Shown here: one piece after another, positions 1 through 64,000 of the stretch
Position numbering within the stretch: the first letter of the stretch is position 1
Layout of the letters: each line of letters opens with the position of its first letter
DNA from: Diadophis punctatus similis
Taxonomy: Eukaryota > Chordata > Lepidosauria > Squamata > Dipsadidae
DNA length: 64,000 bases
Assembly (NCBI GenBank): GCA_023053685.1
Contig: JALIGW010000002.1
Span: forward strand, 170,343,430-170,407,429
Direction of reading: 5' to 3'
Program-made: the position numbers and the translations under genes
Notes under the pieces: model-generated
The model's input: only the letters and a program-made list of their open reading frames with translations
The model's database searches: none
Told to the model about the DNA's origin: nothing

Positions 1-262
1 CTACCCTTTCTTCTTGAAATGGGTTCACTAACCAAGCTGCCAATGCCCAAATATGAGTAATATCAACCCAAGAACTATTCATAAATTGTGTAATTATTCT
101 ATGAATAATTTACTCCATGCTTTACTCTATGCTTAAGTAGCAAGAATTAAGAATACGTGGATAAGAATACATGGAAGTTGCCGTCTATTTCTTTCCAGAA
201 ACCCAGCCATTTAACTTTCCTCAAAACTAAACAGTATTACAACTTAGGTGTATGTAAGTATA

Positions 263-282
263 AACACACACACACACACACA
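263..282. repeat. (CA)n microsatellite
   Basis: About ten uninterrupted CA units. Confidence 0.9.
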
Positions 283-544
283 AAATTACTCAAAAGGACG
301 GTTAGAATCCCTGTAAAGTCATGCAATTCCCTCCATTACACAACTAGGGATATACAGCAGTTGAACCAAGAGGAAGCAGCAGAATTTGTCTCATTCTCTA
401 CAGACAGACATACGTACATTCACAAAGGGTATAGCTACGTAGTGTGTTTGAGAAAGACAGAAATGTTAAACACTGCCTTTCTTTCAGAGCCGTTGTACAG
501 TTCTGTACATCCGTTTATAATATTTGTACAGAACTTATTAGGCG

Positions 545-1310
545 GGAGCCAGGTTTAGGGGCAACCCAGGGAGACCCGTCCGAACCAACAAAAAGCAAGA
601 AAGCGCCACTTTCCTCCCCAGAAACCTCCTCCTATGCCGGAGTCTCCCTTTCTCGGGAGCGCCGAGATTCACCGGGTGAGGCGGAAAAAAAGAGGCGGAA
701 GCCTTCCAGATGTATTGAGGCACAAACCCCATCGTCCCCAACTAGAACGGCCACTCTGCCGGGCTGTGGACAATAGGTGCGTTGTCCAAGCCGTCTACGC
801 ACAGGGCAGAAAGAAGCAGGTCGCCCAAGGCTTATAGAAGGGGTGGGGGAGCAGATGGGACAGCGGCGCCGGCTGCGTGACTTCCCTCCAGCCAATCTTC
901 CCAGCCGACCCCGGACTAGCCGCTTTCTCCGCCCCCACCTGGCGCACGCAGTTTCCCGCCTCACCGTCTGGAAGCTGGCCCCGAAGCGGTAAGGCCAGGA
1001 GCAAAAGAAAGAGCGACGTTCGCGCCAAGGACGACAGCGACGGCACCTCCCCCATCGCGGTACACTTTGCTCTCTGCTCGGTGGCCGTCATGGCTGCCGC
1101 CATACCGTCGCCGGGGGAGGTGGCTTCGTCCAGACCCGCCCACCCGCGCTGCTAGGCAACTGCGTTCGGCAGGAGGGGGAAGCCTCTGACGAAACGAGCC
1201 TCTCCTCCCATAAGCTGGTCAGGCTCCTCGTCCAACCTTAACTTCCTATGAAGGTATTTGTGCGATGTCGTTTGTAAAGCGGCGGCTCGTCTGAATACGA
1301 CACTTCCGGG
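545..1310. promoter_or_regulatory. CpG island, promoter of the leftward neighbour
   Basis: GC-rich, CpG-dense block with an ETS-type site ACTTCCGG near 1302, an RFX X-box-like GTTGCCTAGCAGC (minus strand, about 1149-1162) and a YY1-like GCCGCCAT at the proposed start codon. It lies about 1.6 kb past the VDAC1 3' end, where human C5orf15 begins. Confidence 0.6.
965..1103 (-). CDS. Candidate first coding exon of C5orf15/KCT2 (partial gene)
   Basis: The minus-strand ORF opens at 1103 with G at -3 and G at +4. It codes MAAAMTATEQRAKCTAMGEV, then a hydrophobic run TSLFLLLLALPL that fits a signal peptide, and reaches a good donor (CCAGACG/GTGAGG) with exon edge 965. KCT2 is a type I membrane protein whose human form also starts MAAA and has a leader of this kind. 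In human, C5orf15 lies on the same strand directly downstream of VDAC1. The residue match outside the leader pattern is weak, so the call rests on position, CpG island and signal peptide. The other exons would lie left of the window. Confidence 0.42.
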
Positions 1311-2796
1311 TTTCCTTTGTTAAAAAAAAAAATCTGTTGGAAAAGGAAACTCGGTGTATGTCACTCTTCACGTTTCCATCTCTCACAGATTCTAGTAAAA
1401 ATGCGAAATCACCCAGTCATTTTTTTCGGGTTTGATGATACAATACTGTACGAACTCTTACGTAATTTGCGTTGGGAAATAAAATGCTGGGTTCCCCGAG
1501 TTTGTTTCCTTGCAGAATAGATGCTTCGTTACCCAAACTAGGTAACATCATCAGTGCTAATAGGGAATGGCGTTTGCTCAGTTTTATATTCAAGTGGCTT
1601 GCCCTGTCAAGTGGTCTTGGTGTTTTGTTTGTTTGGGCTGTTTACTGTGGCTTTCTTGAAATCTGCCATAATAGTTGTTAAGCGAGGATTACCTGTAATC
1701 CTGTCATGTTTTCCCCACAACAGCCAGCCTGTGAGGTGGGTTTGGGCTGAGTGACCAGCCGGCTTTCAAAGTCACCCAGCCGGCTTTCATGCCCAAGGCA
1801 GGACTAGAATTCACATTTACTCTGTAGCATAATCTAATATCTACAGTACTCAAAAAGAAATTCCATTTTCTACTAGTAAGGTGGATAGTACTCTTAACAT
1901 GCAGATATGGCACCTACAGCTTTTCTTTTTGTATATACGCACAACACATATTCTTTCAGGAAATATCCAAAGGTATAGCTTATAACTTAGCATTTAATTG
2001 ATTCATGGATGTTATCCTATGTTCAGAATAACTTAAGTAATTGTCTCTATAAGCATATTTCTTAATTACCATATTGACAAACCCAAAGGATCATATCTTT
2101 GACTTGATAATGACTGTTTTAATTGGCGTCTCACAACTTTTTTATTATACTAAATTTCTAAAAAGCCAACATACAAATCCTTTACTCAATTATTCTCTAA
2201 TATTTTTCCACTAACTTAGACTGAAAGTATTCCCTGCCAAGGTGTTTATATCACCTTGTATTATTCACAAAATGTTAAAAAGGGCCAGGAAAGCCCATTT
2301 TGCTCAACACTTGCTTTTCTTTCTTGAGAAAAATACCTAGTGCCATACCTCACATATTAGAACTAGGGACTCACCATTTGGAAGGAAGGATTAGAAAGAT
2401 TTAGAATAGTCTAAAGTAGTGAAGAAAAATCTCTAGAATATATTTAGAGATTAAGGCAAGATCAAGAATATCGTGTTACTTCATATTCACCTGAGACAAT
2501 TATTGCAGATTTGCACAGTGATCTGACCGAAATAACCCAAAAACTCAGTTCGCACTTCATTCTATATCCTCACTTGCTTTGATTCCAGAAACAGAAGTGA
2601 GCATGCACAACTATATGGGAAGATAAAAATCCTTACATATTGCCTTTTTGTACAATTTCATTGCCAATTAAGGATGTTGAAATGCACCACATGGAAGGGC
2701 AATGGCTTTTGAAAAGATATTCTATCAAAATAAGCAGAACTGTTTGTTCTGTCATAATGAGCAGAACTGTTTCACAGAAGTCATAATGCTAGCTAT
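1310..2796. other. Intergenic, between the left CpG island and VDAC1 3' end
   Basis: AT-rich unique-looking sequence. A minus-strand SINE fragment at about 1705-1830 shows the GTCACCCAGCCGGCTT segment and AGGACTAGAATTCAC of the BovB-tailed tRNA SINE. Nothing else was recognised. Confidence 0.5.
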
Positions 2797-2879
2797 TTCA
2801 CTAATTATAAATGGAAAAGCTAGAGGGTTTCATAAACTCCCAGATAGGAATGTTAAAACTATTTAATAAGACAGACACA

Positions 2880-3730
2880 ATTAGAGATGAAGATGTTTTA
2901 TTTATGTTGGAAGGAAGATGTACTTCATTTATCTTTAATTTTAAGTGGTTTCCAGTACAGCATTTAGGGTCTAGTTCCACACACACAAAAATGGAAGACT
3001 GAAGATGTATCCATTAAAACTGCTTTTAAAAAACAAAAAGTGATAAAACAAAGTCCATTTTGTTTAATGCAGTGCCACTAAGGGATTACAATAACAACAT
3101 ATTTTTTCGGTTCATTGCTTGGTTGTACAAGCTTCTCAATAATCAGTGCAAGGGAAAGTATGTGAAATTTTAAGTCGGATTGGCTGATTTACATCAAACT
3201 TCCTACACACCAAAATAGTACAACGTGAACATTCTAAAGCACTCTAAAGCTGTTGAGTGTTAAGAGAGCTGTAGGAGGGAAAAGTGAAACTTAAATGGGT
3301 GTGATGCACCTGCCTTGACAACCTCTTGAATAAACGTGAATGCTCCAATAGAGAATGAAAGCCTGATGACTTAGATAGCAGAAACTTGTGTTTTCTGCAC
3401 CCTGTGATGACTCAGCATTTTCACAGCATGAATTTCAGATGTGTCTTCCACTACAATCATCATCAATTTTATGAAAGGTAATTCCTTCATACAAGAGTTG
3501 ATAAGCACATAGCTCCAACCAACAATATACCCCAAATGCCCAGAACTAGAGAAAGTAATTCCATCTTTCTCTGAAAATACATGCTCTGAGGTTTAGCCTT
3601 TAACCAGATTTAATATGACTGACACAGCAATAATTGCATCCCAGACGTAAAACATTGAAAAATACACTAAATCCAGAAGGTAGCTATGCTGTATAGTGTT
3701 TCAGAATTAGTGATGGTAAAATCCCTTCTT
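2880..3730 (-). other. VDAC1: VDAC1 3' UTR
   Basis: About 850 nt of non-coding sequence after the stop codon, up to a canonical AATAAA at 2902-2897. An ATTAAA variant at 3613-3608 could give a shorter transcript. The cleavage site near 2880 is inferred from the spacing behind AATAAA. Confidence 0.65.
2897..2902 (-). terminator. VDAC1 polyadenylation signal AATAAA
   Basis: TTTATT on the plus strand reads AATAAA on the gene strand, about 830 nt after the stop codon. Confidence 0.6.
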
Positions 3731-3822
3731 TTATGCTTCGAATTCCAGTCCTAGACCCAGCTTGTGGCCACCTGCATTAATATTCTTCCCATCCAGTAAA
3801 GCAGACAGTGTCAATTTGATAC
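3731..3822 (-). CDS. VDAC1: VDAC1 exon 9, coding part
   Basis: After acceptor TGCCTAG the reading frame gives [20 protein letters not shown] and then LGLGLEFEA before TAA at 3733-3731. The C-terminus ends FEA where the human protein ends FQA. The exon continues as the 3' UTR. Confidence 0.95.
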
Positions 3823-6800
3823 CTAGGCAGGAAATAAGAGAAAAGTTATTAGAATGTATTTGTAAGTATCGCAAGGATATTTCAAAGAACCTGATTAGGA
3901 AAAATGTTGGAAGTTCTATACCAGTGATGGCGAACCTATGGCACGGGTGCCACAGGTGGCACGCGGAGCCATATCTGCTGGCACGCGAGCCGTTGCCCTA
4001 GCTCAGCTTCAGCACGCATGTGCGTGCACGCCAGCTGATTTTTGGCTCACGCGGAGGCTCTGGGAGGATGATTTTGGCCTCTGGAGGGCCTCCAGGGTGG
4101 CGGGGGGAGCGTTTTCGCCCTCCCCAAGCTCCAAGAAAGCCTCTGGAGCCTGGGGAGGGCAAAAAAAGGGCCTACTGGGCCCACTGGAAGTCGGGGAGTG
4201 GGGGGGGTCATGCACGCATGCACAGGGGGGTGGGGCAAGTGGGGGGCTTTGAATTATGGGTGTGAGCTCGCACGAGCGTGTGATAGCTCGTGTGCGCACT
4301 ATTTCGGCACCCAAGGGAAAAAAGGTTCGCCATCACTGTTCTATACAAAGGAACTTATGGAGAGACACATTTACCTTTCCTGATACACAATTAATCCAAC
4401 TCTATTGCTGCAATACTTATAAAGTAAAGGATTGATCAGAATAACATATATGATTTTTATCTATTTAGATTTAGTTTGGTGATAAACCATAGATACATCA
4501 GGATTTTATGAATTCACAGAAGGAAAGCATTTGCTGTCTTTCGCCCTTTGGCAAAGGCAGTAGCAGATAATATTTCTGCAATTAAATGAAAATTCAGAGC
4601 CTGAAAGAACTGATTTGTTTTCATTACAGATTTCACATTAATGGCACACAACAATTTAATTATTGGGAAAAAAAAAGATTTAAATTTTTAAAAATGTCAG
4701 TCATATCAGACACATTTCATCTGTACATACCTGGCTTCAGAATCTGAGTATATCCTAAACCAATCAGACTGGAATTATTCACTTTAGCCTGCAAAACAAA
4801 GTCAATCATGTAACAGTATTCTTTCAAAGTGTTTGCTGCATAGCTCATAAATAATTCATCAGGTCAGATACAAGAAAGTGAGTATGTCAAATAATTTTTC
4901 AACATTTTACTAAATTCAGTGAAAGTGCACCTAATTTCATGTGTAAACTTTATAACAACTAGAGATGTGCAGAGGTCATATTTTAGTTTTAAGTCGTTCA
5001 ATTTAGTCACTCTGAAAATAGTTCAGTATGATTTGATACCTACATCTGTCTAAAATGTGCATTGTATATTGCCTCTATTTTAGGATTGGGGGGGGGGGAA
5101 ACAAACCTCTATAACATTTTTTGTTTTAATAAGAGTGAGATGAAATTTGTAGCTAAGTTATTCAGTTTCATAGAAATGAATAACAATGTGCTGAAAGTTA
5201 TGTTCATTGCATTTATTACCGCTGCAAAACTGTTTTTTTTGTTTCTTTGCATTCAAATTTATTTAATTCAAAAGAGCACATAGATTTAAAGCAGAGTACG
5301 AACAATTTTGTAATGAAGATTGTATCTATGTGCACGAGAGAGCAAGTGTAAATATTAAACACAGCCTTTCTTTCAGACCAGATGTACACAGCTTCTGTGT
5401 ATAAAACAAATATGTTTTTATTTGTAATGGATTTGACATGCTGTGAGCTGCCCAGAGTCCCCCGGGAGTTGGGCGGCATACAAATCTATTAAATTAAATT
5501 AAATTAAATTAAATTAAATTCCTACAACCCTTTATAATATTTGTATCTTTTAACTTGTTAAAAAGCCCAGGGAGGGGGGAGGGGGGAGGAGGGAGGTGTT
5601 AGATATCCAGACTGCCTGTTTCCAACCAGGTCCTCCATTCAGGCGGGAAAATAGAGACCCCTGATTGGTTGAGCTACCTGACAGCTCCCTATATAAGGGC
5701 TAGCTGTCAGCCTAGCTTGCTGCTGGATCTTGTATATAGTTGCAATAAAGAAGCCTCTTCTGTCCCACAACAGGAAGGAAGGAAGGAAGGAAGGAAGGAA
5801 GGAAGGAAGGAAGGAAGGAAGGAAGGAAGGAAGGAAGGAAGGAAGGAAGGAAGGAAGGAAAGAAACGAAACTCAGGGTCTAAATCTAAGGCCTTTCCCTC
5901 CCTCCTTTTTTTTCTCAGCCAATAATGGAGACATATGCTACATATTTGCAGAAGGGTTCTGTCTCCTATAAGCCTTTGATGCCCATCTCTCCAGCATCAA
6001 CCCTCAAAAAAAATTGGTGATAATATTTATGATAAAATTTTGGACAAATTTATTTGAATGCTAAACAAAAAAGATTATCTGAATAGAATATTTCATTGCC
6101 TTTCAAATGGCACAAATTAAGTTAGATTTAGTGAACAGCAAAGGAAACCTGTCTTCCAGTAAATAATGTAATAAATAATTGAAACCTGAATAGGTTTTCT
6201 CCTTTTAGCATCAAAACTCAACCATAATCTATTAATGAATCCACTAACTAAGAAGCACTCGCTGCACCATCTGTTTAAAAACAAGAAAACTAGATATTTC
6301 TTTTGACACTTTCCTGTTGTAATCTTGGAATTTAGAAAAAGAGTAATAAAAATTTGCATGTGGCTTATCATTAACTCAGAAGAAAAATGTGGTAGTTCAT
6401 ACACACTTCCACCCAATTATTATCAGGGTGCATGTGATAATCCAGAAGTGTCAGTAACTCACAGTACACAATCAGGCAGTGTTAATATACTGATATGGGA
6501 AATTCAGTGAGAGATGAGTTGCATACACCAAACTTATCTAAAGGAAACTAGAAAAAAGTGAAATGATTTTAAGACCATGCCACTGAGTGGAAAGCAGCAT
6601 TTTAAGAACCTGTATTTATGACAAAGAATATGGTACAAGTTTCTCTTTTCTCCCAATGCTTCTTTATTTGCTTGTACCTCATTTGATAAAGAAACAATTC
6701 TGTGAAACAAGAAAAAGGAGTATTGACTAAATACTGTAGTGAAATCATTTGTTCAAACAACAATTGCCTTTGAAATTGAAGGCTTTCGAGTCCATTATTG

Positions 6801-9800
6801 TCAAATTCTACTTACAGAAAAAGATGCATCTGGATCCATCTGATATTTGGCTGCTATTCCAAAACGGGTGTTGCTGTTTCCAGCTGTCCAAGCAAGATTG
6901 ACAGCAGTTTCTAATTTATCATTCACCTTCTGATAAATGGAGCCTCCAAATTCCGTGCCATCATTTCTATAATAGTTTCAAATGTTACATGAGAATCTTA
7001 TTCATGAAAATATAGATTAGTTTTGAAAGATATTTTAAAACACTTACTGTACTTCAAGTTACAGAAAGATTTGCACAATCCTTCCCAATATCCCAAGAAA
7101 AATATCCCAGCGGCCCAATCACCTCATGTCCCCAATGCAGTAACAATTACATGTATTTTCTGCATGTTTATAGCCAATGCACACATGTGAGTAAAAACAG
7201 ATGAGTATTCAATATGAGTACAGGTAGTCCTCAACTTACAACCATATGTTTAGTGACCATTCGCAGTTACAACGGCACTAAAAATGTGACTTATAACTGT
7301 TTTTCACATATATGACTGTTGCAACATCCCCATGGTCTCAAGATCAAAATTCAGACACTTGGCAACTGGCATGTTTTTATCACTGTCGTGGTATCTTGGG
7401 GTCATGTGATCACCTCTTGCGACCCTTTGACAAGTAAAACCAATGGGGAAGGCCAGATTCACTTAACAACTGCAGCTGTGGCAAGAAAGGTTGTAAAATG
7501 GGGTAAAAAAATCCATTAACTATCTTGCTTACCAACAGAAATTTTGTGGCTCAATTGTGGTACTAAGTTGAGAACTACTTTTAAAGCAAGAGTAATACCA
7601 TTTGAATTAATTCCTTTGCTTGTGTATTTTGGAATCTATTAGGTTCCATAGAATGGAACATATTCATGGTTCTTCAGTGGCTTTCATATTATTATTTTTT
7701 TAAAGTACATTTAGGGCGCTAACTCTAGAATTAAAAGCGATCTAAATACAGAAATATGATGTAGAACTAAATCTCCCTGGGTATCATTCATCCTGCTTTT
7801 CTATCAATTATTTTTATTCAGGCCACTACATAATTGCCTGAAGATTCCATAGCAAGTGCCAAACCCCAAATGAAATGCATTTAATTGATTACCGAAATCT
7901 TAGGATATGTTCCTATCAAACCTTGCAAGATATGGATAAGAAAGCCAAAATCTGATAAGATTTGATGATCTCCTGAGATTATTTATTTTATACCTTTCCA
8001 GGGATTACTGGCAGAGCCTTTGTGGATCAATGATCCAAACTTAACTCTATTCCCTTTTGTTTAATTATTTGGTTTTCAGTTTATTCTAAAAAGTATATTC
8101 TACTTTCAGAATGCAATACATGTTTAGGTAAAACCATGAACAGAAAAACTTCTGTACATTTAGCCTAATAATTTCTCCACCATCAGTTCAGCTTGACTCC
8201 TGGTGATTTCATAGATTTCATTATGTCTATGTTTTCTTGGCAACTACTTGCCTTTTTTCCAGACATTTTATTGACTTCCCATAGGAACCTTAAAACCATG
8301 GGATTTCTTAATAAAATACTAAATGCCTGACCCTACTTACTTTTGCAATACTTGGTCAGTAAGATAGCAAACAATTTGTAAAAACATCAAAATTCAGTAA
8401 AACTATTGAAAACCCTTACCTAATAGCCTGAAAGCTTCTTAAAGAAGAAAATCATTTGAGCTATTATTTTTAAAAATAAAACAGCTGATCAGCTTACAGT
8501 CCCATGCTTATGAACTCCAGATGATTTTAGGGATTAAATTTTTTTTTAATACAGATGAATACAAAATATATGTACTGTTATCCCTTCATGTAGCATCTAT
8601 CTCATGCATCACCTGCAATAGTGGGGTACTTTTTAATGGTTACTCTGATGCTATACATTATTTTATGGTAGTCAGATTCTTGTTCCTAAAGTGAAAGTTT
8701 AGAACAACAATATCACACTCATTGGCAATGAGCTTTATTTTTAGATCTTCTCCATCCATCTGTGCTGTAGTACGACTTCATTCATATAGTACAGCTTCAT
8801 TCTGATAGAAGGCTGTGGGACAGCAAAGAATTATCTGTGCTTTACCTTACTTGATTTTCCCGACAATAGAAATCAATTCTCAGAGTTCTAATTATGTCAG
8901 CAAGACCGTATCTTTGGATAATGATTTTCACAACATGGTATTGGTTTTGATGATGTTAACATTGAATCAAAAACGGTTTCTTAACGCAATTTCTTACTGA
9001 GACTCAAAACAATGTTCAGATTACCTTCAACCACAAAATGTTTTAAAACTGCTACTCTACTGCCTGAGATAGGAACCTACAGTACATCCCCCAAATCTTT
9101 TAGATTTTGTTTTCTATAAAACCCAGGAGGCATATATCCAGTGGCAAGGGACCCCATTATGGTCTAAAATATTGTTTACTCCTAGTCTATCATATACGGA
9201 TATTATATTGTACAGTATGCACCATTACGATGCATTCAGAAAGTACTAGTATTAGTAAGATCATAAAGCAGGGTAGGCAAAATGTGACCTTCTAGTTGTT
9301 ACCTGAAGTTCAGATACCAATAGTTCTACCAAGGCAATAGTATGGGACTCTGGAAGTTATAATTCAGCAATATTGGTTGGGGCGGAGAAGGTTTTCCATC
9401 CCCGTCTCCAAAACTGTTCGTCATAAGGAAAATTATACAAGTACACACACATATGCAAAATTCATCCTTTCAAAACTTGTATTTAGGGTACCCAAAATAT
9501 GTTTATCTTTCTCTCAGAATTTTTTTTTAATGGAAAAAAATACTGAAAATAGTTTCTTCGTTTTCGCCCAGGTTTTTCTTTTGGTTATAAATTTTCACCC
9601 AGCACAATATTATCAGTACTTACACATTAGTGTGAAGTTGAAACTCATCAGTTTTATAGCCAACAGCAAAGTTACTCTGAGTTATTCTGGTTTTTGTTGT
9701 CTCAAAAGTCATTTGGTAGCCAGCCAGCCAGCCTTCATAGCCAAAGACAAAGGCACCACGTACTGAAGGACCCGCAATATCAAAATCCATATCACAGCCC

Positions 9801-12800
9801 ACATTGATATTTTCCCGCTTGTATCCAGACTTGATTTTAGCATTCTTCTTTCTAAATGGAAAACAAAGTTTTATATTGCTATTTTTTTTTATGTTCAGGG
9901 AATCTCTTATTAGCTGCAAAGGAGGATGACACACACATTTTGATTCTGATTTCAAGAACATAGCAAACAAAGAGTATAGGAAATAAACTAATTAAAAATG
10001 TATAGTACTCTACTTACCAGCTGGCATCAACATGCTACAAAGTTCACTTGACTGACAGATTTTGCTTTCCATAACACCAGGACATTTTTTATAACCCAAT
10101 CTTGGCTTTCACACGTTTTGCATATTTTGGCTTAGTAAGACAAGATATGAATGGTCAACCCACAACATCTTTATTTAACTATATCGGGGTTTCAGGCAAG
10201 TCTGTGCCCTCCAGCTGAATACATATGCCACTACTAGCAATAAAATAACTTATTATTGTGTAACCCAGTTGACTTACTCTAATTTAGATGAGAGACCTAT
10301 ACTAATGGACCACAAAGAGTAAGAAGGCAGAGTAGTGGTTAAGCTGAGGCTGGGATGGTTTGGTAAGGGTTTGATAAAGTGGATCTTCAAACAGTTTAGC
10401 ATAGAACAAAGCATTGTGTAATCATGGATAGAAATGAAGAAAGAAGTGGAAGAAAATAAACCAAGGGGGCAGGCAAGTAATAGATGAACCTGAGAATTGA
10501 GCGGAGCAGATGAATTGGTAAAGGCAGAAGAATGAGAGGAAAATGGCAGGTTGAGAAGATGCCATCAGCTCTGTAGAGGGAGTTTTTATGATCCAAAACA
10601 ACTCAAAGATTTCAGGCTCCTGTCCTTGAGGTACCATGACTTCTGGACATTCTTTTAGCATATTGGGTAGAAGCTGGGATGGTATACCTTTGCATGCAAG
10701 GTTGTATCTTCCTGCTCTAAAAGCAGAATGATATTGCAAAGAGAGGAAAGGTTAAGGACATCTACTTGTCACTCTTCTCCTCCCTCCCATTCCTGCTACT
10801 AGCTATTTGGTCACTTTTCTATGTGCTTTCTAATCCATTTTCCCACTTCCAAACTCTTAATAGATGTCCAAAAACAACCCAAAAAGGATGTGATAGAAAT
10901 TTCCTAACAAACAAAAAAACAAAAACAAAAATCAGCAGTCCAATAGAGGCTTGTTTAGCTAACAAACTTTATGAAAAGCCTAAGCTCTCTTTGAAAAGGC
11001 AAAAACAATCGGGAAAAAATAACTATTTGCCCCATACATTGTACAATCTGTAAGGATTTGGTTTAAAAATCCAGCCTGAAGAAAATAAGCCTCCAAAACA
11101 GTATGGCTGATAATACAGAAAGGAGGAGGCTAACAGTTCAATAGCACTAATGAAATCTGCCAACTTCTGACACATCTATTTATTATAGGCAGAAATTAGC
11201 AATAATTAGGGCAATAAGCTCAAATATTAAATATTTTAAAACAGCATTAAAATTCAGAGCTTGAATTAATATATGTAATATGTTAGAAGATGGAAGGAGT
11301 CAGTTCTTGTCTGAAATAGAAGAATTTTTACTTTATAAATAAAAGACATTTATATACCATCCATTCCCAAATGTGTTCATCCTATATCCATGATGGCGAA
11401 CCTATGGCACGCATGCCACAGGTGGCACACAGAGCCCTGTCTGTGGGCATGCCAGCTGTCGCCCCAGCCCAGCTCCACCGTGCATGCGTGCGTGCCTCCC
11501 ACCAACCAGCTGGTCTTCTGGTTTCTGCTGCGCATGCGTGGGGGGGCAGGGCCTTCCCCAATCTCCTCAGATTCCCCCCATTGTGCCCTACCTTTCTCCT
11601 CCATTTCTTCTGCCCATGCCTTCCCCGATTTCCGCAGATTTCCCCCAGCATGCCCTACCTTTCTCCTCCATTTCTGCCGCCCATACCTTCCCCGATCTCC
11701 AGATTCCTCCCAGGGCACCCTACCTTTCTCCTCCATTTCTTCCGCCCGTGCCTTCCCCGATCTCCACAGATTTCCCCCAGCACGCCCTACATTTCTCCCC
11801 CATTTCTTCCGCCCGTGCCTTCCCCAATCTCCACAATTTCCCCCAGCGCACCCTACATTTCTCCATTTCTGCCGCCCGCACCAACCTGGAAGCCAAAATG
11901 GGTTGTGGGGCGCCGCACGAGGCCCCCCTGCACCCAGTTTTGGGCCTGGAAAGCCTCCTTCACCAACCTGGAAGCCAAAACGGGGCACAGGATATGCATG
12001 CGCAGGAGGGATGAGGTGCATGTGCGGGGGCCGCGGACACATGCACAGGGGCGCTTGCATTGCATTTTGGGGATTGCGGCACGTGCACATGCATTGGTAC
12101 ACGTGTGCCTGTGCTTTGGGCACTCGGCACCAAAAATATTAACCATCACTGTCCTATATGATTCTACTCTGCTTATTATAGCTAGCTATAGCTACTGTGG
12201 GTATGCAAAACATTTCATTCAAGCTTTGAGCACTGAACTTCATGAAACATCCCACCTCAAGTGCAAAATGCACAGTGCTAAGAATTTTGGGAATGTGTCA
12301 AGCTTGCAGAAATGCTTTCCTAACATTCTGCTTTTATATTCAGAACACTTCCAAACTCTATGAGGTTTCCTGGTCAAAACTGGTCATTTTGCAAAACTCC
12401 CTGCTTAAAATTCTGAAATAAAAGACTTTGCACACCTCATAAAGTTTTGTATTACTAGCAATGGGCCTGGCTCACTTCTAAACAATGTTTATAGTATTTA
12501 ATAAAAGAACAACAAGTAAACATATGGACCAGTTTGCAGTAATGGTTAAGACACAGGCCAGAAACCAGGAGATTGTGAGTCCTACTTCTGCCTTAGGCAC
12601 AAAGCCAGGTGGATGGCCTTTGGCATGTCACAATCTCTCAGCCCTAAGGAAGCAATTGCAAACCACTTCTGAAATCTTCCCAAGAAAAATTCAGGGATTT
12701 GTCCAGGCAGTTGCCAGGAGTCAACACTGACCTGAAGGCAAACACACACACAGATGTTGTAATCCAGATTTTCCACAAACTAGGTAATCAATATTAAATG

Positions 12801-15800
12801 ATATTATTCTATTGTTGAAATGTACTTACTACTTACCCAGTGTTAGGGGAGAATGAGGAGTCAAAAGTCAATTTCAGTCCATGTGTCAGCTGAAAAGAAA
12901 TCCAGTAGCTGAATATATAGTTTGAAAGCAGTTTGTTTAAAGATTTGATCAGTTAAGGTATTTTGCAAGTGAATGGTCATTTACCTGGTCTTCTAAAGTT
13001 ATTTCTGTTCCTAATGTATTGTCCGTGTTCCACTTTTCTGTAAATGTCAAACCATATTCTTTCCATCTGTACTTAGTTTCCAAACTTCCAGTTACTTTGC
13101 TTGTTTCTGTATTTGCAGAACCTGAACTTGTAAATTCCTGAGGTCAAAATAGAATATTTTTATTCACAATGATACCTTAGATGAGATATCCATGTTCTGT
13201 GCTATGAATAATGTTATAATCTATATGGGGGAAAAAATCTCATTTTGATTTTTATATGTCAGTTGCACTAATTCTGACACCACTAGAAATGATAAGCATT
13301 TGTCATTTGAAGTAAGTAACGACCAATATATCTCACCTACCAAACCCATGTACTGTAACACATACAATAATGACATGATGAAGGGCATAATCTTGAATAA
13401 CCCTGATTCATGTTTCTGTGGAAGTTGGATAATTGCAAAAAAAACCAAAATGTTATAACATGGTAAAATGCAAGTTAAATTCCAAAATGGTCAAGAGATA
13501 AAATTCAAGCTTACATATAAATAACAAAATGCATGCTCAACTTTTCCTACTTACCAGTCCATTTTCAGATTTTGTTTTCAAATCCAATTTTACTAAACCA
13601 AATCCTAAACAAATAAAAGTAGGCTAGTATTAGTAACACGCAGGGCAAGAGAAAATACACAGTATAATCTCATTATAAAATTTGAGCTTCCTCTGCAGGA
13701 AGAAGAGCATTTAAGAAATCAGGTTTATTTGATTTAGTTTGGCTTCTTTTAGTCACACTGAATATTGCCCTAGTCTATGACTACTGAAAATATTTGGGGT
13801 GTTTCCAAATGATGCTTTGCAATCTAGCCAGCCTTATTTATAGAATTTTACCAGGAATGCATCATCTCTTTGGAACTTATTTTGCCATTATTTTTTCAGT
13901 ATTTTGAAAAAATATTGAAAATAAAGCCCTTTTCAAAAGAAAAAAAAATAGTTAGACTATGCTTTGTGAGTTTCGGCACCCCCTGCTTTTTGCAGTGCTG
14001 AAAAGTAAACTGAAGCATAAATAGTCCCCGACTTACGACCACAACTGAAACCAAAATTTCTTCCCGCTTCTTGCTAAAACAGACGATTGAATTTTGTTCC
14101 ATTTTACAACCTTTCTTGCCACATTCAGTGAATCAGTTGTTAAGTTAGTAACACGGTTGCTAAATGAATCTGGCTTCCCCATTGACTTTGCTTGTCAGAA
14201 GGTTGCAAAAGGCAATCACATGACCCCAGAACACTGCAAAAGTCATAAATATGAGTTAGTCGCCAAGCATCCAAATTTTGATCCTGTGACCATGTTGATG
14301 CTGTAATGGTCTTAAGTGTGAAAAACGGTTATAAGCCACTTTTTTTCAGTGCCGTTGTAACTTCGAACTGTCACTAAACAGATGGTCGTAAGTTGAGGGC
14401 TACCAAAGAACAGCTTAGGCAAAATCATTCAAACTGCAGCCTGTGAAAAACAAACTGCGGAACAGTCCCTGATGCTCTGTTAAGGTCCCAGGGTGCTAAA
14501 GGCTGATCCAATGGGTGGGCAGGAGACTCGGGAGTCAGGAAACAAGCGATCCTGAGGCTGACAAGACCCATCTTGGCAGAGTACCCAGTCTAAGGATGCC
14601 CTCAGTAACTTTTCAGGAACATGCAGAACTGTTGTGCTCAGTTATTTTAGAAACAAAGGCTTGAATACCCATAACTGAGGCATGCCTGCATCTATTTCAG
14701 AGAAACCACCAGGGGCTGGCCTCTTGGCTGGGAATAATTGACATCCTCAGATCTTCAGCCTTATCTCCTGCTCTGTCTCCTGCATCTCGGCTCTTCGACC
14801 CAGATCAATTGACTCAACTATTTGGCACTTGGACCACTGGACTGTCTTGGACTACACTTGTGGCTCTACATCAAGATTCGGTTTTAGACTAAACTAACTG
14901 CCTGGTTCTGAAACAACAGCCTGTTCTGCTATATATAATTTGTGTACTTGCTACACACATGCGCTGTCTACCTTTCCATTTGACTCCTTGCTATTCATCA
15001 TTCACCATTTGTAAATCAAGCTGGCCTGGATGTGCTCAATCTAAAATAGAATAGAAAAGGCTCCATAACAGGTTATTTCTTCAGCAGCAGAGAAGATACG
15101 GCCACTTAATCGTTAAGTGAACTGGATTTTTCAACACTAAGGCTCCAAAGCCCCTTCAATTAAAAACTTGGTTTTAGTCTGTATGAGTTGAACTTTCAAA
15201 AATGACATTGGCCCTTCTTTACTCGGGGAATAACCCAGGGCTGTCAAACTCGCGGCCCATAGGACAGATGCGTCACGCGCTGGCCATGCCCACGCCTGAT
15301 TTAGCAAAGGGGGGAAAAGTCCCGATATGTCATGTGACAACGCGAGTTTGACACCCCTGAATAACCCATTGCTTGAACCTATTTTCTTAAACTAAGAAAA
15401 TTAGAAGAGGAAAGAAGGTTGAAAACCTCTATCATATTACAGAAATTGTTAAATTACTTCAACTTAAGGACCATGTCAACAAGCTTGTCCTTTAACAGTT
15501 AGATTTGCAATTTTCTACTTATTTATTGGAGAATGAAAACAATGAATTTTAAAGATATGCATTACATATTCTGATTGCATAATAAACACAGAACTAGGTT
15601 AAGTTACAGGCCATCCATAAATAACAACTGGATTCCGGATCAATAATGCAATTGAGTTCAAATAGCCTAGCATATATTTACACATTGATAAGAGTAGGGA
15701 ATGCATTGCAAAGGAAAATATCATGAGCTCAGTTTCTGGTAACTACACAGACAAGTCCATGTTGTTGCCTTGACAACAAATTTGCCATAGCCTTCTGGGA

Positions 15801-17200
15801 TGCTTTTCTAAGCCACAACCCTGGAATTTTTGGTTTTCTCCCATCTACCGGTAAGTACTAACCAAACACAGCCCTACATGGTTTTTTCCCCAGAATTATA
15901 CAGTATAAGAATTCTAGAATAAACCCAAATGCAACATAAAACTCTCATACTCAAAAGTCAAATTTTGCTAGATCTCAAATAAGAAGTAAAGCACATATAT
16001 GATTACATAAGCTGTCAAACAGGCCATTAAGCCAGGATAAAAATGAGAAGTATAACACATTGATTTGCTAATTAACAATACAAGTTCATTTTGTTTTAAA
16101 ACCGATAGAAAGCAATAGAGTATATACAAAAGAATATTCGAATTATATTCATTTATTATTTATCCATCAATCTTATTGTTATATAGCTTCCCTATAGCTA
16201 AGGAAGTCATGTAGTTAATTCACTACATACAATATAATATCCTAAAGTTTAACAAAATAACAATTTAAAATACATAATATAATAGCAGTATGAATTCATA
16301 CACTGGACTAAACCATACTGTGGTTTACTTGTTTTTAATTAATACACCCAGATATATAGTTTATAAAACAAGCCATGGCTCAGCAGATTAATTAACTACA
16401 CAATGACAGTGCAATATAAATTCTTCTTTGAGCCTAACACTGACCAACAAAATGCCATGTAGTATAGTAATTTTGATTCCCCACATTGTGTGCCAATTAC
16501 AAGTAGAAAATATTAAAATGTTGTAATGTACTTGCAAATCATGACTATTTACAGATTAAGCAATGTTCCCACTCTAAAAGAAGCATAATGATATCAACAC
16601 CTTACAATAACTTAACTTTTTTTCTAAGAGATAGCAATAGCAATAGCATTTATATACTGCTTCACAGTGCTTTACAGTCCTAACCTGTTTACAGAGTCAG
16701 CAATATTGCCCCCAACAATCTGGGTCCTCATTTTACCGACCTCAGAAGGATGGAAGGCTGAGTCAACCTTGAGCCTGTGAGATGCGAACTGCCAAATTGC
16801 AGGCAGCCAGCAGTCAGCAGAAGTAGCCTGCAGTACTGCACTCTAATCACTGCGCCACCACAGCTCTTAAGATCAGTCATTTGTAAATAAAGGAATTTAT
16901 ATAGATTTCACTTCAAAAAAGTAAGAACATTCCAGCAAATCATGTACAAAACTAATAACTGTAAAGTATTTCTATCTGCAATATCTTTCTTCTCAAAAAA
17001 AAAAATGATTACAGGGCAAATTGCAGAAGGCATTTTTGATACAAGTTATAGAACTCTTTTACATCCTGTACTGCTAGAACTTTAATTTGGATGAAAGTGA
17101 TAGAAAGTAAAAGTTTCACTTGGCAATATTTACCATATCCCTTGGTGAAGATGTCTCGAGCAGCTTTTCCTAAATCAGTATATGGAGGAGGCACTGCCAT
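3731..17200 (-). CDS. VDAC1: VDAC1, voltage-dependent anion channel 1 (split gene, 8 coding exons)
   Basis: Beta-barrel porin of the mitochondrial outer membrane that passes ATP, ADP, other metabolites and ions and binds hexokinase. Eight exons on the minus strand, all with GT-AG borders, join in frame: 17200-17134, 13604-13555, 13137-12985, 12889-12837, 9851-9624, 6966-6816, 4788-4731 and 3822-3731. Lengths of 67, 50, 153, 53, 228, 151, 58 and 92 nt give 852 nt, 283 residues plus stop, the family length. The start [16 protein letters not shown] and segments such as [12 protein letters not shown] and [12 protein letters not shown] fit VDAC1 better than VDAC2 (which has an N-terminal extension) or VDAC3. 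Glu73, the membrane-facing acidic residue in FTEKW, and Cys127 are kept. The position of human Cys232 reads Ser (DPDASFSAK). No break is seen, so the gene looks functional. It is a single-gene unit and its introns are heavily loaded with transposons. Confidence 0.96.
3922..4338. mobile_element. hAT MITE in VDAC1 intron 8
   Basis: Non-autonomous DNA transposon with inverted ends CAGTGATGGCGAACCT and AGGTTCGCCATCACTG (417 bp), flanked by a perfect 8-bp duplication TTCTATAC (3914-3921 and 4339-4346). The 8-bp duplication and CAG...CTG ends identify the hAT superfamily. The GC-rich interior codes nothing recognisable. Confidence 0.9.
4731..4788 (-). CDS. VDAC1: VDAC1 exon 8
   Basis: 58-nt exon between acceptor GTTTTGCAG and donor GTATG. 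It codes [19 protein letters not shown] plus one base of Gly. This segment contains the VDAC signature region (nucleotide-binding GLG motif of the family). Confidence 0.96.
5487..5521. repeat. (AAATT)n tail of a retroposon 3' end
   Basis: Seven AAATT units follow GAGTTGGGCGGCATACAAAT, a 3' end also seen inverted at about 53325-53375. It fits the tail of a SINE or LINE. Confidence 0.6.
5597..5772 (+). mobile_element. Probable solo LTR
   Basis: A 176-bp unit begins TGTTAGATATCC and ends CCCACAACA, so it has TG...CA ends. It has an LTR-like layout: inverted CCAAT box (GATTGGTTG, 5663), TATATAA (5690-5696) and AATAAA (5744-5749). The flanks GGAGG and GGAAG suggest a decayed or repeat-obscured 5-bp duplication. 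No internal coding region is present. The class of LTR element is not determined. Confidence 0.5.
5773..5861 (+). repeat. (GGAA)n microsatellite
   Basis: About 22 GGAA units directly abutting the LTR-like unit. Confidence 0.95.
6816..6966 (-). CDS. VDAC1: VDAC1 exon 7
   Basis: 151-nt exon starting [20 protein letters not shown], then [20 protein letters not shown] and MDPDASFS, ending at donor GTAAGTAG. The residue aligned with human Cys232 is Ser. Confidence 0.96.
7219..7579. mobile_element. TA-flanked palindromic MITE, copy 1
   Basis: It begins TACAGGTAGTCCTCAACTTA and ends with the inverted equivalent (AAGTTGAGAACTAC). Internal landmarks shared by all copies are TTAACAACTG, TCATGTGATCACCT and GACTTATAACTG. 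It looks like a mariner/Tigger-type MITE, but no transposase is present and the superfamily is inferred only from the TA flanks. Confidence 0.75.
7585..11380. other. VDAC1 introns 6 and 5 (unassigned parts)
   Basis: Apart from exon 6 (9624-9851) this is AT-rich sequence with no feature I can support. 9300-9370 may be a relic of the CAAACTTGG hAT family. Short ORFs at 9377-9766 and 10396-10739 do not resemble known proteins. Confidence 0.6.
9624..9851 (-). CDS. VDAC1: VDAC1 exon 6
   Basis: 228-nt exon, the largest coding exon. It begins [20 protein letters not shown] and ends FQLHTNV with the last Val codon split, at donor GTAAGTACT. It holds the central beta strands and Cys127. Confidence 0.96.
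11388..12151. mobile_element. hAT MITE with internal minisatellite (VDAC1 intron 5)
   Basis: Same family as the element at 3922: it opens with ATGATGGCGAACCTATGG and ends AACCATCACTG. Duplication TCCTATAT lies at 11380-11387 and 12152-12159. The middle is a proline-rich-looking tandem array. Confidence 0.88.
11575..11880. repeat. Minisatellite of about 60-66 bp units
   Basis: Roughly five degenerate copies of a unit containing CCTACCTTTCTCCTCCATTT, then CCTTCCCCGAT and TTTCCCCCAGC. It creates long open frames on both strands (up to 330 codons) with repeated proline-rich peptides. These frames are artefacts of the array, not genes. Confidence 0.85.
12525..12755 (+). mobile_element. tRNA-derived SINE with BovB-like tail (Sauria-type)
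   Basis: The body carries CAGTAATGGTTAAGACACAG and a degraded B box (GTGAGTCCTAC). The 3' segment CAGGCAGTTGCCAGGAGTCA and ACACTGACCTGAAGGCA is the BovB-like tail of squamate SINEs. It ends in a short CA run. Confidence 0.7.
12837..12889 (-). CDS. VDAC1: VDAC1 exon 5
   Basis: 53-nt exon after a very short 95-bp intron (12890-12984). It codes [17 protein letters not shown] plus two bases of Gly. The GLK sequence is a family hallmark. Donor is GTAAGTAG. Confidence 0.95.
12985..13137 (-). CDS. VDAC1: VDAC1 exon 4
   Basis: 153-nt exon (51 codons) between acceptor TTGACCTCAG and donor GTAAATG. It begins [18 protein letters not shown] and includes [15 protein letters not shown] with Glu73. It starts and ends on codon borders. 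Confidence 0.95.
13555..13604 (-). CDS. VDAC1: VDAC1 exon 3
   Basis: 50-nt exon between acceptor TTTGTTTAG and donor GTAAGTAGG. It codes [16 protein letters not shown], the first beta strand. Confidence 0.95.
14019..14404. mobile_element. TA-flanked palindromic MITE, copy 2
   Basis: Same family: ATAGTCCCCGACTTACGACC at the left end and GGTCGTAAGTTGAGGGCTAC at the right, with GGCTTCCCCATTGACTTTGC inside. It lies in VDAC1 intron 2. Confidence 0.8.
15237..15359. mobile_element. Short hAT MITE (123 bp)
   Basis: Ends AGGGCTGTCAAACTCGCGG and CGCGAGTTTGACACCCCTG are inverted repeats. The 8-bp duplication AATAACCC lies at 15229-15236 and 15360-15367. Same TIR family as the elements at 17971 and 54293. 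Confidence 0.85.
16627..16868 (-). mobile_element. tRNA-derived SINE (second family), minus strand
   Basis: On the minus strand it starts GAGCTGTGGTGGCGCAGTGA, an A-box-like start, continues with ACTCAGCCTTCCATCCTTCT and ends in CTATTGCTATTGCTATC-type repeats. Same family as 28976, 56804 and 61020. Confidence 0.7.
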
Positions 17201-17203
17201 TTT
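17134..17203 (-). CDS. VDAC1: VDAC1 exon 2 (first coding exon)
   Basis: The acceptor ends TTTTAACAG, followed by AAA and then the ATG at 17200-17198. The exon codes [20 protein letters not shown] and GY plus one base of the next Gly codon, and ends at donor GTAAAT. This is the N-terminal helix that lies inside the pore in known VDAC structures. The start is fixed by homology and by the A at -3. Confidence 0.95.
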
Positions 17204-17970
17204 CTGTTAAAATAAAGATGCCACAATTATGTTTCTGCTATCAGCCCAAAGATATGCACTGTATTTATGATTCTAAAAGTGTAGGTTTCCAAGAAGCAAG
17301 CTGAAGTTACCTATAGCAAACAATTTTCCTTTTGGATCCCAAATTCCAGATTTTAGCTCTGTGAGGAATTCAGAGGCCTTCAACACACTTGATCAGTTTT
17401 GTGATCAAACTGAAACCATTGTTATAAAAAAATTAAAACAAGATTAAATATTCAATTGCTTTATCTATTTTGATTCATGCAGGGTTCTTTGTACCAAGTG
17501 CTGCCAAAAACTAAGCTTTGAGTCCATGTGTCCTACTGCAACAATTCCTTATGGCCGATTCACACTTATGCTTTGAAATCATGGTGAGCTGGTGGAAATG
17601 TATGGTTGATTTATAACAGTGTTTTCCCAAACTTGGCAACTTTGTGAACTCCCAAAATTGCCTAGCCAGCATTGAAAAGCCATGATTTATAGTTTCCTAG
17701 TTCTTCATTTGTACTTGGGTCCTGCCCAAGCACCTAACCAATCGGTGGACAAGATAAAAGCAACTAAAAACAGAGGTGAAACAAACTAGAAATTTTCAAG
17801 TAACTATTAATTTTGCTAATATGCAAACCTGACTCTTGCTTGGACAACAAACTCTAACTTAGCTTATTATATTACCTAGAAAATGTTTTGGATATTTGTC
17901 AGCTCTCTCGGGTAAACCAGACAGGAAACATCACTAGATGAACTAAATCTACTTTACTGTCAGGCTAGAT

Positions 17971-18385
17971 CAGGGGTGTCAAACTCAAGGCCCACGGGCC
18001 GCATCCGGCCCATGGGGTGCTTAGATCTGGCCCATGGGACTGCCCTGGAAATGGTGAAGGACCAGCCCACAGTGCCTCTGCCAGCAAAAATGGGCTCCTG
18101 AGCTCCGTTGTCAGCTGCGACGGCCTCCTGCAACCCACTGCCAGTGAAAATGGAGTTTTGGGGGGGCTGAGCTCCGTTTTCACTGTCAAAGGGTTGCAGG
18201 AGGCCGTCGCAGTCGACAACGGAGCTCAGGAACCTGTTTTCACTGGCAGAGTGCTCAGGCCACCACAGGCGCCGACAGAAATACATTAAGCTGACCACGC
18301 CCACCCTGGCCATGCCCACCCCAGCCCCCTGAGATCAAACACAACCCAAATGCGGCCCTCAATGAAATCAAATTTGACACCCCTG
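17971..18385. mobile_element. hAT MITE with fold-back interior (VDAC1 intron 1)
   Basis: Ends CAGGGGTGTCAAACTCAAGG and TCAAATTTGACACCCCTG. Flanks GGCTAGAT (17963-17970) and GGCTACGT (18386-18393) are a decayed 8-bp duplication. The interior is an inverted repeat: 18077-18135 pairs with 18191-18249. Confidence 0.82.
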
Positions 18386-18393
18386 GGCTACGT

Positions 18394-21300
18394 TAACTGA
18401 ATCTTGAAAATCTGAAGGTACAAACTTTCCATCACCACTTTTAACTTGATCCATTAGGGCGGGTCCTTTCTAAATTTCTTTCCCTGGATGTTAAACAACT
18501 GGAGGTTCTTGCCTCTCTTGTCTGATTGTTTCCTAGGCAGCATCTTTTCCCCTCAGATCATTCACACATTCCATTGCAATGTAACAGTATCTCTCTCCTT
18601 CCAATTAAAAGTTCTTATTTTACATTACCTTTTTTTCCCCTAATATTCCCACCAAAGAAAAACACTGTCTAGTTTAAGTTGTTTGATCTTCCCCTTACAG
18701 AAGCAGAATAGCCATAATATAAGCTTGGATGGCATAGCCAAGAAGGATTCAACACATGAGGCCCTGGTGGTTTAACTTATCTGTGAAAAAGAACCACGTT
18801 ATCTCACTTATGCATCATGTAAACTGGTTCACTGTAAACATTAAAGGTTTCACCCTCAGTTCTTTAATGAAGCAGCAGATGCAGGACTCTTTAAACTGCA
18901 CAGGTTAATTTATTTTGCGCTCACCACTACCTCTTTGCCTCTGAACGACAAGCAGCTAAGGAAGCCTACTGTTCGGCAAAGATTTTGTCATTTAGGGTTT
19001 GCATTGTCTTAATTTTGTTCAAGCAGAAAATAAATTAAAATTAGGATATAGATGGTAAGCATTCTCGACTGGCAAAGGTCCCTAAACCACTTAGTTAGAA
19101 ATATCAGGGTTTGAATTATTGCTCATTTTGGCTGCCCAGGAGAACCAATTTATAGTTTAAGGGTATTACAAATGCAGTGATGCTTCCTAAGTATTTTAAT
19201 AGCTACTTCCAGCATGAAGCATTAAGTGCCAGAACAGAATATTGTTGCTAGATAAGTTAAGAAATTGTCTTTGCCAATTTGAGCTCAATGGAATTACTAT
19301 CCCAACCATACCTAGGAAGTTTGTTATAAAGATGCCTAGTGGGACTACCAACATAGACAAGGTTCTCAAATTATATTAGCTAAATAAGGGAGCAACTGAC
19401 TACTTTGGGTGGGGTTACCAGATGTTGAGGCAAAAAGAGGACATCTCCTTTTTTTTGTCCTCACAGCCTCAATCTAGCAGGCATAGCCTTGAAATCAAAT
19501 ATTGTCTGTCTTTTTGAGGATCTAACAAACTACATCTTCCTGAATAGGTTTTTCCACAGTTCATCACTTTCCTAATTAGTGCTAACTGCAAATTAACAAA
19601 CTCAGCTGTGACTCAATTAGCTGATTAGTACTCTTCCCTCCCTTTGCAGCTGCTGCCTGAAATTGACAAGACTTTAAATCAGTTACAAGCTAAAGAATTT
19701 TGCCTCCTAATTGAGTTTAGTACATTTCTGCCCTGAAGAAAGGGTGCAATATATACATGTAGGCCTAAATACTTTTTTTGTAATTTTTGTTGCAGGTGTC
19801 AAGAAAGCTAAACACTTAAGTGTATTCTTCTCTTCTCTCCCCTCCCTCCAATTTCTTTTCAATTGGTTGTGTCCTCCTTTAACCCTGGTGCTAAAGACAA
19901 AGCACATCATCAAAAGCAAAGCTGATCCAACCTACTGAGGAAACAGCCAGCTGTTCAGTGCCTTAGGAAAAGCTAACAGGTCAGGGCCATCAAAACCTTT
20001 TATGTAAAATATACCAGGATAATTTACACTGGCATACACTAAGGCCAAGCCCTAATCTTCCTCAGTTATAAAGTTAGTCTCCGTGCATATTTACTGTAAG
20101 TCCATTTAAGGAGAGGAATCTGTAGTATGATGTTTTTTCTCCCAAACAGTATCATTAGGTAGCAGAGAAAACCACTACAATCCATTCTCCTTAAAGTATG
20201 GCAGGATAAGCCTGGGCAAGTATTAATGAGTATCAGGGGCAGAGGTTATACACATCTTTTAAGTTCTTTAAATGATAAGTTATTGATACAGAGATGTTCT
20301 ATGCCAGTAATATGTCATTCAGAACATTTCTGAACACAGATCCACTGGTCATCTTGATAGACCTTGAATTGTCCAATTGAGGAGTTGTATAGAGTGAAGC
20401 GGGAAGAGTTTACACTCCAAGATGAGTAAGTGCTCTCCTAGAAGAATCATCTGATTGGTTCCAACATTTTGACATAAAGGAAATAAAATCTGAATAATTG
20501 CTAGTATCTTCAAATAAGTATCAAAATGTTAATTGCAAAAATAAGGGGGAATACTCATAAGATTTCCAAATTTGTTTAAATCTAAAAAAATGGAGTATTG
20601 ACTGGCCTTAGAGGTGGTCCTTGCTTAACAACCACTCATTCAGCAATCAACAATATCAAAGAAAACCACGGGATGTGATTGCAATTTCTGACATTGCCTG
20701 CCAGCTTCCCATAAGCAAAGTCATTGGGAATATTGACAGGAAAAATCAGATGCCATGGCCACCTAAGGTCATCATTTAAGGACCTGTGTGGTCCTCACTT
20801 AAGAGCAACTGAGCCTTCTGGAACTGCTGTTGCTAAGAGACATGATCACATGACACACTTTAGGACTGGATCACTTAGTGATGGTAATTCCAATCCCAAT
20901 TTGTCTTTGTAAACTGAGAATTACCTGTATTTATACATTTTGTGTGAAGTATGACTCAGCAACTGAACAAATTAAGATTGCATGATCAAATGGATGTAAA
21001 ATTTACAGGAAAATTGGCATGCAGCATTGGAAATTTCAATGGAAGAAAATCATGAAATTCACAGTGTATGTTATACTTAGACAAAGCTGGCATGCTTAAC
21101 TCTGTTTCTAATTCTATTTTTAATTATGTCTTTTCTATATTTTATCATTTGTACCTGTAAACCTCTGAGTCACTTTGATAATATCTACCTTTCATAAATA
21201 TTTTACCAATAATATATTACTCCAATTCTGATAGCTAAAACTGATCATTTTCAAAAAATTGTTGGAAATGTAATAATCACATTGAATCATTATTCTATAT

Positions 21301-21469
21301 TTGGTGGCTCAGCCATTTTGGAAAATAATGTATAATATAATGAAATGAATTCTAAGCATTGAATCTGTTTTCAAATCTGCCATTTATCTACTAAATATCA
21401 TTAGCTTTTATATCCCCACAAATTATACTAAAAGAATCTTTAATATAAGTGCTATAAGAATACCTTATA
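18394..21469. other. VDAC1 intron 1, proximal part
   Basis: AT-rich sequence with palindromic MITE copy 3 at 20610. Nothing else was recognised. Confidence 0.6.
20610..20932. mobile_element. TA-flanked palindromic MITE, copy 3
   Basis: Diverged copy from GAGGTGGTCCTTGCTTAACA to ACTGAGAATTACCTGTA. GATCACATGACACACTTTAG and CTTAGTGATGG keep the family pattern. Confidence 0.65.
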
Positions 21470-21830
21470 TTGGGTATGTGTAGCTTAATGAAAATAAGGA
21501 CTAGGGGTGACATGATAGCAGTGTTCCAATATTTCAGGGGCTGCTACAAAGAAGAAGGAGTCAAGCTATTCTCCAAAACACCTGAAGGCATGACAAGAAG
21601 CAAGGCTAGAAGCAACATAGAACTAAGGAGAAGTTTCCTGACAGTTAGAACAATTAATCAGTGGAACAACTTACCTCCAGAAGTTATGAATGCTCCAACA
21701 CTGGAAGTTTTTAAGAAGAGATTGGACAACCATTTGTCTGAAATGGTATAGGTTTCCCGCCTGAACAGGCAGTTGCACTAGAAGACCTCCAAGATCCCTT
21801 CCAACTCTGTTATTCTATTCTATTCTACTA
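21470..21830 (+). mobile_element. CR1 LINE 3' end, 5'-truncated
   Basis: The frame at 21470-21751 (GDMIAVFQYFRGCYKEEGVK, then [17 protein letters not shown] and FKKRLDNH) is the C-terminus of a CR1 reverse-transcriptase ORF. The 3' UTR follows (GGTTTCCCGCCTGAACAGGC) and ends in ATTCT repeats typical of CR1 tails. Confidence 0.88.
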
Positions 21831-22890
21831 CCCACCAGAAAAACAGTAATAAAAGTCTATGATTGGCTTTCTCAATTATATATCAGCAATAGTGTCTTAT
21901 TTTCCTTAGCATACATTAGCAATAATGTCTTATTTTCCTTGGCCTTTTCTAAAGTCGTCTTGAATATCTGCCAATTTTTTTTCTTCCATATAGGGCTCCA
22001 ATCTGTGTTGGATTATTTTGCTATGATGTGAAATTAAGGCTATTGTATGATACTTTGTACATTTTGCTAACTCTCTCTTTTTTATATTGGAATGATTGAC
22101 CACTTCCAATCTGTTGGCCACTATGTTATTCTCCAGGTTTACTGGTATAACTCAGTTAGAAACTTTACTATTTTTTTTTATTTATTTTTTTGCTGCTGTT
22201 TGCCATATTTCAGTGGGTATTCTAACAGTTCCTGTAGCCTTCCAACTTCGGCAATGACTGGAGTGCTGATCTACCTTCATCTTCTAGTGTTAGCAGTTCT
22301 TGTAAGTCAGTATCTTCTCAGCTCTCTTGGATGTTGACATCGCTACTGTACAATGTTTCAGTGTTACCACTTCTATGTTTCTTTGATCTCCTTTAAATCA
22401 GCTACTTCTCAGTTACTTTGTGTCCACTGACATCCTTTAACGTATCAATTCAAAGTTGGAACCTCCTTTTGAGTTCATTTATTTTTTTAAAGATTTTCCT
22501 TTTTTTATGTCTATTTCCATCTTCAATGTCTTTACAGATGTTTTTGTAATTCTTGTCTTTTATAAGATTGCTTTCTGAGATTTTAATCTTTCCTAGCTTT
22601 CACTTCTCTTTTTTCTTGGCAATTTCCCTGGTTCATTCTGACAGTTTGCTTTCTTCTATTTCTTCATCTTTGGCACTCTTTTTTCACACTGATCTTTAAT
22701 GACTTACGTGATTCCTGCTGTTCGCCTTGGAAATGATGGAGAGCACATCATTGAAACTGATCGGCTTTCTTCTTCTTCTTCAACGTAACTTGAAACTTGC
22801 ACATCAGAGTTCATGATCTGTTCCAGAATGGCAATGTCTTTGATGCTGTAATTGAGTTCCCCTACTTCCTTTTACAATAATAGTCAAATT

Positions 22891-22942
<52 letters not shown>

Positions 22943-22949
22943 TGTGTGT
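22891..22949 (+). repeat. (TG)n microsatellite
   Basis: About 29 TG units with one TC interruption near the end. Confidence 0.95.
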
Positions 22950-23040
22950 TTTCTATTTGGTGATGTCCATATACAGAGGTGTCATTTTAGTGCTTTAAAT
23001 ACAGTTTGCCAATGAAGATATTGGAGTGGCAGAAATTGAT

Positions 23041-23421
23041 TATAGGTAGTCCTCAACTTATGACCACAATTGAGCCCAAAATTTATGTTGCTAAATGAAA
23101 CATTTGTTAAGTGAATTTGCCCCATTTTACGACTTTTCTTACCATTCTTGTTAAGTGAATCATTGCATTTGTTAAGTTAGTAACATGGTGGTTAAGTTAA
23201 TCTGGCTTCCCCATTGACTTTGCTTGTCAGAAGGTCATAAAAGCTGAGACCTCAGGACATTGCTACCATAATAAATATGAGCCAGTTGCCAAGCATCTGA
23301 ATTTTGATCATGTGACCACACTGTGTTCATGTGATCAAGTGTGAAAAACAGTCATAAGTCACTTTTTTCAATGCCATTGTAACGGTCACTAAATAAACTC
23401 TTGTAAATTGAGGATTACCTA
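23041..23421. mobile_element. TA-flanked palindromic MITE, copy 4, inside an RTE-type LINE
   Basis: From TATAGGTAGTCCTCAACTTA to GTAAATTGAGGATTACCTA. The sequence on both sides reads as one RTE-like LINE, so this copy inserted into it. Confidence 0.78.
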
Positions 23422-23515
23422 TTAATCAGTCTCCTGTTTCCTAAGCCATAAATCCGAATATATTTTCCTCTTTCGTGTTTTCAACTTTGGTATTCCAGCC
23501 TCCAATCACAAACAA

Positions 23516-23540
23516 CACTCACTCACTCACTCACTCACTC
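23516..23540 (+). repeat. (CACT)n microsatellite
   Basis: About six CACT units. Confidence 0.85.
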
Positions 23541-23828
23541 TATTTAAAGATTTATATAGCTGCCCATCTTAAAGAACTCTGGGTGAATCACAACAAACTT
23601 GCTTGCACATTCTGTTGATTTCAAATAGAACTTGATCATAAAACTTATCAACTTCCCCTTCTTCTGCATCAGTAGTTAAGCAAAGCATAAAGTCAGATTA
23701 TCATCATATTTAAAGGATTGTCCAATCAATATTATTCAGTCATTGACTACACTCTAGCCAAGTACTCTACCAGTCTTGCTATACCTTTCATAACTATAAA
23801 AGTAGAACCATTCCTTCTTTTGTTTCTC

Positions 23829-26414
23829 TTTTTTTTTTTTTTTTTTTTTAATAAAAAGTTTTATTAGTACAAACTTACATAAGTGGTAACAAAATATTAA
23901 ATCCAAAGTACAAACATTTTTATTTCCCCCCCCCAGACCCACCCCCTTCCCTCCCCACCTCCCCCCCCCCCCCGGACTTCCCAGAGATAATACAGGGCAT
24001 AATAATAAGTTTAAATTGTTAATAAAAAGAAAAAGGAAAAAGGAAAAAAAGAACACTATTTTTAAAAAAACTTCAACTCCAAACTATACAGTACTAATAT
24101 ATCGCATTTGTATACAATAGTAAAGATACAAAAAAGAGAGAGAAAAAAAGAAAGAGAATAAAAAAAAAGAAAGAAAGAAAGAGAAAACTCTTTAACACTA
24201 CAAACAAACAAACCTCCTACCTCCTCCCTTCAGTCCTCTATCTTATACAAGGTAAGTGTTACATAAGTAATAACTAAATATAAAATACACAAATCTTAAA
24301 CTAATATTATTGACATTAGAAATAACCTCTAAGATAAAACTTAACTAAATGTTACATAAATAATCATCAAATATTAAATTTCATCATGATATTAATAAGA
24401 TAATATTATTCTAAATTAATTCGCTAACTTCAATAAACAAAAAAAGAAAATAAAAGAAGAATAAACAATAAACAAATCTTCAACAAACTATATATATCTA
24501 ATATTATCAACATTAAAAATAACCTCAAAATTATATAAAACTTAACTAAATATTGCATAAGTAATCATTAGATAGGGAAAAGATAAAATACAATCATATT
24601 AGTTTCTATCCATCCAATATATTTCAACATCACATTATTTTGTATCTTGATAGTTCATCTTTTAATAGTTCAATAAATTCAAATTTGTCAAGTCGTCTCC
24701 CGTCTGCTCCCAAACCTCCATCTCCTCTTCCCCAGCTATCTGATTCAGGCACTCCTTTTGGATTTTTGAGTCTATTTCTTTTTGATCCATCGAAGGTGGC
24801 TTCCCCTCCTCCTCCTCTTTTATTTTCATACACCCTTCTTCTGGAATCTTGGATATATCAGCCTTTAGAACATTGACATAAAATTCAGTAGCTTTTTTTA
24901 TCGTGTTGAGCCGGTATCTTTTTCCAGAAAATTTCACTGTTACTCCAACTGGTGCTTCCCATTTATATTGTAAATTTAATCTCTTAAATTCATCAATCAA
25001 AAAAGTATAGCTTTTCCTGGCTTTAAGCATTTTAGAGGGGATTTCTTTCCAAATCTTTAGTTCCTGACCATTCACCATAAGATTATTGTTAAACGTTGCT
25101 TGTATAATTCTGTTCCGTAGAGCTCTTGTGGTAAAATATATGACAATATCCCTTGGTAGATGCTTTTGTTTGGCGTACCACGAGTTGATTCTGTATGTTT
25201 TGTCGATTTGTGTAGCCAATTCCGCTTTAGAAATTCCAGACACCTGATCCAATATGTCAACCATCCTGCCTTTTAAATTTTCATATAATCCTTCTTTCAA
25301 ACCTCTAATCCTTATAGCAACTTCCATAGATCTGAACTGAGTCATTAAGACCTCTTTTTCAAAATTTGCAATGTCATTTTGGATTTTATCTATGTAATTC
25401 ACCGAAGTTGCCAAAGCTTGTTTATTTGTTTCAATACGTTCTGCCAAAACTTCAATATTTGTTGCTAAGCCTTTGCAAACCTCTAACACATCAAATCTTA
25501 GTTGTTGATTCATATTCTTCAAAGCAGCCTGCATCTTATGGTCTATCTCACTTATTTTCTGGTTAAATTCCAAAGTAAGTTCATGTTTCATAATCTTTAA
25601 ATTATTTAATAAGTTTTCAGGTGTCAAAAGCTGTGGAGGTGTTAGCTCAGTGTTAAGTTGCATTTTAGAAATATATCCAGATGAATAGTCATTTCTTTTA
25701 GTCAAAACAGTCTTTCCAAACTTTGAAGCCATTGGTGTTTCAAAAGAGTACAAAAAAGAAAGAAAGCCAGTTGCCTGATTAAAGTTCTTTCCAGTTTAAA
25801 AATCAGATAGTCTTTTATTATTGAAAATATTTCTATTATAACTTTAATCCAGAGTTAGGAGACAGAGAAAGAAAAAACCATTTTTCCAAGTTAAAAGTTT
25901 CCATAAGAGAGAGAGAAAGAAAAAAAAAAAAAAGCCTCTGGGGAAACGAAAGTCACTTTCACTTCTCAATCGCCATATTGTTACTCTGTTTCCTTTGTTC
26001 CCTTGCCGAAGTGAAAGCTTACCCAGGAGTTGAAAAAAAAAAAGAAGAAAAGAGGTTTCAGTACTTGCCCATCTCACGCCTGTTTCTCTCTGTCTGCTTC
26101 TATAGTTTAAATGTAGTTATAAATCCCATTTTTGAAGCAGCGGCTGGTCACTCCATCTAGCTCTGCAAAAGGCAGAGGTTTCCGGATCTTCGGAGCTGGA
26201 GACAGGCTGCATGGGGAGCTCTCCCTTCGCGCCCTGCAGATGGCTCCTAAGGCGCTGGGGGGGCTCTACCCCTCCTGTCAGGCTCTCATCTCTCCCCTTT
26301 GCCCGGGGAAGAGATTTTAAAGCCGCCAGACAGCTGTTCTGGCGGCTTTTAACAAAGATCGGAAAGGCATCCAACGAGGGATGTCTGCGATGAAGCGCTC
26401 CAAAACCGGAAGTC
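23829..26414 (-). mobile_element. Full-length ORF1-only L1-type element (HAL1-like)
   Basis: A 16-bp direct repeat CCTTCTTTTGTTTCTC borders the element exactly (23813-23828 and 26415-26430). It runs on the minus strand from a GC-rich 5' UTR (GACTTCCGGTTTTGGAGCGC) through an intact 363-residue ORF1 to a 3' UTR. The 3' UTR has a G-rich polypurine tract (23930-23985) and AATAAA followed by an A tail. At 2586 bp it has no room for the roughly 4-kb ORF2, and none of the 3' part reads as endonuclease or RT. The two duplicated borders show that it inserted in this form. A sister copy of its 3' end is at 40393. Confidence 0.88.
24662..25753 (-). CDS. L1 ORF1 protein (RNA-binding chaperone), intact 363 aa
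   Basis: ORF1p coats L1 RNA as a trimer. The N-terminal third (about residues 45-140) is heptad-rich and likely a coiled coil (QKISEIDHKMQAALKNMNQQ). It is followed by an RRM-like part starting at about 150 (AIRIRGLKEGL) and a C-terminal domain with PRDIVIYFTTRALRNRI and KARKSYTFLIDEFKRLNLQY. The last 50 residues are acidic and lysine-rich. Length is close to vertebrate ORF1p. No stop or frameshift interrupts it, which suggests a young copy. The start at Met 25753 is the first in frame. A later Met eight codons in is also possible. Confidence 0.85.
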   Translation of the reverse strand: MYSFETPMASKFGKTVLTKRNDYSSGYISKMQLNTELTPPQLLTPENLLNNLKIMKHELTLEFNQKISEIDHKMQAALKNMNQQLRFDVLEVCKGLATNIEVLAERIETNKQALATSVNYIDKIQNDIANFEKEVLMTQFRSMEVAIRIRGLKEGLYENLKGRMVDILDQVSGISKAELATQIDKTYRINSWYAKQKHLPRDIVIYFTTRALRNRIIQATFNNNLMVNGQELKIWKEIPSKMLKARKSYTFLIDEFKRLNLQYKWEAPVGVTVKFSGKRYRLNTIKKATEFYVNVLKADISKIPEEGCMKIKEEEEGKPPSMDQKEIDSKIQKECLNQIAGEEEMEVWEQTGDDLTNLNLLNY

Positions 26415-27090
26415 CCTTCTTTTGTTTCTCATCTCCTGAGTAACAAAAACTGTGATCTTATGTCTGAAAATGTCCAATCTCAGTCCATCTCATTTTGTCT
26501 AAGATGTCAATTTGTAGCTGTTTCATTTCATATTTCACTGTGTTAAGCTTTCACATCTTCATGCTCCTACTGTAATTCTGTTCAAGGTTCAGACTTTTCC
26601 CCTTATATGACAACATTAGCAACTAGACAAAGACTTTAATCTAACAATGTCATAAACTTGATTAGTATTTAGAAGGATTCTCACTTTCTCTCAGTAGTAT
26701 GTTGAGTGCCATCCAACCCAACAGGTCCATTATTCAGCACAATATCATCAATCATTTTATATTTTCAATCTATATAGTTTTCCTGGTAAAAATACAGCAG
26801 TGATTTACCACTCCCTTCTCCTACACAGTATGAATTAATGTTTTGCCATTGTCACTAAAGTGACATCTGCCTCCATCATCTTCCTACATTGCAATTTATT
26901 ATAGGTGCCTTAAATTTCATCAGAGCCTACAATTGATGTGAAAACTAGATTTGAAACCACCTAATATATTAAAAATAGTCTTGATTATCTCAGGAGGCTC
27001 TTCTTGTTTGAAAAAAAAATAGTTTAAACCAGGAGCCCTCCAAACTTGGCAACTTTAAGACTTGTGGACTTTAACTCCCAGAATTCCTCA

Positions 27091-28023
27091 TGACTCAACC
27101 CTTCATGACTGGTTGAAGAAAATGAGGACCCAGATTGTTGGAGGCAATATAAATATACATTGCTTACTGGTGTAAACCGCTTAGAGCAGTGGTTCCCAAC
27201 CTGGGGGTCGGGACCCCTTTGGGGGTCGAATGACCATTTCCCAGGGGTCGCCCCGGCATCCTCAGCTCCCCCCCCCCTGCCACAAGCCTGGCCATATTGG
27301 CTCAACTCGCCCGAGCCCTCCGATTGGTCAGGAGAGGTGCCATTCGGTGAGAGGCGTTTGTGACGCCTGGTGGCCGAGCTTTGACGGCATCAGCTAAGGG
27401 GCGGAGCGTCGCAAGATTGCGCGCTGAAGAGTACAAGGCGGTGCTTAAGACATCTGTGGCTGCCCCGTCTCCTACTCGTGTTGAAGGGAAAGGGAGTCAC
27501 GGGAGGAACGGCCAGCCAACGACCACTTAAGTTTCATAGCGCATGATGGTGGGAAGGAGGACAGCTGGGTCGGAATCGTCTGTCTGCCCTCTCACACTCG
27601 GCTGGCGCAGAGACCCAGCAAAGAAAGAGGCAAACAGGGAGGGAGGGAAGAGAGAGACTGAGAGATATTAGCGCAGGGCTAGCCTGATCATACAGCCTTG
27701 GTGCTGAGGGCGCCACCGCCGGGGGCAGGAGGAGCTAAGCCGGAGGGAACTGGAGAAGGAGGTGGTGCCGGAGCATGGTCCATCGCCGCCGCCCTGCTCC
27801 ATATGATCAGGCTAGCCCTGTGCTAATATCTCTCAGTCTCTCTCTTCCCTCCCTCCCTGTTTGCCTCTTTCTTCGCTGGGTCTCCAAAATAATTTTATGG
27901 TTGGGGGTCACCACAACATGAAGAACTATATTAAGGGGTCGCGGCATTAGAAAGGTTGGGAACCACTGGCTTAGAGAGTGCATGCACTGTGAGGCGGTAT
28001 ATAAATCTCACAAATAATAAATA
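27091..28023 (+). mobile_element. 3' part of a tRNA-derived SINE, split by a hAT element
   Basis: GACCCAGATTGTTGGAGGCA through GTAAACCGCTTAGAG stops at 27186 and resumes at 27969 with CTTAGAGAGTGCATGCACTG. The break is the SPIN-like insertion. The 5' part with the A and B boxes is missing. Confidence 0.75.
27187..27968. mobile_element. SPIN-like hAT element with foreign GC-rich interior
   Basis: CAGTGGTTCCCAACCTGGGG at the left and AAAGGTTGGGAACCACTG at the right, with a perfect 8-bp duplication GCTTAGAG (27179-27186 and 27969-27976). The subterminal stretches GGGGGTCGAATGACC and AATTTTATGGTTGGGGGTCA closely resemble SPIN (Space Invaders) elements, which are known to have moved horizontally among tetrapods. 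The interior (27260-27890) is GC-rich and not SPIN-like. It includes an 82-bp inverted repeat (27611-27692 with 27802-27883). No transposase is present. Confidence 0.8.
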
Positions 28024-28373
28024 AGAATTCTGGGAGTTGTAGTTCACAAATCTTTAAAGTTACCAAGTTTGGAAACCCCTGGTTTAAACTACAAATAAAA
28101 CTACCAGAATAAATGATTTCTCCTTGAAGTCTTTCAAACATCAAAACTCCTGTCATCCTAAGTCACCAAAGTTCAGTTCACTCTTTGGCTATGCCAAAAC
28201 CAAAACCAAACGAAAATATAATACAATGTATGAAAACAAGTGCCAAAGCTAAATATATAAAATATATTATTAGCAGTTCCAACTAAAACTCAGGAACTTC
28301 TTTGCTTTTACTAGAATTCAGCCTCTTAACAAACATACATCCAGATAAATGTAGCTATTGTTTCCCACCACCT

Positions 28374-28622
28374 GAGGGGCCGTGGTGGCTCATGTGCTAA
28401 GATGCTGAGCCTGCACTCCGCTGAGGTTGGCAGCTCGGTGGCTCGATTCCCGTGAGCGAATAAACTGCGTAGGGACAGGAAAGGAGCCTCCCCCGATTGC
28501 CTACTGGCATTCAGGCGTCCCGCGGGTAAAAGATAACACCGCCCGAAAAAATTGCTTTCACAGAGGCAGCCAGCCACCTCCGTGATCCTAGGCGAACATG
28601 TGCCATACACTATAAAAAAAAT
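28374..28622 (+). mobile_element. tRNA-derived SINE (third family)
   Basis: GGGGCCGTGGTGGCTCATGT with CTAAGATGCTGAGCC (A-box region) and GGTGGCTCGATTCCCG (B box), then a unique body and an ACTATAAAAAAAA tail. Only one copy was seen in the window. Confidence 0.7.
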
Positions 28623-28975
28623 CCACCACCTGAACCACCATTTTATTCCACTGCTTGCTTCATAAAATATAGAAGGGTTGGCTCAGAGCTTGCTCAATCA
28701 TAGTCCATTCTTACCTATCTTGGCACTGATGAATGAAAAGTTAAAGTTGAAATTCCTGAAATGCTTGTGTACCTGAATCATTATTTCAGAATAATGAAGG
28801 GCAAATGGTTCAGGAAGAAAAAAATTAATATTTTTCCCCTTTTAAAAAAAGTTTCACTTTTGATCCTTGTGAGCATACAGCAACCTTTCACAATTTAAAT
28901 ATTTTCTGATGTTTTGACTTAAGCTTATAAAATGGCAAGGACTGAGACACTAGTAGACATTAATTCTCCAACTTT

Positions 28976-29224
28976 TTATTTATTTATTTATTTTGTGAGA
29001 TTTATATACCGCCTCACAGTGCAAGCACTCTCTAAGCGGTTTACACCAGTAAGCAATGTATATTTATATTGCTCCCAACAATCTGGGTCCTCATTTTACC
29101 TACCTCGGAAGGATGGAAGGCTGAGTCAACCTTGAGCCGGTGCGATTTGAACCGCTGACCTGTGGATCACAGTCAGCTAAAGTGACCTGCAGTACTGCCT
29201 CTAACCGCTGCGCCACCTCGGCTC
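28976..29224 (-). mobile_element. tRNA-derived SINE (second family), minus strand
   Basis: Minus strand: GAGCCGAGGTGGCGCAGCGG (A box) and GGTTCAAATCGC (B box), then the conserved body GACCCAGATTGTTGGGAGCA and GTAAACCGCTTAGAGAG, ending in an AAATA tail. Confidence 0.85.
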
Positions 29225-30111
29225 AGACAGAATATGTATAAAATTGTCACAAGATGAGAAGAATAATCTATCACAAACTTTTTTTTTTGCACATAAAGGG
29301 TCATTATCTATGGGAACTATCCATTAGATTGATGGAGAATAAATTATGGAGAATTACAGACAGATCTAGATTAAATTATAGTCAAAGCTATTTCCAACGG
29401 TGGGCACAATGTAGAGTGCTGCAGGACTGCATCGTTCCTTCTCAAAGGAAATCACTGTATCCCTTCTCCACTTTTCCATATTTTCACAAAACAAAAAGTG
29501 GAAAAGCAAAAGCTTTCAGAGAGTTGCTTCCGAGAATAAGCAAGGGCAGCACAGCAGCCAGAAAAGTTACCTCAGTAATGAACCAGTTTCCCCACCCCAG
29601 CTCTACATTATACACATAATGAAAAGCTTAAGTGACATAACATTTTTTTCAGGGTCCGATAGCTGATACAGAATTCTAGCTAACCAGCAGCCACAAAATA
29701 AAAGGGCTGATCCTGAGATACTGATATTGATCAAGCAATCCAAATAGGGAAAGATAAAATATGGCAAGCAAAATGCTGTGAAGGCAACAAATTTGCATTG
29801 CAAGTTTCTCATGAGGATGTTTGCTAAATCCTGTTAGATTTTACAGTACAGAGTTTAGCTTTTCTTTTGGCTAAGAGCAGAGAGAATGTAATGAATTGCA
29901 GCTGCCACAAGTAGTGCCCTGACTGTAGAAATTATTTTTAGCCATAGACGTAGGAAAGGTCAAAAGAAACAGGTCTAGAAAAATGAAGAGTGACAGGAGA
30001 AATTCAGTGATGTTCTCTTGGAAAGTGCAAATACTGGTCTCTTTTTCCTTCTTTTTTAAAAGTAGCCTTAAAAGATGGATGAAGTATCTTTTATTTTAAA
30101 GTGCAACATTT

Positions 30112-30334
30112 AGGGAGGGAGGGAGGGAGGGAGGGAGGGAAGGAAAGAAGGAAGGAAGGAAGGAAGGAAGGAAGGAAGGAAGGAAGGAAGGAAGGAAGGA
30201 GGGAGGGAGGGAGGGAGGGAAGGAAGGAAGGAAGGAAGGAAAGAAGGAAGGAAGGAAGGAAGGAAGGAAGAAAGGAAGGAAGGAAGGAAGGAAGGAAGGA
30301 AGGAAGGAAGGAAGGAAGGAAGGAAGGAAGGAAT
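30112..30334 (+). repeat. (GGAA/GGGA)n microsatellite, 223 bp
   Basis: Alternating blocks of GGGA and GGAA with a few AGAA variants. Open frames across it are repeat artefacts. Confidence 0.95.
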
Positions 30335-31995
30335 TTCTTCCTGAGCTATTTCATTATATTAAGGTATGAGCAAGCAAAATGACAAATCCCATGTCCTCCA
30401 AAAAATTCCTTTAGATATTTGCTGCTGTTGTTGTTCCTCATCAGTGCAGCAAAAATGTACACTCTGCTTCTGTAGAGGTTTATGACAATGTAGAACAGGG
30501 TCAGCATAACTCTAAATCAAAAGTTATTTTCTCACTAAGCAACACCAATGCTGCCCGTAACTTTATTTGAAGTTTTTATTAGAAAATGCCCCATGCTGCA
30601 ACACATTCCTTATTCTGCCCTATCATATTCTTTGAACAGATACAGAAGGCCATGGAAATTAGCATTATAGCACACAGAGTTGTGTGATCAGCCTGCATGT
30701 CAAATTGCACAGGTTTACTTTTGAAAAAAGGGGAAATCGGGAGACTATCTTTTGTCCTGACTTCCTGCATCATAAATACCTACATTTCTGCACATCTAGC
30801 CTGTAGCGATTACACAATTGCATGAATCATATTGCTGCTTCACATGAGGAAAGAGAACCTTTTGCCAATGATATTGTTGCATTTTACTGAGTTTAATTAT
30901 GCTTGACTCTCTCATCCAACATTCAACCATATAGATCAATTTGCATTTTTCTGTAGCTGACCAAACAAGGAAATGTAGGTTATGCATTTTCTGTTTCCAT
31001 ATTAAAACTTCTTGTTCATGCTAGTGTAATCACTGTGAAACTCATCTACCATCTGATACTTATTAACAAACCCTGAATGAAACATTGTAAGCATAGTGCC
31101 AAGTTGCAAAGAAAATGAAGATATGGAAGGGATAGAAATCATTAAAATATTATTTATCAAATAAATAATGGGCAGATTTCTGCAACTTATTTAGCAAATA
31201 AATAAAGCATGTATTCTTAAAATACATACTCTCTCAAAACTAATAGCTGTGATTTGAATGTAGTTTGGGGCAATTTACTAGCCATATCTGTATTTTTAAG
31301 ATTCTGTTAAATAAAGTACTGAATCAGAATCTTTTGCCCTTATCTATAAACAAACATAAAAGGAATACCTGCTTGACTGAATAAGGCAAGGCTTTGGAAA
31401 GATAGCATGCATATATTGAATACTGTTATACGTTTTACTAAAAAGGCTAGTTCAGTCTGGTCTCCCTCCCATAGATGGCACTCCTCCTAGGCAGGTGCAT
31501 ACTGCAAAAGAAAGCATTGGGCTGCAGCCCCCATTATTTTGATGTTCTTTAGAAGGTTTATGGGAAGGTTCTTTAGAAGGTTCTTTAGAAGTTTATGGGA
31601 TCCATAGGAATTTTTGGAAATTAGGGCATATCTAGTGCCAGCTCTGATTTTTCCTGATATTTCTCCCATTCAAAAATCAACCAGGCTTTACCCGTATTAA
31701 TTTTAGAGCCCATGCAAGATCCCTGAGGACCTACCACCCAGTGATACCCATCCAGCCATAAATGTTATCTATCAATTATTACCACTGCAACACTGGTAGC
31801 ATTCCAAAAACCTAGACATAATTCATTATCAAGGGATTTCAGATGTGATCCTTTTTACTATATATTAAACTGGTACCCACTGAAAAAAGCAAAATGCGGT
31901 TGGATTACAGTATTCTAACCAATGAAATTATTTTTAAGCATCTGGTTGAGTTTAGCTTTCTTGGGTGGGGGGGGGAGGGAGGATAAAATCAGAAG

Positions 31996-32266
<271 letters not shown>

Positions 32267-32399
32267 TATTTGCAAATCTGGTTGCTCTCTGCAAGCAGAC
32301 ACCCTTGAAGACATGCCATTCATTCTATGCTTTCCATTGTAGTGAAAAAGGGTTGGAAATCCAGTCAAAAAGACGAATAACTTTCCTAGACAAAACTTC

Positions 32400-34000
32400 G
32401 GGAATTCACTTCATCATCACTCGCTTTCTTCCTACCAGGGTAAGGGCAGGCAAGGACACGAAGGGCACTTGGAGGGCACTTGAGGCGCTGAAGAGAAGGG
32501 AGCTGGCCAGAGGAAAGCTAAGATAAGGGGCTGAAAAGTAGCCAGCAAGGGCTGCTAAGAAAGGGATCCCTTGGAATCGAGTCCTTGCGAGGGAACAGCT
32601 GCCTGTGGGCAACGACATGGCTGCCCGACCTTGCTCGCCTCCTCCTTTCAGTGCCGTCCGCCGCTTTTCTTTCCAACGAGCATTCCGCCCGAGGCCTCTA
32701 GAGCGCCCGAGAGAGAAGGCGCGCACATGGAGTCAAATGACGAGCGCCGAGGCAAAGGAAACGCTTCGGGGAAGGTCACCCAGAAACTCGGTGCGCGCAA
32801 TAAGATCGCAGAAAAGCAACCCCAATCCCCCCTCCCCCACGACTCTCCCTCTCTCTCCTCGTCTTTTCCAGAGCTGGCAGTCTCAAGGCCAGGCAGGCAA
32901 ACGCATCCTCCGCCGCTGCTTAAAATAGGAGCCAAATGGCAGGCAAAAAGACACTTCTGGGAAGGGGAGACCGACCGGCAGCCGAGCCGCCGCCTGGGGA
33001 CTGAGGCTGGGGGAGAAGCAGAAACTGCGGGTGAGGAAAAAGAGAGGTTGGCGGGGACGGAATTGCAAAACTCCCCGAAAGCAGCCCGTGCCCGAATTTA
33101 GCCTTAACGGGGCTAGGAACAGATGCCCCTTTCCTCTCCAACGCGTCAAGAAACCGACGTGAGAAGCGGGGCTTCGGGGCGCGCCCTCGGCCAGCGTGTG
33201 CGGCCTTGAAATGCTGTAGGTAGGGCAATTGTGGATCACCGCTGGAGGGCGAGGAACTTGTCCCCGACCATTCCCAATGACGGTCTCCGGAGGCCCGTCG
33301 TGACTTGGAGCCTTCCTCTCCCTCCTCTTTCCCCAGGCGGCTTTTCTGCCGCTGCGTCGAATGGCGGCAGAAGCAAAGCCGCGCTAGCTCGTCTCCCGCC
33401 CCCAGCGAGTCCCCCAACCAACCTCCCTCTGTTCCGTTTCTTCCTCCCGATCCCCGCGGCTGGTCCACCATGACGCCCATATACCCAAAAGCCTAGGTTC
33501 CCTTGCCTGCCTTACCGCGTGCTCCCCGTCTCTTTCGTGACTGCAGCAAGGCTTCGGAGGCGAGACAGCTGGCGAGACAGAAGCGGCGACGGAGGAGGAA
33601 TGGAACGGGGCGGGCCTCCCCTGAGCTGAGCCCAGCATAGCTAAAACGAGGAAACCCGGCACGCACCGTAGTGGCCTCTGGCAAGCGAAACAGATGGAAC
33701 CACCCGGCTCGCAGAAGGACGTGCCTGCCCCGGCGTCGCACACGATCGCCTGCCCCCAGGCTGCGGATAGGCTGAGGGCTGGAGGAGCATCGAAAAGCGA
33801 GGCAGGACTTTCCGTGCCAAGGCGGCGACTCCACCAATCCAAGGGCGTCGTCTCTTGCGTCTCTTACGCATCCGGGAGTGCGCCAAGATGCCAGATGTCC
33901 GGAGGTGGGGGGGGGGGGTGATGGCTGCAACGCGCGGGATCCGCCGTTGCCTTCGGTGCTGTGAATACAGAGGTGGTGAAAAGAAGGAAAAAAGCGCCTT
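32400..34000. promoter_or_regulatory. CpG island, likely VDAC1 promoter
   Basis: GC- and CpG-rich stretch that stands out from AT-rich surroundings. It holds a GC box (GGGGCGGG, 33607-33614) and an inverted CCAAT box (ATTGG on the minus strand near 33835). No convincing TATA box lies near the proposed start. Long ORFs on both strands here look like by-products of base composition and match no family I recognise. Confidence 0.65.
33516..33600 (-). other. VDAC1: Probable VDAC1 non-coding exon 1
   Basis: The coding gene begins with an exon that has only three bases before the ATG, so a separate 5' UTR exon is needed upstream. In the CpG island at 32.4-34 kb the minus strand has a near-consensus donor, CACGCG/GTAAGG (exon edge 33516), with a GC box (33607-33614) above it. 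The implied gene length of about 31 kb is close to human VDAC1. The upper edge is approximate. Confidence 0.5.
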
Positions 34001-34149
34001 GTTGTATTAGCCCTCACCCAAGTCCGTGCAGGTCAACAGCTTGGGGAGGAGATGAACTGAATTAGGATGATCCTCTTCTGGACCTGTTGGTTTAGCTCCA
34101 TGAAGAAGTGAGCAAAGTCCATTAAGCACATTGAACGGGAAAGAGATGG

Positions 34150-34448
34150 GAGGTAGTAATGACTGTAGAAAATACGACTTTAGCAACAGAGTGGTTAATG
34201 CCTGGAACTCACTACTTGACTCTGTGGTTTTGTCACCAAACCCCCAAAACTTTACCCTTAGAGACTGTCCACTGTTGACCTCACCCGATTCCTAAGAGGT
34301 CAGTAAGGGGCGTGCATAAGTGCACCAGCGTGCCTACCGTCCCTGTCCTAATGTTCCCTCTTATCAGTACTCATTTTATGTATATAAACAATGTTATATC
34401 TATGTATATCACCAATAGTACTTGACAAAATAAATAAATAAAATAAAT
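34150..34448 (+). mobile_element. LINE 3' end (same family as 45712), truncated
   Basis: GAAAATACGACTTTAGCAAC, then CTCTGTGGTTTTGTCACC, CGATTCCTAAGAGGTC and a TTGACAAAATAAATAAATAA tail match the 3' end at 46160-46908. 5'-truncated. No intact frame. Confidence 0.78.
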
Positions 34449-34929
34449 GAGATGCTATTTGTTCGTGCCCTAAGCCAGAATTTATTTGACCACGGTTTAT
34501 TGAAGAAGACACAATTGGCTACATTCAAGCAGCATAGATTCCGAATCACAAGATATGGATTCACTTACTAAGACTTACTGATCCAATTCTGGCATAATGT
34601 GATGGACAAGTCCAGGTTGCTCTCATTGTTTGCTTTAACCATGTTTATGGCTTATGTTCTCACATAAAGCTAAGCCATATGTGGGACAGCTTCCTGCTCA
34701 AAAGTAACTTTTGATGTCATGCGAAGGAATTTGAGTTACATTCTTTGACTGAATTCCTAAAAGTAACATTACTTTCATATGACTATACATATGCACGTAC
34801 AAATTTTACAGACTTTATTTCTCCATAAGATATCACTATAGGTACGTTTGTATTCTTTCAAGAACTTCAGTTCAACTTACACTGCTAATCTGCCTGCATT
34901 CCATTTCCAAATACCTTTAATTGCAAATG

Positions 34930-35335
34930 ACAATGTTGCAGGAAAAATGTAAAATATCCTTAATGAACTATGATTGACTGATTGATTGTGTGGACTATTT
35001 GTGTGACTATTGACTATTTGTGGACTCTTAGTGATACTATTGATACATTTTCTCCATGGTGATTTGTCCTTAACCTGGTATTTCAGGTCTTCATTCACAG
35101 TGTATTCATTGCCCATGTAACTAAATCTATCCACTATGTTGCTGGTTATCCACTTTCCTTTTACCTTTCCCAACCTTAAGATCCTTTTCTAGGGAGCTTA
35201 GTCTTTGCATAATTTGTCCAAAGTAGGATAATTTGAGCCTAATCATTAATGCCTCAAGTAAGAACTCTGGGTTGGTTTGTTTGATGATCCATTGGTTTGT
35301 TTTCCTGGCTGCATTGAGCATTATGTGAGAACAAT
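34930..35335 (-). pseudogene. RTE/BovB-like LINE 3' fragment
   Basis: The minus-strand frame at 35321-35127 contains RKTNQWIIKQTNPEFLLEAL and IRLKLSYFGQIMQRLSSLEK. This resembles the C-terminus of RTE reverse-transcriptase ORFs (LKLQYFGHLMRR-type motif). It is degenerate and not continuous with the fragment at 21.9-26.9 kb. Confidence 0.55.
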
Positions 35336-35339
35336 GTGG

Positions 35340-36077
35340 AATATATACATATTTTTCAAGGCATACTTTTGTAAATATATATATATTGATAAAACTTAAA
35401 ACAGGTACTCATTTTCATAGACCAAATTCTTATTTATAAGTCAATTTCTGTGACTATTCTAGAACTCTTATTTTCTGCCTTCTCTTTCTTCCCTTTTGAT
35501 TTGGGTTTTTAAAGAAATATGTCTTATGGTGAAACTCTGGAGTAATACTTTGCTGAAATTTAGAAATATGTTGCAACTCTTCTTCAGGTTACAATTAACA
35601 AGATCAGGATGTGGGCATTTGAAGTCATAAAAACATTAAGTCACATATAATACTGGTATAAAGCAAAAAGATTATCTCATTTGGATAATGAAATGTCTGC
35701 AAGGAAACAGCCAAGCTTAGATAGCACCAAAGATCCCTCTATTCAACCCTGAGCTACAAATATTATCATTTATTTATTTATTTGTCACATTTACATATGA
35801 CTGCCATCTCACAGAAAGTGACTCTGGGCAGCATACAATGATATCTCTTTTTAAAAGATATATTCAAAATTGATTACAACTAATAAAAGTAAAGTAGTTT
35901 TTTTTACTAAACTAAGTAAAGATAAAAACCAAAACCATATGCAGGAGAATATTATATATAATAAAGCCAACACACGGGCTCCCAGTTATGAAGTGATTTC
36001 TAGGCTTATTGGAAAAATACATTTTTAAGCTTTCTGGAAAGCCATGAGAACTGGTGCCAACTTCACCACAGGAGGAA
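35340..36077. other. Unassigned AT-rich stretch left of the copia element
   Basis: Contains TTATTTATTTATTTGTCACA and TGGGCAGCATACAATGA near 35770-35845, a minus-strand retroposon 3' end. Nothing else was seen. Confidence 0.5.
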
Positions 36078-36082
36078 TAATG

Positions 36083-36348
36083 TGTCAGAGTTACGCAATA
36101 AATCAGAAGCTTCAGAAGATAACTGCATTTTGCTGATTCAAATAACTTCTTTATAAGTAGAATAAAACATTAACAATACCACACTTTGTTTCAGATCACA
36201 TGTTGAGATGTTTTCATACTGGAGTATAATGGTGGACAGCGTAAACCACGCCCTTCTTCTTGCTAAGTTTCTGGACATGCTTAAATAACACTTCAGCCCG
36301 ATTGGCTGACTCAATCACATGGCTCTCCCAGTCATGAATATTCCAACA
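36083..36348 (-). repeat. Copia 3' LTR
   Basis: 266 bp with TGTTGGAATA...CTCTGACA ends on the element strand. It differs from the 5' LTR at 36123 (G/C region of TTCAGAAG versus TTCACAAG) and near 36281 (GCTTAAAT versus GCTCAAAT). The pol frame ends inside it. Confidence 0.95.
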
Positions 36349-38512
36349 CTCCTCCCTTCATTACTGGGAGAGACATCAAACCTATTGGATTTAAACATTT
36401 CCTATAATGGACGCCACCCAATGGTTTGGTCATCATGTCTGCTAAATTATCCTCTGAAGAACAATGATGTAAACTTATCAATTTTTCTTTTACAGCTTCC
36501 CTGACATTACAATACTTAATGTCCACATGTTTACTTCTGTTCTTCACTCTGTCACCTGTTGCCATTTTTATACAAGCAGCATTATCTTCATAAATAGTTA
36601 CAGCTTCATTTACATTTAAATCTTGTAACAACTGTACATACCAAACTACTTCAGAACATAACTCAGACAATGCAATAAACTCTGCTTCAGCAGTTGAAAT
36701 AGCAACCGTTGTTTGTTTTCTGGACTTCCAACCAATTAAAGCCCCTCCAAACATTATTACAATTCCAGAATTAGACTTTCTGGTTTTTACATCATTTGCA
36801 TAATCACTATCAACATAACATTTCAATTTTAATTCTTCAGTGACCTGTATTTGAAGACCTAAATTCACAGTTCCCTTCAAATACCTGAGAATTCTTTTCA
36901 CACCCATCCAATGCAACTTTGTAGGTGTAGCAGTAAAGCGACTTAAGATGCTCACTGCACAAGCTATGTCTGGTCTGGACCACTGTGACAGATATAACAG
37001 ACTCCCTATTGCAGAGTGATATATCTCCTGATCACAGGCTTCACTTTTGTCCTCACCCAAACTATTGTAAAAATCTGTGCTCATAGGTGTAGGAGCAATA
37101 TTACAATCTTTCATGTTATACTTCTCTAATAATTGTTCAATTTTTCTCCTTTGACTGAGAATATAACCCTTTTCAGTTTTTTGTATCTCTACACCGAGAT
37201 AATTCTTTATTTCTCCCAAATTCTTTAATTCAAATTTCTTTTCTAACTTATTAGCAAATTCTTTAACTTGTGATGCATCCTTTGCAATGAAACAAAGATC
37301 ATCCACAAATGCTAATAATAGACAATTCCCACCTTGTAACTTTCCAGTGTATATGCAACCATCAGCTTTGCAACTCTTGAACCCAAGACCTTTCAATGCA
37401 GTATCAAGACAGATATTCCAATTTCTGGCTGACTGCTTCAGCCCATAAATGGCCTTGTTCAATTTATACACCATGTTAGGCTTTTTACTTTCATACCCTG
37501 GCGCTTGAACCATATAAATTTCTTCCTCTAATTCAGCATTGAGAAATGCAGTGGTTATATCAAAATGCCAAATTCTATGCCTGTATGCTGATGCTAATGC
37601 CAGTGCTAGTCTTATGCTCTCACCTTTTACAGTTGGCGCGAACACCTCATCATAGTGCACATTTTTTAATTGAGAAAAACCTTGTGCCACCAATCTTGCC
37701 TTATACTGTACTTCATTATTGGGTAATACTTTTTTCTTGTATACCCACTTACATCCTACAGCTTTCGTACCCTGTGGCAAAGTCATAGATGTGAACACTT
37801 CATGATCGCCCATGGATTTCATCTCTTTATCCATGGCTTCCTTCCACTTTTCTTGTTCAACTTTTGGTAATGCCAATACTTCCTTATAGTTTCTTGGCTC
37901 ATACCACACATTACACACTTTAACTTTACTGGCAGAATACCTGTCTGGCGGAACCCCTCTGTTCCTACGCTCTGACCTACGTGGCATTGCCTGTACTTGT
38001 GTTTCAAGCTTTTCTGTCTTCATATCTTGTTCAGACTCTCCTCCCTGAACATAGACACCTTCAGTAAATGATTCACCATCATTACATGAGTTATTGTCAC
38101 TAAGTGGATCACCGTCGCTAAGTGGATCACCGTCACTAAGTGAGACATTTTCAGAATTTGCATCAATTCTGTTCCAATTTTGTTCTGCAAAACTAGCAGA
38201 CCTTGAAATCACTATCCTTTTACTTCCATCGCTAAAGCGATACCCTTTTGAGCCTGGCTCATAGCCCACAAATCTGAGCTTTCTAGCCTTTTGTTGTCCC
38301 TTTCTTCTGATTGCCTTTGGAATATGTACCCAAGCAGTACTTCCAAATATTTTTAAATGTGCTAGAGAAGGCTTTCTCCCATATAGCATTGCATATGGAG
38401 TATTATTGATGGATGAACTCCACAACCTATTTACTAAATAATTGGCAGTCAGTATGGCTTCACCCCAATATGACCTGCTCATACCAGAATCCTCCAGTAA
38501 TGAGTCTTTCAT
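36332..38512 (-). pseudogene. Copia integrase C-terminus, reverse transcriptase and RNase H (726 aa)
   Basis: In frame with the upstream part. It opens with the end of integrase (SYWGEAILTANYLVNRL). The RT starts around residue 250 (KARLVAQGFSQ; Asp318 in HFDITTAFLNAELEEEIYM; catalytic FVDD at 402-405). RNase H has Asp568 (CYVDSDYAN), Glu609 (TAEAEFIALSE) and Asp643 (YEDNAACIKM). The frame ends at TGA in the 3' LTR. The catalytic residues are all present, so only the upstream stop is an obvious defect. An 18-nt tandem repeat codes LSDGDP units at about residues 125-137. Confidence 0.92.
36349..36362 (-). promoter_or_regulatory. Copia polypurine tract
   Basis: GAAGGGAGGAG on the element strand directly before the 3' LTR, the expected plus-strand primer. 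It overlaps the last codons of pol. Confidence 0.75.
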
Positions 38513-38515
38513 TGT

Positions 38516-40312
38516 TTACAAAACACCATTCCTCCTTTCAGCCACTCCGTTCTCCCCCGGTGTGTAAGGATTTGTGCGCCTGTGTCTTATTCCCAATTGT
38601 CTCAACCATTGTTGAAAATTTGTTGACATAAATTCAGAACCTCTGTCAGTTTGCAACTGACATACCTGTTGTTTATACCTTCTCTCTACAAAACTTAACC
38701 ATTGCTTAAATTGCTGTAGCACCTCTGTTTTACTCTTAAGTAAGTAGCAAAACCCAAACCTGCTGTAGTCATCCACAATGACCAGCGCATACTTTGCTCC
38801 TCCCAAACTGGCTTGCATAGGCCCAATTAAATCAGCATGCACCAGTTCTAGAGCTTTTGTGGTTTGTCTTGTGCTAAACTTGCTAACTGGGAATGCTTTG
38901 GATTTCGATGCTTTGCATACTGCACAATCCAAATATGCCTTACATCCCTTCAAATCTAATCCTTCTGCAAATTCTTTCATTTGTTGAACAACCTTAAAAT
39001 TAGCATGACCAAGTCGTCTGTGCAGAAGATGAACACACGAATTGTGTTCTGCTACATTTTTAAATATCTGGGAACAATGTGGGACCTTTTGTCCCTGCAA
39101 TACATAAAGATTATCCTCTTTTATGCCCTGTACACAAACATTCCCATTTCTTTGGATGATACACTTCCCATTAACAAATGTGGTTTCATAACCTTGCTTG
39201 TCTAAACTAGACACACTTAACAAATTATGTTCCATTTCAGGTACACATAACACATCAGTAAACCTGGATTCCAAATATGGAATTTGCACATCACCTCTTC
39301 CAAAGATTTTAGCCTTTTGGCCATTGGCTAAGGCTACTTCTTCATGGTTTCCTGGGAAAAATCTGGAAAATAAGTCAGAATTATTAACAATTGTTTGACT
39401 AGCCCCACTGTCAATCAACCATTTGTCTCTATTGTTATTATAACAAACTTTTGCAACTGCAATCTGTCCTTGCAAATAATGTCTCTTGTCTTGCACATTT
39501 CTTCTCTGTGCACAGCTTTTCTGCAGATGATTGGTTTCTCCACAAATGAAACACGCTTTCTTAACTTGCTTGAAGAATTGTTGCTGTGTAACTTGATCTC
39601 TCCTGCCTCTGCTTTCCTCTTGTCTGCAGACACCTCGGCTGTTGCTAGAGATAGGCAGCCTGTGGAAAATTTTGCTGGAGACTTGCTGTAAGTTTCCACT
39701 GTACTCCTTGTTGGGCTCCCGCCTGTGGAATTTTCCATCAGCATGGCTGAAAATCCTTTTCTCATATTCATTCAATAAACACGATTTCAAAGCCTCCAAA
39801 TTCAAATCTGCTTCTGGCTTACTTTCAAAAATAGCTGATACAGTCTCCCAGCTCTGATCCAAACTATTTAACACTAATAAAACTTTTTGGGACTCTGGAA
39901 ACTTTACTCCACGTTGCTCCAATTCTAGAAAATTAGACTGCATTTTCATTAAATGATCTTCCATAGAATCTCCTGTCTGCAAACTCATTCTGAAAAGCTT
40001 TCTTGAAAATTGGACCACATTACACGCAGAAACATTGACATGTACTGCTTTCAATTTCTGCCATATTTCTTTTGCAGACTTTAATTCAGCTACATTTAAG
40101 AATTGATCATCCCCCAGACTTAAAAGAAGATAAGCCATAGCTTTGTCATGAGCCTTTTGATCTGCTGCTCCAAGCACTTGTGGGGGGTCTGCTACGATGT
40201 CCCATAATTCTTTTGCTTTCAAAAAACATTCCATTTTTGCAGCCCAAATTAAATAATTTTTCTTCCCCAATTTGGGTATTGGACTGTCTTTAAATTCCAT
40301 AGCAGCAGCCAT
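38516..40312 (-). pseudogene. Copia gag-protease-integrase part of pol (598 aa to premature stop)
   Basis: Residues 1-250 are a copia-type Gag (start KLGKKNYLIWAAKMECFLKA). A CCHC zinc knuckle follows (Cys254-Cys267, CFICGETNHLQKSC), then the protease active site DSGA at 301, and a GAG-pre-integrase HH-CC motif from HRRLGH at 431. The integrase core has Asp494 (VHADLIG), Asp556 (TDRGSEF) and Glu592 (NGVAERRN). A TAA comes six codons after Glu592. The downstream ORF continues in the same frame, so a single nonsense change separates them. The start is the first Met, preceded by 5' leader. Confidence 0.92.
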
Positions 40313-40392
40313 CCTGCTTTACTTTTCTTCTCTGCCTGTTCCTTTAACAACACAGACAGCTTCTTATCAGCTTTAAATTACAATGCAGTTTT

Positions 40393-40881
40393 ATCTTAGA
40401 GGTTATTTCTAATGTTAATAATATTAGTTTAAGATTTGTGTATTTTATATTTAGTTATTACTTATGTAACACTTACCTTGTATAAGATAGAGGACTGAAG
40501 GGAGGAGGTAGGAGGTTTGTTTGTTTGTAGTGTTAAAGAGTTTTCTCTTTCTTTCTTTCTTTTTTTTTATTCTCTTTCTTTTTTTTCTCTCTCTTTTTTG
40601 TATCTTTACTATTGTATACAAATGCGATATATTAGTACTGTATAGTTTGGAGTTGAAGTTTTTTTAAAAATAGTGTTCTTTTTTTCCTTTTTCCTTTTTC
40701 TTTTTATTAATAATTTAAACTTATTATTATGCCCTGTATTATCTCTGGGAAGTCCGGGGGGGGGAGGTGGGGAGGGAAGGGGGTGGGTCTGGGGGGGGGA
40801 AATAAAAATGTTTGTACTTTGGATTTAATATTTTGTTACCACTTATGTAAGTTTGTACTAATAAAACTTTTTTGAGGAAAA
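40393..40881 (+). mobile_element. 5'-truncated L1 (ORF1-only family) inside the copia leader
   Basis: Nearly identical to the reverse complement of 23850-24350: TGTATCTTTACTATTGTATA, the G-rich tract (40755-40800) and TTTGTACTAATAAAAC. An 18-bp duplication AAATTACAATGCAGTTTT borders it (40375-40392 and 40882-40899). 489 bp, opposite to the copia element. Confidence 0.93.
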
Positions 40882-40922
40882 AAATTACAATGCAGTTTTT
40901 AACTTTACTTCTTGAGCGATTC

Positions 40923-40936
40923 CTGGGCCCATAACC
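40923..40936 (-). promoter_or_regulatory. Copia primer-binding site (initiator tRNA-Met anticodon arm)
   Basis: The plus strand reads CTGGGCCCATAACC, identical to the anticodon stem-loop of vertebrate initiator tRNA-Met. The element strand is therefore complementary to it and abuts the 5' LTR. Drosophila copia also primes from an internal half of this tRNA and not from the 3' CCA end. Confidence 0.85.
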
Positions 40937-41202
40937 TGTCAGAGTTACGCAATAAATCAGAAGCTTCACAAGATAACTGCATTTTGCTGATTCAAATAAC
41001 TTCTTTATAAGTAGAATAAAACATTAACAATACCACACTTTGTTTCAGATCACATGTTGAGATGTTTTCATACTGGAGTATAATGGTGGACAGCGTAAAC
41101 CACGCCCTTCTTCTTGCTAAGTTTCTGGACATGCTCAAATAACACTTCAGCCCGATTGGCTGACTCAATCACATGGCTCTCCCAGTCATGAATATTCCAA
41201 CA
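40937..41202 (-). repeat. Copia 5' LTR
   Basis: 266 bp, same ends as the partner LTR. The element's leader begins directly below 40937. Confidence 0.95.
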
Positions 41203-41289
41203 TAATGTTCCAGAGGGCTGGTGCCACAGCAGAAAAGCCACCACCTAGGTTCCATCAGATGGAATTTCATTGTAAATGGAACCCAGAGA

Positions 41290-41584
41290 CGGGTGAAACC
41301 CAGCAGGTTCTGACAGGTTCTGGAGAACCGGTAGCAGAAATTTTGAGTAGTTTGGAGAACTGGCAAATACCACCTCTGGCTGGCCCCAGAGTGGGGTGGG
41401 AATGGAGATTTTGCAATATCCTTCCCCCAGGAGTGGGGAGGGAATCAGGATTTTGCAGTATCCTTCCCCTGGAGTGGGGTGGGAATGGAGATTTTGCAGT
41501 ATCCTTTCCCTGCCACGCCCACCAAGCCACGCCCACAGAAAGTAGTAAAAAAAGGTAGTAAAAAAAATTTGGATTTCACCACTG
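41290..41584. mobile_element. hAT-like MITE with internal tandem repeat
   Basis: GGGTGAAACCCAGCAGGTTC at the left and TTTGGATTTCACCACTG at the right form diverged inverted ends. Flanks CCCAGAGA and CCGCAGAA are at best a decayed 8-bp duplication. Inside, about three copies of a 55-bp unit with GAGTGGGGTGGGAATGGAGA and TTTTGCAGTATCCTT occur at 41390-41515. Confidence 0.55.
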
Positions 41585-41589
41585 CCGCA

Positions 41590-44192
41590 GAATGCCTTTT
41601 TTTAGCAGACTTGAGAGGACAGGAAGATGTACTCAGCAGTCCCTCAGATAACCCAGCCATATGTCATGTAGGGTTTTAAAGATCAAAACCAGCACCTTGA
41701 ATTGGAACCAGAGGCAAAGTGGAAACCAATAAAAGCGATGAACCAGAGGCATAACATGTATCCTCTTAGGGCATGCATAACTGCCTATTCTGCCCCCTTT
41801 TGCACCAGCTGCAACTTCTTCAAAGGCAGCCCATGTAGACTGCATTACAACAGTCCATACAGTAGGTGACTTGAGCATGAAGAACTGAGCAGAGCCTCAC
41901 ATCCAGGAAAAGTACAACTGATGAGCAAAACAGAGTTATGCAAAAGTCCCCTGGCCCACTACTGGCAGCTGCTCCTCAAGCAGGAGTTGTTAGTCCAGAA
42001 GGATGTCCAGATTGGATATGTCTGGGATAGTGCCACCTCATTTAGTATTGAAGATGGTAGTCCAGAAGACCCTAAAACCTAAAGTTACTCAGTTACATAG
42101 TAGGAGCTGAGGGCAGGGTCTCATTCCCAATCAACACCAACTGGTATTAGGCTCCAAAGAAAGGAGAGAACCAGGACAATACTGTGCCAATGGTAGCTGA
42201 AAGTCACTGAGAAGTGAAGAAGAGTCAGGATGGATGTGTACCTCATCTCACACCCACCAGAGATCATCCAAAGGCATGATCAATACCATTTTCATTCCAA
42301 ACTAAGCCTGAATCCTGCCCAGAAAATAGTCCAGATAATCTGCTTCATCCAGGATCCACTGAAGCTGCTGCATGATCATTTCCCGTGCAATCTTCCCTAG
42401 AAAAGGGAGGTTGGTCAATGAATGGAAATTGCCCAGTATCATGGGATCCAGCTTTAGTCGTCCTGCAGAAGCCTGGATGTAAGGAGCAGATAGCTGCGCT
42501 CATGGTCTTAATGATCTTATCCAATTCTTCAAACCCAACAGGGTAAGAACAGTACCCCACTGGATCTATACTAAGGCTGGCCTCCAACTGGGAACAAATT
42601 TGAATGATAATATAAGACTTCATGTTATATTCATATTCATTCAATATTCTCTCTAGGACTTGATTATAAAACCTCAGTACCTGTCAAAATCTGTAACCAT
42701 AGAGCACAAGGAAGCAAAATTCACAGGGTCTTTTTAATGAGTTTTAATGCCAAGAATTAAGGATGGGAGCCCAGATTTGTGACAACTAAGGCAGCCTTCT
42801 TTTATTAGCATGTTCATCTTTGAAGCTTTTGAATTTCTTTTCCCCAGGCTATTTGCATTATAGGCCAATAATCTATTACTTTAAGAAGTTAATGGTCTCT
42901 AATAATCTATTACTTTGAGAGTAATAGTCTCTGATTATTTCTGTGTAGAGATAGTGCTTCTTCTCAGATTCAATAGTTTCATTCATGTCATCGGATTAAA
43001 TAATGTGAGCTGTGCAGACAATGTAATTCCGCACATGGCATGCCATCAACTATGTTAAGATACGTAATGCCAATTTTCTCTTGAGTCAGGGTTTATTCCT
43101 TGTAGCCCCATGGATATATTTGGCAATAGTATGGAAATGGATTTACATTACCTTGTAATAAGATTTTTTTTAAGTGTTCCAGGTGCAGCCTGATCTCCTG
43201 TTCGGATTATAAGTAGATTCAACTCTACTTAATTTTCTCAAGATCAGCCAAGGTCAGCTTAGATGCTATCATTGGTGTGTTTTATTCATGATGGACAATA
43301 ACTTAATAGCATTTTTTCATGGGGATGTTACTTTCTTTGGACTCTAGAACAGAGCAGAGAAGAAGTAATTCCCGAAGACTACCCAGAAGTGTTGTGGACT
43401 TCTCTGAGTCAGAGGCTGAAGAAGGCAGACCTTCCAAACTGTCAGCCTGAAGACCCCGGCAGGCAACCAGATCCCCTGAGGCAGCTCTTGGTGATAATGA
43501 GCTTCTGCAGATGGTTCAGATAAAGGGGGCCTAGCCCAGGAGCATGCCAGCAGCTACAGAGGACAAAACAAAGGTGATCAACATATCTCAGTGAGAGGAA
43601 AGGGCAGCAGTATCTGAGACTATAGATAAGAGCAGCCTCCAGGCCCTTTTCCAGCTATTAGAGCTAACTATCTAACTCTGGATATGCATTCCTGTTGCTC
43701 ACAAACTCCTTGGGATCCATCAGAAGCAGCATATGGAATTCTTTGACACTAGAAAACTGGAGTGTTACAAGAAATACTCATATCTCTACCTCTCCTTTCT
43801 TCTGCTAACTGATTGTTGATTGCTCCCTCAAGTTTCAAGGCAGGTCTTAAGTAATCTCTGGCCAATGACTCCCCCCAGTTCCCAGTCAATGATATATAGA
43901 GAATCATACCACTGCCCATCTTATATTTGCCCTGGCGTTCACTTTGCATTTACTGGCATAGGGGGAAAAGTAAAATGAGAACAGAATGCAACAGTCTGTG
44001 CATTGGTGGATGAGAACTGGCAGGATCACAAACTCACTGGTTATCCAAATACAGTGCAAAGTGCTCTTTGTTATCTATCAAGCCTTACCTTGTTTTAGGT
44101 TTAAGAACCTGCCAATTATCTGCTTCAAGCCTATCAACCCATTTGGTGTCTGAGTCCCAAATTGTGACGCTGAGAATCTCCCCACCCCTGCC
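41590..44192. other. Repeat-derived or unassigned stretch
   Basis: 41640-42560 has the look of an old interspersed repeat (GGTTTTAAAGATCAAAACCA, GCAGCCCATGTAGACTGC, AAGGGAGGTTGGTCAATG) of a family I cannot name. 43350-43640 is a moderately GC-rich block of unknown origin. No coding region was supported. Confidence 0.45.
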
Positions 44193-44548
44193 CAGGGGTG
44201 GGTTCCTACCGGTGCGGACCAGTATTGCGTACCGGTAGCGGCCTGCTGGTGACGTAATTTTTATTGGAATTTTTGGTGATTTTTTCAGGTTTCGGTGGCT
44301 TCTCCTCATCCTCTGCTCTGGGAAAAAGCCCTGCCGCCCGCCCTCGGGTTAATACCGACCTTTATTTCTTCATCCGAAGCACAGCTGAGCACCTCCTCAG
44401 CTGTGTTTCGGCCTGAAACGTCCTTCTGAGCATGCACAGAAGTAAAATCGCTCAATGGGATGCACAAGCGCGCGTAAGTGGAGCGAGCGAGCGCGGGCGA
44501 AACATCGTGATGCGCACCAGTAGCAAAGGTAACTGGAACCCTCCCCTT
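44193..44548. mobile_element. hAT MITE (CCGGTAG family)
   Basis: CAGGGGTGGGTTCCTACCGG at the left and GGTAACTGGAACCCTCCCCT at the right. It is internally GC-rich with GCGTACCGGTAGCGGC. It shares ends with the elements at 46442, 47845, 55579 and 58859. The duplication is unclear because the flanks are C-rich. Confidence 0.6.
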
Positions 44549-44979
44549 CCCCCACCCCCCATTTGAGATTTAGGAAAGGAGGAGACAATGTTTTTCAGTC
44601 TCACCTGCATACCTGGGGAACAGTTTGAAAGCTTACTACTGGAGATGCTTATAAACTCCCTCCTGACAGTCTTGGGAAAGTAGTGAAAACAGAATTATGT
44701 TCTAAAGCTTAGTCTGTAAAGCTGCTGGAACTTGGATGCTGAGGCAGAGCTGACATTTTTATGTCTTTGTCTATTTTATGATTTTATGTATACAGTGTAA
44801 AGAACTGGGAGCCCTTATAGATCTGATGATCTGTAAATAATATAAACAAACAGCAGATGCCATTCCATGTTACAGTCTCAAATACTCATATTGTGCTGCT
44901 TGAGTTCTCTTTGGTAGCTTCTTTCTTTTACTGTCTGTTTCCCCACTGGTTTGTTAAGGTTGCAGTTTGGGAGCTGGGG

Positions 44980-45165
44980 GAAAGCTTCAAGTCAGTCCCG
45001 GCAGTTTTGCAGGCAAGATTTCAGAAGTGGTTTTGCTGTTGCTTCCTTCCTATGACTAAGAGACAGTAACTGGCCCGAGGTCACCCAGCTTTGTGCCTAA
45101 AGTGGGACTGGACCTCACAGTCTCCCAGTTTCCAATCTAGTGCCTTAACTAATACAACAACTCAA
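44980..45165 (-). mobile_element. Sauria-type SINE, minus strand, partial
   Basis: On the minus strand it shows AGCTGGGTGACCTCGGGCCA and TAGTTAAGGCACTAGATTGG. The tail side is diverged. Confidence 0.6.
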
Positions 45166-45655
45166 TTCTTATTTATAGTAGTTGTTGTTTCTTTTAACTT
45201 AATTACTGTATTATCGGGTGCCCCTTTCTTTCTGCAGGCCAAGATTGTGGGTAAAGCAGCTTTCAGATATAGTGCTTGTACACTTAGCTGCTACAGATCA
45301 TTAGTTGTTGTAGTAAAGGGGCTTCCACATGACTCTAATCTTGGAGACATTATTTTAGTGAAATTTTTTTTTAATTTCTGTAAATTTATATCAAATGTCT
45401 TCACCATTAACAAGGGGAGTCCTTGGGAAATATAGTAGTCTTCTATGATCCAGAGATGCAATTTGATCTGACCCAATTGTCAGCTGTTTCAGGTTTTTAT
45501 AGGAACTGCCCTAGATTAATTGGAAGCAGGCCATATCTTTCAGTAACTTTCCTTTGTTATAATGATGCATATCTGGGGTCACATCTGGCCACTAAAAATG
45601 TATACTGTTACACATTTTGTGGACAACTCTGTGCATTCATATAAAGATATCCATT

Positions 45656-45705
45656 TATAAATATAAATTATAAATATAAATTATAAATATAAATATAAAG
45701 ATATC
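45656..45705 (+). repeat. ATAAATATAAATT tandem repeat
   Basis: About three to four units of a 12-14-bp AT-rich motif. Confidence 0.75.
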
Positions 45706-45711
45706 CATTTG

Positions 45712-46908
45712 GAGTACTCATATCTAATGACCTAAGTGCCAGAGCCTATTGTAACAACATTGCCAAAAAGGCACTAAGAGTTGTTAATGTAATCTTGCGT
45801 AGCTTCTTCTCTGGCAATATTACACTGCTAACCAGAGCATACAAAACATTTGCCAGACCAATCCTCGAATACAGCTCACCTGTCTGGAACCCACACTGCA
45901 TATCGGACATTAATACAATTGAGAGAGTCCATAAATATTTCACAAGAAGAGTCATCCACTCCTCCGCTCGCAACAGAATACCTTATTCCACCAGACTTGA
46001 AATTTTGGGCTTAGATAACTTAGAGCTACGTCGCTTTCAGTCTCATCTAAATGTAGTTCATAAAATCATCTGCCACAATGTCCTACCTGTCAATGAATAC
46101 TTCATCTTCAACCGCAACAACACATGCGCACACAATAGATTCAAACTCAATGTAAACCGCTCGAAACTCGACTGCAGAAAATACGACTTCAGCAACAGAG
46201 TAATCAATGCCTGGAATGCACTACCTGACTCTGTGGTTTCTTTCCCAAACCCCAAAAACTTTAACCTTAGACTGTCTACAGTCGACCTCACCCCATTCCT
46301 AAGAGGTCTGTAAGGGGTGTGCAGAAGCACACCATTGTGCCTACCGTCCCTGTCCTACTGTCCTATTGTCCAAATTTACCTGTACCTACTTTGCTTTTGT
46401 TTATGTTTATACCATACCTGTTATCTTGTACATGTTTTGACCAGTGGTGGGTTCCTACCAGTGCGGTCCACTCTATCGCACCGGTAGCAGTGGGCTGGTG
46501 ACATCATCAAGAGGTTACCGACCCGGTGCGATCGGTTGCCGGTCCCTAGGAGCTGCCATCTTTTTTCACAATTTTTTGGTTGATTTTTTGCTTCAGTGCA
46601 TGCGTGGAAGCAAAACCGCGCCGAAATCTTGCGAGGGGACGTGCGCATGTGTGAGATTTCAGTGAGATTTTGCTTCCACTCATGCACAGAAGCAAAAAAT
46701 CACCAAAATCACGCGTGCATGCCCCTCGCAAAATTTTGGCGCGATTTTGCTTCCGTGCATGCAAAATCGTGCGAGGGGGCGCACGTGTATAGCGAGCGCA
46801 TGAGCACACGAACCGTGGTGATGCGCGCGCAGCACACCGGTAGCAAGGTAAGAGAGCAACCCGCCCCTGGTTTTGACAAATAAAATAAATAAATAAATAA
46901 ATAAATAA
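45712..46908 (+). mobile_element. Jockey-superfamily LINE 3' end (L2/Rex-like), split by a hAT MITE
   Basis: An open frame from 45712 to 46313 encodes the C-terminus of a non-LTR reverse transcriptase (FARPILEYSSPVWNPH, IERVHKYFTRRV, FSNRVINAWNALPDSV). The 3' UTR runs to 46441, is interrupted by a hAT MITE, and resumes at 46878 with ACAAATAAAATAAATAAATA. A second copy is at 34150. The clade is inferred from motif style. Confidence 0.8.
46442..46869. mobile_element. hAT MITE (CCGGTAG family) in the LINE 3' UTR
   Basis: CAGTGGTGGGTTCCTACCAG to GAGCAACCCGCCCCTG. Perfect 8-bp duplication GTTTTGAC (46434-46441 and 46870-46877). The interior has GCACCGGTAGCAG and several inverted copies of GATTTTGCTTC. 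Confidence 0.9.
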
Positions 46909-46926
46909 AGATATGTCTAATAGAAA

Positions 46927-47316
46927 ATGAAAATATGCTTTCAATGTTATGCTTATCTCCCAGAAGATGGCAGTAAAACTCTTAAAAACATCCTTCAAAA
47001 AGCCCTTCAAAACATTCTAAGCAAACCAAAAGACCCAGCAACCCCAGAAGAAAAAATAGGAGTCATCTACAAAATACAACGTAAGAACTGCAACAACCAC
47101 TATGTAGATCAAACAGGCAGAAGACCGGCAGAACGCATCCATGAACACCAACTGGCAGTCAGAAGGCATGACGAAAATTCTTTAATTTCCCCAAATATAG
47201 ATAGATTTAACCATAGTTTCAACTGGGAAAATGTGACAATCCTAGACCAGGCCAAGTCCAAAAATGCCAGGGAATTTCTAGAAGCCTGGCACTCTGACCA
47301 ATCAGCCATTAAATAG
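46927..47316 (+). pseudogene. Penelope-like element fragment, GIY-YIG endonuclease domain
   Basis: The 129-residue frame holds EEKIGVIYKIQRKNCNNHYV and TGRRPAERIHEHQLAVRRHD, then a C-terminal NAREFLEAWHS. This matches the GIY-YIG nuclease module at the C-terminus of Penelope-like reverse transcriptases (VIYKI...C...YVGQTGR...RI.EH). The second half-motif reads YVD where YVG or YIG is expected, so the site is probably dead. The RT domain is absent, and 47317-47420 may be its 3' flank. Confidence 0.78.
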
Positions 47317-47420
47317 ACACATAGACATCAACAACATCTATGGACTGTGCAAAAGAGACAATCAACCAGCCCCTTAACAGATTAAGAGTTGGAAGGGATC
47401 TTGTAGGTCATCTAGTTAAG

Positions 47421-48310
47421 AACAATTTGAAGGATGCAACTGTGGGTGACTTCAAAATTTGTCATCCTTAAAAATGATTATAGTATGTGACACAAACTGA
47501 CCAGCTTCCCCACTGATAGGTAGTAAAAGAATAATTGGTGCCTGATAAGGTGGGTCCTCTTGTACACAGAGACCGCTTACAGGTGTGCTTCTATTTAAGG
47601 AAATGGTGGTGGCTTTTTTGTTTGTTGCTTGTTTTAGTTTCATCTTAATGTGCTGTGTAAAACAAGTCATTTGGATTTCTAAAATATGGTTAGCATAGCA
47701 CTCTCCAACACAACACTTTTCAGACATATTGAACTTTCAGCTTTAAAAATGGCCAAGCTGGCTGGGAGTGATGGGAATTGAACTGCAACAGAGCTGTAGA
47801 GCGCCATGTTGGATATGGGTTTAAAGTGTTCTGCAGAGCCATTGCAGCGGTGGGTTGCTCCTGGTTCGGACCGGTTCTTAGAACCAGTAGCGCCGGTGGC
47901 GGGAGGCTCTGCTCACCCGCCCGGGACACTTCTGCGCATGCGCACACGCGAACCGGTAGCAAAAATATTTACAACCCACCACTGAGCCATTGATATTTCA
48001 ATATTTCCTTCAGCCACAAGGAAATGAACTAAGATTTAGCACATGTGAATCCAGCTAAAGTTGTAGCTGTCACTTATATTTATTATTATTGTATGTTATT
48101 GTTTTTTAGGTTTGGAGAAATAGAGTAACAATGATGGAGCCATCGTAACAGTGTACAGTAGGTCAGTTTAAGATGCAACTAGAAAATTCCAAGGTAAAAC
48201 CAGGAATCAAGAATGAGTCCCAATGACAGCATGGACCCATTCATATTGTTGTCTTAGCAGCAATATGGAAGCAGACTCCACAGCCCTGATACTCTTCCTA
48301 CATAGGTGCA
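47421..48310. other. Unassigned spacer
   Basis: 47380-47420 (GAGTTGGAAGGGATCTTGTA, GGTCATCTAG) is a CR1-like 3' UTR scrap. The rest, apart from the 140-bp hAT, shows nothing. Confidence 0.5.
47845..47984. mobile_element. Short hAT MITE (140 bp, CCGGTAG family)
   Basis: CAGCGGTGGGTTGCTCCTGG to TTTACAACCCACCACTG with a perfect 8-bp duplication AGCCATTG (47837-47844 and 47985-47992). Confidence 0.9.
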
Positions 48311-51300
48311 ATTTTGTGAAATGGAATGGAATGGGACATTGGAGGTCTTCTAGTACAGCCCCCTGCTCAAGCAGGAGAGCCTACACCATTTTAGACACAT
48401 TGTTGTCCAGTCGCTTCTTAAAAACCTCCAGTGATGAAGCGCCCACAATTTTTAAAGGCAAACTGTTCCACTGGTTAATTGTTCTCACTGTTAGGAAGTT
48501 TTTCCTTAATTCCAGGTTGCTTCTCTCCTTGATTAGTTTCCAACCATTATTTTTTGTCTTGCCCTCTGGTGCTTTGGAAAATAATTTGACCCCCTCTACT
48601 TTGTGGCAGCCCCTCAAATATTGGAACGCTGCTATCATGTTACCCATAGTTCTTCTTTTCTCTACACTAGCCAAATCCAAATCCTGCAACTGTTCTTCAT
48701 ATGTTTTAGTCTCCAGACCTTTGATCATCTTAGTTGCTCTTCTCTGAACTTTTTCTAAAGTCTCAACATTTATTTTGTAGTGTGGTGACCAAAATTGGTT
48801 GCAATATTCCAGGTGTGGTCTTACTAAGGTTTTATAAAGTGGTACTAATACTTCATGTGATTTTGATTCTATGCCTCTGTTTATACAACCCAGGATTGTA
48901 TTAACTTTTTTGGTTGCTGATGCACACTGCTGGCTCATATTCAAGTGGTCATCCATTAGGACTCCAAGGTCCCTCTCACAGTTACCGTTTTTGAGTCAGG
49001 TCTTGCCTAATCTATACTTATAGCTTTGGTCTTTCTTGCCTAAATGTAAAACTTTCATTTTCTCCACATTAAAATTCATTTTGTTGGATAGGGCCCATTG
49101 TTCAAGACTGTCAAGATCCTTTTAGATCCTGAGCTTGTCTTCTGGGGTGTTGGCTATTCCTGCCAGCTTAGTATCATCTGCAAATTTGATGAGTTCCCCT
49201 TCTATTCCCTCAGCTAAGTCATTTATGAAGATATTGAAGAGTACTGGGCCTAAGACACAACCTTGTGGTACCCCACTGCTTCCTTCCTTCCATGTAGATG
49301 TAGTACCATCAAGGACCATTCACTGAGTACGGTTTGTCAGCCAGCTACAAATCCATCTGGTGGTGATGTTGTCTATTCCATATTTTTCTAGCTTACCAAG
49401 AAGTAGGTTGTGGTCTACTTTGTCAAATGCCTTGCTGAAGTCTAAGAGTACTATGTCAACACCATTTCTCTGGTCTACTAATATAGTCACTTTATCAAAG
49501 AATGAAATAAGATTGGTTAGGCATGATCTGTTTTTAACAAACCCATGCTGGCTACAAGTTATAACTTTATTTGTTTCTAGATGTTCGTAGATCTGTTTTT
49601 TGAGTATATCTTCCAGGATCTTCCCATGTATTGATGTTAGGCTGATTGGTCTGAAGTTTCCTAGATCTGTTTCCCCCCCCCACCCTTTCTTGAAGATAGG
49701 AACCACATCAGCCATTTCCCAATCTTCAGTACTTCCCCGGTGCTACAGGATTTTTGAAAGATATGATACAATGGTTCTGAGATAACATCTGCTAGCTCCT
49801 TCAGAACTTTGGGATATAATCTGTCAGGTCTCAATGATTTATATTCATCAAGATCAAATAGGTGTTCTCTTACCATTTTCTTGCTTGTTTTAATTTTTAT
49901 TTCTAGTCTATCTTTTATGGTAATTTTTCTTTGGTAGGTTGGGTACAGTTACTTTTTGCGTGAAGACTAATGCAAAGAATGAGTTAAGCAGCTCTTCTTT
50001 CTCCCTACTGCCTGTTATTTCCTTGCCATCTTCTCTCTTTAGTGGATCAACTATTTCCTTGACTTTTTTCTTGTTATTAATATGTTGAAAGAAACTTTTG
50101 TTGTTGTTAACTTTGACTTTTGTGCAAGTCTTTGCTCATTCTGAGCCTTTGCTTTCCTGACTTCATCTTTGCAGATTTGGGCTATCTGCTGATATTCTGC
50201 CTTAGTTATGTGTCCCTCTTTCCATTTTTTGTACTTGTCCTTTTTGTCTTTCAGTTTATCAGAGCGATCTTTATGCAAACATGCTGGTTTCTTCTTGAAT
50301 TTCTTGTTTTCTTTTTCAGTGGTATTGTGCTGGACTGGGCTTTTATGATCACATTTTTCAGAGTTTCCCTTGCTTCTTGAGTTGTTTTCCCCTTTAGGAT
50401 TTTCATCCATGGAATCTTTCTCTCTGAGTTTGTTAAAATCAGCTCTTTTAAAGTTTAAGACACTGGTTGGATTATGTTCTATTGCTTGTGTTTGCAGTAT
50501 ATTGAATTCCAGTATGACATGGTCACTTTCACTTCTTCTCTATTAGTAAGAATTAGGTCCAGTATAGATTTTCTTCTAGTTCCCTCCTCCACCTTTTGGA
50601 TGACAAAGTTGTCAGCTAGATTGGTTAGGAATCTGTTTGATCTCCCACTTACTGCAGAGTTTGTCTCCCAGTTAATATCAGGGTAGTTAAAGTTTCCCAT
50701 TACTACTGTGGTATGCTTCCTACATACATTTGTTAACTGGTTGGCAAAAAGTTCATCTATTTCTTCTGATTGGTTGAATGGCCTGTAATATACACCTATG
50801 GCAATGTCACTCTTTTTTCCTTTTATATTGACCCACTAGTAGCTGAATACCCATGCTTCCCTACGAAACTATGTGATCGGGCTTGATAAATTGACAGTTA
50901 AATGTTCAAGCTTTGAACATTAATGAGTATTTACAATCGGCCTCTCCTCTCCCCTTCTCTCCCTCAGGCTTGCCCCACCAAAGCCTCTCCTATCTTATCC
51001 CCTTCTCTCCCTTTCAGGTGGGGAGGGGGAGTAGAATGTCTAACTCCTTAGCATGGAGTAGAATGTTTAAACTCCCAGCCCACAGGCCGAATGAGTCATG
51101 CACTGGCCACGCCCACTCCCAGTTAGAACAGAGTTCTTTTCAGATGGGAGGGGAGTAGAACATCTAATTCCTCAGAGCATGTTAATAATAATAATATAAG
51201 AAATAACTAATGATCCGATGGTCATTTTGAAAAATCTTTTCTTAGCGAGAACCTAGAAGTCAAGAGGAACATACGTGCCAAGTTTCAAGTTTGTAGGCTT

Positions 51301-51835
51301 TACGGTTCTGGAGATTTCGTGATGATGTGTGACTGGCATTTGGCTTTTATAGATATACATACTAGAGGGGTTTTATCTTTGGTCATGTGCATTACTGAAG
51401 GTATGTAGTGATCTCTTACATCTAGTGCAACTCCACCTCCTCTTTTTGTACATCTGTTTCTTTTAAACAATTTGTATCCATCCATCAGTACATTCCAGTT
51501 ATGGGTTTCATCCCACCAGGTTTCTGTAATGGCAACTATATCCTATCTACTCTCATGTACTATTGCTTCTAGTTCACCCTGTATGTTCCCCAAGCTTTGA
51601 GCATTTCCATATAAGCATTTAAGACTTTTATGCCTGTCTATGGGTATGTCTCCTGCACCTCCTACTTCTTGTTTGAGTTTTTCTTTTTTTTCCCTCATCA
51701 CTCCCTGCCTCATTGTTTGCTTTGTTTTCTTGGGATTTATGATTGATTTTGTGTTCTAGAGATTCTAAAGCTTGGTCACCCTCCCACTCTCAATTTTAGT
51801 TTAAAGCCCTTCTGATGAGTTGGGCCAGTCTTTTT
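48311..51835 (-). mobile_element. CR1 LINE, long but decayed copy
   Basis: Minus-strand fragments in order. Endonuclease: DGYKLFKRNRCTKRGGGVAL at 51480, and [11 protein letters not shown] with SILDLILTN at 50700-50480. A basic linker lies at 50410-50051. RT: NFRPISLTSIHGKILEDIL and DFSKAFDKVDH at 49715-49320, then [20 protein letters not shown] and the catalytic FADD near 49180. The C-terminus [12 protein letters not shown]...[11 protein letters not shown] lies at 48956-48381. The end of the 3' UTR is ATTCCATTCC-like. Stops and frameshifts separate the pieces. A 0.5-kb insertion at about 50840-51360 splits the endonuclease. Confidence 0.92.
50835..51365 (-). mobile_element. Helitron-like non-autonomous insertion in CR1
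   Basis: The CR1 endonuclease frame breaks after a KTPL segment and resumes at [10 protein letters not shown]. The inserted piece starts on the minus strand TCTAGTATGTATATCTATAA and ends GGGAAGCATGGGTATTCAGC followed by TACTAG. A TC start, CTAG end, and a hairpin-like GTAGGGAAGC...ATGGG just before it are Helitron traits. The alternative is another element flanked by a 5-bp repeat ACTAG (50835-50839 and 51361-51365). No Rep/helicase is present. Confidence 0.5.
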
Positions 51836-52446
51836 CTGAGTACAATCTGAATCAAACAGATCAGAGATTGAAAAGGAAGCTCCAGAAGCATATTTTGAGA
51901 AGGGTTTTAAGAGCCATGAGTTTTTTAATTACTCCATAGAAAAACATTTCTGTATTTGTGGCTATCTGAAATAAGGTAGGCCATGCCTAGGGAAATATTC
52001 TTTCTTATATTAGCTCTTCAGTTTTGTTTTTTGCTTAATATTTTTTTCTTCCCCCCCCTTGATTCCTCATCTTATTTTTTGTTATGATTTCCATGCTACT
52101 TACCCACAGACCTTGTATAAGTCTATAAAGGGACCCTAACTTCTGCCTTTGCCTCCACACTGTCAATAAACCAATTTGTGCTTCAGTGTAATGTGTCCTG
52201 GTCTCCAGTTTAAACAAATATTCCTTGCTACAAACCTGCTTCTTTTGCAGAAATGTAAAACTATTTGGAACAGGCAGACTGTGCTCAGGTACCATCCACC
52301 TACAGGCTCTCCATCTTGTCATGTTTCAGCCTCAATTGGCCTTCATAATTCAGATTCCAGTTTATGACCTGCACAGCCTCTCTCATTTCAGAAGTCACAG
52401 TGAAAAACAGCTGGGTGTTATCAGTCTTTTGATTGTTGCTTTATGT

Positions 52447-53090
52447 CAGTCCTTCTCAAATAGTGGGGCGCCCCCCCTGAGGGTACTCAGAGCAATGCCA
52501 GGGAACATGTGTGGTCCCTCTCGATTGAATCCCCTGGACGGGGAGTGTTTTCCCAGTTGCACACTGCTCCGAGCCCAGAAGAGAAGGCAGCCAGGCAGGG
52601 CGGGGCAGCTGCGTGGGTTCTTGTTGTTCTCGGCGGGTGTCACGGTAGTCATGAACGGTGTGGCAAACCTGCTGCTGGACAAGGAGGAGCATCCTCTGCA
52701 ACTGGGTGAAAGCTTCGAACGGCACCCTAAAGCCTCCTTCCACACCATTCGCTGTGAGTGCCCGACAGAGGTGGCGCTTATGGGCCAGGCCAGCGACCCC
52801 AAAACATCGGCTTGATTAAGCTGGCCTGGCCCCATGTCAAAAGAGGGCCCTAACCACGGTAGCCATGCTGCCTAACCGAAAACAGGTTCCACTGAGTTCA
52901 GCGTGACTTACTCCCAGGTAAGTGGGTAGATCAGCCTTCCCCAGCCAATAGTTTGCTTGCAGCTTATAATAAGTAAAATAATAAATATTAACACTAAAAT
53001 TCCATTGGGGCCCAGATTGGAGAGTTGGGGGGGCGCGAAATGTTTACTTCTTCCTGGGGGGGCATAACAGAAAATAATTGAGAAGCACTG
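52447..53090. mobile_element. hAT element carrying an EAF1 gene fragment
   Basis: Ends CAGTCCTTCTCAAATAGTGG and AATTGAGAAGCACTG are imperfect inverted repeats. The perfect 8-bp duplication CTTTATGT lies at 52439-52446 and 53091-53098. The 644-bp interior holds GC-rich sequence with a GC box (GGGCGGGGC near 52598), an EAF1-like first coding exon (52651-52753), its splice donor, and unrelated sequence beyond. No transposase. Confidence 0.85.
52651..52753 (+). pseudogene. Captured EAF1 exon 1 coding segment
   Basis: From ATG the frame reads [20 protein letters not shown] and then [14 protein letters not shown], followed by one T and GTGAGT, a consensus splice donor. This is the N-terminus of EAF1, an ELL-associated transcription elongation factor; EAF2 fits less well. 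Only this exon is present and its 103 nt end in mid-codon at the donor, so no full protein can be made here. Presence of the donor and flanking sequence argues for capture from genomic DNA, not from mRNA. No frameshift or stop lies in the exon. Several substitutions relative to the conserved family suggest relaxed selection. Confidence 0.82.
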
Positions 53091-53646
53091 CTTTATGTGA
53101 AGCTTCTGATGACTACTTCAACATTTCATATAGTGGTACAGAGTGTTAGGAAAAAGATAGTTTCCCAATGGACACCCCAGAGTATAACCACATGGTTCAC
53201 AATACAGATATTTCAAACATTCTGAGAACATTCTGCCAAGTAGAGAAAATTCACTATAGAAGAATGATTCCAATCTTCATTTCACAATTCAGAAGGATGT
53301 TGTGGTCAAGATTTTTTTTAATTTATTTATTAAAATTTCTATGTCGCCCAACTCCCAGAGGGAGTCTAGGCAGCTAACAACAGGTATAGAAAGAAACAAT
53401 CAATAAAAGTAATTTAAAAACATGATAAAAATACTATCAGGTAAGTAGGTATCACAAAAATGGCCAGGGATCCAGTAACATCAATAAAGTTGTACTTTTT
53501 CTGTCTCTACCACAAGAGGTCATCTATCAAAGTAAGAAGAATGATTCAGCCGCCAAACCCGACTAAAATCAGAAAAAATATGTATTTTATTTATATCCTG
53601 CTTTATTATTTTTTTAATGCACGCAAGGCGGTAAACATATCTAATA

Positions 53647-54044
53647 CAGGTAGTCCTCGACTTAAACTACAATTCAGCCCAAAATTTATGTTGCTAAGGG
53701 AAACATTTGTTAAATGAGTTTTGCCCCATTTTACAAACTTTCTTGCCTCAGTTGTTAAGTGAATCATTGCAGTTGTTAAGTTAGTAACATGGTTGTTAAG
53801 TGAACCTGGCTTCCCCACTGATTTTGCTTGTCCGAAAGTTGCAGAAACTGATCAAATGACCCCCTGGACACTGCAACTGTCATAAATATGAAACAATTGC
53901 CAAGCATTCGAATTTTGATCACATGACCAAGGGGATGCTGCAATGGTTATAAGTGTGAAAAATGGTCATAGGTCACTTTTTTCAGGGCTGTTGTAACTTT
54001 GGATGGTCACTAAATGAACTGTTGTAAGTCAAAGACTACCTGTA
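53647..54044. mobile_element. TA-flanked palindromic MITE, copy 5
   Basis: From CAGGTAGTCCTCGACTTAAA to GTAAGTCAAAGACTACCTGTA. It contains GGCTTCCCCACTGATTTTGC and ATTTTGATCACATGACC. Confidence 0.82.
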
Positions 54045-54049
54045 TTCCT

Positions 54050-54165
54050 TCCTCCTCCTATTTTCCCCACAACAGGTGAGTGAGGTGAATTGGACTGAGA
54101 GTGATTGGCCCAAGTTCACCTAGCTGGCTTTCATTCCTAACGTAAGACTAGAATTCACATACTCC
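54050..54165 (-). mobile_element. Sauria-type SINE fragment, minus strand
   Basis: Reads TTTTCCCCACAACAGG, then GGCCCAAGTTCACCTAGCTG and GACTAGAATTCACA, the inverted middle of the same SINE. Confidence 0.5.
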
Positions 54166-54292
54166 TAGTCTCCTACAGAGGCTAAACTCCTACTCTCCTA
54201 CAGAGAGTAGCTTGTGGAGCTACAGAGAGAAATTGTGATTAGATAGAAATTGTCATAAATGTTTGCAGTCATAATTTTTAAAGCTGATAGAA

Positions 54293-54580
54293 CAGGGGTG
54301 TCAAACTCGATTTCATTGAGGGCCGCATCAGGGTTGTGTTTGACCTCAGAAGGCTGGGGGCCAGCTCAACATCCATTTTTGGCTGCAACGGACTCCTGCA
54401 GCCCTCTGCCAGCGAAAACGGAGCTCAGGGGGGCACGCACAGCCCCCCCGAGCTCCGTTTTCCCTGGCAGAGGCACTGCGGGCTGGTCATTTGCTGTTTC
54501 CAGGGTGGCTCTGGCTGGGGGCAGATCTAAGCACCCTGCGGACCGCATCTGGCCTGCGGGCCTTGAGTTTGACACCCCCG
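54293..54580. mobile_element. hAT MITE (same TIR family as 17971)
   Basis: CAGGGGTGTCAAACTCGATT to CTTGAGTTTGACACCCCCG with a perfect duplication TGATAGAA (54285-54292 and 54581-54588). The interior again has inverted GAGCTCCGTTTT segments. Confidence 0.9.
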
Positions 54581-55396
54581 TGATAGAACAACACACCTTG
54601 AATAGTTAAACACTCCCTGGATCTGGTGTAGCATACTTCTAGATAAGCCACACCCTGGCCTTTGCATGAATAATGAGCAGTGTTTTTTTTAATCGCACTG
54701 AAAGTGTTCATTCTAACCTGGTTGAGATAGGGAATTTAAAAATTGCATCTACTGTAAAATAACCATTAATAATATCTTGAAAATAATCAGAATTTCTAAA
54801 GTAGCAATGCAGCTAAGGAGTCCCAGATTTAAGCTGCTTTTATGTACAGCCTTCTTTTCGGCAGAGAGTCCTAGAATCTCTATGAACCACACTGTTTTTG
54901 TAACATTAATTTCATGCAGTTGTTGTTAAATGCTTTAAAAACAAAGTCGATCACACAAAGAAAAAGTTATTTCTTCCAAAGCCTTTGGCTTCTGAAATCA
55001 TATGTTTTCTATATACAAATATATGAAAAGAAACCCCACAAGGATTTATGTGTCACATAATAGTACTTTGAATTTCCTCCCTATTCTTCACAAGTGCAGG
55101 TCGCTCTTACATGATGGGAAGAGTTTAACAAAATCAGAAGATCAAATGTTTCCTACTGCTGAAATAATTATATTTATAAAGTAATGAATGTAAGGTGATC
55201 CTAAGTGTATTAATTCGGAATGAAGGCTCACTGAATTAAGTTAGACTTGTTTTATACAGGATTAAAGTCTTGGTATATGAAGGAAGGAAATGTTGTTCAT
55301 AGCAGTAGCTGGAATTTCTAGCCTTTTGCAATGCCTGAGAAACATATGGGCAACAGATAACATACAATGGAGAGCCTAGATAATGGTTCTCTAAGC

Positions 55397-56229
55397 CAGT
55401 GGTCCCCAACCTTTTGGTCACCAGGGATTGGTTCTGTGGAGAGAGGTTTTACCGTTGATCAGAGGAGACATGGTTTTGTGTGCTGCTTGCATCCCATGGA
55501 CGGGGCTTCATTTGTTTGTGTGGCCTGGTTTCAGGCATGCCGTGGACTGGTGCCAGTCTACAGACCAGGGGTTGGGTACAGGGGCGGGTTCCTAATTTTT
55601 TTACTACCACTCTGTGGGCATGGCTTATTTTGTGGGTGTGTCTTGCCAGCCATGTGACTGGGTGGGTGTGGGCCTCGGGAGCTTGGCAACGGCTGGAGAA
55701 GTGGAGGGGCATTGCCCACCCGCAATGCAGCCCCCCGCAGCAGGAGCAGCAAGACCGCGGCAGCGGTTCTTCTAGGAGGGTCTGTCCGGCCTGAATGCTT
55801 CTCCCCATTTGATGATCCTAGGCTCCTGCCACCCATTCCCCCTCCCCTCAGCAGCTCGAGAAGCCTCGAACATGCAAAAATGCCTAGGATCATCACCGCG
55901 CATTCGTGACTTCTCAGACTGCTGAAGGGAGGGGAATGGAGATAGCTCCTGCCGCCCGCTCTTTCAGCGTCTCACGCGCTCCCTCAGCCATCCTCCCCTG
56001 CTTGGACTCACTGTGGGGTAGGAAGGCAGTGCATGCGCAGTGCCGGAAGCTCGGCTTCTGGGCATGCGCAGAAGAAATTTTTTTAAAAAATTAAAAAAAA
56101 ATTTTTTTAATGGCGGAGCCCAGGCACCAGCAACCAACCACACCAGTACTGTGACGTCACCAGCGGGCGCTACCGGTGCTATAGAGTGGACCGCACCAGT
56201 AGGAACCCACCACTGGTTGGGTACCCCTA
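55397..56229. mobile_element. Outer hAT MITE (interrupted)
   Basis: CAGTGGTCCCCAACCTTTTG at the left, and GGGGTTGGGTA, broken by an insertion, continuing as CCCCTA at the right. Perfect 8-bp duplication CTCTAAGC (55389-55396 and 56230-56237). Another hAT element (55579-56215) sits near its right end. Confidence 0.85.
55579..56215. mobile_element. Inner hAT MITE (CCGGTAG family)
   Basis: CAGGGGCGGGTTCCTAATTT to GTAGGAACCCACCACTG with a perfect 8-bp duplication GTTGGGTA (55571-55578 and 56216-56223). The duplicated 8-mer belongs to the right TIR of the outer element, so the order of insertion is clear. Confidence 0.9.
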
Positions 56230-56239
56230 CTCTAAGCAA

Positions 56240-56800
56240 AGTCCTGTGATCCTGTAGTCTCTTAAATGGGCTGCTACTGAGCAGCCAACTCTCCAATTTG
56301 CCCTACAGAGGCCTAAGGGCCTATGGAATATCCAAAGTTACAAGTTGGTTAATGATTCTTTGGCCATCTTGTTGGCTTGCAGTAAAGGAGGACAGATGGG
56401 TTTCTTCAATTAGGCTTTATATCTCAGCATCCAGTAGACAGCAAACAGCCATGTTCTAGAATAGGAGGAGGGAGAATGACAAAAATACGCATCATGATGC
56501 ATCAGAGGTCAGGATGCAAGTGCGTAAGGACAGGATTTGCAGCACAATGTCATATATGGTTAACTGATAACCATACTTAAGTGTGGAATTACAGTCATAA
56601 GTCATGCCAGTCATTAAGCGGGTCAACATGTGACAGTGCCCAATTTTATGACCTCTTTTGTCAGAAACAAAGTTTCCGGCAAAAAATTTAAACTGGTAAT
56701 GTAACTGCAGGACACTGCAAATGACTGAAAATTTGTGCCAGTTGTCAAGCATCCCAAATGGTGATGGGGCAGTTGTCACAACTTCACATCTGGAGCAAAT
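56240..56800. other. Unassigned, includes a diverged palindromic MITE
   Basis: 56540-56780 keeps scraps such as GTCATAAGTCATGCCAGTCA and AGTTGTCAAGCATCC that resemble the TA-flanked MITE family. The SINE at 56804 appears inserted in it. Too degraded for firm limits. Confidence 0.4.
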
Positions 56801-56803
56801 CTG

Positions 56804-57060
56804 GAGCCTCAGTGGCACAGTGGTTAGAGTGCAGTACTGCAGGCTACTTCGGCTGCCTGCCGGCTGCCTGCCAGCTGCCTGCAATTTGGCAGTTCAAATC
56901 CCACCAGGCTCAAGGTTGACTCAGCCTTCCATCCTTCCGAGGTGGGTAAAATGAGGACCCAGATTGTTGGGGGCAATATGCTGAACTCTGTAAACTGCTT
57001 AGAGAGAGCTGTAAAGCACTGTAAAGCAGTATATGTCAAAGTGCTATTGCTATTGCTATC
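56804..57060 (+). mobile_element. tRNA-derived SINE (second family)
   Basis: GAGCCTCAGTGGCACAGTGG (A box), AGTTCAAATCCC (B box), GACCCAGATTGTTGGGGGCA in the body and a GCTATTGCTATTGCTATC tail. Confidence 0.82.
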
Positions 57061-57489
57061 ATAAATATCCCTAGGAAGGTCTGTTGTATCTTTGAACAGA
57101 TGTAAGTCAAGGCCTAGATATAACATCATTTTGAAACACTCTCAGATTGCAGAGGAAGTCAATGGAAGCAGTGTTTTGAAATCAGTCCGACAAACTTGCA
57201 TGGACGCACGCACAGCCTCCCTGCTCTGTCAGTTATATCTTCTCTGTTTTCAGAGCTATCCTTCAGCATTTTACACTTGTATATATGTACTGAGAATGAT
57301 TACTGCTTCCCTGATACCGTAGTTGTCAGAGTAATACTGAACAAATGACAGTGAATGAACAAATATAAATGGCCATGTTAAACTGACAGGCATTTAGAGT
57401 TAATAGCATGCTATGCACACATAGTATCTGTAGGGGGAGACAAAAACCTACCATGATGTAAGAAAAGAAATCTTGCTTCAAAAGGTACC

Positions 57490-57722
57490 TTTTTTTTTCA
57501 AGTGGCAACTGGACTTTCTTGATTTTTCTTGAAGACTTTCCACTTCTCATCCAAGAAGCTTCTTCAGTTCAAACTAACTGGGGTGGAATGGAAGGAATGG
57601 AAGTCAGCTGCAAAGAGAATAAGTATTTCCATTCTCATCCAGTTAATTTGAACTGAAGAAGCCTTTTGGATGAGAAGTGAAACATCTTCAAAAAAAAATC
57701 AAGAAAGTCCAGCTGACAATTG
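57490..57722. repeat. Long inverted repeat, possible Penelope-like terminal sequence
   Basis: About 85-bp arms: AACTGGACTTTCTTGATTTT...GTTCAAACTAACTGG against CCAGTTAATTTGAACTGAAG...AAGAAAGTCCAGCTGACAAT, with a spacer of about 55 bp. Each arm contains TTGGATGAGAAGTG and a GAAA-type stretch. This sequence recurs in vertebrate repeats. I link it tentatively to Penelope-like elements. Confidence 0.55.
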
Positions 57723-58509
57723 GTTGGGGGGGAGGGAGCACGTTTTGAAACAGCCATGGCCTAAATGTCTTAAGAATTTCCACAGACAAATCTTCCTTCA
57801 CTTAATACTAAGCAAATCATTGTGATATGCTGGATAGATCCAGAAGCAGCAGGATTTGGCCATGTCTAGAGTTCCTCTGAAGCTGAATATGCATGTAGAT
57901 TCTATTTGTGAGTGGTACTGGAGCAGCCGTGTATCCTGAATTCAGTTCTGTAATTAATACCCTGATATTATCAGTTGGATAATTAAACAGTGATGTTTGC
58001 TGAGTGCTTCAATATTACCTTACTTAAAATATCTACTTTGTTTTTTAGTTGGCAATTTATATCATGTTAATCAGGGATTCTTACTTAAATGCTTATGTTT
58101 AGTTTTTCCTTGTAAAAAGTGGTATAACAGATGTCATAATTTTGTAAGAATCTAATGAAGCAAAAAAAACCCACAATCGCCATGATATTTTAGATCCCAT
58201 GTTTACTTATTTGTATCTTGCTAATTTTTTTAAAATTTTCTTATGTTTCATTTATCTTTCATGATTTATATTCTTCCTTTTAGATGTTTAATTAAACAAA
58301 TGGGGGGGGGGATAGAAACCATTGTGTTTGTATGTGTGTGTATATATATACACACACCTATTTTGTACAGAAATAATATTAATAGAACCATTGTGTCCCG
58401 ACCAAACAGAACACAGTACTCAATTCTGCTGTAATGGTAAGATCGCACTTGAATCTTCCATTCTGAGCGAAACTGTAGTATAAAAGGGACATGGAAAAGC
58501 TGGACTGGA

Positions 58510-58725
58510 TTAGAGAAGACTAGCAAGATGAGAAGAGTCTGGAAACCAAACCCCCAAGGAACAGTTAAAGGAGCTGGATGTTTTTGGTTTGCAAAAGAGA
58601 AAACTAAGAGGAGATGCACTATGATGCAGGTCTACATACAGCTAAAAAGCTGTTTTGTAGAGGGACTGCAGGCATGTTCTCTATTGAAACAAGGAACAGC
58701 AGGCTGAAATTAACTTCAGTAAAGA
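58510..58725 (+). mobile_element. CR1 fragment
   Basis: AGGAACAGTTAAAGGAGCTG, TTTGGTTTGCAAAAGAGAAA and ACTAAGAGGAGATGCAC fit the conserved 3' coding part of CR1 LINEs. Diverged, with no open frame. Confidence 0.6.
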
Positions 58726-58858
58726 GAAAAAAAATATTTGGAGGAAAAAGTCATAGGGATACAGTGGCCAAGAAGGAGCAAAAATAGTGGTTGAAGAAAG
58801 GGAGAAATTGGGGATGAGTGTCCTAAAGGGAAAGTATAGATTGACAAACAGTTGGGGA

Positions 58859-59125
58859 CAGGGGCGGGTTGCTCTCTAAGTTGCTACCGGTGCGCTGTGA
58901 GCACATCTTCAAGTTTCGTGCGCGTGCGCACACGCTACGCTTGCATGCCCCCTTGTGCAATTTTGCTTCCGCGTATGCCCAGAAAGCAAAAAAGCCCAAA
59001 AATTCTGAAAAAAAGATGGCGACGGACTGGTGAAGACGACGGACTGGTGTCACGCACAAATTATGTAATTGGCCGGCCGCTACCGGTGCGGTAGAGTGGA
59101 CCGCACCGGTAGGAACCCACCACTG
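58859..59125. mobile_element. hAT MITE (CCGGTAG family)
   Basis: CAGGGGCGGGTTGCTCTCTA to GTAGGAACCCACCACTG. Flanks GTTGGGGA (58851-58858) and GTTGGGGG (59126-59133) are an 8-bp duplication with one change. Confidence 0.85.
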
Positions 59126-59149
59126 GTTGGGGGGGGGGGAGACTCAAGG

Positions 59150-59715
59150 ATGTTTATTTTTAAACATATTAACAGGAGCAAGAGTTTTATATGTACAACG
59201 ATGGAAAGTTCTGACATTTTCCGTAATGAGATAGTGGATGGATTTGGATGGTAAAGATGATAATGCCGACTAGTGGTACCGTGGTAAGATGAACGACCAA
59301 TAAATTTTACAAATAACTGAGCAAATAAAGTTGATTGACTGGCCAAGATGGCAAAATTGACAATATTGATTAGAGAAAAGACACTGATTGATTTTAATAC
59401 TGATTTGAAACCCCTTTTGGACTTTCTGTGTGAAACAGGAAAAAACTGTAATTATGATATATGTGTTTGATGATGGAAAAAAATAGTAGATAATAGGAAA
59501 ACATGTAAATTATGTTGGAGTAAGAGGTAACTTTAAATTTTATAACTGTTGTCAAAGAAAATTGCAAGTAATTTCTCTGAATTTCTTTTTCCTTTCTTTA
59601 GTTTTTCTTCTTTTTCTTTTTTCTTTCCTGTCTTAATTGTTTGTGTTGGTTTTATCTTTTTATTTAAAAAACTAGTTATTTAAAGTTATCTTTAAAAAAA
59701 AGAAATAAAAATGTT
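59150..59715 (+). mobile_element. L1-type LINE 3' end
   Basis: The stretch around 59340-59460 translates to pieces like AKLTILIREKTLIDFNTDLK and PLLDFLCETGKN, the C-terminus style of squamate L1 ORF2. A T-rich 3' UTR and GAAATAAAAATG follow. 5'-truncated and not open. Confidence 0.5.
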
Positions 59716-59723
59716 ATGTACCA

Positions 59724-59771
59724 TTCCCAATATAGAACAATATTGGGAACAATATTGTTCTATATTGGGAA
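59724..59771. repeat. Perfect hairpin, 22-bp arms
   Basis: TTCCCAATATAGAACAATAT plus TG pairs with CAATATTGTTCTATATTGGG plus AA across a GGAA loop (59746-59749). All 22 pairs match. Confidence 0.9.
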
Positions 59772-61019
59772 CAATGTAAAATTCAGAATAATTTCCTGAA
59801 ATCTATGTCAATGTCATTATACAAATAGTCTCCCGTATTTTTATGTAAAGTGATTGTTTTAAGCATTTGCCAATATTTTTCCTGAATCTCATGGAACATT
59901 GTGCATATTATAGACCCATCATGTAAAAAAATTGTGGACTCTCTTGGGAGAGAGAGAGAGGCAAAAGAGAAACATGGTATTTTCAACTATTCAATAAAAA
60001 TTTAAAACAGCCCTTGGAGTTTTTCAGTTCTTTGAATGCAACACTGAAAGCCTCAAGCTCCTTTTTTTTTAGATAAAAAAAGAGAACAACCATCCTTCCT
60101 GAAATTCAACATCCTTTTTATCTTCCAATGGGCATAATAGCTTGGATAAATACTTTTATATTGTTCTACTGGTAATTATATTTACATTGGGATTAGGTTT
60201 CATTACTGTGCTCCATATCCCTTTACGTCTATTTGCTGATACCATCTTCTGAAGATCATTTTTTCATGCATGCATACATAATGGTGCTACTTTATAAAAT
60301 TTTATTACTCCTGAAGGCAAAACAGATGTTTTGTTTTTCTTCAAAGCAACTGTGGGAGAGGGTTAATTTGATGGGGGAAGCAGTACAGTGCCAGAGGAGT
60401 CATATTATTATTTTTTTCCATGTCATTTCTTCAAACTCAATTGTCCCCAGCTGTTGTTAGCCTCACACGGGGATAGAGACACATAGAAATCTCAGAGAGA
60501 AGTCGCAGCTTTGCTTGTGTGATAAAGGAGAACCTACTAAACACTCAGGACCACTTCCCCAGTCAAATTTGCAGTCCAGGCAGCAGCTTCCAAAGAAAGA
60601 AATGTCAAGACAATCTCCCATGTCCTTCCTACTTCATGTCAAGTTCATTTTAGTTCTGTGTCAAGTGTTGAGAAACAATATTTTTCCACCCTGGAAGGAA
60701 GAGGTTGCTAAATGTGCCCTTTCATGAAAAATCTTCGAATTGAACAAACATACTGTAGCTTAAAAATATTACATGGGTTGAATTACTACAAGATCTTGTT
60801 TGCCAAGAAAAATGTCCTCTCTTTGCCACTTCTGACCACATGGTGACACTGGGTCAAGTGACATCAAGCTACACAATCCCTGAATTTGTTTGAAATCATA
60901 TTGGCTGCAAAAAAAATAATTTGGGGGGGGGGGGGAGGGAGCACAAAACAAATCCCAACCGCAGCAATTCTTTTTCAAAGATGTTTCAACATTTGGGTGC
61001 TATTTTGGGTGCTATATTA
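59772..61019. other. Unassigned AT-rich stretch
   Basis: No repeat or coding signal recognised. A G12-13 run lies near 60923-60936. Confidence 0.5.
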
Positions 61020-61251
61020 AGAGCCGAGGTGGCGCAGCGGTTAGAGGCAGGTACTGCAGGCCACTTTAGCTGACACTGATCCGCAGGTCAGTGGTTCAAA
61101 TCTCACCGGCTCAAGTTTGACTCAGCCTTCCATCCTTCCGAGGTAGGTAAAATGAGGACCCAGATTGTTGGGGGCAATATAAATATACATTGCTTACTGG
61201 TGTAAACCGCTTAGAGAGTGCTTGCACTGTGTGGCGATATATAAATCTCAC

Positions 61252-61322
<71 letters not shown>

Positions 61323-61324
61323 AT
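61020..61324 (+). mobile_element. tRNA-derived SINE (second family), near full length
   Basis: GAGCCGAGGTGGCGCAGCGG (A box), GTGGTTCAAATCTC (B box), a body including TTGCTTACTGGTGTAAACCG, and a tail of about 18 AAAT units (61250-61323). Confidence 0.88.
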
Positions 61325-61689
61325 ATCACTACCCCAACTCCAAGACCTTTTTCTCTTTCTTTTCATACTTTCCCCTCAAATTCTGGCAGTTTATTTTTTA
61401 TTATTTGAATTCTGTTGTATGATATGATACAAAAGTTATCTATTAATGATTCACATTTGAAAAGTATAATTCAGGAATTTTTTTTAAACTGCCTACAAAA
61501 CTACAGTAAGTGTGTGAACTGGAGATATGAAGTTGATCATAGGAAATATTTCCCAGATTTGTATTGCACATAACGAAACTGAACATTTCAAGTTTATTTC
61601 ATCAGCTTAGAGTAAGAATTATTTTCCCACTGTACTGAAACGTAATAGCTGAGCTGTAAATTAGGGTTTTCCCAGTTCATGTGCATCTA

Positions 61690-61829
61690 CTACCCTGTTT
61701 CCCCCAAAATAAGACATCCCCTGATAATAAGCCCAATCAGGCTTTTGAGTGCATGGCAATAAGGCCAAGCGCTTATTTCAGGGTTCAAAAAAATATAAGA
61801 CGGGGTCTTATTTTCGGGGAAACACGGTA
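61690..61829. mobile_element. Short mariner-like MITE
   Basis: ACCCTGTTTCCCCCAAAATA at the left and TTATTTTCGGGGAAACACGG plus TA at the right are inverted repeats, flanked by TA. Internally repeated AATAAGAC segments. Confidence 0.75.
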
Positions 61830-62068
61830 TTCAAGGTGGTTATACAAAACTCTTGCAGTGTTTAGAGTTCTATTCCCTTGTATTATACTATCCTAATTAT
61901 TCTAATATTCTAAGTATTCTAATTTATTATAATATACTCTGACTTCACATTTCTAAGATGTTTTCTCAGCAGCTTTAGTATTGTGCTGAATCCTTGTTGC
62001 CGGCTTTGCTTTTCTCCATTTTTGACGGGAAGATATAAGTTTGCTACCTTGCCTAGTTGTATTAATTC

Positions 62069-62539
62069 AGATAGTCCTTGACTTACAACCACAACTGAGC
62101 CCAAATTTTCTGTTGCTAAACAAGACAGTTGTTAAGTGAGTTTTGCCCCATTTTACGACCTGTCTTGCCACAATGGTTAAGTAAATCATTTCAGTTGTTA
62201 AATTAGTAGCACAGTTGTTAAGTGAATCTGGCTTCCCCATTGATTTAGCTTGTCAGAAGGTCACAAAAGGTGATCACATGACCCCAGGACATTGCAACCA
62301 TCATAAATATGTGTCAGTTGCCAGATGTCAAATTTTGATCACGTGGACCATGCTGCAGCCTTGAAAGAGACAGATACTTAATTAGATACAATTCGTTTAG
62401 TGACTGTTTCAAGTTACAATGACACTGAAAAAGAGATTTATGAGCGCTTTTCACACTTACAAAACTCACTTAACAACTGCATTGCTTAGCAACAGCAATT
62501 TTGGGCTCAACTATGGTCATAAATCAAAGACTACCTGTA
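62069..62539. mobile_element. TA-flanked palindromic MITE, copy 6 (long)
   Basis: From AGATAGTCCTTGACTTACAA to AATCAAAGACTACCTGTA. At about 470 bp it is longer than the other copies. The extra sequence near 62360-62400 (after ACCATGCTGCAGCC) may be a small internal insertion. Confidence 0.75.
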
Positions 62540-62547
62540 TTTTAGGA

Positions 62548-62770
62548 GAGCCAGCCTTGGTATAATGATTAAGACAGTAGGACAGAAAATCAGAAACCAT
62601 GAGTTCCAGTCCCACTTTGGGCACATATTCAGCTGGGTGACTTTGGACCAGTCACTCTCTCTCAGCCCTAGGAAGGAGGCAATGGTGAACCACTGCTAAA
62701 ATATTACCAAGAAAATTGCAAGCCTTCTCCAGGCAGTAACCAGGAGTCAACACTGATAAAAAGCATCCCC
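62548..62770 (+). mobile_element. tRNA-derived SINE with BovB-like tail (Sauria-type)
   Basis: Contains TGAGTTCCAGTCCC (B box), AGCTGGGTGACTTTGGACCA, TCTCTCTCAGCCC and the tail CAGGCAGTAACCAGGAGTCA. Same family as the copy at 12525. Confidence 0.75.
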
Positions 62771-64000
62771 CAAAAAGATGTTTTAGGTTGGAATCTCCCT
62801 AGTGTTAGAACTATTGTATATCATGTTTGAGCAAATTAATTGGTCTTTATATGAGAAAAATCAAGCAATTTCTTAAAACCATGGAATTATCCAGCATTTG
62901 GGAGTTCAGAATCTTTACTATTTACAGGGAGAATATCCTAGGAATTCTTCTTATTCTCATTCTTATTTCTGGCCAACATGTCTCAGTATGTCAAGAGTAA
63001 AAATAGAAACAACCAAAGGCGAGAGGGGAGGGGAGGGGAGAGGAGAGGAGAGGAGAGGAAAGGAAAGGAAAGGGTCTTGCTGGTAGCATCAATTATGTAC
63101 CTATCCCTTTTCTCATCATTACAGTATAAGACATGAGATTTCCTGGACATTATGGCTGTGTCCTTGCAAAATGTTAGAAGTACGATAGATAGAAGAAGAA
63201 AGATTAGAGAACTTCATATCATTCTTTGTCAGGGGGTCTCTCAAATTCAGAGTTACTGAAACACCTATCTCGGCAATGACAACATTATTTCAAGAAAAAG
63301 GGGATAGTGACAAGTCCCTTGGCTATAAAGTTAAGATTAAGTTCTATAACTGTATGAACTCTGAGTGCCAAGTATTAAAACTAACAAAAAGTTGAGATAC
63401 CTCCTTGACACAAAATGTATCTGGCAGGCTGAAAACAACCCAGAACACCTTGGGGAGTGTGTTTTCCCTCTTCTCCTCTTTAAGACAGAAATACATCCCT
63501 ATGTGGTTTTAGGCTTTAGGGATGTGGTACTGTTCACCCCAGGTATCCTAAGACCTAACCTGGAAAAGATACTGCAAACAGTTGCATACTGCTTTCAGCT
63601 CAGCCAGTATAAGCTACATATCTGTTCCTGTTCTAACAAAATCTATAAAGATAAGACATATATGAATACTGACACAGATATTAAATGAATAAAATAAGGT
63701 AGTGAATGTGTATGAGTGCGTGTGTTATATGCATGCTGGCTTGAAGGTCTGTGGCTGGATATGTACATCATGGTAAGCCATAATGTGGTTTGATTTCAGC
63801 TTAGTGCAATACAAATTCAGTCAATCTCTTTTTCTCTACGGATATTCTATGTACAATATGGGTGAGTATAGAAATATAGTTAAGGAAGCAAAGAGAAAAC
63901 AGTAGCAGTCACATTATCCATTCCAGGAAGACCTTTCTAGGAAATGCAAACAGTTTTACAATCATTTCTCCTTCAGTATAAATTCAGAATATCTCCACCG
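62771..64000. other. Unassigned right end of window
   Basis: Apart from the purine tract at 63018, nothing was recognised. A 107-codon frame at 63365-63688 has no family resemblance and no promoter or splice context. Confidence 0.5.
63018..63074 (+). repeat. Purine-rich (AGGGG/AGGAG/AGGAA)n tract
   Basis: About eleven 5-bp units that drift from AGGGG to AGGAG to AGGAA. Confidence 0.85.

Follow-up and report, generated by a model that had tools for sequence, protein, structure and literature searches.

The window analysed here, a stretch of 64,000 nucleotides on contig C112 of the Diadophis punctatus similis genome, contains at positions 52447–53090 a 644-bp element with hAT ends. Its inverted ends, CAGTCCTTCTCAAATA and TAATTGAGAAGCACTG, form 16-bp terminal inverted repeats (TIRs) that are 88% complementary, and a perfect 8-bp target-site duplication (TSD), CTTTATGT, which fits nnnTAnnn, is present on both sides (52439–52446 and 53091–53098), as had been claimed in the original prediction of hAT ends with a perfect duplication. 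The GC content reaches 0.52–0.64 across the left two thirds of the element, against 0.41–0.48 immediately outside. Read on the forward strand, the element begins with a hAT left end (52447–52510, equivalent to consensus positions 1 to about 84, with a boundary accurate to about 2 bases) that recurs in relatives lacking EAF1, followed by a captured EAF1 5′ flank and 5′ UTR (52511–52650; GC-rich, and CpG-rich in the consensus), EAF1 coding exon 1 (52651–52753), the splice donor GTGAGT of EAF1 intron 1 (52754–52759) and the start of that intron (52760–52775). A segment without a native counterpart in this species (52776–52893) then precedes three further blocks of intron 1 (52894–52946, 52947–53001 and 53000–53018), and the element closes with a hAT right end (53019–53090), likewise common to relatives without EAF1. 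The element consensus, built from 28 copies, is 667 bp long. Elsewhere in the window, two long open frames that adjoin each other at 36332–40318 on the minus strand (600 and 727 codons) resemble by eye a copia-type LTR retrotransposon polyprotein, a 377-codon open frame at 24662–25795, also on the minus strand, resembles by eye a LINE ORF1-type protein, and a long GATA tetranucleotide array of 66 units occupies 31997–32264.

The EAF1 reading frame starts with an ATG at 52651, runs for 34 codons and takes in one base of codon 35 (position 52753), directly followed by GTGAGT. It matches residues 1–34 of human EAF1 (7okx_O, E=1e-11) and is identical to snake EAF1 (P0002) at 33 of 34 residues, the sole difference being P7L, which agrees with the earlier description of an open EAF1-like N-terminus ending exactly at T/GTGAGT; the best-scoring named proteins for this exon are the EAF1 proteins of the snakes Ahaetulla and Crotalus. 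Beyond exon 1, spliced EAF1 proteins read ...FHTIRYDF..., whereas reading through the donor gives ...FHTIRCE... in the predicted protein P0121 of Cairina moschata as well as in P0001, P0014 and others, and T is therefore the last base of the native exon, in front of GTGAG, just as it is in the element. A Pfam scan of the 35-residue exon piece and the surrounding open frame returned no family, a search of the window detected no further convincing EAF1 exons, and a search of a phage collection gave no match. Two annotated proteins with unusual EAF1 structures were also encountered. P0120 (63 aa) from Laticauda laticaudata contains EAF1 exon 1 with Pro-7, a read-through of the donor and unrelated residues at its end, and may represent read-through at the native locus or another copy, while in P0017 from Taeniopygia guttata EAF1 exons are joined to maturin (Pfam PF15167 and PF09816), likely through read-through or a mistake in annotation.

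The native EAF1 gene, which has several exons, is located on a different contig (C386) of the same 1.78-Gb genome. Its ATG lies at C386:472517, and five coding blocks within a 24.8-kb stretch correspond to residues 1–240 of the 255-aa EAF1 of Crotalus. In one search a TAA fell inside the matched stretch of one coding block; the tblastn block at that exon is shorter, and the TAA was therefore taken as lying in the flanking intron. Four blocks of the element consensus align with this locus by BLAST, all collinear and at 94–100% identity, namely positions 85–349, which span the 5′ flank, 5′ UTR, exon 1, donor and start of intron 1 (249/266), and the intronic positions 470–522 (52/53, or 98%), 523–577 (55/55, or 100%) and 576–594 (19/19). 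Block coordinates were taken from BLAST, as the global alignment of consensus and native sequence misplaced part of the intron. The GC-rich, promoter-like sequence noted earlier upstream of the exon proved to be the native EAF1 5′ flank and UTR, and the comparison with the species' own locus, which had been suggested as a check, yielded matches to both exon 1 and intron 1. Because the 5′ flank, the donor and pieces of intron 1 align collinearly to the native gene, the EAF1 DNA in the element is a DNA-level capture and not a retrocopy. The presence of these collinear native blocks inside hAT ends shows that a hAT captured genomic DNA, as had been proposed. Exons inside repeats often stem from retrocopies, and on that general ground a processed copy of EAF1 mRNA carried inside a hAT had to be weighed; yet the 5′ flank, the donor and blocks of intron 1 are all retained in the element, and the searches gave no match to exon 2 or any later exon, so that this origin was rejected on the intron 1 blocks and is left with a practically negligible probability.

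The capture was not a simple copy of one contiguous tract. Consensus positions 350–469 (about 118 bp in the window copy) have no counterpart at the native locus, and the element in turn lacks two stretches of native sequence that lie between the blocks (178 and 99 bp), implying that the capture was discontinuous or that one of the two loci changed later. The extra segment at 52776–52893 is probably ancestral EAF1 intron 1 that was lost from the native gene of this species, because P0124, a protein with the native P7, reads the same as the consensus from position 350 onward in a by-eye, shifted-frame comparison; P0124 could instead be an early copy of the element. The terminal portions of the consensus (1–84 and 595–667) have no match in the 24.8-kb native stretch at E<=1, and the lack of any hAT-end match near native EAF1 within this searched stretch argues against a simple end bypass. 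At the junctions, the parent and native sequences share GC on the left and C on the right, as judged from the sequences of relatives and a CpG-adjusted consensus, which amounts to 1–2 bp of microhomology.

Residue differences between the two loci bear on the history of the capture. Native EAF1 in this snake reads MNGLANP...HPKSSFHTIR, with L4, P7 and S28, whereas the element has V4 and A28, as in Ahaetulla and Crotalus. Since V4 and A28 represent the state of other snakes, the native gene has probably changed since the capture. The same mismatch might be explained if the hybrid had formed in another lineage and reached this snake by horizontal transfer, a scenario with which the sharing of L7 and flanking residues by P0119 (from a Logan contig) is also compatible. 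However, V4 and A28 occur in the snakes Ahaetulla and Crotalus, so that age together with later change of the native gene suffices, and horizontal transfer is considered unlikely.

The element belongs to a large family. A pattern comprising the end of exon 1 and the donor, with at most two mismatches, occurs at 1,147 places genome-wide (571 and 576), compared with none for the reversed-pattern control; the native gene has one mismatch to the pattern and should be one of these places. In a DNA search with the element, the best 40 of 2,581 candidates were scored, and all 40 matched at 89% or above. These 40 copies were ordered by their resemblance to the window copy; 24 of them have a perfect TSD and 33 a TSD with at most one mismatch, against 0/40 in a shifted control. 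Of these 33 TSDs, 31 have T as the fourth base and 32 have A as the fifth. A second, positional sample consisted of 30 copies that were the first exact matches on C1 (an exact 31-mer was required), of which 28 have both hAT ends, with a perfect TSD in 25/28 and at most one mismatch in 28/28. The sampled copies lie at dispersed sites, each with a distinct 8-bp duplication. The full element is hence repeated many times (1,147 junction places; both ends in 28/30 positional copies), in accordance with the copy-number check that had been put forward. These data also bear on the possibility that the window holds the first exon of the native EAF1 gene, or a local duplicate of it, with flanks that resemble hAT ends by chance, for which the intact and open exon 1 and donor might speak. 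The native gene with further exons, however, resides on C386, shows about 6% divergence in the main block when compared with the element consensus and has no hAT-end matches in the 24.8 kb searched, and the positional copies show both ends and near-perfect TSDs at the frequencies given above. Based on the alignment to the C386 locus and the TSDs of the positional copies, the native-gene or local-duplication reading was rejected and deserves next to no credence.

Sequences with the same ends but without EAF1 provide information on the parental transposon. A genome-wide pattern search for right ends without adjoining EAF1 intron returned 46 places (control 0), and eight stretches were fetched from these places, four of which are complete (L082, L085, L086 and L087). 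L082, L085 and L086 (558–585 bp) share the ends of the element, are flanked by perfect TSDs and lack EAF1; each contains an ORF of roughly 130 aa that encodes a BED-like zinc finger, its Pfam matches being below the cut-off. No left end was found in the L080 and L083 stretches and no convincing one for L088, and the L081 and L084 stretches stopped short of the right end, with the left end present in L081. When the BED-like ORF (from L080) was used as a query, all 150 scored matches among 1,675 candidates were at 90% or above. The searches turned up no intact transposase; open frames among the listed 150 BED-ORF matches reach at most 233 aa. In L088, the same right end lies beside a C-terminal ORF that looks like the hAT dimerisation region (PF05699 at E=0.01, short of the cut-off). 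An NCBIfam match of this ORF was also below the cut-off and was taken as chance, and searches of solved structures with the BED-like and C-terminal ORFs returned nothing useful. As a separate observation, the sister family of short hATs (L082, L085, L086) keeps the BED-like N-terminal transposase piece open in many scored copies, for which young age is the simple answer. L087 (C1:157845500–157846270) is 687 bp long and shares the hAT ends; it has a perfect TSD (CCCTAAGG) but an interior unlike the others, possibly a second captured fragment; the letters at its right junction (CTCTCC followed by TCAGCCCT) are alike in three of the 46 right-end places, L087 included.

Helitrons insert without TSDs and lack TIRs, and a Helitron identity was rejected on the presence of both. 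The 8-bp TSDs and short TIRs are those of hAT elements, and the TSD form nnnTAnnn corresponds to the Buster consensus (PMC3517528), so that the element is classed, by its TSD, as a Buster-type hAT. It further resembles the Buster hATs described in the consulted parts of PMC3517528 and PMC3606216 in the BED-like zinc finger of its same-end relatives and differs from them in that its interior is host DNA and no intact transposase was seen. The characteristics of a Pack-hAT are all present, including host sequence between both TIR ends, a parent copy elsewhere with no hAT-end match in the 24.8 kb searched, retained intron and flank, as is not the case for a retrocopy, and multiple copies with distinct TSDs.

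To describe the state of the copies, 70 elements were extracted and 64 of 600–700 bp were analysed, six being left out for length; the samples favour younger copies. An open, in-frame exon 1 is present in 58/64 copies, the donor GTGAGT is intact in 62/64, and codon 7 encodes Leu in 63/64 and Met in one. In addition to T/GTGAGT, the element carries a second donor-like sequence, CAG/GTAAGT, in intron 1 block 2 (52915–52923, with GT at 52918), which is intact in 49/64 copies and closer to the consensus donor than the GTAAGA of the native version. Outside CpG sites, the copies differ from the consensus by a median of 1.9% (2.4% for 26 positional copies), and by region 1.3–5.8% of non-CpG sites have changed, with the hAT left end highest and the intron part lowest. 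At a squamate neutral rate of about 1–2 per billion sites per year, a general figure rather than one measured here, 2% divergence would be on the order of 10–20 million years. CpG sites, by region, have changed at 13–26%; in the captured GC-rich part, 1,170 of 1,792 CpG cells are kept, 294 have become TG and 274 CA. Such CpG decay is a signature of germline methylation and suggests silencing in the germline, with most copies probably methylated and silent. Raw counts of exon changes (48 non-synonymous and 34 synonymous, compared with an expected ratio of 2.32) contain fewer amino-acid changes than expected and hinted at selection on exon 1, but this was dropped after each change was counted once (37 non-synonymous and 20 synonymous, P=0.13), a test that gave no significant coding constraint.

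These patterns are relevant to whether the cargo does anything in its host. On one reading the insert is an inert passenger that has been amplified through the hAT ends and methylated and has never served as a promoter or first exon. The excess of change at CpG sites over other sites, the TG and CA products in the captured GC-rich part and the lack of significant coding constraint all agree with this, as does the result that no annotated snake protein with the Leu-7 exon spliced to another gene was returned (candidate lengths 30–161 and 114–362 aa), the Laticauda protein having Pro-7 and reading through the donor. Against it stand the intact donor and open exon in most copies, though young age alone accounts for both, and the NUBPL precedent from bats, in which such cargo can work (PMC4778049). 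Overall, the inert state appears rather probable. The use of copies as chimeric first exons is nevertheless plausible. It is possible, though less likely than not, that some sense insertions act as alternative promoters in this snake and give rise to N-terminally altered proteins, a few of them carrying the EAF1 N-terminus as an in-frame (phase 1) fusion, in which case the family would offer more than 1,000 ready-made first exons as a cut-and-paste counterpart of the bat NUBPL Helitron.

Several known systems are close to the element. The animal Pack-TIRs, including Pack-hATs (Tan et al. 2021, PMC8277862), likewise have TIR ends around host DNA and a parent locus elsewhere; their multicopy members also have distinct TSDs, and the multicopy cases there lie far from the parent. 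The original prediction regarded Pack-type capture as much less well described for vertebrate hATs than for plant Mutator elements. Single-copy Pack-hATs are in fact not rare in animals, hATs making up 208 of 370 animal Pack-TIRs (PMC8277862), and the view holds for multicopy ones, which are rare. Only four multicopy Pack-TIRs (1.4%; three in frog and one in alligator) are given for animal reference genomes in the parts of that source used here, among the reported cases being a frog CAPSL 5′ UTR Pack-TIR on three chromosomes, while the fly Ssk-FB4 family has four copies with the upstream region and most of the gene. Exonic sequence has been captured by 13.4% of animal Pack-TIRs (PMC8277862). 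Unlike the Pack-TIRs described there, the present family occupies more than 1,100 places and combines 5′ flank, coding exon and donor, and its amplification far exceeds that of the multicopy animal Pack-TIRs in that account. Plant Pack-MULEs, as summarised in PMC8277862, are similarly TIR elements with duplicated host sequence, part of them multicopy by transposition, but belong to another transposon superfamily and another kingdom. In HelibatN3 of Myotis bats, the NUBPL promoter is combined with six codons and a donor, and its exon trapping has been shown in HeLa cells; Helitrons of M. lucifugus have taken up the promoters of 15 genes and multiplied them to 4,690 copies (PMC4778049). The snake element resembles HelibatN3, as far as it is described in the portions consulted, in that the promoter region, a short N-terminal coding piece and the donor of one host gene have been amplified together, and may work in the same way. 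In contrast to HelibatN3 (PMC4778049), it is a cut-and-paste hAT with TIRs and 8-bp TSDs and contains 34 codons instead of six. The element is thus built and multiplied as a Pack-hAT and laid out like HelibatN3. No EAF1-carrying hAT was reported in the literature searched, the repeat libraries Repbase and Dfam lying outside that search.

Taken as a joint explanation that includes its inferred steps, we consider with high confidence that the element is one of more than 1,000 copies of a non-autonomous Buster-type Pack-hAT holding DNA from the 5′ end of EAF1. EAF1 DNA would have replaced the transposase interior through template switching during repair or replication, with jumps inside intron 1; for multicopy Pack-TIRs, template switching at replication forks together with transposition has been proposed (PMC8277862). 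A single hybrid with P7L would then have been the source of the sampled copies, with a hAT transposase acting in trans to spread it, and a sense copy located in a gene or upstream of one could have its EAF1 exon 1 spliced to the next acceptor and thereby act as an exon trap.

In the literature compared here, mass amplification of a host promoter together with a first coding piece is reported for Helitrons, and animal Pack-TIRs are nearly all single-copy (PMC8277862, in the parts considered). The discontinuous collinear blocks and the 1–2 bp of end microhomology make the element a suitable case for asking how a TIR transposon captures DNA. Moreover, with more than 1,100 places, the family amounts to a thousand replicates within one genome of how often a mobile promoter with a donor creates new transcripts.
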